From an uncultured Chloroflexota bacterium (GTDB lineage: Bacteria; Chloroflexota; Anaerolineae; Aggregatilineales; Phototrophicaceae), in the NCBI GenBank assembly GCA_903864435.1, contig CAIPFY010000044.1:1-47648 (forward strand): 47,648 nt of DNA, in the 5' to 3' direction. Below the pieces are notes generated by a model. The model was not told the origin of the DNA and searched no databases. It saw nothing but the letters and a program-made list of their open reading frames with translations. Below are positions 1 through 47,648 of this stretch, in pieces. The position numbers and the translations under genes were made by a program. Each line of letters starts with the position of its first letter. Position 1 is the first letter of the stretch.

Positions 1-730
1 AGCGCATCTGCACCTGCACGAACAGCGGTTGGCTCACCATGCCGAATACCACGAACAGCACCAGCGCAATCGGCAGCGTGGGCAGCACCACCAGCGTCAA
101 TTGCCAGTTGGTCGCCACCAGAATAGTCAGTGTCACCGTCAGCAGAATAAACGCCTGTGCCGCCAGTACCAGCCCTTGCGCGATGAACAAGCGCACCTTT
201 TCCACATCATCGGTGGCGCGAATCATCAATTGCCCGGTCTGATTCTGATCGTGATAGGTGAAAGATAGCCGCTGCACTTTGGCGAAAATCTCGTTACGGA
301 AATCGAACGCAATACCCTGCGACACCCGTTCAGACACATACGCCTGCACAAACGAGAACACCCCGCGCATAATCGCAAACACCACAATGAACACCGCCGC
401 ATTGATGAGCAGCGACTCCGCACCGGTTTGGTCGGCTTGCAGTTGTTCAATCGTTGTTCCTAACCGCTGCGCCACCGTCGGCTGAAAAGCCGCTGGCACC
501 TGCGTCAGGATCATATTGGCGGTTGTTCCCGAAGTAACCGCATTAATCATATTCTGGATCAATTGCGGCACCGCCAGCTGCGCTATACTGGCAACAATCA
601 GCGCACCATACGTAATCAGCGTATCGCGGCGATGCTTGCCCAGATACCGTATAGCCCGCCCTAAGCTCCCCGTCATCGGTGGCCGTTTGCCACCCGACTT
701 ACTCCACTGACCAGATGCTTGAGTTTGCAC
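1..730 (-). CDS. ABC exporter, membrane-domain half (3' end outside window)
   Basis: The 243 visible residues form the start of a type-1 ABC exporter with fused membrane and ATPase domains. They contain a cytoplasmic N-terminus, a first hydrophobic helix near residues 37-55, a second near 105-125, and a typical exporter membrane domain with the motif FRNEIFAKVQRLSFTYHD near residue 145, followed by GQLMIRATDDVEKVR. The ATPase half lies beyond base 1. I chose the GTG start at 728-730 because GGAGGGG precedes it by about 8 bases. It follows a MarR regulator gene by 87 bp in the same direction, a common arrangement for drug or lipid efflux systems controlled by their own regulator. The substrate cannot be told from this half. 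Confidence 0.85.
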   Translation of the reverse strand, partial: MQTQASGQWSKSGGKRPPMTGSLGRAIRYLGKHRRDTLITYGALIVASIAQLAVPQLIQNMINAVTSGTTANMILTQVPAAFQPTVAQRLGTTIEQLQADQTGAESLLINAAVFIVVFAIMRGVFSFVQAYVSERVSQGIAFDFRNEIFAKVQRLSFTYHDQNQTGQLMIRATDDVEKVRLFIAQGLVLAAQAFILLTVTLTILVATNWQLTLVVLPTLPIALVLFVVFGMVSQPLFVQVQMR

Positions 731-817
731 AGTGAATCCCCTCCCCAATAACTCCACAGTAGATACGAACCGAAAAAAACGATAAGACACACGCAGATCG
801 AACAAGCGAACGAGCGA

Positions 818-1282
818 TCATACTGGCGGGCCAATATTCCCCGTCGGGGCTTTCAACATGGCGCGTTCCAGTGCTTCTACAATCATGCGCTGTTCCTCCA
901 GCGGCAAAGACTCCAGCAGGCCAGTGACCGCTTGCAGGCGAATTGTCCTCATTTCGCCAATCTTGCACCGCGCTTCTTCGCTTAAGTACAACCGGGACAA
1001 CCGCGCATCTTCAGGATCAGGATGCCGGTCTACCAACCCCAGCGTGGTCATCTCTTTAACCGCAGTCGAGACCGCCGCCGGGGTAATCCCCATCGTTTCA
1101 GCCAATTCCTTCTGCACCATTCCCGGCTTGTTGTGCAGCAGGTGCATGGCGCGAATCTGGTTGTCGTTCAAATGACGATAGGCGGGCAACGGCGCACGTT
1201 TTTGCTGATCGGCAACCCGTTTGAAAGACTCTTCCAGCACACGCCAAAACCGATCCGCGAGTTCATCTGTCTCGGTACGCAT
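818..1282 (-). CDS. MarR-family transcriptional regulator
   Basis: A 154-residue protein of normal MarR length. MarR proteins are dimeric winged-helix repressors that usually lose DNA binding on meeting a small ligand. The helix-turn-helix core is visible as VQKELAETMGITPAAVSTAVKEM (about residues 56-78), followed by the wing with GLVDRHPDPEDARLSRLYL. The start is ATG at 1280-1282; only a weak AAGGG lies upstream. The ABC exporter follows in the same direction, so the two probably form one operon. The palindrome at 1340-1360 overlaps the predicted transcription start, which suggests autorepression. The ligand is unknown. Confidence 0.9.
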   Translation of the reverse strand: MRTETDELADRFWRVLEESFKRVADQQKRAPLPAYRHLNDNQIRAMHLLHNKPGMVQKELAETMGITPAAVSTAVKEMTTLGLVDRHPDPEDARLSRLYLSEEARCKIGEMRTIRLQAVTGLLESLPLEEQRMIVEALERAMLKAPTGNIGPPV

Positions 1283-1339
1283 TCGACGACCCTTACGCTC
1301 AAGTTATTGAATTGGCACAAATAAGGATAGGCGGGGAAA

Positions 1340-1360
1340 TTAGTTAATTAATTTAACTAA
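1340..1360. promoter_or_regulatory. Probable MarR operator palindrome
   Basis: TTAGTTAA, five bases, then TTAACTAA: a perfect 8-bp inverted repeat in an AT-rich patch. It begins about 6 bases downstream of the predicted -10 box of the marR promoter, so a bound dimer would cover the transcription start. MarR proteins typically bind palindromes of this size. The site also lies upstream of the divergent ATP-grasp gene but about 100 bp from that gene's predicted promoter. Confidence 0.75.
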
Positions 1361-1365
1361 CTGTG

Positions 1366-1394
1366 ATACTAGAGCCATTTCCATGCCCTGTCAA
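1366..1394 (-). promoter_or_regulatory. Promoter of marR-ABC operon
   Basis: Read leftward: TTGACA (1394-1389), a 17-base spacer, then TAGTAT (1371-1366). This is a perfect -35 box and a 4/6 -10 box. Transcription would start near 1359, inside the palindrome. Confidence 0.7.
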
Positions 1395-1461
1395 GCGAAC
1401 TATGGCTTTCCTACCCGAAAGAGTAGGATTTATTCATCAACGACCAATCTAAAACACCGCT

Positions 1462-1490
1462 TTGTTCAATCGGCTGCAAAATGCTATCAT
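1462..1490 (+). promoter_or_regulatory. Probable promoter of the ATP-grasp cluster
   Basis: TTGTTC, a 17-base spacer, then TATCAT, about 40 bases ahead of the chosen ATG at 1533. The fit to a sigma-70-type promoter is moderate. Confidence 0.5.
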
Positions 1491-1532
1491 GTCGGCTGTT
1501 CCATTCCATATCTCCGGCTATCGGGAGCTAAC

Positions 1533-2741
1533 ATGTCCACCGAGCAACAGACCACCATCCTCTGCATTTCCAGCTACTTCAAAGGTGAAGCCTTCCTGCG
1601 CCAGTGCAAACGCGAAGGCTGCCGCGTGCTGCTGCTAACCGAGGAAAAGATCGCCGGTGAAAATTGGCCGCGTGAAAGCATTGATGAAGTCTTTCTCATG
1701 CCCGATCTTTCGCGCACGCAGGACGTGATTAATGCCGTCAGCTACCTCTGCCGATCACAAATCATTGACCGTATCATCGCCCTCGACGAGTACGATGTCG
1801 AGAACGTCGCCACCCTGCGCGAACACCTGCGCCTGCCGGGGATGGGGCAAACCCCGACGCGCTTTTTCCGCGACAAGCTCGCCATGCGCATGAAAACCAG
1901 CGAAGGCGGCATCCCGGTTCCCCCGTTCACATCCGTGTTCAACTACGACCGCCTGCGCGAGTATATGGAGCGCGTCTCCGCCCCCTGGATGCTCAAACCC
2001 CGCACCGAAGCCGGCGCAATGGGCATCAAGAAAATCAACAACTCCGAGGAACTCTGGCGCTGGTTCGACCAGTTGGGCGATCAGCAGTCCGGCTTCCTGC
2101 TGGAGCAATATATCCCCGGCGAAGTGTTCCATGTGGACTCGATCATCTGGGATGGTCAAATACTGTTCGCCAGTGTGCAGCAGTACGGCAAACCGCCGAT
2201 GGATGTCGCGCATGGCGGCGGCATCTTCACCACCCGCACCCTCGCAGCAGACTCCGCCGAAGCCACCGCGCTCAAAACGCTCAACGCGCAGGTCGTCGGC
2301 ACGTTGGGGTTACAGCGCGGCGTCACCCACGCCGAGTACATCCAGAGCCGCGCCGATGGGCAGTTCTTCTTCCTCGAAATCGCAGCACGGGTAGGCGGCG
2401 CACACATTTCTGACCTGATTGAAGCCTCAACCGGCATCAATCTCTGGGCAGAATGGGCGCGTATCGAAATCGCCACCTTACAGGGTCAGCCGTATCAACT
2501 GCCCCCCATCTCCCACAAACACGGCGGCCTGCTCGTCTCGCTGGCGAAACAGGAACACCCGGACACCTCCGCCTACACCGATCCCGAAATTGTCTGGCGC
2601 TTGGACAAGAAAAACCATGTGGGGCTGATCGTCGTTTCCGATCAGCCGTCCCGCGTCGGTGAACTGCTGAACAGCTATGTAGACCGCTTCAGCAACGACT
2701 TCATGGCGGTCGCGCCGCCGAAGGACAAACCGACTCACTAG
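1533..2741 (+). CDS. ATP-grasp carboxylate-amine ligase (BacD/carbamoyl-phosphate-synthase-like)
   Basis: A 402-residue ATP-grasp enzyme. The family activates a carboxylate as acyl phosphate and joins it to an amine or other nucleophile. An N-terminal pre-grasp domain (about 1-110) is followed by the ATP-grasp fold: the LKPRTEAGAMGIKKI lysine/glycine-rich loop (K155), the LLEQYIPGEVFHVDS hinge with E191, and the metal-binding strands THAEYI (E268) and FFFLEIAARVGGAH (E282). This pattern is that of the ATP-grasp_4 group, which includes amino-acid ligases such as BacD. The frame is open back to 1383, but ATG 1533 has a GGGAG ribosome site and starts where the conserved domain begins. It is first in a five-gene cluster containing two more ATP-grasp enzymes. 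The substrate is unknown. Confidence 0.85.
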   Translation: MSTEQQTTILCISSYFKGEAFLRQCKREGCRVLLLTEEKIAGENWPRESIDEVFLMPDLSRTQDVINAVSYLCRSQIIDRIIALDEYDVENVATLREHLRLPGMGQTPTRFFRDKLAMRMKTSEGGIPVPPFTSVFNYDRLREYMERVSAPWMLKPRTEAGAMGIKKINNSEELWRWFDQLGDQQSGFLLEQYIPGEVFHVDSIIWDGQILFASVQQYGKPPMDVAHGGGIFTTRTLAADSAEATALKTLNAQVVGTLGLQRGVTHAEYIQSRADGQFFFLEIAARVGGAHISDLIEASTGINLWAEWARIEIATLQGQPYQLPPISHKHGGLLVSLAKQEHPDTSAYTDPEIVWRLDKKNHVGLIVVSDQPSRVGELLNSYVDRFSNDFMAVAPPKDKPTH

Positions 2742-2752
2742 CCAACCGGGCA

Positions 2753-2809
2753 GGCAGCGCCTTTTTATACTGTTTGAGAAACGATTCCAGTGGTATAAGA
2801 GGCGCTGCC
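2753..2809. repeat. Long imperfect hairpin between the first two cluster genes
   Basis: GGCAGCGCCTTTTTATAC pairs with GTATAAGAGGCGCTGCC across a 22-base loop, giving about 17 pairs with one internal irregularity. No T-run follows, so it is not a classic terminator. It could stabilise the upstream mRNA end, attenuate transcription, or hold back translation of the protease gene, whose ribosome site is weak. Confidence 0.6.
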
Positions 2810-2843
2810 AATCTCCTATCCATCTTGAGTATTGTCGGTGTCT

Positions 2844-3995
2844 ATGGGCTTGTTCATTCCAAATTTTCCATTCACCAATCACGATGAAGCGACTATCCTA
2901 CCCACCGTGCAGCGCGTGGGCGCACTACCTGACTATCGCGGGCGCGGCGTGGTCATGGCCTTTATTGACTCCGGTTTCTACCCGCATCCCGATCTTCAAA
3001 ATCGCATCCTGCTCCATGCCGATGCCTCCACCAACCACATCACCGAGCAAACCCATGACTTCGAGGTGAACGATCTGAGTTGGCATGGGCAGATGACCAG
3101 CGTCATCGCCTGCGGGGACGGTCAATCCTCGAACGGCCTCCACCGGGGAATTGCCAGCGAAGCCAATCTGGTGCTGGTCAAAGTCAGCACCCCCAAAGGA
3201 CTCATCAAAGAGACGGACATCCTGCGCGGCCTGCGCTGGGTTGCGGATACCCATCACCGCCTCAAGATTCGCATCGTCAACGTGTCCGTCGGGGGCGATG
3301 AGATCAGCCACGACCCCAACCACCCGCTTCACCGCGTCATCCGCAAGCTGACACGCGAAGGCGTGACCGTGATCGCGGCGGCAGGCAACCGCAGCGTTCG
3401 CCACCTGCTTCCGCCAGCCAGCGCCGCCGATGCCATCACAGTGGGCGGCATAGACGACCACAACACACTAGAACGCGAACGCTGGTCGCTTTACCATCAC
3501 AACTACGGCAACAGCTACGACGGCAGCACCAAGCCGGACATCCTCGCGCCGGCCATGTGGATCGCTTCGCCCATCCTGCCCGGATCGAGTGTTGCGCGGG
3601 AAGCGCACTGGCTGGGGCAGTTGCTAGGGCAGCAAGATCGCAACCGCGTATCCACCCTTCTCCAACAGGGCTACTCGGATTTAGGTCTGACACACGATTC
3701 CACCCACGCCCCCACCGATCACACGCTGCACATGCTTCAGCAGCGCATCCATACCCACAAAATCATCGGCCCGCACCATCAGCATGTGGACGGCACGTCG
3801 GTGGCCGCCCCGATCGTGTCCGCAGTCGCCGCGCAAATGCTGGAAGCGAACCCGCGTTTGACGACCCGCCAGATTCGCGCTATTCTGACCGCCACAGCCC
3901 AACCACTGCCCGGTCATGCTTCCGAACAGCAAGGCGCGGGTATACTCAATGCGGCAGGCGCAGTCCGCGCTGCCTTACAACAGATGGACAACTAA
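2844..3995 (+). CDS. Cytosolic subtilisin-like serine protease (S8)
   Basis: A 383-residue subtilase with the full catalytic set: Asp42 in AFIDSGFYPHPD, His81 in DLSWHGQMTSVIACGDG, the oxyanion Asn182 in IAAAGNRSVRH, and Ser319 in VDGTSVAAPIVSA. There is no signal peptide, no pro-domain and no C-terminal extension, so it is predicted to be an intracellular protease. An unusual insert of about 65 residues (roughly 245-310, rich in His and Gln) lies between the Asn and Ser motifs. In-frame TTG 2832, GTG 2838 and ATG 2844 are all possible starts. I took ATG; GTG 2838 fits the weak GAG upstream slightly better. It sits between two ligase/hydrolase genes, 6 bp ahead of the next, so a maturation or recycling role in that pathway is likely. 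Confidence 0.88.
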   Translation: MGLFIPNFPFTNHDEATILPTVQRVGALPDYRGRGVVMAFIDSGFYPHPDLQNRILLHADASTNHITEQTHDFEVNDLSWHGQMTSVIACGDGQSSNGLHRGIASEANLVLVKVSTPKGLIKETDILRGLRWVADTHHRLKIRIVNVSVGGDEISHDPNHPLHRVIRKLTREGVTVIAAAGNRSVRHLLPPASAADAITVGGIDDHNTLERERWSLYHHNYGNSYDGSTKPDILAPAMWIASPILPGSSVAREAHWLGQLLGQQDRNRVSTLLQQGYSDLGLTHDSTHAPTDHTLHMLQQRIHTHKIIGPHHQHVDGTSVAAPIVSAVAAQMLEANPRLTTRQIRAILTATAQPLPGHASEQQGAGILNAAGAVRAALQQMDN

Positions 3996-4001
3996 ACAGA
4001 C

Positions 4002-4721
4002 ATGAATCGAGAACATCACCGCTGGCACAGTCCTGCACTCAATCGCCCGATGGAAATGCTGGTATTCGGTCATGCGGGCGCGCGCGTCCTCATCTTCCCC
4101 ACCTCCAAAGGCAAGTTCTACGAGTGGGAAGATCGCGGCATGATGAACACATTAGGGGAATCCATCAACAACGGTTGGTTGCAAGTGTTCTGCGTGGACA
4201 GCGTGGACGCGGAAAGCTGGTACAACTACAGCCAGCACCCCGGCGCACGCGCCTATCGCCACGACCAGTATGATAGCTACCTCTATCATGAAGTTTTGCC
4301 CCTCACCCAGAGCAAAAACAGCAACCCCTTCCTCATAACCGTCGGCGCGAGTTTTGGCGCATTTCATGCCATGTCGTTCGGTCTGCGCCACCCCGACAAA
4401 GTAGACCGCATCATTGCCCTCAGTGGCCTATACGACATCCGCAGATTTACGGATGGCTACTCGGACGACAACGTTTACCGCAACAACCCGATGCAGTTCA
4501 TCGCCAACGAGCATGAACCGGGGCGATTGGCGCAATTACGCCACGTTGACATCATCATGGCGACCGGACGCGATGACCGTCTGATGCAAAGCGCCCGCGA
4601 CTTCTCCGGTTTGCTGTGGAGCAAAGGCATCGGCAACGCCCTGCGCGAATGGGATGGTTGGTCGCACGACTGGCAGTACTGGCAACAAATGCTGCTCATG
4701 TATATCAACGGACACGATTAA
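4002..4721 (+). CDS. Esterase-fold alpha/beta hydrolase
   Basis: A 239-residue protein of the putative esterase (esterase D/antigen 85-like) group. The nucleophile elbow is GASFGA with Ser117. Asp191/Asp192 in ATGRDDRL and His222 in WDGWSHDWQYW complete a plausible triad. The N-terminal strand VLIFPTSKGKFYEWEDRGM is typical of small cytosolic members. There is no signal peptide. It starts 6 bp after the protease gene, so the two are almost certainly co-transcribed. It might hydrolyse an ester or thioester intermediate or act as an acyltransferase. The substrate cannot be predicted. Confidence 0.85.
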   Translation: MNREHHRWHSPALNRPMEMLVFGHAGARVLIFPTSKGKFYEWEDRGMMNTLGESINNGWLQVFCVDSVDAESWYNYSQHPGARAYRHDQYDSYLYHEVLPLTQSKNSNPFLITVGASFGAFHAMSFGLRHPDKVDRIIALSGLYDIRRFTDGYSDDNVYRNNPMQFIANEHEPGRLAQLRHVDIIMATGRDDRLMQSARDFSGLLWSKGIGNALREWDGWSHDWQYWQQMLLMYINGHD

Positions 4722-4766
4722 TACACAAGTCCTTTCTATCGGCCTAATGTGTTACAGGAGTAGATC

Positions 4767-5732
4767 ATGGCGTCATCGAAATCAACAGAACCGCTGCGGG
4801 TGGGTTTATTCGTAGGGCGCGAATGGTCATGGCCGCCTGCGTTTATAGAAGAAGTCAACCGCCGCGACGAAGGTGTGGTGGCAGAATACGTCAAAATTGG
4901 GGGTTCGATGATGAACGAACCCTGTCCCTACCGCGTGATCGTAGATCGCATCTCCCACGAAGTCCCCTATTACCGTTCCTACCTGAAGAACGCGGCTCTG
5001 CAAGGCGTGAAGGTCATCAACGACCCCTTCATGTGGACGGCGGACGACAAGTATTTTGGCGCATCCGTTGCGGATCGCTTGGGCGTGATCTCCCCTAAAA
5101 CGGTTGCGCTGCCCAACAAGGAATATGTGCCGGGGATCGTCCACAACGAAAGCCTGCGCAACCTCGTCTACCCGATGGACTGGAACAAAATCGTAGACAT
5201 GGTAGGCGGAACGCCTTGCGTCCTCAAGGATGCGCACGGCGGCGGCTGGAAAGAAGTCTACGTGGTGCATTCCGTGTCGGAACTCATCTGGCGTTACAAC
5301 CAGAGTGGCCTGCTCACCATGATCTTGCAAGAGTACATCCAGTGGGATAACTACGCTCGCTGCATGTGCTTGGGGCAGGACGAAATCTACGTCATGAAAT
5401 ATGACCCCACCCAGCGCAAATACCACGACGAGCACGACTTCTCGCCCGAACTGTACGAGCGCATTGTGCGTGACTCGCGAGCGCTGGTGCAAGCCTTCGG
5501 CTACGACATGAACACCGTTGAATTTGCCATCAAGGGCGACATCCCCTACGCGATTGACTTCATGAACCCCGCCCCGGATATGGATGTCAACTCGCTAGGG
5601 CGCAAGCACTTCGACTGGATGGTGACGCACATGGCTGATCTGTGCATCCGTCTCGCCAAATCCAAAGAAGAAACCCGTTCGCGCTATCATTGGGGCAAAA
5701 CCAGCAAGCCCGCCAGCAAGAAGGCTAAATAA
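4767..5732 (+). CDS. RimK-like ATP-grasp ligase
   Basis: A 321-residue ATP-grasp protein of the RimK/glutathione-synthetase type. The N-terminal alpha/beta domain begins RVGLFVGREWSWPPAF. The ATP-grasp part shows CVLKDAHGGGWKEVYVV (K154 and the glycine loop), the hinge MILQEYI (E189) and the metal ligands E252 in NTVEFAI, D264 and N267 in YAIDFMNPAPD. RimK relatives add amino acids to protein or small-molecule carboxylates. The basic C-terminus ends with several Lys/Ala repeats. ACAGGAG lies about 8 bases before the ATG. The next gene follows 3 bp downstream. The acceptor and donor are unknown. Confidence 0.85.
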   Translation: MASSKSTEPLRVGLFVGREWSWPPAFIEEVNRRDEGVVAEYVKIGGSMMNEPCPYRVIVDRISHEVPYYRSYLKNAALQGVKVINDPFMWTADDKYFGASVADRLGVISPKTVALPNKEYVPGIVHNESLRNLVYPMDWNKIVDMVGGTPCVLKDAHGGGWKEVYVVHSVSELIWRYNQSGLLTMILQEYIQWDNYARCMCLGQDEIYVMKYDPTQRKYHDEHDFSPELYERIVRDSRALVQAFGYDMNTVEFAIKGDIPYAIDFMNPAPDMDVNSLGRKHFDWMVTHMADLCIRLAKSKEETRSRYHWGKTSKPASKKAK

Positions 5733-5735
5733 CCC

Positions 5736-7085
5736 ATGCCACAACAGGCGATTGACCGCTACCACGACATGCTGGACGATCAGATCGCTGCGGATGCCAG
5801 CGCAGACCTCTATGCACGCTTGCGTCCCCTCGGCTTGTATTTCGGGGATAGGCCGTTATGCACGGTCATTCGTCCCCACTTCTATCTGATGGATCAGTGG
5901 AACTACTTCAAGGCCGAAACCGAAATCCTGTTGACGGCTTTCGCACGCCTCCATGCCGCCTGTTTAGCCGATACCGATCTGCGTATGCAGCTCGATCTCG
6001 AAGCCTACGAGGAGCATCTATTCGGCGTGGACATTGGCAACGCCGTCCCTTGGACAACCTCCCGGTTGGACTCGTTCTTCGTCACCGAGGAACGCAAACT
6101 GTTCTTCGTCGAATACAACGCTGAAACCCCTGCCGGTATGGGTTACGAAGATGTTCTCTCCGAATTATTCATGACTCTGGAACCCATGAAGCAGTTCATG
6201 AAGTATTACGCCGTTCAAAGTATGCCCATGCAGAACAAACTGCTGGCGGTACTGATGCGCGGCTACCGCGATTGGGGCGGCATCGGAATGCCCAACATCG
6301 CCATCGTGGACTGGGGACACGTTCCCACGCTCAATGAACACCACATCATCCGCCACCACTTCAAGCAGCACGGCATGAATGTCATCCTTGCCGACCCCCG
6401 TCACCTCGAATATCGCAACGGTCATCTCTACAAAGATGATTTTCGTATTGATGTGATCTATAAGCGCGTGCTGTGCAGTGAACTGGTACACCAGATGGGG
6501 CAAGAAAACGCCATCGTGCGGGCTGTGCGCGATAAAAAGGTCTACATGACCAACTCGTTCAGCGCAAAATTACTCGCCAAAAAAGCCAGCCTCGCGCTAT
6601 TGAGCGACGAACGCAACGCGCACCTATTCGACAGCACCCAGCTTGCCGCCATCCAAGCGCACATCCCCTGGACGCGGCGGGTGAGCGAACGCAAAACGAT
6701 GTATCGTGGGCAAGAAGTTGATCTCGTCCCGTTCATCGCCGCCAACCGCGACCGCTTCGTACTCAAGCCAAACGACGAATACGGTGGTAAAGGGGTGGTC
6801 ATCGGTTGGGAAGCCAGCGCCGAGGACTGGAACGAAACCCTTCAGCAGGCGCTGAACGCATCCTATGTGGCGCAGGAACGGGTGGATGTGATCTACCGTG
6901 ATTTCCCGGCCTATATCGAAGGCAAACTCGACATCAGCCCGCGCTTTGTGGACGCCAACCCCTATGTGTTCGACGGTCACACCGTTCACGGTTGCCTCAC
7001 ACGCCTCTCCTCCGTCGCGCTGCTCAATGTGACGGCGGGCGGCGGCTCTGTCGTGCCGACGCTGCTCTTGCAGCCCCGCGCCTAA
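5736..7085 (+). CDS. Circularly permuted ATP-grasp enzyme
   Basis: A 449-residue protein in which the usual ATP-grasp order is swapped. The metal-binding segment FFVEYNAETPAGMGYED comes first (about 123-139). The ATP-binding lysine and glycine loop RFVLKPNDEYGGKGVVIG comes late (K344). The C-terminal end has LDISPRFVDANPYVF and LLNVTAGGGSVVPTLLL. This is the layout of the circularly permuted ATP-grasp group that includes glutathionylspermidine synthetase-like proteins. It closes the cluster, and its TAA overlaps the stop of the convergent BadF-type gene. It probably forms a further amide bond in the same product. Confidence 0.82.
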   Translation: MPQQAIDRYHDMLDDQIAADASADLYARLRPLGLYFGDRPLCTVIRPHFYLMDQWNYFKAETEILLTAFARLHAACLADTDLRMQLDLEAYEEHLFGVDIGNAVPWTTSRLDSFFVTEERKLFFVEYNAETPAGMGYEDVLSELFMTLEPMKQFMKYYAVQSMPMQNKLLAVLMRGYRDWGGIGMPNIAIVDWGHVPTLNEHHIIRHHFKQHGMNVILADPRHLEYRNGHLYKDDFRIDVIYKRVLCSELVHQMGQENAIVRAVRDKKVYMTNSFSAKLLAKKASLALLSDERNAHLFDSTQLAAIQAHIPWTRRVSERKTMYRGQEVDLVPFIAANRDRFVLKPNDEYGGKGVVIGWEASAEDWNETLQQALNASYVAQERVDVIYRDFPAYIEGKLDISPRFVDANPYVFDGHTVHGCLTRLSSVALLNVTAGGGSVVPTLLLQPRA

Positions 7086-7993
7086 CTCACGAGGGCGTCC
7101 AGCGCGCAAATCGCTGCGCCAATCAGTGCCGAATACTTCGGTTGCGGGATGCTGTCCAAACCCAGCATCCCGCACAGCATACGGCTCAACGGATTCGGCG
7201 CACTCAGCAGCCCGCCGAAGAAAGCCATCGGCAGCTTTTCCATATCCAGTTGATGCTGAACAGCCCGCACCGCCAGCAGCAGTTCATTCGCAGCCCGCCA
7301 CACGATTTCCAGCGCCACCGCATCGCCCTGTTCCGCCACCATGAGTACAGTGCGGGCTAATGCCGCCACATCTTTTGTGCGCACATGGTCGCCCTGATAA
7401 ATCCAGGGGACGACATCCAGCACGCTTTTCACGCCAATCTCCGCCAGAATCGCCTGTGTCAGCAGCGTTTTGCGTCCACGCCCATCATCCCCGCGCATGG
7501 CAGCACGCAGCCCTTCCATCCCCACCCAGAACCCGCTGCCTTCATCCCCTAGCAAATACCCTAGCGCACCCACCAGCTTGAATTCACCCGCCTGCCCGAT
7601 TCCACAGGCGAGGCTACCCGTGCCGGACAACACCAGTAAGCCGCGCCGCGCTCCGTGCGCCCCCACCAGCGCAATCTCATGATCGCCCGCTGGCGTTGCA
7701 ATCTTCGCTTCCGGCAGCACATCCGAAACCACCTCACGCAGCCACGCCTCGGCGTAAATCGCCTCCGCGCCCGCCACGCCGATTCCCGCCGACAACACAT
7801 CAACAGCGCCGCAACCAGCTGCCGTCAGCGCGTCCCGCATGACCGCTTGAATGGTCTGCTTCGCGTGATTTCGCCCCACCACATTCGGGTTGACCGTTGA
7901 ACCGGTCGCTTGCCCGATAATCGTCAAATCATCTGAAACGACCGCAGCCCGCACCGTGCTGCCGCCGCCATCAATCCCCATGACATAAACCAT
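7082..7993 (-). CDS. BadF/BadG/N-acetylglucosamine-kinase-type ATPase
   Basis: A 303-residue member of the ASKHA sugar-kinase/BadF family. Visible are phosphate loop 1 (GIDGGGSTVRAAV), phosphate loop 2 (VLSGTGSLACGI) and the GDEGSGFWVGMEGLRAA stretch typical of GlcNAc-kinase-like proteins. The C-terminal AFFGGLLSAPNPLS gives the adenosine site. Length and motifs fit a cytosolic kinase of an N-acetyl hexosamine or related sugar better than the iron-sulfur activator proteins, because the cluster cysteines are absent. It starts 6 bp after the permease gene ydcV, so it is probably the last gene of the polyamine-type transport operon, an unexpected partner. Its stop overlaps the stop of the convergent ATP-grasp gene. 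Confidence 0.8.
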   Translation of the reverse strand: MVYVMGIDGGGSTVRAAVVSDDLTIIGQATGSTVNPNVVGRNHAKQTIQAVMRDALTAAGCGAVDVLSAGIGVAGAEAIYAEAWLREVVSDVLPEAKIATPAGDHEIALVGAHGARRGLLVLSGTGSLACGIGQAGEFKLVGALGYLLGDEGSGFWVGMEGLRAAMRGDDGRGRKTLLTQAILAEIGVKSVLDVVPWIYQGDHVRTKDVAALARTVLMVAEQGDAVALEIVWRAANELLLAVRAVQHQLDMEKLPMAFFGGLLSAPNPLSRMLCGMLGLDSIPQPKYSALIGAAICALDALVS

Positions 7994-7999
7994 GTCGTA

Positions 8000-8827
8000 T
8001 TACCTGCCCTGAGAGTCGTTGGTAAATCGGTAGGCCAGCAAAATCGGGATGAACGTCGTCGCCATCACAAACAGCGCCGCCACATTCGTCACAGGCCGGT
8101 CACGCGGGCGGGTGAGTTGGCTGAAAATCCAGATCGGAAGCGTCTCCTGCTGTCCCGCCGTGAAGGTCGTCACGATCACTTCATCGAAGGACAGCGCGAA
8201 CGCCAGCATCCCACCCGCCAACAACGCGGTCGCAATGTTCGGCAAAATGATGTACCGGAACGTCTCAAATGAGGTCGCACCCAGATCCATCGAAGCCTCA
8301 ATCTGCGAGTATCCGGTTCGCCGCAGTCGCGCAATCACATTGTTGTACACGGTCACGATGCAAAAAGTCGCATGACCGATCACAATCGTCCAGAAGCTGA
8401 ACGATAGCCCCGTCAGGCTCATGCCTGAACGCAGCGCGATACCCGTCACGATACCCGGTAGCGCAATCGGTAGAATCACCAGCAGCGTAATGGATTCCTT
8501 GCCAAAAAAACTGCTCCGGTACAAGGCCAGCGACAACAGCGTCCCCAGCACCAGCGCCACCGCCGTCGCCACCAGTGCAACCAGCACGGATAGCCCGAAC
8601 GCATTCCAGAAATCCGTCCGGTTGAACAGTTCGCTAACCCAGCGAGTCGTCAGGCCGGGGGGCGGAAACTGGAACGATGACTCCTCGGTTGTGAACGCAT
8701 ACAAAATGATAATCAAGATCGGGAAGTGTAAAAACAGTAGCGCGAATCCCGCCGAGGCTTTCAGCCCCAACGATGCACGCTGCCCTTCCATCACAGGCGA
8801 CACAGAGAGGGCGGGACTAGAGCGCAT
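8000..8827 (-). CDS. ydcV: ABC permease, YdcV/PotC-like
   Basis: A 275-residue inner-membrane permease of the polyamine-type ABC family with about six membrane helices. The ATPase-contact loop is seen as IEASMDLGATSFETFRYIILPNI (about residues 185-207). The ATG at 8825-8827 overlaps the end of the preceding permease gene by 11 bases and has a GGGGGC ribosome site. A longer frame from TTG 8851 lacks support. Together with the other permease, ATPase and YdcS-like binding protein it should import a polyamine or related amine. Confidence 0.85.
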   Translation of the reverse strand: MRSSPALSVSPVMEGQRASLGLKASAGFALLFLHFPILIIILYAFTTEESSFQFPPPGLTTRWVSELFNRTDFWNAFGLSVLVALVATAVALVLGTLLSLALYRSSFFGKESITLLVILPIALPGIVTGIALRSGMSLTGLSFSFWTIVIGHATFCIVTVYNNVIARLRRTGYSQIEASMDLGATSFETFRYIILPNIATALLAGGMLAFALSFDEVIVTTFTAGQQETLPIWIFSQLTRPRDRPVTNVAALFVMATTFIPILLAYRFTNDSQGR

Positions 8828-9752
8828 CGAAAGCCCCCAATCGCTTAGCAACCACCAGATACACGCCCATAATCACCATCGGCACCACCGTGAACGCCGC
8901 CGCCAGTGGAATATTGCCCGCCGTCCCTTGCTGCGCGAACACCGCCCGCCCGATGAAAAAGCTCGAATTGCCGATCACACTGGGGATGATGTAATCGCCC
9001 AGCGTGAGCGAAAACGTGAAGATTGAACCCGCGATGATACCCGGAACAGTCAGCGGCAGAATCACCCGCCAGAAGGTGTAATTAGGCCGTCCGCCCAGAT
9101 CGCTAGAGGCTTCAATCAGCGACTTAGGAACACGTTCCAGCGCCGCATTAATCGGCAAAATCATGTACGGCAACCAGATGTATACGAACACCAGAAACAT
9201 GCCGATGAACGAAAACGACAGTGACGAACCGCCGATCAACGGGATCGCCAGAATAGCGTCCAGCACAGGCTTCAAGCCCAACACATTGAAAAACCATGTG
9301 ATGATGCCTTCCTGCGCCAGAATGATCTTCCACGTATACACGCGCACCAGATAGCTCGACCACAGCGGAATCAGCACCGCCAGATACAAAATCCCCCGCA
9401 CGCGGTATGACGCATAACGCGCCATGAAATAGGCCAGCGGGAACGCCAGCACCGCACAGGCCACGCTCACCACAGCCGCCATAATCACGGTGCGGTACAC
9501 CACATCCATATTGGCTGCGGTGAACAACTGCTGATACGTTTCCAACCCGAACTGGCGCACAATCCGGCCTGTAAACCCGTCCAGTTTGAAAAAACTCTGG
9601 ATGAGCAGAGACACCAGTGCGCCCAGATAAAACACCGCTAACCACAACAGCGGCAGCGCCAGCAGCAGCACCAGCGACAGATTAGGCCGCTGATACAGGT
9701 AGATCGCAACGCGCCGCCACCACGAAGGACGTGACGAAGCATCCCCGGTCAT
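8817..9752 (-). CDS. ydcU: ABC permease, YdcU/PotB-like
   Basis: A 311-residue permease with a long N-terminal cytoplasmic part, about six membrane helices and the EAA-type loop LIEASSDLGGRPNYTFWRVILP near residue 215 that docks on the ATPase. Its ATG (9750-9752) overlaps the TGA of the ATPase gene as ATGA, so translation is coupled. A possible start at 9794 inside the ATPase gene was rejected for that reason. The gene order ATPase-permease-permease matches ydcT-ydcU-ydcV of E. coli. Confidence 0.85.
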   Translation of the reverse strand: MTGDASSRPSWWRRVAIYLYQRPNLSLVLLLALPLLWLAVFYLGALVSLLIQSFFKLDGFTGRIVRQFGLETYQQLFTAANMDVVYRTVIMAAVVSVACAVLAFPLAYFMARYASYRVRGILYLAVLIPLWSSYLVRVYTWKIILAQEGIITWFFNVLGLKPVLDAILAIPLIGGSSLSFSFIGMFLVFVYIWLPYMILPINAALERVPKSLIEASSDLGGRPNYTFWRVILPLTVPGIIAGSIFTFSLTLGDYIIPSVIGNSSFFIGRAVFAQQGTAGNIPLAAAFTVVPMVIMGVYLVVAKRLGAFDAL

Positions 9753-10852
9753 ACAGTCTGCCCCTGTAACACGCGAATACTGGTCGTATCCCATGTCAAC
9801 TTCACCCGATTCCCGCGTGAGGCGTGAACATCTATCGAAGACGTTTCGAGGTTCTGTTGAACCACCGTCAAATCCCCGCCGCCTTCCAGTTCGACCAGAT
9901 AGCGCGTGTGCATCCCCAGATAAATCACATCGCGCACGCTGCCCATCACGGCTTTCCAGCCCGGTTCCACCGCTGCGTCCAGCGCCACCATGTGAATCTT
10001 CTCCGGGCGAATCGAAACCGCCTGATCCGATCCGTTGATTCGCTGCGCCAGCGCCCCGCTGATGAGATTAGTCGTCCCCACGAAACCCGCCACAAAGCCG
10101 GTGGTGGGGCGTTCATAAATCTCTGCCGGAACGCCAATCTGCTCGATTCGCCCCCGGTTGAACACCGCCAAACGGTCGCTCATCGTCAGGGCTTCTTCCT
10201 GATCGTGGGTGACAAAAACGAAGGTGATGCCCACCTGCTGCTGAATCGCTTTCAGTTCAATCTGCATCTGCTGACGCAGCTTCAAATCCAGCGCCCCCAG
10301 CGGCTCATCCAGCAGCAGCACACGCGGACGGTTCACCAGCGCCCGCGCCAGTGCCACCCGCTGCCGCTGCCCCCCCGAAAGCTGTGCCGGTTTGCGGCTC
10401 TCATACCCCGGTAAGCGCACTAAATCCAGCACCTCGGACACACGCCGCTGACGCTCCGCTTTCGGCACTTTCTGAATCATCAAGCCATACGCCACATTGT
10501 CGCCCACGCTCATGTGCGGGAACAGCGCGTAATCCTGAAAAACCGTGTTGACATCGCGCTCATACGGCGGCACGCTCACCAACCGCTGTCCGACTGTCAC
10601 AAAACCAATGCGCCTCGGCGCCCATTTCACCATCTCAACGCCATGCAGTTCAATGCTGCCAGAGGTGGCGTGTTCAAACCCGGCGATCAGCCGCAAACAA
10701 GTGGTCTTGCCCGACCCCGAAGGGCCGAGCAAGGAGAAAAATTCACCATCATAGATTTCAAGATCGAGATGATCTACCGCTTTAACATCGCCAAAATGCC
10801 GGCACACATCGGTCATTTTGACCGCGATGGAACGACCAGAATGGGCTGCCAT
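9749..10852 (-). CDS. ydcT: ABC transporter ATPase, YdcT/PotA-like
   Basis: A 367-residue ATPase of the polyamine/iron importer class. Walker A is GPSGSGKTT (43-51), the signature LSGGQRQRVALARAL lies near 145-160, Walker B is VLLLDEPLGALD, and the switch His is in FVFVTHDQEEAL. The extra C-terminal third, with ISGALAQRI and VSIRPEKIHM, is a TOBE domain as in PotA. It starts 2 bp after the stop of the aldehyde dehydrogenase gene. Confidence 0.9.
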   Translation of the reverse strand: MAAHSGRSIAVKMTDVCRHFGDVKAVDHLDLEIYDGEFFSLLGPSGSGKTTCLRLIAGFEHATSGSIELHGVEMVKWAPRRIGFVTVGQRLVSVPPYERDVNTVFQDYALFPHMSVGDNVAYGLMIQKVPKAERQRRVSEVLDLVRLPGYESRKPAQLSGGQRQRVALARALVNRPRVLLLDEPLGALDLKLRQQMQIELKAIQQQVGITFVFVTHDQEEALTMSDRLAVFNRGRIEQIGVPAEIYERPTTGFVAGFVGTTNLISGALAQRINGSDQAVSIRPEKIHMVALDAAVEPGWKAVMGSVRDVIYLGMHTRYLVELEGGGDLTVVQQNLETSSIDVHASRGNRVKLTWDTTSIRVLQGQTV

Positions 10853-10854
10853 AA

Positions 10855-12297
10855 TTATGCGTTCTTGACCATAACATGCTTGGTGATCTTGTAGTCCGAA
10901 ACCGCCTCGGCAGACAAATCCTTGCCGATGCCGGACTGTTTGAAGCCGCCATGCGGTGTTTCCGAAGTCAGCGGAATGTGGTCATTAATCCACACCGTGC
11001 CGAACTCCAGTTGAGAAGAAACGCGCATCGCACGTCCAATATCCCGCGTCCATACCGATGCCGCCAAACCATAGTTCACATCGTTGCCCAGCCGAATCGC
11101 ATCCGCCTCATCTTTGAACGTGCTGATCGTCAGCACCGGGCCAAAGACTTCACTCTGGATGATTTCCGCCTTCTGATCGGCATCCGCAATCACTGTCGGC
11201 TCGAAGAAATACCCGCTGTCCCGGCCACCCGGCACGCGCCCGCCCGTCAGGATGCTGGCACCATTCGCCTTCGCACGATCCACAAATCCCTGCACGCGCT
11301 CACGCTGAACGCCCGAAATCAGCGGCCCCATCTGCACGCCGTCATCAAACGGCAGGCCCACCTTCACGGCACGCATCGCCTCGACAAAGGCTTCGGTGGC
11401 ACGTTTAGCACGGCTGGCCTCCACATAAACCCGCGTCGCAGCCGTGCAGTCCTGCCCGGTATTCACGGTGCTGGTAAATGCTGCCGTGCCTGCAATCGCT
11501 TCCACATCCACATCATCGAACACGATGAACGGCGCCTTGCCGCCCAGTTCCAAATGCACCCGCTTCAGGGTATCAGCAGCAGTCCGCATAATCTTCTTGC
11601 CCGTGCCGGTAGAACCCGTCAGGCTGACCAGACGCACATCAGGATGTTCAACCAGTGCTTGCCCGACATCGGTCCCGCCCGTGACAATATTCACCACGCC
11701 CGCCGGAATACCCGCCTCCGCCAGCAGTTCAGCCAACAGCAGCGTGGTGAGCGGGGTTGTGGGCGCAGGTTTCAAAACGACGGTGCAACCTGCCGCCAGC
11801 GCCGGCCCAATCTTCCAGATCGCCATCATCAGCGGGTAATTCCAGGGCGTAATCTGCCCCACCACCCCGACCGGCTCACGACGATAAATCGAGGTATAGC
11901 CCTTCGCATACTCGCCAGATGAGTACCCGTGTGTATCGCGTGCCGCCGCCGCGAAGAACCGCAGATTATCCACCGCGAACGGCAGATCGCCGCCCAGACT
12001 CACGAATTGATACGGTTTACCCGTATTTTCCGATTCGAGTTTCGCAAATTCTTCTTTACGCGCTTCCAGTAAATCCGCCAGTTTCCAGATTGCCAGTGAC
12101 CGTTCAGCCGGAGTCAGCTTCGACCAGCGCCCATCATAAAAAGCGGTATGCGCCGCCTGCACCGCCCGATCCACATCCGCACGACTGGCGTCAATCACTT
12201 CGGCAATCACAACACCCGTCGCCGGATTCTCAATCGCCATCATCTTGCCACCCTGCGTATCCTGCCAGCGGCCCTCAATCCACAGCTTGTAAGTCAT
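10855..12297 (-). CDS. patD: Gamma-aminobutyraldehyde dehydrogenase (PatD/YdcW-like)
   Basis: A 480-residue NAD-dependent aldehyde dehydrogenase. The catalytic Cys is in NTGQDCTAATRVY and the general-base Glu in HLELGGKAPFIVFDD. VVGQITPWNYPLMMAIWKIG and the C-terminal TKHVMVKN closely resemble my recollection of E. coli YdcW/PatD, which oxidises 4-aminobutanal from putrescine to GABA. The ATG at 12295-12297 has GAGGAG 5 bases upstream; the frame is open further to 12324. Location between a YdcS-like binding protein and its transporter supports polyamine catabolism. In E. coli the same gene sits last in ydcSTUVW, so the order differs here. Confidence 0.88.
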   Translation of the reverse strand: MTYKLWIEGRWQDTQGGKMMAIENPATGVVIAEVIDASRADVDRAVQAAHTAFYDGRWSKLTPAERSLAIWKLADLLEARKEEFAKLESENTGKPYQFVSLGGDLPFAVDNLRFFAAAARDTHGYSSGEYAKGYTSIYRREPVGVVGQITPWNYPLMMAIWKIGPALAAGCTVVLKPAPTTPLTTLLLAELLAEAGIPAGVVNIVTGGTDVGQALVEHPDVRLVSLTGSTGTGKKIMRTAADTLKRVHLELGGKAPFIVFDDVDVEAIAGTAAFTSTVNTGQDCTAATRVYVEASRAKRATEAFVEAMRAVKVGLPFDDGVQMGPLISGVQRERVQGFVDRAKANGASILTGGRVPGGRDSGYFFEPTVIADADQKAEIIQSEVFGPVLTISTFKDEADAIRLGNDVNYGLAASVWTRDIGRAMRVSSQLEFGTVWINDHIPLTSETPHGGFKQSGIGKDLSAEAVSDYKITKHVMVKNA

Positions 12298-12330
12298 CAC
12301 AACTCCTCGCAATAACACTCTCATAAAACA

Positions 12331-12362
12331 GACACCTCGTCACCAGCAAAGCACGAGGTGTC
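12331..12362 (-). terminator. Hairpin attenuator between ydcS and patD
   Basis: Read leftward: GACACCTCGT, a 12-base loop, then ACGAGGTGTC, followed by TGTTTTATG. The 10-bp stem is perfect. It sits in the 119-bp gap after the binding-protein gene. Partial termination here would give more binding protein than transporter, as is usual for ABC import operons. It could alternatively protect the 3' end of the upstream mRNA. Confidence 0.7.
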
Positions 12363-12416
12363 CGATCAACCAGACAATTATCGGAACCCGCGAACGAGTT
12401 CCTTCCCGTTCAGAAC

Positions 12417-13607
12417 CTAGCGTCCGCCAATCACGGCGATATAGTTCGTCACCCATTCATAGTAGGGAACACACACCTGACCACGATCATCGCCGCAGTC
12501 CGCAATCGGTGTACGCCAGAAGTAAATCTTCTCGAACGAGCCGAAACCATTCGCTTCGCAACCGTTCTCGCCGAGCAAGTCGTTGCCTTCGCAGGCCGCC
12601 GGAACCGACGGCACCGAACCAAACCACGCCGCCAGATCGCCCTGCAATTTCGGGTTGATCGAATGCTCCAGCCACATATAGGCACAGTTCGGATGCGGCG
12701 CGTTGACGTGCATCATCGTGGTATCCGCCCAACCAGTCGCGCCTTCTTCGGGGAAAACACTATCAATCGGTTCGCCTGCCGCCTTGAGCAGATTCACCTG
12801 AAACGGCCACGATCCCGAAGCGACGATACCCTCATTCGTGAAATCATCAATCTGCACAAAAGCATCGTGCCAGTAACGGGCAACCAGTTCACGCTGCTGG
12901 CGCAGAAGATCGAGCGCCGCATTGAACTGGTCAATGTCGAGCGAATACGGGTCTTTAATGCCCAGTTCCGGGTTATGGTGCATCAGATAATTGGCGGCAT
13001 CCGCAATATGAATCGGGCCATCATACGCCTGCACGCGCCCCTTATTCGAGACGCCATCGCCTAGCGTCTGTTCCTCAAACACCACATTCCAGCTGGCGGG
13101 CGCTTCTTTGAATACTTCCGTGTTGTACATCAGAACATTCGGCCCCCACTGATAAGGAACACCGTAGTGTTCAGGAGTGCCGTTGCCGTCAATATCTACT
13201 GTATGCCACGCCGCATTTTGCAGGCGCTCATCCACCGTACTCCAGCTGGGGATCAAATCAATGTTGATCGGCTGCAACCGCCCGCCATAAGCAAGGCGCA
13301 GGCTGGCATCGCCCGAAGCGGTCACAAGGTCAAAAACGCCTTCGTTCATCAGCGCCACCATCTCATCGGAGGTCGCCGCCGTCTTAACGTTCACCTTGCA
13401 GCCCGTTTCGGCCTCAAAGCCCGTCACCCAGTCGTAAGCCGCATCCGTTTCGCCGCGTTCGATGTAACCCGGCCACGCCACAATGTCTACCTGCCCTTCA
13501 CCTGCCCCAACAGATGTCATCGGGCCGCTGTCCTGTGCAAAAGTCGCCGATGCCGACACGCCCAGCACCAGCATCATAACCCCAACCCACCCCATCAATT
13601 TCTTCAT
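12417..13607 (-). CDS. ydcS: Polyamine-type periplasmic/extracytoplasmic binding protein, YdcS-like
   Basis: A 396-residue secreted solute-binding protein. The signal peptide is about residues 1-25 (MKKLMGWVGVMMLVLGVSA, cleavage near TFA-Q). No lipobox is present. The mature protein begins with VDIVAWPGYIERGETDAAYD, then ETGCKVNVKTAATSDEMV and LVTASGDASLRL, and ends YIAVIGGR. This is very close to my recollection of E. coli YdcS along its whole length, including the paired cysteines. YdcS is the binding protein of the ydcSTUV transporter and has also been linked to polyhydroxybutyrate. ATG 13605-13607 has AAAGGA upstream; the frame is open to 13703. Confidence 0.9.
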   Translation of the reverse strand: MKKLMGWVGVMMLVLGVSASATFAQDSGPMTSVGAGEGQVDIVAWPGYIERGETDAAYDWVTGFEAETGCKVNVKTAATSDEMVALMNEGVFDLVTASGDASLRLAYGGRLQPINIDLIPSWSTVDERLQNAAWHTVDIDGNGTPEHYGVPYQWGPNVLMYNTEVFKEAPASWNVVFEEQTLGDGVSNKGRVQAYDGPIHIADAANYLMHHNPELGIKDPYSLDIDQFNAALDLLRQQRELVARYWHDAFVQIDDFTNEGIVASGSWPFQVNLLKAAGEPIDSVFPEEGATGWADTTMMHVNAPHPNCAYMWLEHSINPKLQGDLAAWFGSVPSVPAACEGNDLLGENGCEANGFGSFEKIYFWRTPIADCGDDRGQVCVPYYEWVTNYIAVIGGR

Positions 13608-13661
13608 CGCGTAATCCTTTACGAAATCGTTATATATTGAATACAAATGGCTACCCAACAG

Positions 13662-13690
13662 ATTATAGCAACGCTTGCAAATCCTCTCAA
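13662..13690 (-). promoter_or_regulatory. Promoter of the ydcS operon
   Basis: Read leftward: TTGAGA, 17 bases, TATAAT. The -10 box is perfect and lies about 55 bases ahead of the ydcS ATG, giving a leader of roughly 48 bases. Confidence 0.75.
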
Positions 13691-13730
13691 GTTGACTAAG
13701 CAAATATTCACTTTTTATGTCAAATCAGGG

Positions 13731-14534
13731 TCACGGTTTGCGACAGTGGTTGATCTCGTCACGCAGTTGGCGGGCAGCCGCGCCCGGATTATCCGCAAAG
13801 ATAATACTCCGCGACGAATTCAGCAAAATCCCGCGCTGTGTGCTGCTCAGTCCCGATTCCACTGCCCGCTGCACATTTCCGCCCTGTGCGCCCACCCCCG
13901 GAATCAGCAGCGGCATATCGCCCACCGCCTCACGAATGGTCTTGAGTTCTGCCGGATACGTCGCCCCGGCAACCAGCATACAGTTTGAATTTGCATTCCA
14001 CTCTTGAGCCACTTTTTCGGCAACGATCAGCCACAGCGGCTTACCGTCCACCACAAGGTCTTGCAGTTCACGCGCACCGGGATTAGACGTGCGGCACAAC
14101 ACAATCGAACATTTATCCGTTCGATCAAGGAATGGCTGCACCGCGCTCTTTCCCAGATACGGATTCAGCGTCACCGCATCGAAGTTCAACCAATCAAAAA
14201 TCGCTTCGACATAGCCGGAGTTGGTCGAACCAATATCGCCGCGCTTCGCATCGCAAATCGTAAAAATGGCCGGATGGCGTTCGCGCAGGTAATCAATGGT
14301 CATCTTGAGTTCGCTTAACCCGCGATCACCCCGCGCTTCATAAAACGCGATATTCGGCTTGTAGGCACACACATAGTTATGCGTCTGCTCGATCACCCAG
14401 CGGTTAAACGCGAACTGCGGAAACGCATCATCTCGAAAATGGCGCGGCATGAAGCGCAAATCGCTATCCAGCCCCACGCAAAGGAGTGTATTCGCTTGCT
14501 CAACCCGTTGTTCGTACTTCTCTAGTGCGCTCAT
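13731..14534 (-). CDS. pyrF: Orotidine-5'-phosphate decarboxylase (type 2)
   Basis: A 267-residue enzyme for the last step of UMP synthesis, decarboxylation of OMP. The catalytic Asp-Lys-Asp array is TICDAKRGDIG (D95, K97, D100). The length and the segment NTLLCVGLDSD mark the longer type 2 (mycobacterial-like) family rather than the short E. coli type. The phosphate-binding end is IPGVGAQGG. ATG 14532-14534 overlaps the pyrE stop as ATGA. It is the last gene of the pyr operon. No obvious terminator was found between it and the ydcS promoter region. Confidence 0.93.
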   Translation of the reverse strand: MSALEKYEQRVEQANTLLCVGLDSDLRFMPRHFRDDAFPQFAFNRWVIEQTHNYVCAYKPNIAFYEARGDRGLSELKMTIDYLRERHPAIFTICDAKRGDIGSTNSGYVEAIFDWLNFDAVTLNPYLGKSAVQPFLDRTDKCSIVLCRTSNPGARELQDLVVDGKPLWLIVAEKVAQEWNANSNCMLVAGATYPAELKTIREAVGDMPLLIPGVGAQGGNVQRAVESGLSSTQRGILLNSSRSIIFADNPGAAARQLRDEINHCRKP

Positions 14535-15181
14535 GTGTTGGTAAACCCGTGTCGTGCGGCCCAACCGGATGGATCCCGCAGCCAATCATCAATAACAGCC
14601 ATCGCATCACGTCCAAAGCGGTTCGCCTGCACCGCTGCCTCAAGAATATCAGCAAATGCCGTCAGCGCATACAGCCGCACGCCCGCCGCTGCGAAAGCCG
14701 CGTCTGCTTCCTGAAACTCGTAAGACACAATCACCAAGCAGGTATCCACCTGTGCGCCGGCCTCCCGCAATGCACTCACGCTGGCAAGGCTACTGCCGCC
14801 TGTCGTCACCAAATCCTCGACCAGCAGCACCCGCTTGCCATCCACTGATCCGCCCTCAATCCGGTTGCGGGTTCCATGTTCCTTCGGCTGCTTCCGCACA
14901 AAAACCGAAGGCTGGCGCAGCGCATACCCCAGTGCCGCACTATGCGGAATGCCGCCGGACTCCACACCTGCAATAACATCATACTGGACAGCGTGTTTGG
15001 CTATCGCCGCCTCAAAACCAGCAATCACAGTACGGAACGCTTCAGGCCAGAACGGAATGCGCCGGTTATCCACATACACAGGCGAAATCAAACCGGACTT
15101 AAAGGTGACAGGCTTCTCCGGCGCAAACCCCACCGCCCCAATTTCGACCAGTGCCGCCGCGACCTGCTGCTCAATTGCCAT
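14531..15181 (-). CDS. pyrE: Orotate phosphoribosyltransferase
   Basis: A 216-residue enzyme that joins orotate and PRPP to give OMP. The PRPP loop is VLLVEDLVTTGGS (about residues 118-130). VIAGVESGGIPHSAALGYAL and VRKQPKEHGT are the other PRPP and pyrophosphate contacts. The start overlaps the pyrD end by 11 bases and its stop overlaps pyrF by 4, so the three genes are translationally coupled. Confidence 0.93.
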   Translation of the reverse strand: MAIEQQVAAALVEIGAVGFAPEKPVTFKSGLISPVYVDNRRIPFWPEAFRTVIAGFEAAIAKHAVQYDVIAGVESGGIPHSAALGYALRQPSVFVRKQPKEHGTRNRIEGGSVDGKRVLLVEDLVTTGGSSLASVSALREAGAQVDTCLVIVSYEFQEADAAFAAAGVRLYALTAFADILEAAVQANRFGRDAMAVIDDWLRDPSGWAARHGFTNT

Positions 15182-16307
15182 GTGTATGCTCCATTTCCGT
15201 CATCATCAATGCTGCTACCAGCGGCCCCCGATAGATAAGAGCCGACCAATACTGCATCGCGTTGATCCCAATCGCCTGAAAAGCGCGGATCGTTTCCGCG
15301 TCCTGTACCCCGCCACACCCCACCACATCCACCGGACAGCCCAGCCTGTCCCGCGCCGCCGCCAGCACCCGCGCCGTCCGCAGCGCCTTTTCATGCAACC
15401 GACCCCCGCCGACCCCCGCCGCCAGCATCGGCTGTGTGGGATGCGGCTGTGGTAGCGTATTCGTCGCCACCACAGCCCGGACGCCTGTCTCAGCAAACAC
15501 GCTCATCAGTACCGCGTATTGTTCATCCGCCAGCGTGGGACTCACCTTCACCCACAATGGAATAGCTGTTGGTTTCAAAACATCCCGCACCGCCGCGCAT
15601 AATGCCCGCGTGTGCTGTTCGGTCTGATGACTGCTTGGATCATCCTCGGTATTTGGACAACTCACATTCAACGTAAACCACGCAGGCCGCAGTTGCTTCT
15701 CCACAAAGCAGTTCACCGCGAACGCCGCCTCATCGCGTTCCTGCGCCGCATCACTCACGCCCGGACTCACCGCCACATTAATCCCGTAACGGGCAGGCAG
15801 CGCAGCCTGTCGCACCGCCAAGAACAGTGCAGCCGCTTTCGCGCCGGGGTTTTTCAGCCCGACATAATTCTGAGTCGAGCAGGTGGTGGCATCCCGCCAC
15901 ATCACTGTTCCCGCGTTGCCCACTCGCGGCCATCGCGTGAACGAACCAAACTCTACCGCGCCAACCAGCGCCGGAAAACTGCGCCAACCGGGGATTATAT
16001 TCTCCCCGTCTTGAACCGCCGCCACCGCAACCGCTTCGTCCGCGAACCCTTTCCCCTTAACCATCCCCGCCGCCAGTATAAACGGCGCGGGCAACCGCAC
16101 CCCGCCAACCGTAACCTCGTGCCGTTCAAATGCAGCGCGATGCACCAGCGTCAGCGCGGCAGAAAGACCGGGAACGGTATCGCAGGCTGCGAGTAACCGC
16201 AGCACCTTTTCATGTGCCGACTGTGCCGATTGGCGAAACACCAATGGACGCGCCAGTTGATACATGCTGCCTGCGAACGCTGCCAACCCGCGCTGAATGG
16301 AACTCAC
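15171..16307 (-). CDS. pyrD: Dihydroorotate dehydrogenase with mixed class features
   Basis: A 378-residue FMN enzyme oxidising dihydroorotate to orotate. The N-terminal helix region LARPLVFRQSAQSAHEKVL resembles membrane-associated class 2 enzymes. The core reads NYVGLKNPGA and LNVSCPNTEDD, with Cys217 where class 1 enzymes have the catalytic Cys and class 2 enzymes a Ser. The flavin phosphate site is VVGCGGVQDAET. The start is GTG, overlapping the pyrC stop as GTGA. Electron acceptor and class are uncertain: it may be a divergent class 1 enzyme with a class-2-like extension. No pyrK partner is adjacent. Confidence 0.88.
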   Translation of the reverse strand: MSSIQRGLAAFAGSMYQLARPLVFRQSAQSAHEKVLRLLAACDTVPGLSAALTLVHRAAFERHEVTVGGVRLPAPFILAAGMVKGKGFADEAVAVAAVQDGENIIPGWRSFPALVGAVEFGSFTRWPRVGNAGTVMWRDATTCSTQNYVGLKNPGAKAAALFLAVRQAALPARYGINVAVSPGVSDAAQERDEAAFAVNCFVEKQLRPAWFTLNVSCPNTEDDPSSHQTEQHTRALCAAVRDVLKPTAIPLWVKVSPTLADEQYAVLMSVFAETGVRAVVATNTLPQPHPTQPMLAAGVGGGRLHEKALRTARVLAAARDRLGCPVDVVGCGGVQDAETIRAFQAIGINAMQYWSALIYRGPLVAALMMTEMEHTHGN

Positions 16308-17383
16308 AGGCTTTGCACCACAGGCATCCCGAAACCGGGCGCAGCCAGAATCCGTTCACCATCGAACACTTTCACGCCGCGAATCCACACCTCGCGCACC
16401 CGCCCCCGCACCGTCCAACCCTCAAACGGCGACCAACCGCAGGCCGAATGCAACCCGGCGCGAGTCACCGTATAAGTGTCGGCAAAATCAACCAGCGTAT
16501 AGGTTTCCGCAGGAGGTCGCAAGCCGAAAATCCGCTGCGGATTCGTGGAAACCATCGGGAGCAAATGCTCCAGCGAAGCACGCCCTTCTTTAGCCGCCAG
16601 CCCTAACAAAGACAATGTCGTTTCTAAACCCGGCACACCGTAGGGCGGTTTCGCGGATTGCTTCTCTGCCAGCGTATGCGGCGCATGATCGGACTCGATC
16701 ACATCCACCACACCGTCACGTACCGCTTCCCACAGCGCATCCTGATCCGCTTGTTGTTTCAGTTCTGGCTTCATCAGTCCGAAGCTCCCCAGCATGCCGA
16801 GACTGGCTTCAGTGAGGAACAAATGGTGCGGCGTCACGCCCACCGTCACGGGCAAGCCTTCGGCCTTCGCAGCCCGCAAATCGTGAATCTCCTGCGCCAG
16901 ACTGATATGGCAAAAATGCACCGGCTTGCGATAGCGCCGCACCAGCGCGAGAATATCCCCTACCGTGTCGCCCTCCGCATGAACCGCTATCGGCTTATGG
17001 GCAGGCCACGCTGCGAAATGCCGTTCACGCGCCGCCTGATCTTCGATGAGCAGCGTCCCCGTCGTGGCATTGTTATAGATTTTCAGCCCGCAGCACAGGG
17101 GGGCCGCAGCCGCATATTCAGCCTGATTATCCGCCTGTGACGCGCCGAAATACACACCCCAGTCGCATCTTGCGGCTTCGGTCATGCGTTCCCGCTTCAG
17201 ACGCAATGCTGCCCCATCAATCGTTGGCGGCGGGGTGTTAGGCATGTCCAGCACCGCCCAATATCCACCCGCCACTGCCGCCGCCGTTTCGCTGGCAAAC
17301 GTCGCTTTGTGCGACCATTCCAGATCGCGCAAATGCACATGGGGATCAACCATACCGGAAATTCGAGTGAGCGAAGTCATCAT
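16304..17383 (-). CDS. pyrC: Dihydroorotase
   Basis: A 359-residue zinc amidohydrolase cyclising carbamoyl aspartate to dihydroorotate. Visible metal ligands are VDPHVHLRD (two His), the probable carboxylated Lys in GLKIYNN, the His residues in HAEGD and HFCHIS, and the Asp in ESDHAPHT. NPQRIFGL is typical of the C-terminal part. ATG 17381-17383 overlaps the pyrB stop (TGATG). A second ATG follows immediately. The enzyme is short compared with AllB-type relatives, in line with a true dihydroorotase. Confidence 0.92.
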   Translation of the reverse strand: MMTSLTRISGMVDPHVHLRDLEWSHKATFASETAAAVAGGYWAVLDMPNTPPPTIDGAALRLKRERMTEAARCDWGVYFGASQADNQAEYAAAAPLCCGLKIYNNATTGTLLIEDQAARERHFAAWPAHKPIAVHAEGDTVGDILALVRRYRKPVHFCHISLAQEIHDLRAAKAEGLPVTVGVTPHHLFLTEASLGMLGSFGLMKPELKQQADQDALWEAVRDGVVDVIESDHAPHTLAEKQSAKPPYGVPGLETTLSLLGLAAKEGRASLEHLLPMVSTNPQRIFGLRPPAETYTLVDFADTYTVTRAGLHSACGWSPFEGWTVRGRVREVWIRGVKVFDGERILAAPGFGMPVVQSL

Positions 17384-18453
17384 CAAACCGCAGCGCCCAA
17401 CACTTTCGCCAGTAGCGCCATACGCACAAACATACCATTTGCCATCTGCTTAAAATAGACAGCCCGCGAATCCGCATCGAGAATATCATGATCGCGGGGC
17501 GTACCCATTTCATTCTTTCGGGGAAGGGGGTGCATCAAAATCGCGTCGGATTTCGCCTGCCCCAGCACTTCAGGGGTCATCACAAAATCATCGCGGATGG
17601 CTTCGTAATCTTCCGGCTTGGCGAATCGCTCCTGCTGCACCCGCGTCCAGTAGATCACATCGCTACGGTTCAGCACTTCGTACAAATCGCCCGTCTGCAT
17701 CACGCGGTAGCCACGTTCATGCAGAAAATCCACGATATACGACGGCATCCGCAGGGAAAACGGGGAGACAAAGCAGAAATCCACCTCTTGAGCGCCATAC
17801 TGAGCGATCAGTTTGGACAGTGAATGCACCGTGCGCCCGTTCAGCAAATCCCCGACCATCGTAATCGTCAGGCGGTCAGCGCGGCCTTTGCAGTCCACAA
17901 TCGTGAACAAATCCAGTAGCGCCTGTGTCGGATGTTCCCCCACCCCGTCGCCGCCGCTGATAACCACCGGCGACCGTCCCAGTTGTTCACCCAGTTGATC
18001 CAAATAATACGCCGCTTCGTAGGACGATCCCACATCAGGATGTCGCAGCACAACCACATCTGCATAGCAGCCCACAGCGCGAATGGTATCTGCGAGATTT
18101 TCGCCTTTATAGACCGACGAAAAACGCACCCCGCCGCTGGTGCTGACGACCGCCCCGCCGAGGCGGTGCATCGCCGCCTGAAAAGACATATCTGTGCGCG
18201 TGCTGGCTTCATAGAACAGCGTCGCCATTACCCTGCCGGCAGCGGCATTGAGCAAAGTACGATCACCATGCCGCACGCGGTCACGAAAATCAGCAGCCGT
18301 CCTGAACACTTCGATCATATCTTCACGGGTGAACTGCTCCACCGTAACCACATGCTTCCCCGTGAAATGACCCGCCATTTTCGGTGGCTCAAACAGGCGT
18401 ACATACGCCTCGGAGGGACGCAAGTCATCTCCGTCCCGTCGTTCGACAACCAT
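17383..18453 (-). CDS. pyrB: Aspartate carbamoyltransferase catalytic subunit
   Basis: A 356-residue catalytic subunit that makes carbamoyl aspartate. The carbamoyl-phosphate signature is FYEASTRTDMSF (STRT at 84-87). GVGEHPTQALLDLFTI, GDLLNGRTVHSL and ILMHPLPR complete the active site. I chose ATG 18451-18453 because AAGGGGGC lies 4-11 bases upstream; the frame is open to 18540. About 20 residues precede the domain proper, slightly longer than usual. It is first in pyrB-pyrC-pyrD-pyrE-pyrF. Neither pyrI nor pyrR is seen nearby. Confidence 0.93.
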   Translation of the reverse strand: MVVERRDGDDLRPSEAYVRLFEPPKMAGHFTGKHVVTVEQFTREDMIEVFRTAADFRDRVRHGDRTLLNAAAGRVMATLFYEASTRTDMSFQAAMHRLGGAVVSTSGGVRFSSVYKGENLADTIRAVGCYADVVVLRHPDVGSSYEAAYYLDQLGEQLGRSPVVISGGDGVGEHPTQALLDLFTIVDCKGRADRLTITMVGDLLNGRTVHSLSKLIAQYGAQEVDFCFVSPFSLRMPSYIVDFLHERGYRVMQTGDLYEVLNRSDVIYWTRVQQERFAKPEDYEAIRDDFVMTPEVLGQAKSDAILMHPLPRKNEMGTPRDHDILDADSRAVYFKQMANGMFVRMALLAKVLGAAV

Positions 18454-18557
18454 ATATGCCCCCTTCATGGATGACGGGCTGATGATAGCAGAAAAGCCAG
18501 CCCCCCTCACCCTCCAAAGTGTACCAATTTCAGTCAACAATCATCACACCTAATGAT

Positions 18558-18587
18558 TTGAGACACCCCCCAACAAGGTGATACACT
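18558..18587 (+). promoter_or_regulatory. Promoter of purB (predicted leaderless)
   Basis: TTGAGA, 18 bases, TACACT, ending only 7 bases before the purB ATG. Transcription would therefore start at or within a base of the A of the start codon. No ribosome-binding sequence is present in front of the ATG. Confidence 0.55.
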
Positions 18588-18594
18588 ACGCGCC

Positions 18595-20022
18595 ATGAAC
18601 AACCAAAACCTTCCCAATACGTTCGATCACGAAACGTTTATCAGCCCCTTCACTTGGCGCTATGGCTCTCAGCCTATGCGCACAATCTGGTCAGAAGCGC
18701 ACAAACGGCGGCTGTGGCGGCGCATCTGGGTGGCGCTGGCCGAAGCACAGGAACGTGCCGGACTGGTCACTGCTGCTCAAGTGGCCGATTTACGCGCTCA
18801 TCAGCACGCCGTTGATCTGGATCGCGCTCACCAGATCGAATCTGAAATCAAGCATGACCTGATGGCAGAAGTCAAAACCTATGCCGAACAATGCACCATC
18901 GGCGGCGGCATCATTCATCTGGGCGCGACCAGCATGGATGTGGAAGACAATGCCGAAGTACTGCGCCTGCGCGACGCGCTGAACAACATCGCTGAAACCA
19001 CACGAACCGTCCTGACCACACTCGCAGATTGGATCGAGCGCGAAGCCGATCATGTCTGCATGGCCTTCACGCACTTGCAACCCGCTGAACCCACCACCGT
19101 TGGCTATCGCATGGCGGGTTATGCACAGGATTTACTCCATGATTACACCACGCTCCAATCAGTCATGGCAGACTTGCGGGGCAAGGGATTCAAAGGCGCG
19201 GTCGGAACGGCAGCTTCATATCACGAGCTACTCGCCAACACCCCCTTAACGCCCGCCGCGATGGAATCGCAAATCATGGAATCGCTCAACCTCCAGTCGT
19301 TCCTGATCGCCACCCAAACCTATCCGCGTCGTCAGGACTGGGACATCCTGAACAGCCTAGCAGGTCTGGCGATGACGCTCTATCGTCTGGCGTTCGATTT
19401 ACGACTGCTTCAATCGCCTGTATTCGGGGAATGGGCAGAACCATTCGGCAGCGCACAGGTGGGTTCCTCCGCCATGCCTTTTAAGCGCAACCCGATTAAT
19501 GCCGAGAACATTGACAGTCTGGCACGCTATGTAGCCGCACTCCCCCGTGTAGCATGGGACAATGCCGCCCACAATTTACTCGAACGCACATTGGACGATT
19601 CGGCCAATCGGCGCCTGTTGTTCCCGGAAGCATTCCTCGCCGTTGACGAAATTCTGCACCGGCTACAGCGCGTCCTCTCAGGGCTGCGAATTGACGACCA
19701 CGCCATCCAGCGCAATCTGAACACCTATGGCATTTTCGCCGCCACAGAACGGCTTCTCATGGCTGCGGTACGTGCCGGGGGCAACCGTCAGGAGTTGCAC
19801 GAGGTCATCCGGGAACACAGCCTCGCCGCATGGGAAGCCCTGCGCACAGGTGCCGAAAACCCGCTGCGTACCCGCCTATGCGCGGACTCGCGTCTGACGG
19901 CGCTGCTGCCTGTCGAACACATAAATGAGTTGTTGCGTGCTGATGCCTATGTGGGCGATGCGCCCCAACGAGCGCGGATGCTGGCGGCGCACCTAAAAGA
20001 AAGGGTCGCCGCCAGTTCATAG
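18595..20022 (+). CDS. purB: Adenylosuccinate lyase
   Basis: A 475-residue lyase of the fumarase/aspartase superfamily, acting twice in purine synthesis (release of fumarate from SAICAR and from adenylosuccinate). The family signature loop is GSSAMPFKRNPINAENI (about residues 297-313). The catalytic His region is MAFTHLQPAEPTTVGYR, and IIHLGATSMDVEDNA is the substrate loop. The start is ATG 18595, without a ribosome site; see the promoter entry. It is divergent from the pyr operon and converges on the tatA-like gene 12 bp away. Confidence 0.93.
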   Translation: MNNQNLPNTFDHETFISPFTWRYGSQPMRTIWSEAHKRRLWRRIWVALAEAQERAGLVTAAQVADLRAHQHAVDLDRAHQIESEIKHDLMAEVKTYAEQCTIGGGIIHLGATSMDVEDNAEVLRLRDALNNIAETTRTVLTTLADWIEREADHVCMAFTHLQPAEPTTVGYRMAGYAQDLLHDYTTLQSVMADLRGKGFKGAVGTAASYHELLANTPLTPAAMESQIMESLNLQSFLIATQTYPRRQDWDILNSLAGLAMTLYRLAFDLRLLQSPVFGEWAEPFGSAQVGSSAMPFKRNPINAENIDSLARYVAALPRVAWDNAAHNLLERTLDDSANRRLLFPEAFLAVDEILHRLQRVLSGLRIDDHAIQRNLNTYGIFAATERLLMAAVRAGGNRQELHEVIREHSLAAWEALRTGAENPLRTRLCADSRLTALLPVEHINELLRADAYVGDAPQRARMLAAHLKERVAASS

Positions 20023-20034
20023 CCCATTTTGCGA

Positions 20035-20520
20035 TTACTCAGCGGGCGGGGTCGGGGATGCCGAGGAGGACTCCGACCACGTTCCCAGATCGGCAGACTC
20101 AGAGGAACCATTAGTCGGTGCAGCGGCGGGCTTGGCAGTTGGCGCGTTCGTCTTGAACTTCGTCCAATCCGTCGTCTTAACGGTTGCTTCGGCCTTCACT
20201 TCGTTCAATTCATTCGTGGTTTCGTCCAACACGTCCTTCACCGGCTTGGTCATCGGTGCGGTCAGTCGTTGGGCAGTCTCCATCACCTGCTTGTTCATTG
20301 TGCCCCGCGTCGGCACATCACGCGGCAATTCCACCTCAACACCGGCCTGTTTCAGCTCGGCTTCAACATAATCCATTGTCTCCGCCCACATTGCCCGGAA
20401 GCGGGACACATAGCGCCCCAGATGGTAAGCCCACTGGATCATACGCTTTGGCCCCACAAAAATAATCATGATAATGAAGATCGCTAGTATTTCTACGGTG
20501 CCAACGCCGAAGATTTCCAT
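20035..20520 (-). CDS. TatA/TatB-like twin-arginine translocase subunit
   Basis: A 161-residue protein with one N-terminal membrane helix (VEILAIFIIMIIFVGPKR, about 9-26), the FGP-type hinge, an amphipathic helix (MIQWAYHLGRYVSRFRAMW) and a long charged, then Ala/Pro/Ser-rich tail. This is the TatA/B fold. The length of the tail favours a TatB-like role, but TatA cannot be excluded. The ATG at 20518-20520 has GGAGAGG upstream. No tatC is adjacent in this window. Confidence 0.8.
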   Translation of the reverse strand: MEIFGVGTVEILAIFIIMIIFVGPKRMIQWAYHLGRYVSRFRAMWAETMDYVEAELKQAGVEVELPRDVPTRGTMNKQVMETAQRLTAPMTKPVKDVLDETTNELNEVKAEATVKTTDWTKFKTNAPTAKPAAAPTNGSSESADLGTWSESSSASPTPPAE

Positions 20521-20571
20521 GCTCAACCTCTCCGCGTAAAAAGCGTACAAACCAGATTAGACGCAGGGAGC

Positions 20572-20577
20572 ATTATA
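20572..20577 (-). promoter_or_regulatory. Probable -10 box of the tatA/B-like gene
   Basis: Perfect TATAAT read leftward, about 50 bases before the ATG. A TTGCTC lies 15 bases upstream, a short spacing. Confidence 0.45.
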
Positions 20578-20633
20578 CCCTACTCTGGCGGGGAGCAATT
20601 TCTTCTCATCTTTAGAACCTCGACGATAGGGAA

Positions 20634-21788
20634 CTACTGCGCCTGTACTAGAATCTGCCGCAGTTCGTCTCTGGTCAACACAATCGGGTTGCCCTGCATC
20701 GAGCTGGCAACCGCCGCCTTCTCAATCAGCGTGGCGTAATCGGCTTCCACAATGCCGTATGTCCCCAGCGCGGGGATGCTCAACGCGGCGCACAATTCTT
20801 GCACGAACTGCACACCATCCGCCGCCACCGCCTTCGGATGCCCCGTCAACAGACGTGCGACTTCATCATATCGTTCCAGCGCCGCGCTCTCCGGTTGGCG
20901 TTCCCGCAGCGCCTGAACATTCATCGCCATCACATACGGCAGCAGTCGCGCACAAATACCCCCGTGCGGCGCATCGTACATTCCCCCGAATGGGCCTGCA
21001 AATCCGTGTACCGCGCCCAGCTTGGCATTCGACAGCGCCAGCCCTCCGAACAGGCTGGTGAGCGCCATATCCTCACGGGCGGCGGCATCATCCGGTTGCT
21101 CATACGCCCGCTTCAAATATCGCGCTGCCCGCACAATCCCTTCGCGGCAAACAGCATCCGTCATCGGATTTGTCTTATTGCAGGTCAACGGTTCGATCAC
21201 CTGCGTCAGCGCGTCCAGCCCGCTTTGAGCCGTCACTGCCGGCGGTGAACTATGCGTCAAACGCGAATCCACAATCGCCAGTTTCGCCAGCATACGCGGG
21301 CTGCGAAGGCTAACCTTCACCTGATGATCGGGCGAATAGAGTACCGCGTTGCTGGTGACTTCCGACCCCGTGCCAGCTGTCGTGGGAATAGTCACCAATG
21401 GCGCTGCTGCCGCCTTCAACGGCTGACCACGCCCGATGACCTCCAGATAATCCATCACATCGCCCGTGTTCGTAATCAAAGCAGACACCGCTTTGGCTGT
21501 ATCCATCGCGCTGCCACCGCCATAACCGATCACGAATTCTGCGCCAAATTCACGCGCCTGTTCAGCCCCTTGTTGTGCGATCTGAATGCTAGGTTCGCCC
21601 GCCACCTGATAAAACGAGTACGCGATCCCCTGCACTTGCAGTATCTCAATCAGGGGCGCCACCCGTTCAACATTCATACCGCCAACCACCAGCGCCCGTT
21701 TGCCAAACGCCGCGATAGCCGCGCCACACTCACTCAAAGAACCGGGACCAAAAACAATCTTGGTGACAGTCGCAAAATCAAAGCGCAT
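20634..21788 (-). CDS. Iron-type (group III) alcohol dehydrogenase
   Basis: A 384-residue NAD(P)-dependent dehydrogenase of the Fe-ADH family. The nucleotide-binding part has GYGGGSAMDTAKA (about 88-100) and TIPTTAGTGSEVT. Metal ligand positions by family comparison are D192, then residue 196, H261 and H275. D192, H261 (AVHGFAGPFGG) and H275 (DAPHG) are present, but residue 196 is Gln (GLDALTQVIEPLT) where many members have His. A Gln there may mark a subfamily with altered metal binding. The LsrG-like gene lies 5 bp upstream in the same direction. The substrate is unknown. Confidence 0.85.
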   Translation of the reverse strand: MRFDFATVTKIVFGPGSLSECGAAIAAFGKRALVVGGMNVERVAPLIEILQVQGIAYSFYQVAGEPSIQIAQQGAEQAREFGAEFVIGYGGGSAMDTAKAVSALITNTGDVMDYLEVIGRGQPLKAAAAPLVTIPTTAGTGSEVTSNAVLYSPDHQVKVSLRSPRMLAKLAIVDSRLTHSSPPAVTAQSGLDALTQVIEPLTCNKTNPMTDAVCREGIVRAARYLKRAYEQPDDAAAREDMALTSLFGGLALSNAKLGAVHGFAGPFGGMYDAPHGGICARLLPYVMAMNVQALRERQPESAALERYDEVARLLTGHPKAVAADGVQFVQELCAALSIPALGTYGIVEADYATLIEKAAVASSMQGNPIVLTRDELRQILVQAQ

Positions 21789-21793
21789 GAGCG

Positions 21794-22102
21794 TTACTTC
21801 CAGTTATCATCTTCAGGAAACACATTCCGATATTCTACCCGGGTTCGGGCTTCAGCCAACATATCGCCTACTATATCCCGCCAGCGCAGGTAATGTGCCG
21901 TTTCGCGGTGCTTGGCAGGCGCGTTCGCATCGCGGTACACCTCGATAATGGTAAATTTGGTTGGATCATCTAGTTGCTGGTGAAAATCAAACCGAACAAC
22001 ACCCGGCTCAAGCACACTGTTGCGTGCATTATCGCGGGATGCCTCCATGAATTCATTGACGAACTCGGCTTTCACACGACAGAACACCTGAAGGACGTAC
22101 AT
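21794..22102 (-). CDS. LsrG/YgiN-like small monooxygenase (ABM domain)
   Basis: A 102-residue protein with one antibiotic-biosynthesis-monooxygenase domain, a dimeric ferredoxin-like fold. ARNSVLEPGVVRFDFHQ and FTIIEVYRDANAPAKHRETAHYLRW resemble LsrG, which acts on phospho-AI-2, and YgiN-type quinol monooxygenases. ATG 22100-22102 has GGGAGAG upstream; an open frame to 22177 has no support. Pairing with the Fe-type alcohol dehydrogenase 5 bp downstream suggests a joint role in handling a carbonyl compound. Confidence 0.82.
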   Translation of the reverse strand: MYVLQVFCRVKAEFVNEFMEASRDNARNSVLEPGVVRFDFHQQLDDPTKFTIIEVYRDANAPAKHRETAHYLRWRDIVGDMLAEARTRVEYRNVFPEDDNWK

Positions 22103-22202
22103 CGTTTTCTCTCCCCAAACCATGAACCCATCATCACGAGCTTTTACTATGAGCATCGCGCAAACAGCGCCCGACATTCAAACCATATGCGAATAGAGAT
22201 AT

Positions 22203-22230
22203 TGGTCAAATCTTGTCAAGCTATTGACCA
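22203..22230. promoter_or_regulatory. Inverted repeat upstream of the LsrG-like/ADH pair
   Basis: TGGTCAA, 14 bases, TTGACCA: a perfect 7-bp inverted repeat. It overlaps a leftward TTGACA (22217-22212), a possible -35 box for the pair. It may be a repressor or activator site. Confidence 0.45.
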
Positions 22231-22331
22231 GCTAGTTGAATATTAATACTTCATGAGATATTGCGCAACGTCCAATAGGTAAATGCTCATAATTGGTATG
22301 CTTGCATCAGCTCTCGTCGCTCACCATCTGC

Positions 22332-22361
22332 TAGACGATGAGTGCGCACTTGCCGTATAAT
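22332..22361 (+). promoter_or_regulatory. Promoter of the HEAT-repeat gene
   Basis: TAGACG, 18 bases, TATAAT. The -10 box is perfect and 38 bases before the ATG at 22400. Confidence 0.6.
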
Positions 22362-22399
22362 GGGCGCAAACAGTACGCTGCGGGGATAGAAGTGCCTCG

Positions 22400-22627
22400 A
22401 TGACAAGTTCAATGAAAAAAGTGGTTGCTTTTCATATTGCACGGTTGCAGGATAGGAATCGTGATGTGCGGCTTAAGTCCATTGCTGAGCTGGCACAAAT
22501 TGCCGATCCCGATGCGCTCGACCCGCTGCGAAAGCTATTCGAGAACGATCCCGACATCGAGGTTCGCAAAGCTGCTCAGGAAGCCGGACGCAATATCTTC
22601 AAAAAGATTAACGGCACCCATAACTAA
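22400..22627 (+). CDS. Tiny HEAT-repeat protein
   Basis: A 75-residue protein holding about one and a half HEAT-type helical repeats: RDVRLKSIAELAQIADPDALDPLRKLFENDPDIEVRKAAQEAGRNIF. These follow the pattern of PBS-lyase/HEAT-like repeats, which serve as protein-binding surfaces. The start is ATG 22400 or the in-frame ATG at 22412. It has its own perfect -10 box and a strong terminator, which supports it as a real gene despite its size. The partner is unknown. Confidence 0.7.
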   Translation: MTSSMKKVVAFHIARLQDRNRDVRLKSIAELAQIADPDALDPLRKLFENDPDIEVRKAAQEAGRNIFKKINGTHN

Positions 22628-22644
22628 GCCATCCTGCCATACAA

Positions 22645-22678
22645 AAACGGGCGAGTTGTAAACACAATTCGCCCGTTT
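22645..22678. terminator. Terminator between the HEAT gene and valS (both directions possible)
   Basis: A 15-bp stem with one G-T wobble: AAACGGGCGAGTTGT, loop AAAC, ACAATTCGCCCGTTT, followed by GTTGTTTC. It ends the rightward HEAT gene and, being flanked by an A-run on the other side, could also end leftward valS. Confidence 0.85.
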
Positions 22679-22686
22679 GTTGTTTC

Positions 22687-25308
22687 TTACCCTTTCAGCG
22701 ACTGCAAGCGTTCCTTGATCTGAGCGCCGGCGGCCTGTAGTTCAGCCAGTTTAGCGCGTTCACGCTCCACAACTTCCGGCTTGGCGCGGCTAATAAACTG
22801 CTCGTTCCCCAGCATCCCCAGAGAACGACCAATCTGCTGCTCCAATTTCTCCAGTTCCTTCGTCAGCCGTTCGCGCTCGGCCTGCTGATCTACCAGCCCC
22901 GCCAGCGGCAGATAGGCGGTCACTTCACCCACCACCACCGACGCCGCATCTGCCGGAGCTTCCGCGCCCGCCACCATCATCTCCATCTCAGCCACATTAC
23001 ACAGGCGGGCAAAGATGTAGCGGTAGCGGTCAAAAGTCGCGCCCAGACTACCGGGCATCATCAGCGCGGAAATGCGCTTCGCCGGGTCAACATTGTATTC
23101 CGTGCGCACATTGCGAATGCCGCGCACCACTTCCATCAGCAGATTCATCTCGGATTCCGCTGGTTCGTCCAGATTCGCCTTATCCGCTTCCGGCCAGCGT
23201 GCCAACATCAGCGGTTCGCCGTTGTTCGGCAAAAAGCTCCACAATTCCTCAGTCACAAACGGCATATACGGATGCAACAACCGCAGCACCGTATCCATCA
23301 CATACAGCAGGACGCGGCGCGTGTTCTGCTTCGCCTGCGCGTCCGTGCCATATAACGGCCCCTTGCTCATCTCAATGTACCAGTCGGCAAACTCGCTCCA
23401 CAGGAACTCATAAAGCTGCCGTCCGGCTTCCCCGTACTGATGCGTGTCAAATAGATACTGCATACTGCTCATCAACCGCGTCAATCGGCTGATAATCCAG
23501 CGCGACGGCAGATCACGCTCGGCAGCAGGCGGCAAGCCAACCGGAACTTCTTCCTCCAGATTCGACAGAACGAAGTTGCTCATCTGCCAGATTTTGTTGA
23601 CGAAGCGCCAGTTGGCCTCCACCTTATCCTCGTCCAGATTGATGTCCGCGCCGGGTGAACCACTCGTCACCAGCGTAAAACGCAGCGGGTCGGCCCCGAA
23701 CTTGTTGATAAGTTCCAGCGGGTCAATCACATTCCCCAGCGTCTTGCTAATCTTGCGTCCAAATTTGTCGCGGATCAGCCCGTGCAGATAGATTGTCTTG
23801 AACGGCGCTTCATCAGTGAACCACAGCCCCATCATCGCCATTCGCGCCACCCAGAAAAACAGGATGTCGTAGCCGGTTTCCATCATGCTCGTCGGATAGT
23901 AGCGATTCAGATCAGGGGTCTGTTCAGGCCACCCCAGCGTGCTAAACGGCCACAACCCGCTGCTGAACCACGTATCCAGCACATCTTCTTCCGGCGTCCA
24001 GCCTTCGCCCGCAGGCGCTTGCTTGCCCACGTACACTTCGCCAGTCGGCCCGTACCATGCCGGAACACGATGCCCCCACCACAATTGGCGGCTGATGCAC
24101 CAGTCCTCGATGTTCTCCAGCCAGTGAAAATAAATCTTCTCGAAGCGTTCCGGCACAATCGTGATGCGCCCATCCCGCACCGCCGCAATCGCCTTATCTG
24201 CCAGCGGCTTAATTTTCAGGAACCATTGCGTGCTGAGCATCGGCTCCACGATTTCGCCGCCGCGCTGCGAACGCGGCACGATATAGGTGTGGTCAACCAC
24301 CTTAATCGTCATCCCCGCCGCTTCCATATCCGCCCACAACTTCTGACGGCAGGCAAAACGATCCAAGCCCTGATACGTCCCCGCGTTCGCGTTCATCGTG
24401 GCATCTTTGTTCAAGACGTTCACCAGCCCTAGCTTATGGCGCTCACCGATTTCATAGTCGTTGAAATCGTGCGCGGGCGTGATCTTCAACGCGCCCGTGC
24501 CAAACGCCTGATCCACATACGTATCCGCGATAATCGGAATGGGGCGATTGAGCATGGGAACCAGCGCCGTCTTGCCGATCAAATGCTGATAGCGCGGGTC
24601 ATCAGGATGCACGCACACCGCTGTATCGCCCAGAATGGTTTCCGGGCGCGTGGTCGCCACAGGCAGCACGTCCCCCCCTTCAACCGGATAGTTGAAGTAG
24701 TACAGCTTGCCCTGTTCTTCGTCGCGCTCCACTTCCAGATCAGAAACAGCCGTCTGCAAACCGGGACTCCAGTTCACAAGGCGCGGCCCCCGGTAAATCA
24801 ACCCCTGCTCGTACAGGCGCACAAACACTTCCTGCACCGCATTCGATAGACCCTCATCCAGCGTGAAGCGTTCGCGCTCCCAATCGCAGCTGGCGCCCAT
24901 GCGCCGCAGTTGGCGGGTGATCGTGCCGCCATACTTCTCTTTCCATTCCCACGTCCGCCGCAAAAACTCCTCGCGCCCCACCGCTTCGCGGCTGGTGCCT
25001 TCCTCGCGCAGCATCTTCTCCACTTGCAGTTGCGTTGCGATACCCGCATGATCGGTGCCGGGAAGCCACAGCGCAGCCTTCCCGCGCATCCGTTCATAAC
25101 GAATCATCAAATCTTCTAGCGTGGTGAACAGCGCATGACCGGTATGCAACGCGCCCGTCACATTCGGCGGAGGCATACTGATAACATACGGTTCGGCGTC
25201 CGCTGCCGCCACTTCCGGCTTGAACCACCCGCTTTTCTCCCACCACTCATACAAGCGAGTTTCGGCTTCCGCAAAGTTGAAATTCTTTGACATCTGCTTT
25301 TTAGTCAT
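22687..25308 (-). CDS. valS: Valyl-tRNA synthetase
   Basis: An 873-residue class I synthetase that charges tRNA-Val. The HIGH motif is NVTGALHTGHALF (HTGH at 55-58). The KMSKS motif reads FGRKISKTLGNVID near residue 519, a mild variant with Ile and Thr. The editing domain (about 190-330) has the TTRPETILGDTAV segment. The C-terminal 70 residues form the usual coiled coil (DQQAERERLTKELEKLEQQ). ATG 25306-25308 has AGAGGA upstream; the frame is open to 25329. It is regulated by the T-box leader at 25336-25593. Confidence 0.95.
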   Translation of the reverse strand: MTKKQMSKNFNFAEAETRLYEWWEKSGWFKPEVAAADAEPYVISMPPPNVTGALHTGHALFTTLEDLMIRYERMRGKAALWLPGTDHAGIATQLQVEKMLREEGTSREAVGREEFLRRTWEWKEKYGGTITRQLRRMGASCDWERERFTLDEGLSNAVQEVFVRLYEQGLIYRGPRLVNWSPGLQTAVSDLEVERDEEQGKLYYFNYPVEGGDVLPVATTRPETILGDTAVCVHPDDPRYQHLIGKTALVPMLNRPIPIIADTYVDQAFGTGALKITPAHDFNDYEIGERHKLGLVNVLNKDATMNANAGTYQGLDRFACRQKLWADMEAAGMTIKVVDHTYIVPRSQRGGEIVEPMLSTQWFLKIKPLADKAIAAVRDGRITIVPERFEKIYFHWLENIEDWCISRQLWWGHRVPAWYGPTGEVYVGKQAPAGEGWTPEEDVLDTWFSSGLWPFSTLGWPEQTPDLNRYYPTSMMETGYDILFFWVARMAMMGLWFTDEAPFKTIYLHGLIRDKFGRKISKTLGNVIDPLELINKFGADPLRFTLVTSGSPGADINLDEDKVEANWRFVNKIWQMSNFVLSNLEEEVPVGLPPAAERDLPSRWIISRLTRLMSSMQYLFDTHQYGEAGRQLYEFLWSEFADWYIEMSKGPLYGTDAQAKQNTRRVLLYVMDTVLRLLHPYMPFVTEELWSFLPNNGEPLMLARWPEADKANLDEPAESEMNLLMEVVRGIRNVRTEYNVDPAKRISALMMPGSLGATFDRYRYIFARLCNVAEMEMMVAGAEAPADAASVVVGEVTAYLPLAGLVDQQAERERLTKELEKLEQQIGRSLGMLGNEQFISRAKPEVVERERAKLAELQAAGAQIKERLQSLKG

Positions 25309-25335
25309 GGCATCCTCTGCATTCCACAACGAATC

Positions 25336-25375
25336 AAAAACCCTTCCGCCCTATTCGACAAGGACGGAAGGGTTT
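25336..25375 (-). terminator. T-box intrinsic terminator of valS
   Basis: Read leftward: AACCCTTCCG, a loop of about 16 bases, CGGAAGGGTT, then a T-run. The 10-bp stem is perfect. Its 5' arm follows the T-box sequence directly, so it competes with the antiterminator. Confidence 0.9.
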
Positions 25376-25593
25376 GCTTCCGTGGTACCACCTTGTTTCT
25401 TCGTGCAACGCACATCGCACAAAGCACTCATTCGCGCAATAACGGGCGCACCCGTCACCGCTTACTCATCTGTTCAGCGGCGCAACTCACAGGCGACCTT
25501 CTGCGGACACATGCGAACAGGCTTGCAGCCGGTGGCCTGTACTCTCTGGCGCAGGAGAGTCCGCATACTCCTCCTGTTCAACGTCTTTGGATG
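25336..25593 (-). ncRNA. T-box leader (valine, GUC specifier)
   Basis: Read leftward. The conserved T-box AAGGTGGTACCACGG lies at 25394-25380, with the tRNA-end-binding UGGU at 25390-25387. The U is what would pair with the discriminator A of tRNA-Val. Stem I has a base helix ACAGG (25577-25573) with CCTGT, the AGTA bulge (25569-25566), the next helix TGCGGAC with GTCCGCA, and the AGAGAG motif (25547-25542). Opposite AGTA, between the two helices, lies GTC at 25497-25495, a valine codon. Uncharged tRNA-Val should stabilise the antiterminator and allow valS transcription. This fills most of the 412-bp gap before the antitoxin gene. Confidence 0.92.
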
Positions 25594-25599
25594 CACGAA

Positions 25600-25629
25600 A
25601 GCATAGCATGGCTCAGAAATTTCTGTCAA
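25600..25629 (-). promoter_or_regulatory. Promoter of valS
   Basis: Read leftward: perfect TTGACA (25629-25624), an 18-base spacer, TATGCT (25605-25600). The start would be near 25593, at the 5' end of the T-box leader. Confidence 0.7.
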
Positions 25630-25664
25630 TCCCGCACCCCTGCCCACTGATCCGCGATCTTGCA

Positions 25665-25694
25665 TACTTTACGTAAAATACGTAAGCTAAAGTA
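25665..25694. promoter_or_regulatory. Probable operator of the toxin-antitoxin operon
   Basis: TACTTTA, 16 bases, TAAAGTA forms a perfect 7-bp inverted repeat. Inside it the palindrome TACGTA occurs twice, 9 bases apart. It lies 26 bases before the antitoxin ATG. Phd/YefM-type antitoxins repress their own operon through such short palindromes. Confidence 0.6.
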
Positions 25695-25720
25695 TCATCT
25701 TCTATTGAGGCTGAACTGTC

Positions 25721-26113
25721 ATGGTCACTATTTCGAGAACCGATCTTGCCCGCAACACCCGTGAAATCGTCGAACAGGTTCGCAAAGGTCACACCATCTT
25801 CGTGCAAAGCTACGGTGAAGATCAAATTGTGCTTCTGGATATCCTTGATTACAAAATACTCAAGGGAATGGCAGATTATGCGCTGCGAGAGGCCAACGAT
25901 TTGCAAACGGCTGATGTCAGCGAGGTGATGCGTCTCTATCTCGATGAACAAATCAGCCTAGAGAAAGTGTCCGAGATGTTGGGGCTATCGCGCTATGAAC
26001 TCATGGAACACTTTGAACGACTGGGGATTCCACTCCGTCTGGGGTCAGAAACCCTTGATGAGGCTCAGGAAGAAGTCGTTTCCGCACAATACGCCAGCAC
26101 AAAACCAAAATGA
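25721..26113 (+). CDS. Antitoxin: Phd/YefM-like N-terminus joined to UPF0175-like C-terminus
   Basis: A 130-residue protein in two parts. Residues 1-50 (VTISRTDLARNTREIVEQVRKGHTIFV) have the DNA-binding Phd/YefM pattern. Residues about 65-115 (VMRLYLDEQISLEKVSEMLG, then LSRYELMEHFERLGIPLRLG) match UPF0175, a family often found upstream of DUF3368 PIN toxins. The fusion would place operator binding and toxin binding on one chain. Its TGA overlaps the toxin ATG (ATGA), so the two are translationally coupled. GAGG lies about 10 bases before the ATG. Confidence 0.8.
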   Translation: MVTISRTDLARNTREIVEQVRKGHTIFVQSYGEDQIVLLDILDYKILKGMADYALREANDLQTADVSEVMRLYLDEQISLEKVSEMLGLSRYELMEHFERLGIPLRLGSETLDEAQEEVVSAQYASTKPK

Positions 26114-26579
26114 CAGCAGCGGTCATTGATAACACACTACTCAGCAATTTCGCGCACGTCCAGCAGTCGAAGTTACTGGAAGCCGCATTCGATCAGCCCG
26201 TCACGGTGCGTGCAGTGATGAATGAATTGATGATTGGTGTGCAAACTGCTCGTATCCCTTCTGTGGATTGGAGTTGGTTGCCCATCATTGAACTTACTGA
26301 CGAGGAGCGCACAATTGCTGACCTTCTGAATCAGAGCTTTGGACGTGGCGAATCAGCATGTATTGCTCTGGCAAAGTCCCGACATTGACCGATGATCGTG
26401 ATGCTCGCCGCGCTGCACGGGAAGCTGGTCTCGTTGTATCAGGCACACTCGGCGCATTGATGAATCTGGTACGAGGGGGTGCATTATCACTTGCTGAAAC
26501 CGATGAATTCCTAGTGACTATGAAGCGGAACGGCTATCGCTGCCCTCTCAACTCGCTTTCAGAGTTGGGCAATAGCTAA
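26110..26579 (+). pseudogene. DUF3368-type PIN toxin, frameshifted
   Basis: The first frame (26110-26388, 92 residues) has the PIN-type acidic residues in VIDNTLLSNFA, VRAVMNELMIG and GRGESACIALAKS, then stops. The expected remainder continues without a start in another frame up to 26579: TLTDDRDARRAAREAGLVVSGTLGALMNL, including the conserved Asp pair that completes the metal site. The two parts join by a shift of one base between about 26372 and 26386. One inserted base would restore a protein of about 155 residues, normal for the family. PIN toxins are ribonucleases. This copy is probably inactive, or the shift is an assembly error. No slippery heptamer was seen. Confidence 0.75.
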
Positions 26580-26695
26580 CCTGAGCTTCGGATAAACGCA
26601 ATGCTTCACTCGCGCTAGTCTGCAATGTCGCTCATTATTGCCATCGGTGGTAAGCACAAACACCACCTCCCCCTAATGGAAATGCGGGATGGCAT

Positions 26696-26723
26696 GTGAA
26701 ACCGACTCTCCCTGCGCTACAAT
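26696..26723 (+). promoter_or_regulatory. Probable promoter of purH
   Basis: GTGAAA, 16 bases, TACAAT, about 45 bases before the purH ATG. The -10 box is good and the -35 box fair. Confidence 0.45.
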
Positions 26724-26768
26724 CGTTTTGTCTATACCTCAAACAAGCGGAGAATTGACAAAAGCACC

Positions 26769-28307
26769 ATGCCACGCGCCCTTCTAAGCGTCCACGACAA
26801 ATCAAATCTCGTAAGTTTCGCTACCACTCTTGTCGAAATGGGATGGGACTTGGTCGCCAGCGGCGGCACCGAGAGCGTTCTACAAAGTGCAGGGCTGCCC
26901 GTCACACCCGTTGAACAGCTAACGGGCGTTGCGGAAATGCTAGGGGGGCGGGTCAAAACCCTGCATCCAGCCATTCATGCCGGCATCCTCGCTCGTGACC
27001 GTGACGAAGATACCGAAAGCCTGCGGCAACATGGCTACGCGCCTATCAACATGGTCGTCTGCAACCTGTACCCCTTCCAGCAAACCGTCGCCCAACCGGG
27101 TATCACCCTTCAAGATGCGATTGAACAAATTGACATCGGCGGCGTCACCCTCCTGCGGGCCGCAGCCAAAAACTTCTTTCACGTCGCCGTGCTGTGCGAT
27201 GTGACCGACTACGCCAAAGTCGCGGCAGAATTAAAAGCCGCCGGCAGCATTGAACTGGCAACGCGCCGCAAACTGGCCGTCAAAGCGTTCGCCCTCACCC
27301 GCGACTACGATACGACTATCCATGCCTATCTGTCGCAGGACACCGTGCCCAGTTTGATCGGCACCGAACTCCCGCAGCACCTTTCGCTAGGGCTTCAACA
27401 ACTCGACACGCTGCGTTACGGCGAAAATCCGCACCAGTCCGCCGCCTATTACAGCCGCGTCGTCAAATCTGGCCCATTGGGCGGCACGCTGATGGGGGGC
27501 AAACAACTTTCCTACAACAACATCCTTGACCTCGATGCAGCATGGCGGGCGGTCAGCAGTTTTAACGAACCCACAGCGGTCATCGTCAAACACTTGAATC
27601 CCATTGGCATCGCCACCGCCCCTACCCTCGCCGAAGCCTATACCAAAGCCCTCGCATCGGACGCTGTATCGGCTTTTGGTGGCGTACTGGCAGTCAACCG
27701 CGTTGTGGATGAAGAACTTGTATCCGCCCTCGGATCATTGTTCATCGAAGCCATTGCAGCCCCGGCCTTCGCCCCCATCGCACAAGAAACCCTGCTCGCC
27801 AATCGTAAAAACTGCCGCCTGCTTCAAATCCCGCAGTTCTATATGGGGGGCGATCTGGATATTCGTAGCGTTCAGGGCGGTATGCTGGTACAAAGCAGCG
27901 ATGTGGGCGACCCCGAAGGCACGAAGCTGACCACCGTCACCGAACGCGCACCCACCTCTGCCGAAATGGTCGCCTTGCAATTCGCGTGGAAAGCCGTCCA
28001 ACATGTGAAATCCAACGCGATTGTGATTACGACTGCCGACGCGACAGTCGGCATTGGCGGCGGCCTTCCCAGCCGGGTAGACGCGGCGAATCTGGCTGTG
28101 ACCAAAGCGGGCGATCGTTCACGCGGCGCAGTCATGGCCTCAGACGCATTTTTCCCATTTGCCGATGGCGTAGAAGTGGCAGTACGCGCAGGGATAACCG
28201 CCATCATCCAACCGGGAGGCTCCATCCGCGATAAAGAAGCCATCGAAGCCGCAAACCGTGCCAATATCGCTATGGTGTTCACGGGAATACGGCACTTCCG
28301 CCACTAG
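26769..28307 (+). CDS. purH: AICAR transformylase / IMP cyclohydrolase
   Basis: A 512-residue bifunctional enzyme for the last two steps to IMP. The N-terminal cyclohydrolase (MGS-like) part has ALLSVHDKSNLVSFA, LVASGGTESVLQ and GRVKTLHPAIHAGILARD. The C-terminal transformylase has LRYGENPHQSAAYY, the catalytic Lys-His in VIVKHLNPIGIA, VQHVKSNAIVI and the final SDAFFPFADGVEVAVRAGITAIIQPGGSIRD. Full length matches the family. The nearest GGAG is about 13 bases before the ATG. Other pur genes except purB are not in the window. Confidence 0.95.
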   Translation: MPRALLSVHDKSNLVSFATTLVEMGWDLVASGGTESVLQSAGLPVTPVEQLTGVAEMLGGRVKTLHPAIHAGILARDRDEDTESLRQHGYAPINMVVCNLYPFQQTVAQPGITLQDAIEQIDIGGVTLLRAAAKNFFHVAVLCDVTDYAKVAAELKAAGSIELATRRKLAVKAFALTRDYDTTIHAYLSQDTVPSLIGTELPQHLSLGLQQLDTLRYGENPHQSAAYYSRVVKSGPLGGTLMGGKQLSYNNILDLDAAWRAVSSFNEPTAVIVKHLNPIGIATAPTLAEAYTKALASDAVSAFGGVLAVNRVVDEELVSALGSLFIEAIAAPAFAPIAQETLLANRKNCRLLQIPQFYMGGDLDIRSVQGGMLVQSSDVGDPEGTKLTTVTERAPTSAEMVALQFAWKAVQHVKSNAIVITTADATVGIGGGLPSRVDAANLAVTKAGDRSRGAVMASDAFFPFADGVEVAVRAGITAIIQPGGSIRDKEAIEAANRANIAMVFTGIRHFRH

Positions 28308-28316
28308 ATTTCAGGC

Positions 28317-28346
28317 TTGATCGTATAGGTTGCCTTTTGCTATAAT
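28317..28346 (+). promoter_or_regulatory. Promoter of tRNA-Thr
   Basis: TTGATC, 18 bases, perfect TATAAT, ending 11 bases before the tRNA. Confidence 0.7.
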
Positions 28347-28357
28347 TCGCGGGTAGC

Positions 28358-28429
28358 GCCACCTTAGCTCAATGGCAGAGCAAACGCTTCGTAAGCGTTA
28401 GGTTGTGGGTTCAAGTCCCACAGGTGGCT
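28358..28429 (+). tRNA. tRNA-Thr (CGT anticodon)
   Basis: A 72-base cloverleaf. The acceptor stem is GCCACCT/AGGTGGC, the D stem GCTC/GAGC, the anticodon stem AACGC/GCGTT with loop TTCGTAA, and the T stem GTGGG/CCCAC with loop TTCAAGT. Anticodon CGT reads ACG (Thr). The discriminator is T and CCA is not encoded. Confidence 0.97.
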
Positions 28430-28434
28430 TCCCA

Positions 28435-28470
28435 ATGCCCGCAAACAGTTGTTGCGGGCATTTCGTTTTC
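28435..28470 (+). terminator. Terminator after tRNA-Thr
   Basis: ATGCCCGCAA, 7-base loop, TTGCGGGCAT, then TTCGTTTTC. The 10-bp stem is perfect. It lies between the tRNA and udk, 22 bases before the udk ATG, so it may also limit read-through into udk. Confidence 0.85.
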
Positions 28471-28491
28471 TATTCCCGGAGTGGTGCGCCC

Positions 28492-29148
28492 ATGAAAACC
28501 TCTCAACGTCCCGTGACAATCGCCGTTGTTGGCGGTACTGGCGCCGGCAAAACGACCATATCACGCGCAATTCTCGACCGGGTAGGCAGTCATCACATTG
28601 CCTACATCCCCCACGACGCTTACTACAAAGACCTTCAGGACATCCCCCTGACGAGCGACAACATCCGCAACTTCGATCATCTGGATGCACTCGATAATGA
28701 TCTAATGACCGAACACATCAAACTGTTGCAGACATGGCAACCAGCGGATATTCCCACCTACGATTTCGCCAAGTATTGCCGTCTGCCAGATACGCGCCGC
28801 GTAGACCCGCAGCCCATTATCCTGATTGAAGGCATCCTCACCCTCGCCGAACCCCGTCTGCGAAGCCTGTGCGACATCAAAATTTTCGTGGATATTGATG
28901 CCGACATCCGCCTGATACGACGGATGCAGCGCGACATTCAGGAACGCGGGCGCACCGTAGACTCGGTCATCAACCAGTACCTGACCACCGTCCGCCCCAT
29001 GCACCTGCAATTCGTGGAACCGAGCCGTCGCTATGCCGATGTGATCGTCCCCGAAGGCGGCTACAACACCGTTGCGATTGATATGGTGGCGGATCGTATC
29101 CAGAGCATGTTACACGCGCATTTAGGCGAACCCCCGGATTCCCTATAA
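28492..29148 (+). CDS. udk: Uridine kinase
   Basis: A 218-residue P-loop kinase phosphorylating uridine/cytidine for pyrimidine salvage. Walker A is GGTGAGKTT (14-22). The substrate loop IPHDAYYKDLQDIP, the NFDHLDALD segment, the DIPTYDF motif, the Walker B region PIILIEGILTL and RLIRRMQRDIQERGR are all typical of the family. ATG 28492 has GGAG about 10 bases upstream. The frame is open back into the tRNA but that part cannot be coding. A separate promoter was not identified, and the tRNA terminator stands just ahead. Confidence 0.92.
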   Translation: MKTSQRPVTIAVVGGTGAGKTTISRAILDRVGSHHIAYIPHDAYYKDLQDIPLTSDNIRNFDHLDALDNDLMTEHIKLLQTWQPADIPTYDFAKYCRLPDTRRVDPQPIILIEGILTLAEPRLRSLCDIKIFVDIDADIRLIRRMQRDIQERGRTVDSVINQYLTTVRPMHLQFVEPSRRYADVIVPEGGYNTVAIDMVADRIQSMLHAHLGEPPDSL

Positions 29149-29165
29149 TCCTTAATTCTTACAGG

Positions 29166-29193
29166 TTGCCTCAAAAGTCTATGGGAGTATAAT
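29166..29193 (+). promoter_or_regulatory. Promoter of the histidine kinase-mutL operon
   Basis: TTGCCT, 16 bases, perfect TATAAT, about 57 bases before the GTG start. Confidence 0.6.
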
Positions 29194-29250
29194 TCTAAAA
29201 ATAGCATCACAGCCGATCATTAATCCACATCCAATAGAAAGTACACGCTT

Positions 29251-30285
29251 GTGAACACCCCTTCGCTCGGCATTTTGCATTTCATCCCGGATCCCCTTTT
29301 CATCTTTGATGCAGAACAAACCGTGTTGTTCATGAACCGTGCCGCCGAAGTCTTGCTCAATATCACTTCAGACAGCGCACAGGGAAAATCGGCACAAACA
29401 CTGCTTCCACCTGAACTCACCGGCCTGTGGAACAAAAAAGATGACGACAAACCCATAGAATGGTCATCCGACGAGCGTTTCTTCAAGCCCGAACTCAACC
29501 GCATGACCACCGAAGATGGTACAGAGTCAACGATTCTCTATCTGCGCGACATCACCCGCCTGAAGAAAATCGCCCGCAACCAGAACGAATTCACGCGCAT
29601 CGTTTCCCACGATTTGCGTTCGCCTTTGACTTCGATACAGGGTTTCGCCAGCATGTTAGAATCCGACATGGTAGGCACGCTGAACGAGAAACAGAAACAC
29701 TTCGTCAGCAAAATCCTGTCGGGTGTGGGGCAATTGAACACGCTCGTGGATAACATTCAGGATGCCGGACGTTACGATCCAGAATCCGGCTTTTACGAAC
29801 TCAGCCGTTCGCACTGCGACCTGACCGAGATGATCCGCCGGATTGTCGAAAACCATCTCCTGCCCGCCGATAAGATTCTCGCCATCAAAGTCACCAGTGG
29901 AACCGACATCCCGATCATCAGCGCCGACGCCATCATGCTCGAACGTGCGATCATCAACCTTGTGGACAACGCCATCAAGTACACCCCCTCCGGTGGCGAA
30001 GTCGAAGTCGGCGCGAAGCGCGTAGCGGACGCCCTGCATATCACCGTGCGCGACACCGGTTCAGGAATCGCTCCCGAAGATCAGGAGCGAATCTTTGAGC
30101 GCCATGTACGCCTCGCACGGCAAGAACACAAAAAAGTCAAAGGCAGCGGGTTGGGGTTGTTCATCGTCCGCAGCGTCGCACGGCGGCATGGGGGCGAGGC
30201 GTGGGTCACCAGTACCCTCGGCAACGGCAGCACTTTCACCCTTAGTCTGCCCCTCAAAGGCGACAACTTGGTTGTATCTACCTGA
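29251..30285 (+). CDS. PAS-domain sensor histidine kinase, soluble
   Basis: A 344-residue kinase without membrane segments. An N-terminal PAS-like domain (about 5-100, PDPLFIFDAEQTVLFMNRAAE to ILYLRDIT) is followed by a dimerisation/phosphoacceptor domain with FTRIVSHDLRSPLTS (His120). An HATPase domain has the N-box INLVDNAIKYTPSGG, the G1 box DTGSGIAPED and the G2 box KGSGLGLFIV. It starts with GTG. No response regulator is nearby, so its partner is elsewhere. It lies 12 bp ahead of mutL in the same direction and is probably co-transcribed. The signal is probably cytosolic but unknown. Confidence 0.9.
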   Translation: MNTPSLGILHFIPDPLFIFDAEQTVLFMNRAAEVLLNITSDSAQGKSAQTLLPPELTGLWNKKDDDKPIEWSSDERFFKPELNRMTTEDGTESTILYLRDITRLKKIARNQNEFTRIVSHDLRSPLTSIQGFASMLESDMVGTLNEKQKHFVSKILSGVGQLNTLVDNIQDAGRYDPESGFYELSRSHCDLTEMIRRIVENHLLPADKILAIKVTSGTDIPIISADAIMLERAIINLVDNAIKYTPSGGEVEVGAKRVADALHITVRDTGSGIAPEDQERIFERHVRLARQEHKKVKGSGLGLFIVRSVARRHGGEAWVTSTLGNGSTFTLSLPLKGDNLVVST

Positions 30286-30297
30286 CGGGAAACCGCC

Positions 30298-32097
30298 ATG
30301 CCCATCCACGTATTATCAGAAGAAGTTGTCTCGCAGATTGCTGCGGGGGAAGTCGTTGAACGTCCAGCATCCGTTGTGAAAGAGCTGGTCGAAAACGCAA
30401 TTGATGCGGGCGCGAGTCACATTCGCGTCGAAATCACGGGGGGCGGCAGAACGCGCATCCGCATTAGCGACGACGGTTCCGGCATTCCTTCCGACGAAGT
30501 GGAACTCGCCTTTTTGCGCCACGCCACCAGCAAACTTCAGACCGCTAACGATCTGAGCCACATTGTCACGCTCGGCTTTCGCGGGGAAGCCCTTGCCAGT
30601 ATTGCCTCGGTCAGTCACCTTTCGATCACCACGCGGATAGCGGAAGAAACAGCAGGAACCCAGTTGCAAATTAGCGGGGGTGCGCTGATTCGCCGTCAAA
30701 GCGTGGGCGCACCCGCCGGCACAGTCATCACCGTCGAAAATCTGTTTTTTAACACACCGGCACGCCTCAAGTTCCTCAAAAAAGAAAATACCGAAAAACG
30801 CCAGATTGCGTTGATCGTCACCCGCTACGCAATGGCTTACCCGCACGTCCGTTTTGTGCTGGAACAGGATGGCCGCGAAGTCTTTCGCTCCACAGGCAGC
30901 GGACAGTTAGCCGATGTGCTGGTGTCTGCGTTGGGACTGGACACCTTCAAAAATATGGTGGAAATCGAAGGGGGTGAAAGCGAACGCGAAAGCCGCCGCG
31001 ATATACGGGTTTCTGGCTACAGTTCAGTACCCAACCACCACCGCGCCGACCGCAATCAAATCACGCTGTTCATCAACGGGCGCTGGATTCAGGATACGCG
31101 CCTCGCCTATGCCGTCACGCAGGCTTACCACACCTTCCTGATGACAGGCCGCTACCCCATCGCCGTGCTCATGATTCAGCTTCCGCCGGAAGAAGTGGAT
31201 GTCAACGTCCACCCCACCAAAGCCGAAGTGCGCTTCCGCGATCAGGATTCGCTGTTCGTCGCCGTCCAGAAAGCCGTTCGACGGGCGCTCGTGGATCTCG
31301 CGCAAACACCCGCCATGCGTGGACGGGTGGATGGGTTGCCTTGGGGGTCACAAGATAACAGCGCATGGGAGCAGAACCACGCCTCCCAGCTTGATCTCTC
31401 ACTGGAATTGCAAAGTAGCGGTCAGCACACCCGTACCTCGCTTTATCGAGAGCCACAACCGCCCCTCGCCCCTACCGACATCCCCGATGGGCCGGGCGCG
31501 CCCCTCAAACCGCGCACGCTGCCCATCCTGCGGGTAGTCGGTCAAATTGGCGCCACCTACATCGTCGCCGAAGGCCCCGCAGGTTTGTATCTAATTGACC
31601 AGCACGCCGCCCATGAGCGCATTCTCTACGAACAATTCATGGAAGCCCATGCCCGTCAAGCGCCTGCCTCCCAGTACGCGCTCACCGCCCAGACCATACA
31701 CTTGCCGCCCGCCGAATCCGCGTTGCTCACCGAAAATATGGAAACCCTCGCCCATATCGGTTTCGACATCGAACCGTTTGGGCCAAACACGTTCATTATC
31801 CGCGCCGTTCCCGCCCTGCTTGCCAATCAGTCCCCGCAGGATGTCCTCAACGCCATCTTGAGCGATCTGGAAGCAGGTGCAAAGCCCGGACAGGCCGCCA
31901 TCGAAGACAAAATCGTGACCCGTGTTTGTAAGCAGGCGGCAATCAAAGCGGGGCAAATTTTGAGTGTGGACGAAATGCAATCGCTCATCCGGCAGCTTGA
32001 ACGCTGTCAGTCCCCGCAAACCTGCCCGCATGGACGACCAACCATGCTGCACATGACCAGCGATCAGCTTGCCCGTGAGTTTGGTCGGCTCGGATAA
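30298..32097 (+). CDS. mutL: DNA mismatch repair protein MutL (endonuclease type)
   Basis: A 599-residue MutL. The GHKL ATPase part shows VVKELVENAIDAGAS, ISDDGSGIPSDE and TLGFRGEALASIASV, then FFNTPARLKFLKK. After a Pro-rich linker (about 345-400), the C-terminal dimerisation domain carries the endonuclease motif DQHAAHERILYE, the downstream CKQAAIKAGQ, and CPHGRPT, with a final EFGRLG. These mark a nicking MutL as in bacteria without MutH, unlike E. coli MutL. No mutS is adjacent. Confidence 0.95.
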   Translation: MPIHVLSEEVVSQIAAGEVVERPASVVKELVENAIDAGASHIRVEITGGGRTRIRISDDGSGIPSDEVELAFLRHATSKLQTANDLSHIVTLGFRGEALASIASVSHLSITTRIAEETAGTQLQISGGALIRRQSVGAPAGTVITVENLFFNTPARLKFLKKENTEKRQIALIVTRYAMAYPHVRFVLEQDGREVFRSTGSGQLADVLVSALGLDTFKNMVEIEGGESERESRRDIRVSGYSSVPNHHRADRNQITLFINGRWIQDTRLAYAVTQAYHTFLMTGRYPIAVLMIQLPPEEVDVNVHPTKAEVRFRDQDSLFVAVQKAVRRALVDLAQTPAMRGRVDGLPWGSQDNSAWEQNHASQLDLSLELQSSGQHTRTSLYREPQPPLAPTDIPDGPGAPLKPRTLPILRVVGQIGATYIVAEGPAGLYLIDQHAAHERILYEQFMEAHARQAPASQYALTAQTIHLPPAESALLTENMETLAHIGFDIEPFGPNTFIIRAVPALLANQSPQDVLNAILSDLEAGAKPGQAAIEDKIVTRVCKQAAIKAGQILSVDEMQSLIRQLERCQSPQTCPHGRPTMLHMTSDQLAREFGRLG

Positions 32098-32120
32098 GTC
32101 CGGGGTGCGGTCGTCGCGCC

Positions 32121-33233
32121 TTAACGACTAGCCCATGTGAACGTGCGAATTTCAGGATTCCCGCCCACCTGCCGGTAAATCCCCTGTTCGTTCTTCGTCA
32201 CCACGCGCACTGTCCAGTTCATCGCGTGCGCCGTCCCATCCGTCGGGATCAGGTTATCGGGCAGCGAGAACGACGTGTTCTGCGTGATGGCGCGGAACAC
32301 CTGCGAATTTGTCGTGTCGGTCACTTCCACCAGATAAAACTCGGTTGACAGCAGCACGCCCACGCTCACCCATTGCAGCGTGAACACCCCTGCCGGGGCG
32401 CTGGCACTTTGCGGGGGGAACACCAGCAGCGGCGGCGCATAAGTAGGCGTCGCGGTCGGCGTTTCGTTGCCAGAAGGCGTGGGGGAAAGCGTGGGTGTGG
32501 GTGTCGGGGCTGGCAGGTTGATACTCTGCCCCACCACCAGCGGCACATTGCAGCCCGGCCCACCGCCGGGAAACTCAAAGTTGCACGAGAAAAAATCCAA
32601 ATCGGGATTCAGCACCGCGATTTGCTCAAGCGTCACGTTGTTTTCCTGCGCGATGCCGATGATGGTATCGTTCGGTTGCACCACATACTGATTGATGGTC
32701 GTGTTAGCTGGCAGCACCACATTCGGCGTTGAAGCCGCCATCGTCGCCTGATCCGCCGCTGCCGTCGCTTCATTCTGCGGGGGCGGCATGGGTGTCTGGC
32801 GCGGAATGATAATCACCGCACCCGGCGGCGGTAGAATATCCGCGTTCGGGATGTTGTCATTCAGTGCCACAATCTGATCAATAATCCCACCCGCCCCTAC
32901 CGACAAATCGGTGTAGCCATATAGCTGCACGATGTAGCCCAACGTCTCGCCCTCTTTCAGGGTGTGTTCATACGGGCCGGGCGTTTCGGTCACAGTCGGG
33001 GTCAACGTGGGGGGCGCAGGTGTCGCGGTCGGCGTAGGGCTTTCGAGGACAACCTGTGGTGCAGGTGTCAGGGTCGCTGCTGCGGTCGGGCTGACCGTCG
33101 GCGCGAGTGTCAGGCTGGCTGTGGGCAGAATTTGCACAGTCGGCGTGGCATCTTTCGGAGCAATATTAAAATCACATGCACTCAGACAGACCAGCAGTCC
33201 AAACAATCCGGCTGCGAGTTCGCGTTTGTTCAC
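32121..33233 (-). CDS. LysM lipoprotein with C-terminal beta domain
   Basis: A 370-residue surface lipoprotein. The signal peptide ends in the lipobox LSAC (about residue 20). A Thr/Pro-rich stalk follows, then a first LysM (HTLKEGETLGYIVQLYGY, about 88-145), a second LysM (YVVQPNDTIIGIAQENNVTL), a TPTPTLSPTPS linker and a C-terminal beta-rich domain (FTLQWVSVGVLLSTEFYLVEVTDTT). The second LysM has an insert with two Cys (FFSCNFEFPGGGPGC). LysM domains bind peptidoglycan-type glycans. The GTG start at 33231-33233 overlaps the preceding gene's stop (GTGA) and has GAGGGG upstream. It shares its layout with that preceding gene. Confidence 0.88.
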   Translation of the reverse strand: MNKRELAAGLFGLLVCLSACDFNIAPKDATPTVQILPTASLTLAPTVSPTAAATLTPAPQVVLESPTPTATPAPPTLTPTVTETPGPYEHTLKEGETLGYIVQLYGYTDLSVGAGGIIDQIVALNDNIPNADILPPPGAVIIIPRQTPMPPPQNEATAAADQATMAASTPNVVLPANTTINQYVVQPNDTIIGIAQENNVTLEQIAVLNPDLDFFSCNFEFPGGGPGCNVPLVVGQSINLPAPTPTPTLSPTPSGNETPTATPTYAPPLLVFPPQSASAPAGVFTLQWVSVGVLLSTEFYLVEVTDTTNSQVFRAITQNTSFSLPDNLIPTDGTAHAMNWTVRVVTKNEQGIYRQVGGNPEIRTFTWASR

Positions 33234-34561
33234 GACTGCCCCTCTCGTCCTTGCCACGTAAAACGTCGAGTCTCGGTCACATAATAGGGCGCTTCAGGAT
33301 GGGCGGTATCAATGACCGCAATCTCCCACTCATAATCGTGGCGAGCGCCATCTGCCGCCTGCCACTCTGGCGGCAGAATAAACGAAAGTTCCTGCGTGGT
33401 CGCGCTGTAGCTCAGGTTAGCCGTCGTATCCCGCGCCGTCACCAGATAGGCTTGTCCGGCTGAAATCGAACCGGTTGCCACCCATCGCAGCGTCACAATA
33501 GCATCTGCCGAAAAGAACGCCCTGTCGCTTGGCATCAATGCCGTCGGCGCGTTGAATGTGGCGGTAGCCGTTGGCGTGGGGGTTTCGCTCCCCGAAGGAG
33601 ACGGCTGAATGGTTGGCGTGGCCGTCGGAGCAGGCACCCGTACCAGTTGCCCTTCCGAAAGGTTAACCACACAGTTCGCACCGCCCGAACCTAACCCGAA
33701 ATCGCATTGGGAGAATGTAATCTCTGGATTCAGTTCCGAAAGGATACGCAAGTTCGCCCCGTAGCTAAACGCGATCTGGATGATATTCTCGTCATGCGCC
33801 ACAGAATGCCACATCACGCCCGGTTGAAGCGTCTCGGTAGGCACAATCGCCACCATCCGCCCGCCCGCATCCACCACCAGCGTCACCGAACCGCCGCTGT
33901 CAGACGACGCAACCGGGGTTTCCGCTGTAACATTCGGATCAACCGTTGGCGTCGGCCATGGGACTTCAATATTCTGCCCCAACTGAATCATCGAGGCATC
34001 GCTCAAATTGTTCAGGTCCAGCACTGCCGGAATCACATCCAAACTGCTATGACCACACCGCATCACCACCGAAATCAAGCTGTCGCCCGCCAGCACCGGT
34101 TGAATGCACGGGCCGAGTGTGGGTGAAGCCGAAGCAGTCAGTGTCACCGTTGGCGTGGGCGGCCCTTGCGTCACCGTCGCCAAAAACAACGTTGGGCGCG
34201 GTGTACTCGTCATCATTGTGTGAGTCGCCAGCACCGTTGGCGTGATGCTCATCGGCGTCGCCGTTCCCCGCACTAAATTCAGCACTTGAACGCCTGACCA
34301 CAACAAGCCGACCACACACGCCAGCGCCACCAACGTGAGGATCGCACCAACGATAACCGTCCCACCCCGCCACCGGAGTTGTCCTTCGGCAAGGTCGGTT
34401 TCACCATACACATGATCGTAATTCGCAGCATTTCGGGAATCCGCATCATCATCAGCCACCCGCTGCACCTGAGCAAGCGCCATCCCGCAGGTTCGACACA
34501 CCGCTGCGTTCTGATGATTGGGAGTCTCGCAGATCGGGCAGATTTTATACGAATGTGCCAA
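33230..34561 (-). CDS. Zinc-ribbon, membrane-anchored LysM protein
   Basis: A 443-residue protein. The N-terminal zinc ribbon has Cys8, Cys11, Cys22 and Cys25 (CPICETPNHQNAAVCRTCG). One membrane helix lies at about 68-95. Outside it are a Thr/Pro stalk, a first LysM-like region with Cys (GPCIQPVLAGDSLISVVMRCG), a second (HSVAHDENIIQIAFSYGANL) with the Cys pair insert FSQCDFGLGSGGANC, a Ser/Thr/Pro linker and a C-terminal beta domain with TLRWVATGSISAGQAYLV and a final FTWQG. The start is TTG 34559-34561; no better start exists before the ribbon. It probably senses or binds cell-wall material outside and something cytosolic through the ribbon; this is inference. Confidence 0.82.
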   Translation of the reverse strand: MAHSYKICPICETPNHQNAAVCRTCGMALAQVQRVADDDADSRNAANYDHVYGETDLAEGQLRWRGGTVIVGAILTLVALACVVGLLWSGVQVLNLVRGTATPMSITPTVLATHTMMTSTPRPTLFLATVTQGPPTPTVTLTASASPTLGPCIQPVLAGDSLISVVMRCGHSSLDVIPAVLDLNNLSDASMIQLGQNIEVPWPTPTVDPNVTAETPVASSDSGGSVTLVVDAGGRMVAIVPTETLQPGVMWHSVAHDENIIQIAFSYGANLRILSELNPEITFSQCDFGLGSGGANCVVNLSEGQLVRVPAPTATPTIQPSPSGSETPTPTATATFNAPTALMPSDRAFFSADAIVTLRWVATGSISAGQAYLVTARDTTANLSYSATTQELSFILPPEWQAADGARHDYEWEIAVIDTAHPEAPYYVTETRRFTWQGREGQS

Positions 34562-34635
34562 TCAGAGAGCCTCACTACTCACAGCCAATCCGTTCGGATG
34601 ACATTATACTTGGGCATGATAACGCTTGACGAGAC

Positions 34636-35601
34636 TTAGCCAGCCACCAAGCGCCCCTGTGGATACACCAGCGTCTCGTGTATCTGTGAATTTGCCGGAA
34701 CAACCGACTGCGCCAGCACAACGGTATGGCTGAGTTGGGCATGATGCCCCACACTGCACCCCGCCTCCAGATACACTCGTGGGCCGATTTTCGCCCCCTG
34801 CCCGATGCTCACACGGGGGTCAATCCGCACGGGCGGGACAATCTGCACACTGGAAGCCAAATCCGTCAGAATGTGGGTATCCACGCCTTCATCCATCAGC
34901 AGCTTGTTGACAGCCAGCAAGTCGAGATCGGATTGCACTTGCAGCATCCAGCTGGTTTCCGCAGCCGTCACCGTCCCCCCCGACCGGATGTAGCGTACAA
35001 AAATATCGCTCAGATGATTTGACAGCACACCCGTTTTCACGGTTGCGTTTGCCAGATAATCCACCATGCCTTGCCCGAACACCGCCAGATTAGCGACATG
35101 CAACGCACCCGTCGGCGCAATTAGCGCATCTTCAAAAATCGCCCCGTTCGCCCACCACCGCTGCGCTCCCGCGTCCGGCGTCCGGTTGAGCAGCACCGGC
35201 GCAACCGTGAGTACCGCCTGTACCCCTTCACCTTCCGCCTGCCGCAACAATCGCTCAGGATGATTCGGATGCACGAATGTATCGTACCCGCATAGCAGAA
35301 ACGGTTCGGGATGACGGTGGCATAGTTCGCTCAGGGTGCGTGTCAGGCTTTCGTGATGCTCCAGCACCACAAACTCCACCGACACATTCGGCATCCAGCT
35401 TGCAGTCAAGTACGAGGCCACCGACCCCGCGCTCACATCGAGGATGACCACATAACGCCGGATACCCGCCCGGTACAAACGCTCCATTGCGCGTACCACC
35501 AGCGGTTTTCCCAGCGCAGGCAGCAGCGGGAATGCGTGCGAAGTCAAAGCAGTCTGATGATACGGGTTATTCAGAGCCACCACGACTGCCAGTTCAATCA
35601 C
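34636..35601 (-). CDS. Degenerate nucleotidyltransferase-like protein with C-terminal left-handed beta-helix
   Basis: A 321-residue protein with the layout of sugar-nucleotide pyrophosphorylases. The Rossmann-type N-terminal domain has FPLLPALGKPLVVRAMERLYRAGIRRYVVIL. The C-terminal hexapeptide repeats read VRIDPRVSIGQGAKIGPRVYLEAG. The first strand, AVVVALNNPYHQTALTSHAF, lacks the G-x-G-T-R nucleotide loop, and the metal-binding Asp region reads CGYDTFVHP. It may be inactive, regulatory, or specific for an unusual substrate. GTG 35599-35601 with AGGGGGT upstream is chosen; longer frames run into the pfkB-type gene. It follows that gene by 65 bp in the same direction. Confidence 0.72.
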   Translation of the reverse strand: MIELAVVVALNNPYHQTALTSHAFPLLPALGKPLVVRAMERLYRAGIRRYVVILDVSAGSVASYLTASWMPNVSVEFVVLEHHESLTRTLSELCHRHPEPFLLCGYDTFVHPNHPERLLRQAEGEGVQAVLTVAPVLLNRTPDAGAQRWWANGAIFEDALIAPTGALHVANLAVFGQGMVDYLANATVKTGVLSNHLSDIFVRYIRSGGTVTAAETSWMLQVQSDLDLLAVNKLLMDEGVDTHILTDLASSVQIVPPVRIDPRVSIGQGAKIGPRVYLEAGCSVGHHAQLSHTVVLAQSVVPANSQIHETLVYPQGRLVAG

Positions 35602-35666
35602 GCTGCAACCCCCTGCGAACAACACAAACGGCGAAGGTTGAGTATACCATGCTGGTTCGGGCGGCT

Positions 35667-36785
35667 TTAGAAACCGGGCAGCGTCACGGGTGACGATAGC
35701 CATCCGGCTTCCATACGCCGTCCTGTCGCCTCCCACGAGCGTACACCACTGTTTGAATCCGCCGCTTCCACATTACACGCGCCCACCGCACACGCCCATC
35801 GCAGCGCATCCTGCGGCGGCAGTTCGTGAATCAGTGCGGTCAAGAAGCCTGCATAAGCCGAATCCCCGGCGCCAGTCGTTCCCACCACGTCTACCTGAAA
35901 CGCAGGCGACCACAACTCCACCGCCCCCCACGCTGCCGCATCCAGCCTCAAGCGGGTGAGCGCCTCGAAACGGTTGGCGGGAGCCGTTTTCACATACATC
36001 CCCATCTCGCCCAGTTTAAAGCCCACAATCGCCGGCCCGTGCGCCAGCAGTTCATCCGCCAGCGCCGACAGATACGCCCGGTCAACATGGTCAGCCGCAT
36101 CGGGCGACCAGCGATCAAAATCCGTCCGTCGCAGCATAAACAGAATTTCTTCGAGGCTGGGGATGAACACATCCACATAGGGCAGCGTTGCGCCGAGAAT
36201 CGCCTGCCAGTCAGCGCGACCAACCGCAGCGTTCGGGTCGGGCATGGCGGTATCCAGCGAAGTGACCGCGCCGACGGTTTTTGCCTGCCGGAAGATGGCG
36301 CTCAACTGCTCACCCTGATTTTCAACCAAGCGCGGCAACAGCGGCGGATACCCCAGATGAAATATCCGGGTACGTGCCACCAGATCAAAATCCACATTGT
36401 CGGAGCCGAATGTCCGGTTCGTACCCGTGCAGTGCAAGAACGTCCGATCGGCCTGTTCCGGTGACAGCACAACCGTGCTGGAACTGGCTTCCCCGGCTAA
36501 AGGAGTCACAAATTCGGCAAGCTGTGAATCCCGATTGCTCAAGTAATTTAGAATCAGTTGACCGATCAAATCGCCGCCCACCGTCGCCAGCAACCGCACG
36601 TTCACACCCAGTCGGTGCAACGCCAGACCGGTATTGGATACCGCGCCGCCTGTCGAAACATGAATAGGTTCCGTCTCAACAAGGCGTCCCGGTGTGGACA
36701 TCTCCTTCAGGCTCACATGCCCCATGCCGGGAATCAAATCGAGGCACAAATGCCCACTCACGACCACATCAAACAAATCAGCCAT
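35667..36785 (-). CDS. PfkB-family carbohydrate kinase
   Basis: A 372-residue ribokinase-type kinase. The N-terminal substrate part is VVVSGHLCLDLIPGMG, with STGGAVSNTGLALHRLG and TVGGDLIGQ. The C-terminal signature VVGTTGAGDSAYAGFLT contains the anion hole and catalytic Asp308. DVFIPSLEEILFML is the usual mid-protein segment. Family members phosphorylate ribose, fructose, nucleosides and related compounds; which one applies here is not clear. ATG 36783-36785 has AAGGAT upstream; the open frame to 36968 has no support. It is followed by the nucleotidyltransferase-like gene, so a sugar-phosphate role is possible. Confidence 0.88.
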   Translation of the reverse strand: MADLFDVVVSGHLCLDLIPGMGHVSLKEMSTPGRLVETEPIHVSTGGAVSNTGLALHRLGVNVRLLATVGGDLIGQLILNYLSNRDSQLAEFVTPLAGEASSSTVVLSPEQADRTFLHCTGTNRTFGSDNVDFDLVARTRIFHLGYPPLLPRLVENQGEQLSAIFRQAKTVGAVTSLDTAMPDPNAAVGRADWQAILGATLPYVDVFIPSLEEILFMLRRTDFDRWSPDAADHVDRAYLSALADELLAHGPAIVGFKLGEMGMYVKTAPANRFEALTRLRLDAAAWGAVELWSPAFQVDVVGTTGAGDSAYAGFLTALIHELPPQDALRWACAVGACNVEAADSNSGVRSWEATGRRMEAGWLSSPVTLPGF

Positions 36786-36826
36786 ACCACAAATCCTTGC
36801 GGAGATACGAAAAATGATTTTGCACA

Positions 36827-36853
36827 CAGGGGCGCTCTCGATGAACGCCCCTG
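36827..36853 (-). terminator. Terminator after the pullulanase gene
   Basis: CAGGGGCG, 11-base loop, CGCCCCTG: a perfect 8-bp GC-rich stem 20 bases after the pullulanase stop. On the leftward strand it is followed by TGTGCAAAATCATTTTT. Confidence 0.7.
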
Positions 36854-36873
36854 CATTTTCCGATAAACGTGGA

Positions 36874-39800
36874 CTACTGCGGCAGCACGAACACCGCCGC
36901 CGTGCGTCCCGGAATGGTAAATGTGCCGCTGCTGGCATCAAAGGCCGCGCCGCGCACCACCGCATCATACGAGTCCGCCAGCACCGGATGCAGCGCCAAC
37001 CCCTGCCCGACCAGTTCCGCGTTGGTGAACGTCACCGCGTCAGTATTGGCGTTGAACAGCACCACGATCCGCGCATAGTTCGCGTCGAGATCAGTCAGAT
37101 TGCCCGCATCATCGAGCGTCATCACGATCAGCCCCGGAATCTGCTCCGGGCCGACATTCTGGAACGTCAACCGATCCTGAATATCCTGCGCCGTCGGCAA
37201 CCGGAACAGCGGCGAACCCTGCCGGATTTGCAGCATTTCGCGGAAGTTCATCCGTGCGCTTTCAATATCGGCAGGCGTAGGCATCAGCGCCGGATTCGCC
37301 AGCATCGGCTGGAGTTCTTGCCAGCGATCGCCATTCTTGTCCTGAATCGGCAGCCCCACCCCGAAGTTATTCGACTGGTAGGTAAAGTCCAGCCTATTGA
37401 ACCAATCCCCCGAATTGTAGCTGTCCCGATCCATTGATTTCGAGCGCAGCAAATCATCACCTGCATGGAAGAACGGCACGCCCTGACTGAGCATGACGAT
37501 GTTCAGCGCGAGGTTGTTCATCCGCACCAGTTCCGCCACTGTCGCGCCCGGAATCTGCTTGTAAACCGTGATGTCCCAGATCGTCTCATTGTCGTGCTTG
37601 GAGACATACACAATCTGTTCCTGCGGGTCGAGCGTGTAGCCCGTCGGCTGCTGATCGCCACTATACAGCACATCCGCGCCCGTGACGGTGTTCCCGTCCG
37701 CGCCGATGAACGAGTAGTCGCGCAGGCCGCCTGCCAGCCCGATGCGGATTTGATCGCTGAACAGCAGCAACCGCGCCGCCTGTTCTTCTGCCGTGCCGCC
37801 CGTCAGCCCATTTGGATTGACCGACAGCCCATTGGCGAAACCCTGATAAGCGCGATCACCGAACGGCGTACCGCCGCGCACGGCATCGCGCAGTCGGTCG
37901 TTAAACGTCCCGATGCCCACGCCGCCCATATTCAACTGGGTAGCATTCACGCCGCGTGCGTTGTCCTTCACCTCACCAAAGTTCCAGCCTTCGCCATACA
38001 GGTAGATCGCCTTGCCGTCCACGCCGTCCTTTTCCAGCGTGAGCGCATCCAGCGCCGCCCGCACATGCTCCATGTTCGACCGCATGTGATGTCCCATCAG
38101 GTCGAATCGGAAAGCGTCTATCTTGTAAGCCTTCGCCCATGTCACCAGCGAATCGATCATCAGCTTTTCCATCATGCGGTGTTCGGTCGCCGTATTCGCG
38201 CAGCAAGTGCTGGTTTCCACCGCGCCCTTGTTGTTCAGGCGGTGGTAGTACCCCGGCACAATCTGGTCGAGTACCGACTTCTCGCTCTCACCGCTGGCAT
38301 TGGTGTGGTTATAGACCACATCCATCACCACCCGCAGACCAATCTTGTTGAGCGCCTCCACCATCTGGCGGAACTCCACAATGCGCGTCACGCCGTCCGG
38401 GTTGGTCGAATAGCTGCCTTCCGGCGTGGTGTAATGATAGGGATCGTAGCCCCAGTTGAAGCCGTCCGCATCGCGCACCGCATTCACCGCCGCCTGCTGT
38501 TCCTCCGAGTCCGACGGGAAGGTTGCCAGCACTGTCGGGTCAGGATTTTGCTGTTCAGCCTTCACCTCGTTAATCGTCGCCATATCGAACACCGGCAACA
38601 AATGCAGGTAAGTCAGGCCGGACTGTGCCAGCCCTGCCAGATGCTGCATCCCGTTACTTTCGGGAACCGTGAACGCCATAAACGTGCCGCGATATTCCTC
38701 TGGCACGCTGGCATCGTTCATGCTGAAATCGCGCACATGCAGTTCATAAATCACCGTATCTTCCGCCGCACTCACTGGCGGCTTCGCCAGATCGCTCCAC
38801 CCTTCCGGCAGCAGGTCGGCATCTTCCAGCCGCACAATCTGGCTGCGCAGGCTGTTGGTGGACAGACTCAGCGAATACGGGTCAGTCACGCGGTTGGTCA
38901 CAATCTCCTGAACCGAAGGCGCATACACCTTCACTTCGTACAGGTAGAACTTGCGCGACCACGACGCATCCCCTTCCACGCTCCACACGCCCGTCTGACG
39001 ATCCAGAGTCATCGAGATGCGCTTCGCTTTGGTATCAGGTTGCGAGTCATCGAACAGCATCAAGCGCACACGTTGCGCGGTAGGTGCCCACACCCGCAGG
39101 GTCGGCACATCACCAACATAGGTCACGCCCAGTTCGCCGTCATACACAAACAGATCATCCAGCACACCGGGGATTTGCAGCCCCGTACCATCAATCGCGT
39201 GGTCATCTGGGCCGAACGCAGCCACACCAATCTGACTGCGGACGATCCCGCGCGCGATCTCCTGTGCGGATTCGGGTAGCTTCAGCGCGGCATAACCCGC
39301 CAACTGTGGGAAACGTTCCAGAATATCCGCGCTCAGTCCAGCCGGGTCGAGCGTCAAATCTACTGCCGTCCCACCGCTGAATCCGGTTGGGCCGCCCTTC
39401 ATTCCGCCTTCCACCGAATAGAACAGCTTGAAGGTCGTGCCTTCTGCCACATCGCCCACATCCCACGCAATCGTATCGCGGGATACCCATTGTGCTTTCT
39501 GCTTGCTCAAATCCGGCGTGGCCGCCTTGCTCATACCCGGCATTGTTCCCGTTCCCACCAGCAGCACATTAGTCGCCGCGTTGTAGACGAACGCCACCGG
39601 AGTCCCTTCAGCAGGCACGTTGAACGGGATGTTTGCCCCGCCGGCCACCGCGTCCGCCCCGTAATTGACATCCCAACTCTCATTCAACGCCACCTTCACT
39701 TCATAATCGCCCGCCGGAATCGCGTCCGTCGTAAAGACGTACACGCCATCGCCATCCGGGTCTTGCAACCAGCTGCGCAAACAGTCCGGTTGCCAGTCCC

Positions 39801-41340
39801 CGGAGCAGCCCAGTTCGCTCTGGAAACTACCCGGTGCGACGGCGATCACATCGCCCACGCTATCCGCTACCCAGTGCGAAACCGCGTCATAGTAGAACTT
39901 CACACTGCTATCCGCGCCCAACTTCAACGGAATATTCGGCCCGCCCGCGTCAGCGTTGCCGCCATAGTTCACATCCCACGTCCCGTTGAGCGCCACTTTG
40001 TACTCATAATCGCCCGCAGGCAGATCAAACGTCCCCTGCCACACGCCGTCCGCTTCATCGAAGGTCAGACCGGAATTGTCGCAAGCGGGATTCCAGTTGC
40101 CCTTATCGCCCTGATCGGCGGGGCAGCCCAGTGCCGTTTGAATCGTGCCGGGGATGACCACCTTATCCGGTTGCGCCACATCCTTCGGCGGCACGACAAT
40201 CGGCACAGCAGCCGCCGCCCCGCCCACAGGCGCTGGCCCGCCGATCACATTCGGATCAATCGCTATCGTCACAACCTTCGACGCCGAGTCGAAGTTGAAC
40301 GTCACCTGTGCATAATCCACCGTGACTTCAAACGGAATATTCGCGCCGCCGCTGACTCCATCCGCGCCGTAGTTTTCCGTCCACGCTAGGTCAATCGCAA
40401 CTTTGGCTTCATACGCGCCCGCCGGAATCGCGCCGGTCACATACGTGTAAATGCCGTCCCCATCCGGGTCAGTCATCAGCGTGAGGGTGCAGTCCGGCGC
40501 CCAATCGCCATCCACACCCAGATCAGGGTCGCAGCCCACTTCGCTGTTATAGCTGCCCGGCACCGTGACCGTCATACCCGCCACCGCCACCGGAACAGCC
40601 GTCGGCGCGACAATTGGCGCGGCTTCCACCGCCGGATCGCTCACCTTCACATTGATGAACTTGCGACCGGAGGCAAACCCCACCGTCGTCTTGAATCCGT
40701 CCTGCGTCACTTCAAACGCGACCGGATCGCCATTCAGCGCCCCTCGCGCCCCGTAGGTTTCATCAGGATTCTGGTTCACCGCCACGCGCAGGTTATAGCT
40801 CCCCACCGGAATCGCGGTAGTCGAGAAGTTGTAAACGCCGTTGCCGTCCGGGTCTTGCAACCACGCCCGCAGACAGTCCGGTTGATCGTTCGCCGAACAG
40901 CCCAACGCCGTCTGGAAGTCGCCCATCGCCACCAGAATCAACGAACTCACGTTATCGGTGACCCAGTGCGTTTTGTGATCGTAATAGAACTGAACGGTGG
41001 TATCCTGATCCAACACCAGCGGGATATTCGCGCCACCAGTTTCCGCGCCCGCCCCGTAATTCTCGTCCCAGCCGCCATTCAACGCGGCCTTATATTCATA
41101 GCTACCCGCCGGAAGGCTGAACTCGCCAACCCACACATCATCTTCAGCATCATAGGTCAATCCGGTGGTCGTACATTCCGGTTGCCAATCGCCGGGGCAG
41201 CCCAGCACGGATTGAATCGTTCCGGCCACCGTCACCGAAGCCGGCGGCGTGCCCTGATCCTGTGCAACCAGCGGCATCCCCACCAGTATTCCAACGAGGA
41301 AAAGCAGGCATAATCCTGCTAGAATCCAGCGACGAGTCAT
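36874..41340 (-). CDS. Secreted pullulanase with five X25-type modules
   Basis: A 1488-residue exported enzyme that should cut alpha-1,6 branches in pullulan or starch. A signal peptide (1-26, ending LVA-Q) is followed by five modules of about 100 residues (36-128, 134-234, 256-362, 393-492, 497-597), each with LGC..., YxxKVAxN, WDxNYG and GGANIP-like elements as in X25 starch-binding modules. The GH13 part has FNWGYDPYHY (near 963), VVMDVVYNHT (near 1005), DAFRFDLMGHH (near 1078, nucleophile Asp), LYGEGWNFG (near 1117, acid Glu) and VSKHDNET (near 1248). It ends with a beta domain. AAGGAG precedes the ATG. No anchor is visible. Confidence 0.93.
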   Translation of the reverse strand: MTRRWILAGLCLLFLVGILVGMPLVAQDQGTPPASVTVAGTIQSVLGCPGDWQPECTTTGLTYDAEDDVWVGEFSLPAGSYEYKAALNGGWDENYGAGAETGGANIPLVLDQDTTVQFYYDHKTHWVTDNVSSLILVAMGDFQTALGCSANDQPDCLRAWLQDPDGNGVYNFSTTAIPVGSYNLRVAVNQNPDETYGARGALNGDPVAFEVTQDGFKTTVGFASGRKFINVKVSDPAVEAAPIVAPTAVPVAVAGMTVTVPGSYNSEVGCDPDLGVDGDWAPDCTLTLMTDPDGDGIYTYVTGAIPAGAYEAKVAIDLAWTENYGADGVSGGANIPFEVTVDYAQVTFNFDSASKVVTIAIDPNVIGGPAPVGGAAAAVPIVVPPKDVAQPDKVVIPGTIQTALGCPADQGDKGNWNPACDNSGLTFDEADGVWQGTFDLPAGDYEYKVALNGTWDVNYGGNADAGGPNIPLKLGADSSVKFYYDAVSHWVADSVGDVIAVAPGSFQSELGCSGDWQPDCLRSWLQDPDGDGVYVFTTDAIPAGDYEVKVALNESWDVNYGADAVAGGANIPFNVPAEGTPVAFVYNAATNVLLVGTGTMPGMSKAATPDLSKQKAQWVSRDTIAWDVGDVAEGTTFKLFYSVEGGMKGGPTGFSGGTAVDLTLDPAGLSADILERFPQLAGYAALKLPESAQEIARGIVRSQIGVAAFGPDDHAIDGTGLQIPGVLDDLFVYDGELGVTYVGDVPTLRVWAPTAQRVRLMLFDDSQPDTKAKRISMTLDRQTGVWSVEGDASWSRKFYLYEVKVYAPSVQEIVTNRVTDPYSLSLSTNSLRSQIVRLEDADLLPEGWSDLAKPPVSAAEDTVIYELHVRDFSMNDASVPEEYRGTFMAFTVPESNGMQHLAGLAQSGLTYLHLLPVFDMATINEVKAEQQNPDPTVLATFPSDSEEQQAAVNAVRDADGFNWGYDPYHYTTPEGSYSTNPDGVTRIVEFRQMVEALNKIGLRVVMDVVYNHTNASGESEKSVLDQIVPGYYHRLNNKGAVETSTCCANTATEHRMMEKLMIDSLVTWAKAYKIDAFRFDLMGHHMRSNMEHVRAALDALTLEKDGVDGKAIYLYGEGWNFGEVKDNARGVNATQLNMGGVGIGTFNDRLRDAVRGGTPFGDRAYQGFANGLSVNPNGLTGGTAEEQAARLLLFSDQIRIGLAGGLRDYSFIGADGNTVTGADVLYSGDQQPTGYTLDPQEQIVYVSKHDNETIWDITVYKQIPGATVAELVRMNNLALNIVMLSQGVPFFHAGDDLLRSKSMDRDSYNSGDWFNRLDFTYQSNNFGVGLPIQDKNGDRWQELQPMLANPALMPTPADIESARMNFREMLQIRQGSPLFRLPTAQDIQDRLTFQNVGPEQIPGLIVMTLDDAGNLTDLDANYARIVVLFNANTDAVTFTNAELVGQGLALHPVLADSYDAVVRGAAFDASSGTFTIPGRTAAVFVLPQ

Positions 41341-41483
41341 AAGAAACTCCTTGCAAAAGCTATACTTCCTGAAAAGAGATCAACAAAGCGACTCTGCTAT
41401 GTATTGTATCCCAATGACACCAAAACCGAACCCGACCTGAAGCATACTGTAGCATTGAGTCGCATTGATATAGAGAGGCGTCC

Positions 41484-42092
41484 TTGAAACATTTAGTTCA
41501 TTTCAACACCAACCACTGGTACTATCTCGCTCTGGGAGGGCTGTGCATCCTGCTGCCCTTTCTCGCAAGCCGCATGGAAAAACCCGCACCGCTTATCCCC
41601 ACGCTGCCTGCCGATTTCCCCGCAGCCTTTACCCAGTATGCCACTGTACAGCGCCCGGACGGAACCTTGCGCGATCTGTACATCAACACCCCGGCATTAG
41701 CGGCTTACGGCGGCGGCTACGACTTACCGGATGGCAGCATCTTGGTCATCACCGGCTGCACCGCGCAGCAAGATTCCGCCGGAAAATGGATCACGGATCA
41801 GAACGGGCGCTATACCTGCGCCACAGCATTCGACAGTCTGCACCTACGCGCCAAGCGGCGGGACTGGCCGGATAGCGCCTTTCCCGGTGACGACCGCAAC
41901 GGCGATTGGAACTACGGCTCGTTCACGCCCTCCGGCGCAGCGTTCGCAGAACCGATTACGCCCTGCTTCCAGTGTCACAACACCGCCGAACAGCCGGATT
42001 TTACCTACACCTTCCGGTTGCTGGCGGAATACTGGCGCACGCAACAGGTAATCTATTCGTTCTGTGACCAGACCGGACGCACCCCCTGTTAG
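41484..42092 (+). CDS. Cytochrome P460-like haem protein, exported
   Basis: A 202-residue protein with an N-terminal membrane or signal segment (YYLALGGLCILLPFLA, 13-28). FTQYATVQRPDGTLRDLYINTPALAAY and LPDGSILVIT follow the cytochrome P460 pattern. A single haem-binding motif CFQCH (C161, C164, H165) lies near the C-terminus. P460 proteins oxidise hydroxylamine or NO in some bacteria, but many members are uncharacterised. The TTG start (41484) has AGAGG six bases upstream. Extra cysteines near residues 92, 112, 194 and 202 could form disulfides. It is divergent from the pullulanase gene. Confidence 0.82.
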   Translation: MKHLVHFNTNHWYYLALGGLCILLPFLASRMEKPAPLIPTLPADFPAAFTQYATVQRPDGTLRDLYINTPALAAYGGGYDLPDGSILVITGCTAQQDSAGKWITDQNGRYTCATAFDSLHLRAKRRDWPDSAFPGDDRNGDWNYGSFTPSGAAFAEPITPCFQCHNTAEQPDFTYTFRLLAEYWRTQQVIYSFCDQTGRTPC

Positions 42093-42099
42093 GCGGTGT

Positions 42100-42555
42100 T
42101 CACAGCGTAAAATGCCGCTTGAGAATCAACCCGTCCGCATCATAAAAGCCTTCGCCGTCCGCCTGAAGTAACCCTTTACGGGAAGTGAATAGCCACTCCC
42201 ACAGCACATCAATCCGGCTTAACACCGGTTCAGCATCTTCGCCTTCCCACTGGGCTTCCACCGCCACAATGGTTTGCGTCGTTTGCAGCACTTCGCGCAC
42301 ACGATTCTCAGCAGGCGAATTGCCATCCCCCACCAGATCACGAAATTCAGCCAGATCGTCCTGAAAAATGTCGTCATCCTGTCCGTTGATTTCGACCAGT
42401 GCCAGCCGCTGCTCCCCATACGACAGCACCGCCAGTTCACGCAGTTCGTCTATCTCCAGCCGGTACTGCGGGTCGAGCTTACGCAGGGCGGTCTGAACCG
42501 ATAAGAAATCCAACCCCTGTGCATCAGCTGCGAAAAAGCGAAAGAAATAACCCAC
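42100..42555 (-). CDS. Unrecognised acidic protein
   Basis: 151 residues, rich in Asp and Glu, with no signal peptide or membrane helix. I do not recognise the family. The pattern suggests mixed alpha/beta: AVLSYGEQRLALVEINGQ, then a long helix-like stretch AENRVREVLQTTQTIVAVEAQW, then VLWEWLFTSRKGLLQADGEGFYDADGLIL. GTG 42553-42555 has AAAGGGG upstream. It lies 12 bp after the M42 peptidase gene in the same direction, so the two are probably co-transcribed, and its stop lies 7 bp from the convergent P460 gene. Confidence 0.75.
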   Translation of the reverse strand: MGYFFRFFAADAQGLDFLSVQTALRKLDPQYRLEIDELRELAVLSYGEQRLALVEINGQDDDIFQDDLAEFRDLVGDGNSPAENRVREVLQTTQTIVAVEAQWEGEDAEPVLSRIDVLWEWLFTSRKGLLQADGEGFYDADGLILKRHFTL

Positions 42556-42567
42556 AAACCGCCCCTT

Positions 42568-43614
42568 TCAACGCACAACAAAATCCTCATCCACCTTCAG
42601 GGAGCGCACAAACAGCGCGATCAACTGCGCCGCCTGCTCCACATCGCTCATGGCAACCATTTCATTCGGGGAGTGCATGTAGCGGTTGGGGATCGAAACT
42701 ACGCCGCAGGCCACGCCCGAACGCGACAGATGAATCGCGTCCGCATCCGTACCGGAAGAATCGGTATTGATCTTCACCGTGTACGAAATCCCCGCCTGCT
42801 CTGCCAAGTCCATCAACCGCTGTGTCACCAACGGGTGATTGACCGAACCTACCGCCAGCGCCGGCCCACCGCCCAATCGTGCCTCGCCGCGCAGCTTCTT
42901 ATCCGCCGTCGGATAATCCGTCGCGTGGGTCACATCCACCACAATCGCCACCTGCGGCTGAAAATCATACGCGGCGGTATATGCGCCTGCGAACGTGATT
43001 TCTTCCTGAATGGTCGCCACAGCCGCCACCGGAACCGCCGGACGTTCCGCTGCCAGCAGGCGCAGCGCCTCCAGCACCGTATACGCGCCAATCCGGTTGT
43101 CCAGACTGCGAGACACCACCCGCCCGTTCGGGAGTTCATAAGTCGTGCTGTCAATCACGCCATACGTCCCCACCCGCACCAGCGTTTGCGCTTCTTCCTT
43201 CGACCGCACACCGATGTCAATCCACATATTTTCGATCTTCGGTTGCGGTTCATCCGGTTTCATCAGATGAATCGGCTTCTTGCCGATGCACCCCAGCACA
43301 TCGCCCTGCTTGCCCAGCAACCGGATGCGCTGCCCGATCAGCACCGTCGGGTCCCATCCGCCCACGCCCGCGAACGACAGGAATCCCTCGTCATCAATAT
43401 GCGTAATCAGCAGGCCAATCTCGTCAATATGCCCCGCCAGCAGCACTCGCGGCCCGCTGGAAGCCTCCAGCAGCGCGTAACTGTTGCCGCGCACATCGCC
43501 CCACACGCGATCCGCAAACGATTCGGTTTCGCCGCGCCACAGGCGGGCAGGTGCGATTTCATTGCCGGAAGGCCCCGGCGCATTCAGCAGTTGTTTAAGA
43601 AATGGCATACTCAT
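42568..43614 (-). CDS. M42-family metallo-aminopeptidase
   Basis: A 348-residue cytosolic di-metal peptidase of the M42 family (tetrahedral aminopeptidases/FrvX). Metal ligands are in LLAGHIDEIGL (His, Asp), SRSLDNRIGAY (Asp), TIQEEITFAG (catalytic and ligand Glu), VDVTHATD (Asp) and the final YMHSPNEM (His). Length is typical. These enzymes trim short peptides; some relatives act as glycosidases or deblocking peptidases. ATG 43612-43614 is used; a second in-frame ATG follows two codons later. It is followed by the unknown 151-residue protein. Confidence 0.92.
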   Translation of the reverse strand: MSMPFLKQLLNAPGPSGNEIAPARLWRGETESFADRVWGDVRGNSYALLEASSGPRVLLAGHIDEIGLLITHIDDEGFLSFAGVGGWDPTVLIGQRIRLLGKQGDVLGCIGKKPIHLMKPDEPQPKIENMWIDIGVRSKEEAQTLVRVGTYGVIDSTTYELPNGRVVSRSLDNRIGAYTVLEALRLLAAERPAVPVAAVATIQEEITFAGAYTAAYDFQPQVAIVVDVTHATDYPTADKKLRGEARLGGGPALAVGSVNHPLVTQRLMDLAEQAGISYTVKINTDSSGTDADAIHLSRSGVACGVVSIPNRYMHSPNEMVAMSDVEQAAQLIALFVRSLKVDEDFVVR

Positions 43615-43638
43615 AGCCCGATAGTCTCCTTGTGTGAA

Positions 43639-43667
43639 AACCGCCCCTCCGAGATGGAGAGGCGGTT
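43639..43667 (-). terminator. Terminator after the giant repeat protein
   Basis: Read leftward: AACCGCCTCTCC, short loop, GGAGGGGCGGTT, followed by TTCAC. About 11 of 12 pairs fit. It lies 37 bases after the stop of the giant gene and 25 bases before the M42 gene. Confidence 0.8.
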
Positions 43668-43703
43668 GCCTGAACGAACAATAAACCCGCGTTGCAATCC
43701 GTT

Positions 43704-46700
43704 TTACCGGACGGGCAAGCTATCCACCGACCCGCGCAATCCCACCGGCAGCGAGGGAATCCAGCCGACCACACCATTATAAATGACCTGCAACCAGAAA
43801 GTCTGCTTCTCTTGCACGCTCCGCCCAATCACGATCAATTCCGTATTCGCTGGAATAACCGCGATGGAAGGCATACGCGGGCTGGGGCGCCGCCGCAGAT
43901 CAATGATCGCATCTGTCACCACACGCACACCAATATCCGGTGCGCCGTCAATCTGGTCAAACACGCTCCCTGCCGCAACAATCGCGCTGACCGTCCCCCC
44001 CACGTCTAAGAAGCGACCGGACACCCAGCCCTGCCGCCCGTTGACCTCGATCAGATACCACGTATACATCCCCTCGTCGCTGTTCATGCCAACGATCGAG
44101 TAGGGCGCCCCCGGACGCAGCACCCCGATTAACGATGCGCCCAAGTACGGCCCGGTGCGAATCGCCAGACCATTCACGCCCTGAACCGTTCCGGTGGCCG
44201 GCACGATGATCGTTGCCGTTGGCGCAGGCGGCGGGGTGGGCGACGCCACAAAACCAATCGGCGTGGCTGTCACCACCACCGTCGCACTCCCCGTACAGGC
44301 TAGGCTATAAGTGACCGTCGCCTGTGAAGGCACGTTGGTAGTAACGGTCAGCAGCGCCGTCCGCAATCCGACAGAAGTCGGAATACAGGTGATGGTGATC
44401 GAACGCGCCGTGCCACCATCCGCAATGCTGAAAGGCGGCGCACCCGCGGTAATCGCAAACTCTGCTGATCCCGAAATCGTCGCCGAATTGATGTTCAGCG
44501 CCGCCCCGCCTGTCTCAAAAATGGTCAGGTTGTTGGAGATGGCGGTGCCAATCAGCACCGTCCCGATGTCCAGCGTAGAACTAGGCGCAGGAGTTGAGCC
44601 ATAAGCCGCGCTCCCCGTAGCCACATCGCAACGCACCGTGTAGTTGGCGGGGGTTCCCGTTGCCGTGTGCGTCACCACCAGACTAGCGGTGAAACTGCCG
44701 ATGGCGTTGGCCGCACACTGAATGGTAATGTTGGTGGATTGTCCAGAAGGTATATTCACCGTTGGCGACGACACCAACGAAAGCTGCGTACTGGCACTCA
44801 GCACCACATTGGTAATATCCAGCGCACCCGTTCCAGTGTTCGTCACCTGGATCGTCCCGCTGGCGCCTGTCCCCAGCGGCGTTGTGATCGTCACCGTCGA
44901 ACCCGGCACAGGATTCGAGGTATACACCGGCGTCGGCGGTGCGGCAGTCACATTACAAGTCACGTTGTAGGTCGCGGGACTACCTGCTGCATTGTGGTTC
45001 ACCGTCAACGTCCCGCCGAACGTCCCTACCGATGCCGAACTGCACTGCACCGGAACATTGACTGATGCGCCGCCATCTGCGATGGTAAAACTCGATGTCG
45101 CCACCGACAGCGCCGGCCCGCCCGTCACGCTATAGCCGGAAATGGTCAGATCAGCATTCCCCGCTTCGCTCACGACCAGATTGGTCGTTCCTGCTGCTGC
45201 GGTGGTCGTGTTGATGGTAATAGTACCAGCCACCGCTGGCACAGAACCATAAATCGGGGCGGTGGCATTCACCGTACACGACACCGGATAGGTCGCCGCA
45301 GCACCAGCGTTGTGGTTCACCGTCAACGTCCCGGAGTATGTTCCCGCCGTTGCCGCGTTACAGGTGATCGTCAAATCCACACTCACGCCACCGTTAGCAA
45401 TGCTAAAACTCGCCCCCGCCACGCTGCTCACGCTCAATTCTGGCCCGCCCGTAATGCTGTAACTGGTGATATTCAGCGCGGCGGTTCCCGTCTCACTGAT
45501 CGTCACAGTCGCGGTACTCGCCACATTCGGAATGGTCGCTGGCACCGTAATAGATGACCCCGCCACAGGCGACGAATTGTATCCGGCAGTCGCCACCGTA
45601 CACGACACCGCGTAGGTCGCGGCAGTACCGGCGTTATGGTTTACCGTCAATGTCCCCGTATACGTCCCGTCCGCCACCGCATCACACGTAATCGTCAAAT
45701 CCACACTCGCGCCGCCATCGGCAATGCTGAAACTCGCCCCTGCCAAACTGCTCACGCTCAGTTCCGGCCCACCCGTAATGCTGTAGCTGGTGATATCCAG
45801 TTGGGCATTTCCCGACTCGCTGATCGTCACCGTAGACGTACTCGGCGTATTGATCGGCGTCGTCGGCACTGTGATCGGTGTCCCCGCCGCGGGCGACGAA
45901 CTGTACCCCGGCGCATTCACCGTACACGACACATCATAAACCGCCGGACTGCCGGATGCGTTGTGATTCACCGTCAGTTGCCCGGTGTACGTCCCTCCTG
46001 CCGCCGCGTTGCAGGTGATCGTCAAATCCACACTCGCACCGCCATCCGCGATGCTAAAACTCGCCCCCGACAGACTGTTCACACTCAGTTCTGCATCACC
46101 CGTGATGCCGTAGCTAGTGATATCCAGTTGGGCATTTCCCGACTCGCTGATCGTCACCGTAGACGTACTCGCCACGCTAGGGGTTGTCGCAGGCACAGTG
46201 ATAGACGCAGGCGAACCGCTTGTCCCCGCCGCTGGTGACGAACTATACACCGGACTCGCCACAGTACACGACACCGCGTAGGTCGCCGCAGCGCCAGCGT
46301 TATGATTGACTGTCAGCGTTCCCGTATACGTCCCGTCTGTCGCCGCGTTGCAGGTGATCGTCAAATCCACACTCGCGCCGCCATCCGCGATGCTGAAACT
46401 CGCCCCCGCCAAACTGCTCACGCTCAGTTCCGGCCCGCCCGTGATGCTGTAGCCCGTGATATTCAGCGCAACATTCCCCGACTCGCTGATCGTCACCGTA
46501 GACGTACTCGCTGTATTGATCGGCGTCGTCGGCACCGTGATCGGCGTCCCGTCCGCAGGTGACGAACTGTACCCCGGCGACCCTACCGCGCACGATACCG
46601 CATAAGTCGCATCAGCACCGGCGTTGTGGCTCACGGTCAACGTTCCCGTGTACGTTCCAGCACTTGCCGCGTTACAGGTGATCGTCAAATCCACACTCGC

Positions 46701-47648
46701 GCCGCCATCGGCGATGCTGAATGGGGCTGCCGTTCCACTCACGCTCAATTCCGGCCCGCCCGTAATGCTGTAGCCAGTGATGTCCAGTTGAGCATCCCCC
46801 GACTCGCTAATCGTCACCGTAGACGTACTCGCTGTATTGATCGGCGTGGTCGGCACCGTGATCGGCGTCCCGTCCGCAGGTGACGAACTGTACCCCGGTG
46901 CCGTCACCGTACACGACACATCGTAAACCGCCGGGCTGCCGACTGCGTCATGGTTCACCGTCAGCGTACCCGTATGCGTTCCAGCAGTAGCCCCGCTACA
47001 CGTCACCGTCAAATCCACACTCGCGCCACCATCTAGGATGCTGAAACTCGCCCCCGACAGACTGCTCACGCTCAATTCTGTATCGCCCGTGAGGCTGTAA
47101 CTGGTGATGCTCAACGTTGCGTTACCCGTCTCGCTGATCGGCAGATCAAATGTACTCGGCGTGCCAACGAGGGTCGCCGGCACAGTGATGGAACCGGGCA
47201 AAAGGGTCGTCCCCGCTGCGGGCACCGAACTGTACCCCGGCCCATCGTTGTCCGTCACATTCGCCGCCACATCCCCGATGGTCACACCCGTATAGTCCGC
47301 ACCGGAGGCCGTCACCGCATGGGTAATGGTACAGGTATGCGCCCCTTCCACCACCGCATCATCCACCGCCGTGACCGTGATCGTCTGCGCGGTGCGGTTT
47401 CCCGCTAGGAAAGTGATGCTAGTCGAACTGACATTACACTGCGTATCGGGCGTGATGCTGATCGTCAGATCCGCCACAGGCAGGGTGTCCGGCTGAATGG
47501 TGTAGCTACCGGTAGCCCCGCCCTCGGTAATATTCACAGCGGTATTGCCCAGTGTCACCCCCACCACATCCACGTTGGTGATGGTTGCTGTCACGTCCGA
47601 CAGCGTGAACGCCTTATAGATCGCATCAACAGTAGTGATGGCATTCAC
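43704..47648 (-). CDS. Giant extracellular repeat protein, C-terminal 1314 residues (5' end outside window)
   Basis: The N-terminus lies beyond base 47648. The visible part begins with a Calx-beta-like stretch (VNITEGGATGSYTIQPDTLP and VDDAVVEGAHTCTIT). Nine immunoglobulin-like repeats of about 105-120 residues follow, each opening with a YSSSPAxGT-type strand and containing ISESGNAxLxITxYSITG, FSIADGGASVDLTITC and GTLTVNHNA. This is the choice-of-anchor-D/ASH-type pattern. A PTPPPAPTAT linker leads to two SH3b-like domains (NGLAIRTGPYLGASLIGVL to GRQGWVSGRFLDVGG, and RRRPSPRMPSIAVIPANTEL to GVVGWIPSLPVG). Paired Cys recur per repeat. It is probably a cell-surface adhesion or sheath protein. 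Confidence 0.85.
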   Translation of the reverse strand: MNAITTVDAIYKAFTLSDVTATITNVDVVGVTLGNTAVNITEGGATGSYTIQPDTLPVADLTISITPDTQCNVSSTSITFLAGNRTAQTITVTAVDDAVVEGAHTCTITHAVTASGADYTGVTIGDVAANVTDNDGPGYSSVPAAGTTLLPGSITVPATLVGTPSTFDLPISETGNATLSITSYSLTGDTELSVSSLSGASFSILDGGASVDLTVTCSGATAGTHTGTLTVNHDAVGSPAVYDVSCTVTAPGYSSSPADGTPITVPTTPINTASTSTVTISESGDAQLDITGYSITGGPELSVSGTAAPFSIADGGASVDLTITCNAASAGTYTGTLTVSHNAGADATYAVSCAVGSPGYSSSPADGTPITVPTTPINTASTSTVTISESGNVALNITGYSITGGPELSVSSLAGASFSIADGGASVDLTITCNAATDGTYTGTLTVNHNAGAAATYAVSCTVASPVYSSSPAAGTSGSPASITVPATTPSVASTSTVTISESGNAQLDITSYGITGDAELSVNSLSGASFSIADGGASVDLTITCNAAAGGTYTGQLTVNHNASGSPAVYDVSCTVNAPGYSSSPAAGTPITVPTTPINTPSTSTVTISESGNAQLDITSYSITGGPELSVSSLAGASFSIADGGASVDLTITCDAVADGTYTGTLTVNHNAGTAATYAVSCTVATAGYNSSPVAGSSITVPATIPNVASTATVTISETGTAALNITSYSITGGPELSVSSVAGASFSIANGGVSVDLTITCNAATAGTYSGTLTVNHNAGAAATYPVSCTVNATAPIYGSVPAVAGTITINTTTAAAGTTNLVVSEAGNADLTISGYSVTGGPALSVATSSFTIADGGASVNVPVQCSSASVGTFGGTLTVNHNAAGSPATYNVTCNVTAAPPTPVYTSNPVPGSTVTITTPLGTGASGTIQVTNTGTGALDITNVVLSASTQLSLVSSPTVNIPSGQSTNITIQCAANAIGSFTASLVVTHTATGTPANYTVRCDVATGSAAYGSTPAPSSTLDIGTVLIGTAISNNLTIFETGGAALNINSATISGSAEFAITAGAPPFSIADGGTARSITITCIPTSVGLRTALLTVTTNVPSQATVTYSLACTGSATVVVTATPIGFVASPTPPPAPTATIIVPATGTVQGVNGLAIRTGPYLGASLIGVLRPGAPYSIVGMNSDEGMYTWYLIEVNGRQGWVSGRFLDVGGTVSAIVAAGSVFDQIDGAPDIGVRVVTDAIIDLRRRPSPRMPSIAVIPANTELIVIGRSVQEKQTFWLQVIYNGVVGWIPSLPVGLRGSVDSLPVR
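45280..47230. repeat. Coding tandem repeats of about 325 bp
   Basis: Six neighbouring units share long near-identical DNA, for example GTCAAATCCACACT recurring near 45370, 45693, 46021, 46360, 46683 and 47008, spacing 323-339 bases. They encode repeats within the giant protein. The high similarity at DNA level points to recent duplication or gene conversion. The outer units (43.9-45.3 kb) are more diverged. Confidence 0.85.

Follow-up and report, generated by a model that had tools for sequence, protein, structure and literature searches.

We propose, with a probability of about 60%, that a set of ligase genes shared by Chloroflexota and Gemmatimonadota specifies a stepwise, ribosome- and NRPS-independent pathway in which successive ATP-dependent ligations yield a small amide- or peptide-like metabolite. 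This reading is favored by the conserved ligands of three ATP-grasp enzymes (A, D, and E) and by the way C, D, E, and a YbdK-like gene, Y, stay linked and occur together in genomes. Carriers of the gene set probably make a peptide-like compound. As far as we have found, this conserved amide-ligase set of two phyla is uncharacterized; nothing on it appeared in the accessible parts of PMC8939145 and PMC6282198 or among the papers listed for YgiC/YjfC.

The locus lies in a 47,648-nucleotide stretch of DNA from an uncultured Chloroflexota bacterium (the window). Five plus-strand genes, A to E, occupy positions 1533 to 7085 with intergenic gaps of 102, 6, 45, and 3 bp in the list of open reading frames (ORFs), and these coordinates agree with the order and spacing given in the original prediction. 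The features are as follows.

2 to 805, minus strand: partial ABC exporter half (PF00664), cut by the window edge
818 to 1282, minus strand: MarR-family regulator, divergent from A
1340 to 1360, no strand: palindrome TTAGTTAA-n5-TTAACTAA, a likely MarR operator
1482 to 1490, plus strand: extended -10-like element TGCTATCAT upstream of A
1533 to 2741, plus strand: A, BacD/L-amino-acid-ligase-like ATP-grasp ligase (ORF open from 1383)
2844 to 3995, plus strand: B, S8 subtilase with triad D42/H81/S319 (ORF open from 2832)
4002 to 4721, plus strand: C, PF00756 esterase with nucleophile S117 and H222
4767 to 5732, plus strand: D, RimK/LysX-fold ATP-grasp ligase with metal site E252 and D264-x-x-N267, without a Pfam match
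5736 to 7085, plus strand: E, circularly permuted ATP-grasp ligase (PF14403) with a glutathione-synthetase-like fold

The extended -10-like element supports the start of A at 1533; of 11 regions compared, 10 have the pattern TGnTATnAT ahead of A. Pfam analysis of A gave a match to ATP-grasp_4 (40.1 bits; cut-off, 27). Its nearest relatives were the L-amino acid ligases 4wd3, BL00235, and BacD, with which it shares the ATP-grasp region, including an E-x-A/G-x-R-type motif and the two metal glutamates. A is not an orthologue of BacD, the alanine-anticapsin ligase, since it scored 20.7 bits against an NCBIfam equivalog cut-off of 850. Residues K155, E191, E268, E282, and R286 were present in 51/51 sequences (51 of the 52 family members aligned).

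D matched no Pfam model at an E value of 0.1, those of the RimK and ATP-grasp families included. Its predicted structure (mean pLDDT, 92.8) is an ATP-grasp fold nearest ArgX and RimK and also close to LysX, and on this model D is a member of the RimK/LysX fold group. It shares with these enzymes the fold (TM-scores of 0.56 to 0.66 by query length, for a predicted model) and the ATP and metal ligands but differs in having 15 to 17% identity to them, a third metal motif of D-x-x-N rather than E-x-N, and no Pfam match. Among 174 aligned sequences (of 177), K154 was kept in 172, E189 in 168, E252 in 173, D264 in 169, and N267 in 173. A plasmid search with D returned no match, and one with E returned 10 records, every one below 60% identity.

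E matched CP_ATPgrasp_2 (PF14403) at 48.2 bits (cut-off, 32), and residues R110, D112, E126, N128, and K344 were found in 153/153 sequences (153 of 160 aligned). The predicted fold most resembled human glutathione synthetase, 3n6x, and homoglutathione synthetase; Cp1B, YjfC/YgiC, and GspS ranked lower. The fold thus appears common to eukaryotic-type glutathione synthetase, Escherichia coli YjfC/YgiC, and fungal Cp1B. The R-x-D and E-x-N motifs of YjfC align with those of E. For Cp1B, the motifs of E were matched, by spacing rather than by a printed alignment, to the four residues at which substitution abolished or weakened activity according to the accessible part of PMC12568646. Identity between E and the known ligases (glutathione synthetase, YjfC/YgiC, and Cp1B) was 10 to 17%, and the agreement of E with glutathione synthetase is one of predicted fold. 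The family assignments originally made for all five genes were borne out, by Pfam scores or, for D, by predicted structure. The ATP lysine and Mg ligands of A, D, and E were conserved in aligned relatives, as expected of three genuine ATP-grasp ligases, and a check for their loss found them kept in the alignments of all three.

B matched Peptidase_S8 at 132.2 bits, and no signal peptide was evident in its sequence. H81, N182, and S319 were present in 36/36 sequences and D42 in 34, with gaps in the other 2 (36 of 46 aligned), in keeping with the intact triad described earlier. We considered and rejected a role for B in IetAS anti-phage defense: B matched the PADLOC subtilase (8.5e-20) and IetS (2e-8) models, yet no AAA+ domain was found in the 7 genes scanned. 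C matched the esterase family PF00756 at 39.1 bits (cut-off, 22); its S117 and H222 were present in 121/121 relatives, and the likely acid, D192, was present in 109.

Co-occurrence was assessed in 301 Chloroflexota genomes, in which D was found in 79, E in 72, C in 70, and Y in 117. Among the 79 genomes with D, 68 had E, 67 had C, and 70 had Y, and 60 had all four genes; C was missing from 12, E from 11, and Y from 9, some of these genomes being fragmented or carrying distant D homologues. Fisher tests take no account of shared ancestry. Gene order was read from 78 stretches representing 77 of the 79 D genomes (the window's own genome and G172 were left out), with D called in 76. Locus genes were called with a home-made codon score that ignored ORFs below 60 amino acids and labeled by similarity cluster, and some loci were short or cut by contig ends. 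E was the next gene after D in 59/76 loci, with an operon-like median gap of 15 bp across those 59, and C lay near D in at least 36/76, a lower bound because divergent copies of C fall outside the similarity cluster. In Gemmatimonadota, 64/121 genomes passed an E value of 0.001 and 34 (centre genome included) matched below 1e-38; in the 20 of these 34 that were used, E was present in 18 loci (directly after D), a C26 peptidase in 17, Y in 16, C in 15, and a second esterase in 13.

These counts uphold a neighborhood conserved beyond chance but redraw the five-gene cluster of the original prediction. The wide unit is C-D-E plus Y, and the full A-B-C-D-E order, whose conservation across Chloroflexota was the check originally suggested, was seen in close relatives only. 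A and B are local additions: A stood beside D in 2/76 loci of the Chloroflexota draw and 5/20 Gemmatimonadota loci, versus 31/80 of the nearest loci, and B was present in 1/76 and 0/20, versus 44/80. The nearest loci (L031 to L110) are the best 80 of 174 matches and so are biased toward near relatives. Several amidoligases and peptidases lie together in a conserved neighborhood. Iyer, Abhiman, Burroughs, and Aravind reportedly described multi-amidoligase operons in 2009 that likewise contain several nonribosomal peptide ligases and peptidases of unrelated folds per neighborhood.

Y (PF04107) matched YbdK (1r8g) at 1e-75 and plant GCL at 3e-6. Two of three Y proteins scanned exceeded the cut-off of 371 bits for the YbdK-like carboxylate-amine ligase model PRK13515 (L073, 532 bits; L107, 509 bits), while that of L181 fell below it and exceeded PRK13517.1-3 instead. 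Y of the PRK13515 type occurs in relatives, but neither the window nor the rest of its genome has it, and no Y was found in 14/18 queried relatives. In the window genome, A stands at the head of the operon. PF04107 was missing from all 13 of the genomes queried in which A lies in line ahead of B-C-D-E (four of the 13 being partial or distant A matches: G035, G054, G127, and G159) but present in 4 of 5 others, in which A was inverted (2) or did not appear in the locus (3); this fits A standing in for Y. On a tree of D (73 of 173 sequences; bootstrap not settled), the A label clustered no more tightly than expected from shuffling (7 changes against a mean of 7.7 over 500 shuffles, 130 of which were as low), which counts against one clean replacement of Y by A, and loci carrying both A and Y exist.

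The reactions of A, D, E, and Y are assigned by fold and family, from which we infer the following order. The first amide bond would be formed by Y in most D genomes or by A in the window's clade, the second by D, and the third by E, each ligation having an acyl phosphate intermediate. The precedent of their families suggests that Y would act on glutamate, activating its gamma-carboxylate, that D, in the manner of RimK/LysX, would use a Glu-like carboxylate, and that E would act on a short peptide, as glutathione or peptidyl-polyamine synthetases do. C might strip an acyl or gamma-glutamyl group off an intermediate, a role that the second esterase and the C26 gamma-glutamyl-hydrolase-type peptidase of relatives could share. 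As originally suggested, B and C may act in trimming or releasing the product.

The presence of Y, a member of the glutamate-cysteine ligase family, beside an enzyme with the eukaryotic glutathione synthetase fold would also suit a pathway to a low-molecular-weight thiol in Chloroflexota and Gemmatimonadota, in which D and E extend a gamma-Glu-Cys-type backbone; we consider this improbable. Decidedly doubtful is its fuller form, in which C-D-E-Y makes the main thiol of Chloroflexus, other Chloroflexota, and many Gemmatimonadota through a YbdK-type start, RimK-fold and glutathione-synthetase-fold extension, and a PF00756 S-acyl (formyl-type) hydrolase, with a BacD-like first ligase in the window's clade. 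The accessible part of a commentary (PMC6336425) reports that GSH was absent in surveyed anaerobes and that Chloroflexus aurantiacus was among the organisms found to contain novel thiols; the accessible part of PMC6282198 does not mention Chloroflexus. The bacillithiol synthase BshC was found in 0/79 D genomes (3/14 control genomes were positive), although its absence may be phylum-wide, as the test covered D genomes only. COX1 exceeded its cut-off in 77/79 D genomes versus 54/74 without D (every third of 222; P = 1e-5), a difference confounded by phylogeny. PF04107 is not specific, being present also in 47 genomes without D and in 5/14 control genomes, and A, B, and the exporter are left unexplained. 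Since the window genome has no Y, we keep a thiol as a rival and have dropped it as the main claim. A redox thiol would answer what Chloroflexus uses instead of glutathione; any other product would be a candidate for a protein tag or for a new peptide metabolite made independently of ribosomes.

The enzymes closest to D in fold, RimK, LysX, and ArgX, modify protein C-termini. D and E, with Y or A, could accordingly add amino acids to the end of a protein or to one of its side chains, with B, C, and the C26 peptidase removing the tag. Two kinds of peptidase with unrelated folds (S8 and C26) are found repeatedly beside the ligases in different clades. We regard protein tagging as unlikely: the substrates of characterized relatives of E and Y, some of them described in the accessible portion of PMC12568646, are small molecules, and an esterase and exporter fit it less well. 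Moreover, no small family of at least 60 amino acids that could serve as acceptor recurred across clades, each being found in at most 7 loci within subclades. The same result bears on the idea of a graspetide-like RiPP whose precursor peptide went unnoticed. The graspetide ligases AMdnB, PsnB, and MdnC were among the fold matches of D, B gave a weak score with the model of the cyanobactin protease PatA, and Nif11-like peptides lay near the cluster in five loci. The last were limited to one gene order, however, and no precursor gene was seen in the gaps of the window operon. The largest of these leaves little room for one, so a product without a ribosomal precursor, as first proposed, is the better reading and a graspetide is highly improbable.

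Downstream lie ABC importer genes (one BPD_transp_1 gene and one SBP_bac_8 gene were scanned) and an aldehyde dehydrogenase. A polyamine acceptor was considered on this account and set aside as a mere hint, since these genes occur in some close relatives and not in other clades and the polyamine type was judged by eye. In 6 loci a PurB-like lyase follows downstream of E; one member exceeded the adenylosuccinate lyase cut-off, and the lyase was taken as housekeeping.

Upstream, ABC exporter halves were found in 14/24 relative loci listed as ABCDE type (the window's own fragment fell under the threshold used there), and a MarR gene had the same place and orientation in 10 loci of close relatives. 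In the window's clade, the product of the stepwise pathway may be exported by the neighboring ABC pair under MarR control. The palindrome lies closer to the MarR gene than to the A promoter, which counts against assuming MarR control of A to E. It occurs once in the window, versus 0.03 sites expected, and 10 to 12 of its 12 positions were kept in 11/11 MarR-A regions, whereas 0 to 2% of shuffles did equally well.

The five forward-strand genes of the original prediction were recovered at the same positions, with gaps of 102, 6, 45 and 3 bp (none in the operon above 102 bp). The features of the window discussed here are as follows:

2-805 (-), ABC exporter half
818-1282 (-), MarR gene, divergent from A
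1340-1360, palindrome
1533-2741 (+), A, BacD-like ATP-grasp ligase
2844-3995 (+), B, S8 subtilase
4002-4721 (+), C, PF00756 esterase
4767-5732 (+), D, RimK/LysX-fold ligase
5736-7085 (+), E, circularly permuted ATP-grasp
7082-7993 (-), gene for a BadF/BcrA-type ATPase, on the opposite strand to E and sharing 4 bp with its end
8000-13703 (-), genes for ABC importer components (by eye, of the polyamine type) and an aldehyde dehydrogenase, transcribed towards E

Pfam and NCBIfam assigned A to the ATP-grasp ligases, B to S8, C to PF00756 and E to PF14403, as had been proposed. Ten of 11 related regions have an extended -10-like site 5' of A, which supports an A start at 1533 rather than 1383. D matched no Pfam model at E 0.1. 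Its RimK-like nature was instead corroborated by its predicted structure (mean pLDDT, 92.8), for which the best solved structures found by Foldseek were ArgX, RimK and LysX, at 15 to 17% identity. In a profile alignment with D-Ala-D-Ala ligase, D264 and N267 of D coincide with the E-x-N metal motif, given a one-residue insertion.

The predicted structure of E (mean pLDDT, 92.7) best matched human and potato glutathione synthetases, 3n6x (a putative glutathionylspermidine synthase) and soybean homoglutathione synthetase; fungal Cp1B, YjfC/YgiC and GspS ranked lower. R110-x-D112 and E126-x-N128 of E align with YjfC and have the same spacing as R139/D141 and E163/N165 of Cp1B; replacing those Cp1B residues abolished or weakened its activity (PMC12568646). 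The nearest matches to A are the L-amino acid ligases 4wd3 and BL00235, together with BacD, and an E-x-A/G-x-R-type motif is common to all four. Alignments show the catalytic ligands to be conserved. Loss of ligands from the three ligases had been named as a point against the prediction; the catalytic residues of A, D and E, and likewise those of B, are retained by almost every full-length relative available. The serine and histidine of C are invariant (121/121), and at the position of the likely acid 109 have Asp.

The gene set conserved across Chloroflexota is not the same as the window's five genes. Within a draw of 301 genomes, matches were found to D in 79, E in 72, C in 70, PF04107 (the YbdK-like ligase Y) in 117 and A in 13 (9 strong), all 13 A genomes also having D. 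D overlapped with E in 68 genomes, with C in 67 and with Y in 70 (Fisher p ~2e-50 for D-E and for C-D, uncorrected for shared ancestry). PF04107 also occurs outside the set, being present in 47 genomes without D and in 5 of 14 control genomes. The expected five-gene co-occurrence held for D followed directly by E (59 of the 76 stretches in which D was called; median gap, 15 bp) and failed for B (1/76) and A (2/76). Y lay within 47 of these stretches and C within at least 36. B was present in 44 and A in 31 of the 80 nearest loci of genome_contigs (the best 80 of 174). Y exceeded the PRK13515 cut-off in two of three loci scanned, and Y of locus L181 scored above that of another model of the same family. 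The portions of the literature available to us on ATP-grasp amidoligases, YbdK ligases and Gemmatimonad/Chloroflex clusters gave no account of the C-D-E-Y set, and an earlier description is possible.

D-like genes also occur in a second phylum, Gemmatimonadota. Among 20 neighbourhoods there, D was followed by E in 18. Of the same 20, 17 contained a C26 peptidase (PuuD/gamma-glutamyl-hydrolase type, from a scan of one member), 16 contained Y, 15 C and 13 a second PF00756 esterase. A-like ligases were present in five, as pairs or triplets.

A tree of D, built from 73 of 173 sequences, placed the window within an 18-row set (support, 100/100). Y was seen in the locus of none of the 18 rows, some loci being short. 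PF04107 had no match in the window genome (completeness, 94.5%) or in 14 of 18 close-relative genomes. Y was absent from each of the 13 queried genomes in which A sits in line ahead of B-C-D-E and present in four of five with A inverted (two) or not seen in the locus (three). We infer that A takes the place of Y in the window's clade. Some loci contain both A and Y, and the A label clustered on the D tree no more than shuffled labels, which counts against a single clean swap of Y for A.

The pathway would most likely proceed by successive acyl-phosphate ligations, with D, E and either Y or A as the ligases, to a short amide chain whose assembly needs neither ribosome nor NRPS. Trimming or deprotection of the chain would fall to C and, in relatives, also to the C26 peptidase, and B would cleave some peptide or protein. 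The order of steps, substrates and product are our proposal from the families involved. The importer/aldehyde dehydrogenase stretch is partly conserved in close relatives, and its genes might supply an amine.

Alternatively, the conserved set might make the novel thiol of Chloroflexus aurantiacus. Newton and Rawat report GSH as absent in surveyed anaerobes and novel thiols in C. aurantiacus among others (PMC6336425). Y belongs to the glutamate-cysteine ligase family, E has a predicted glutathione synthetase fold, and bacillithiol synthase BshC was found in none of the 79 D genomes, the genomes covered. COX1 exceeded its cut-off in 77/79 D genomes versus 54/74 sampled others, a difference confounded by phylogeny. 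In one genome (G118), D and E are adjacent; C and a PF04107 gene lie at other sites. The window genome, however, is without Y, and we regard a thiol product as improbable.

The divergent MarR gene is common to 10 relatives. The palindrome TTAGTTAA-n5-TTAACTAA retains 10 to 12 of 12 positions in all 11 MarR-A regions; since it is closer to MarR than to the A promoter, its control may extend to MarR and the exporter only. Of 24 relative loci classed as ABCDE-type, 14 have ABC exporter halves. Their differing places (divergent next to MarR, 10; upstream in line, 2; downstream, 2) suggest a functional tie.

Genes for Nif11-like leader peptides (assigned by eye) lie upstream of inverted A in L041, L043, L044, L045 and L047 (~1500-2700). 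Several loci from a single family (L123, L127-L132 and L186) have an XRE-type HTH gene of 120 to 127 aa (named by eye) immediately 5' of D. Recurrent small gene families (>=60 aa) spanning clades were not found; those seen occupied at most seven loci, within sub-clades. Cluster copies resembling those of Chloroflexota, probably mis-binned, occur in records titled Bacteroidetes and Pleurocapsa minor (L034 and L059). In L181, L182, L217 and L218 a divergent D is accompanied by three BacD-like genes and by a family of proteins 256-352 aa long; one member scanned (L182) had no Pfam match at E 0.001, and from a motif seen by eye we take the family to be S51/cyanophycinase-like.
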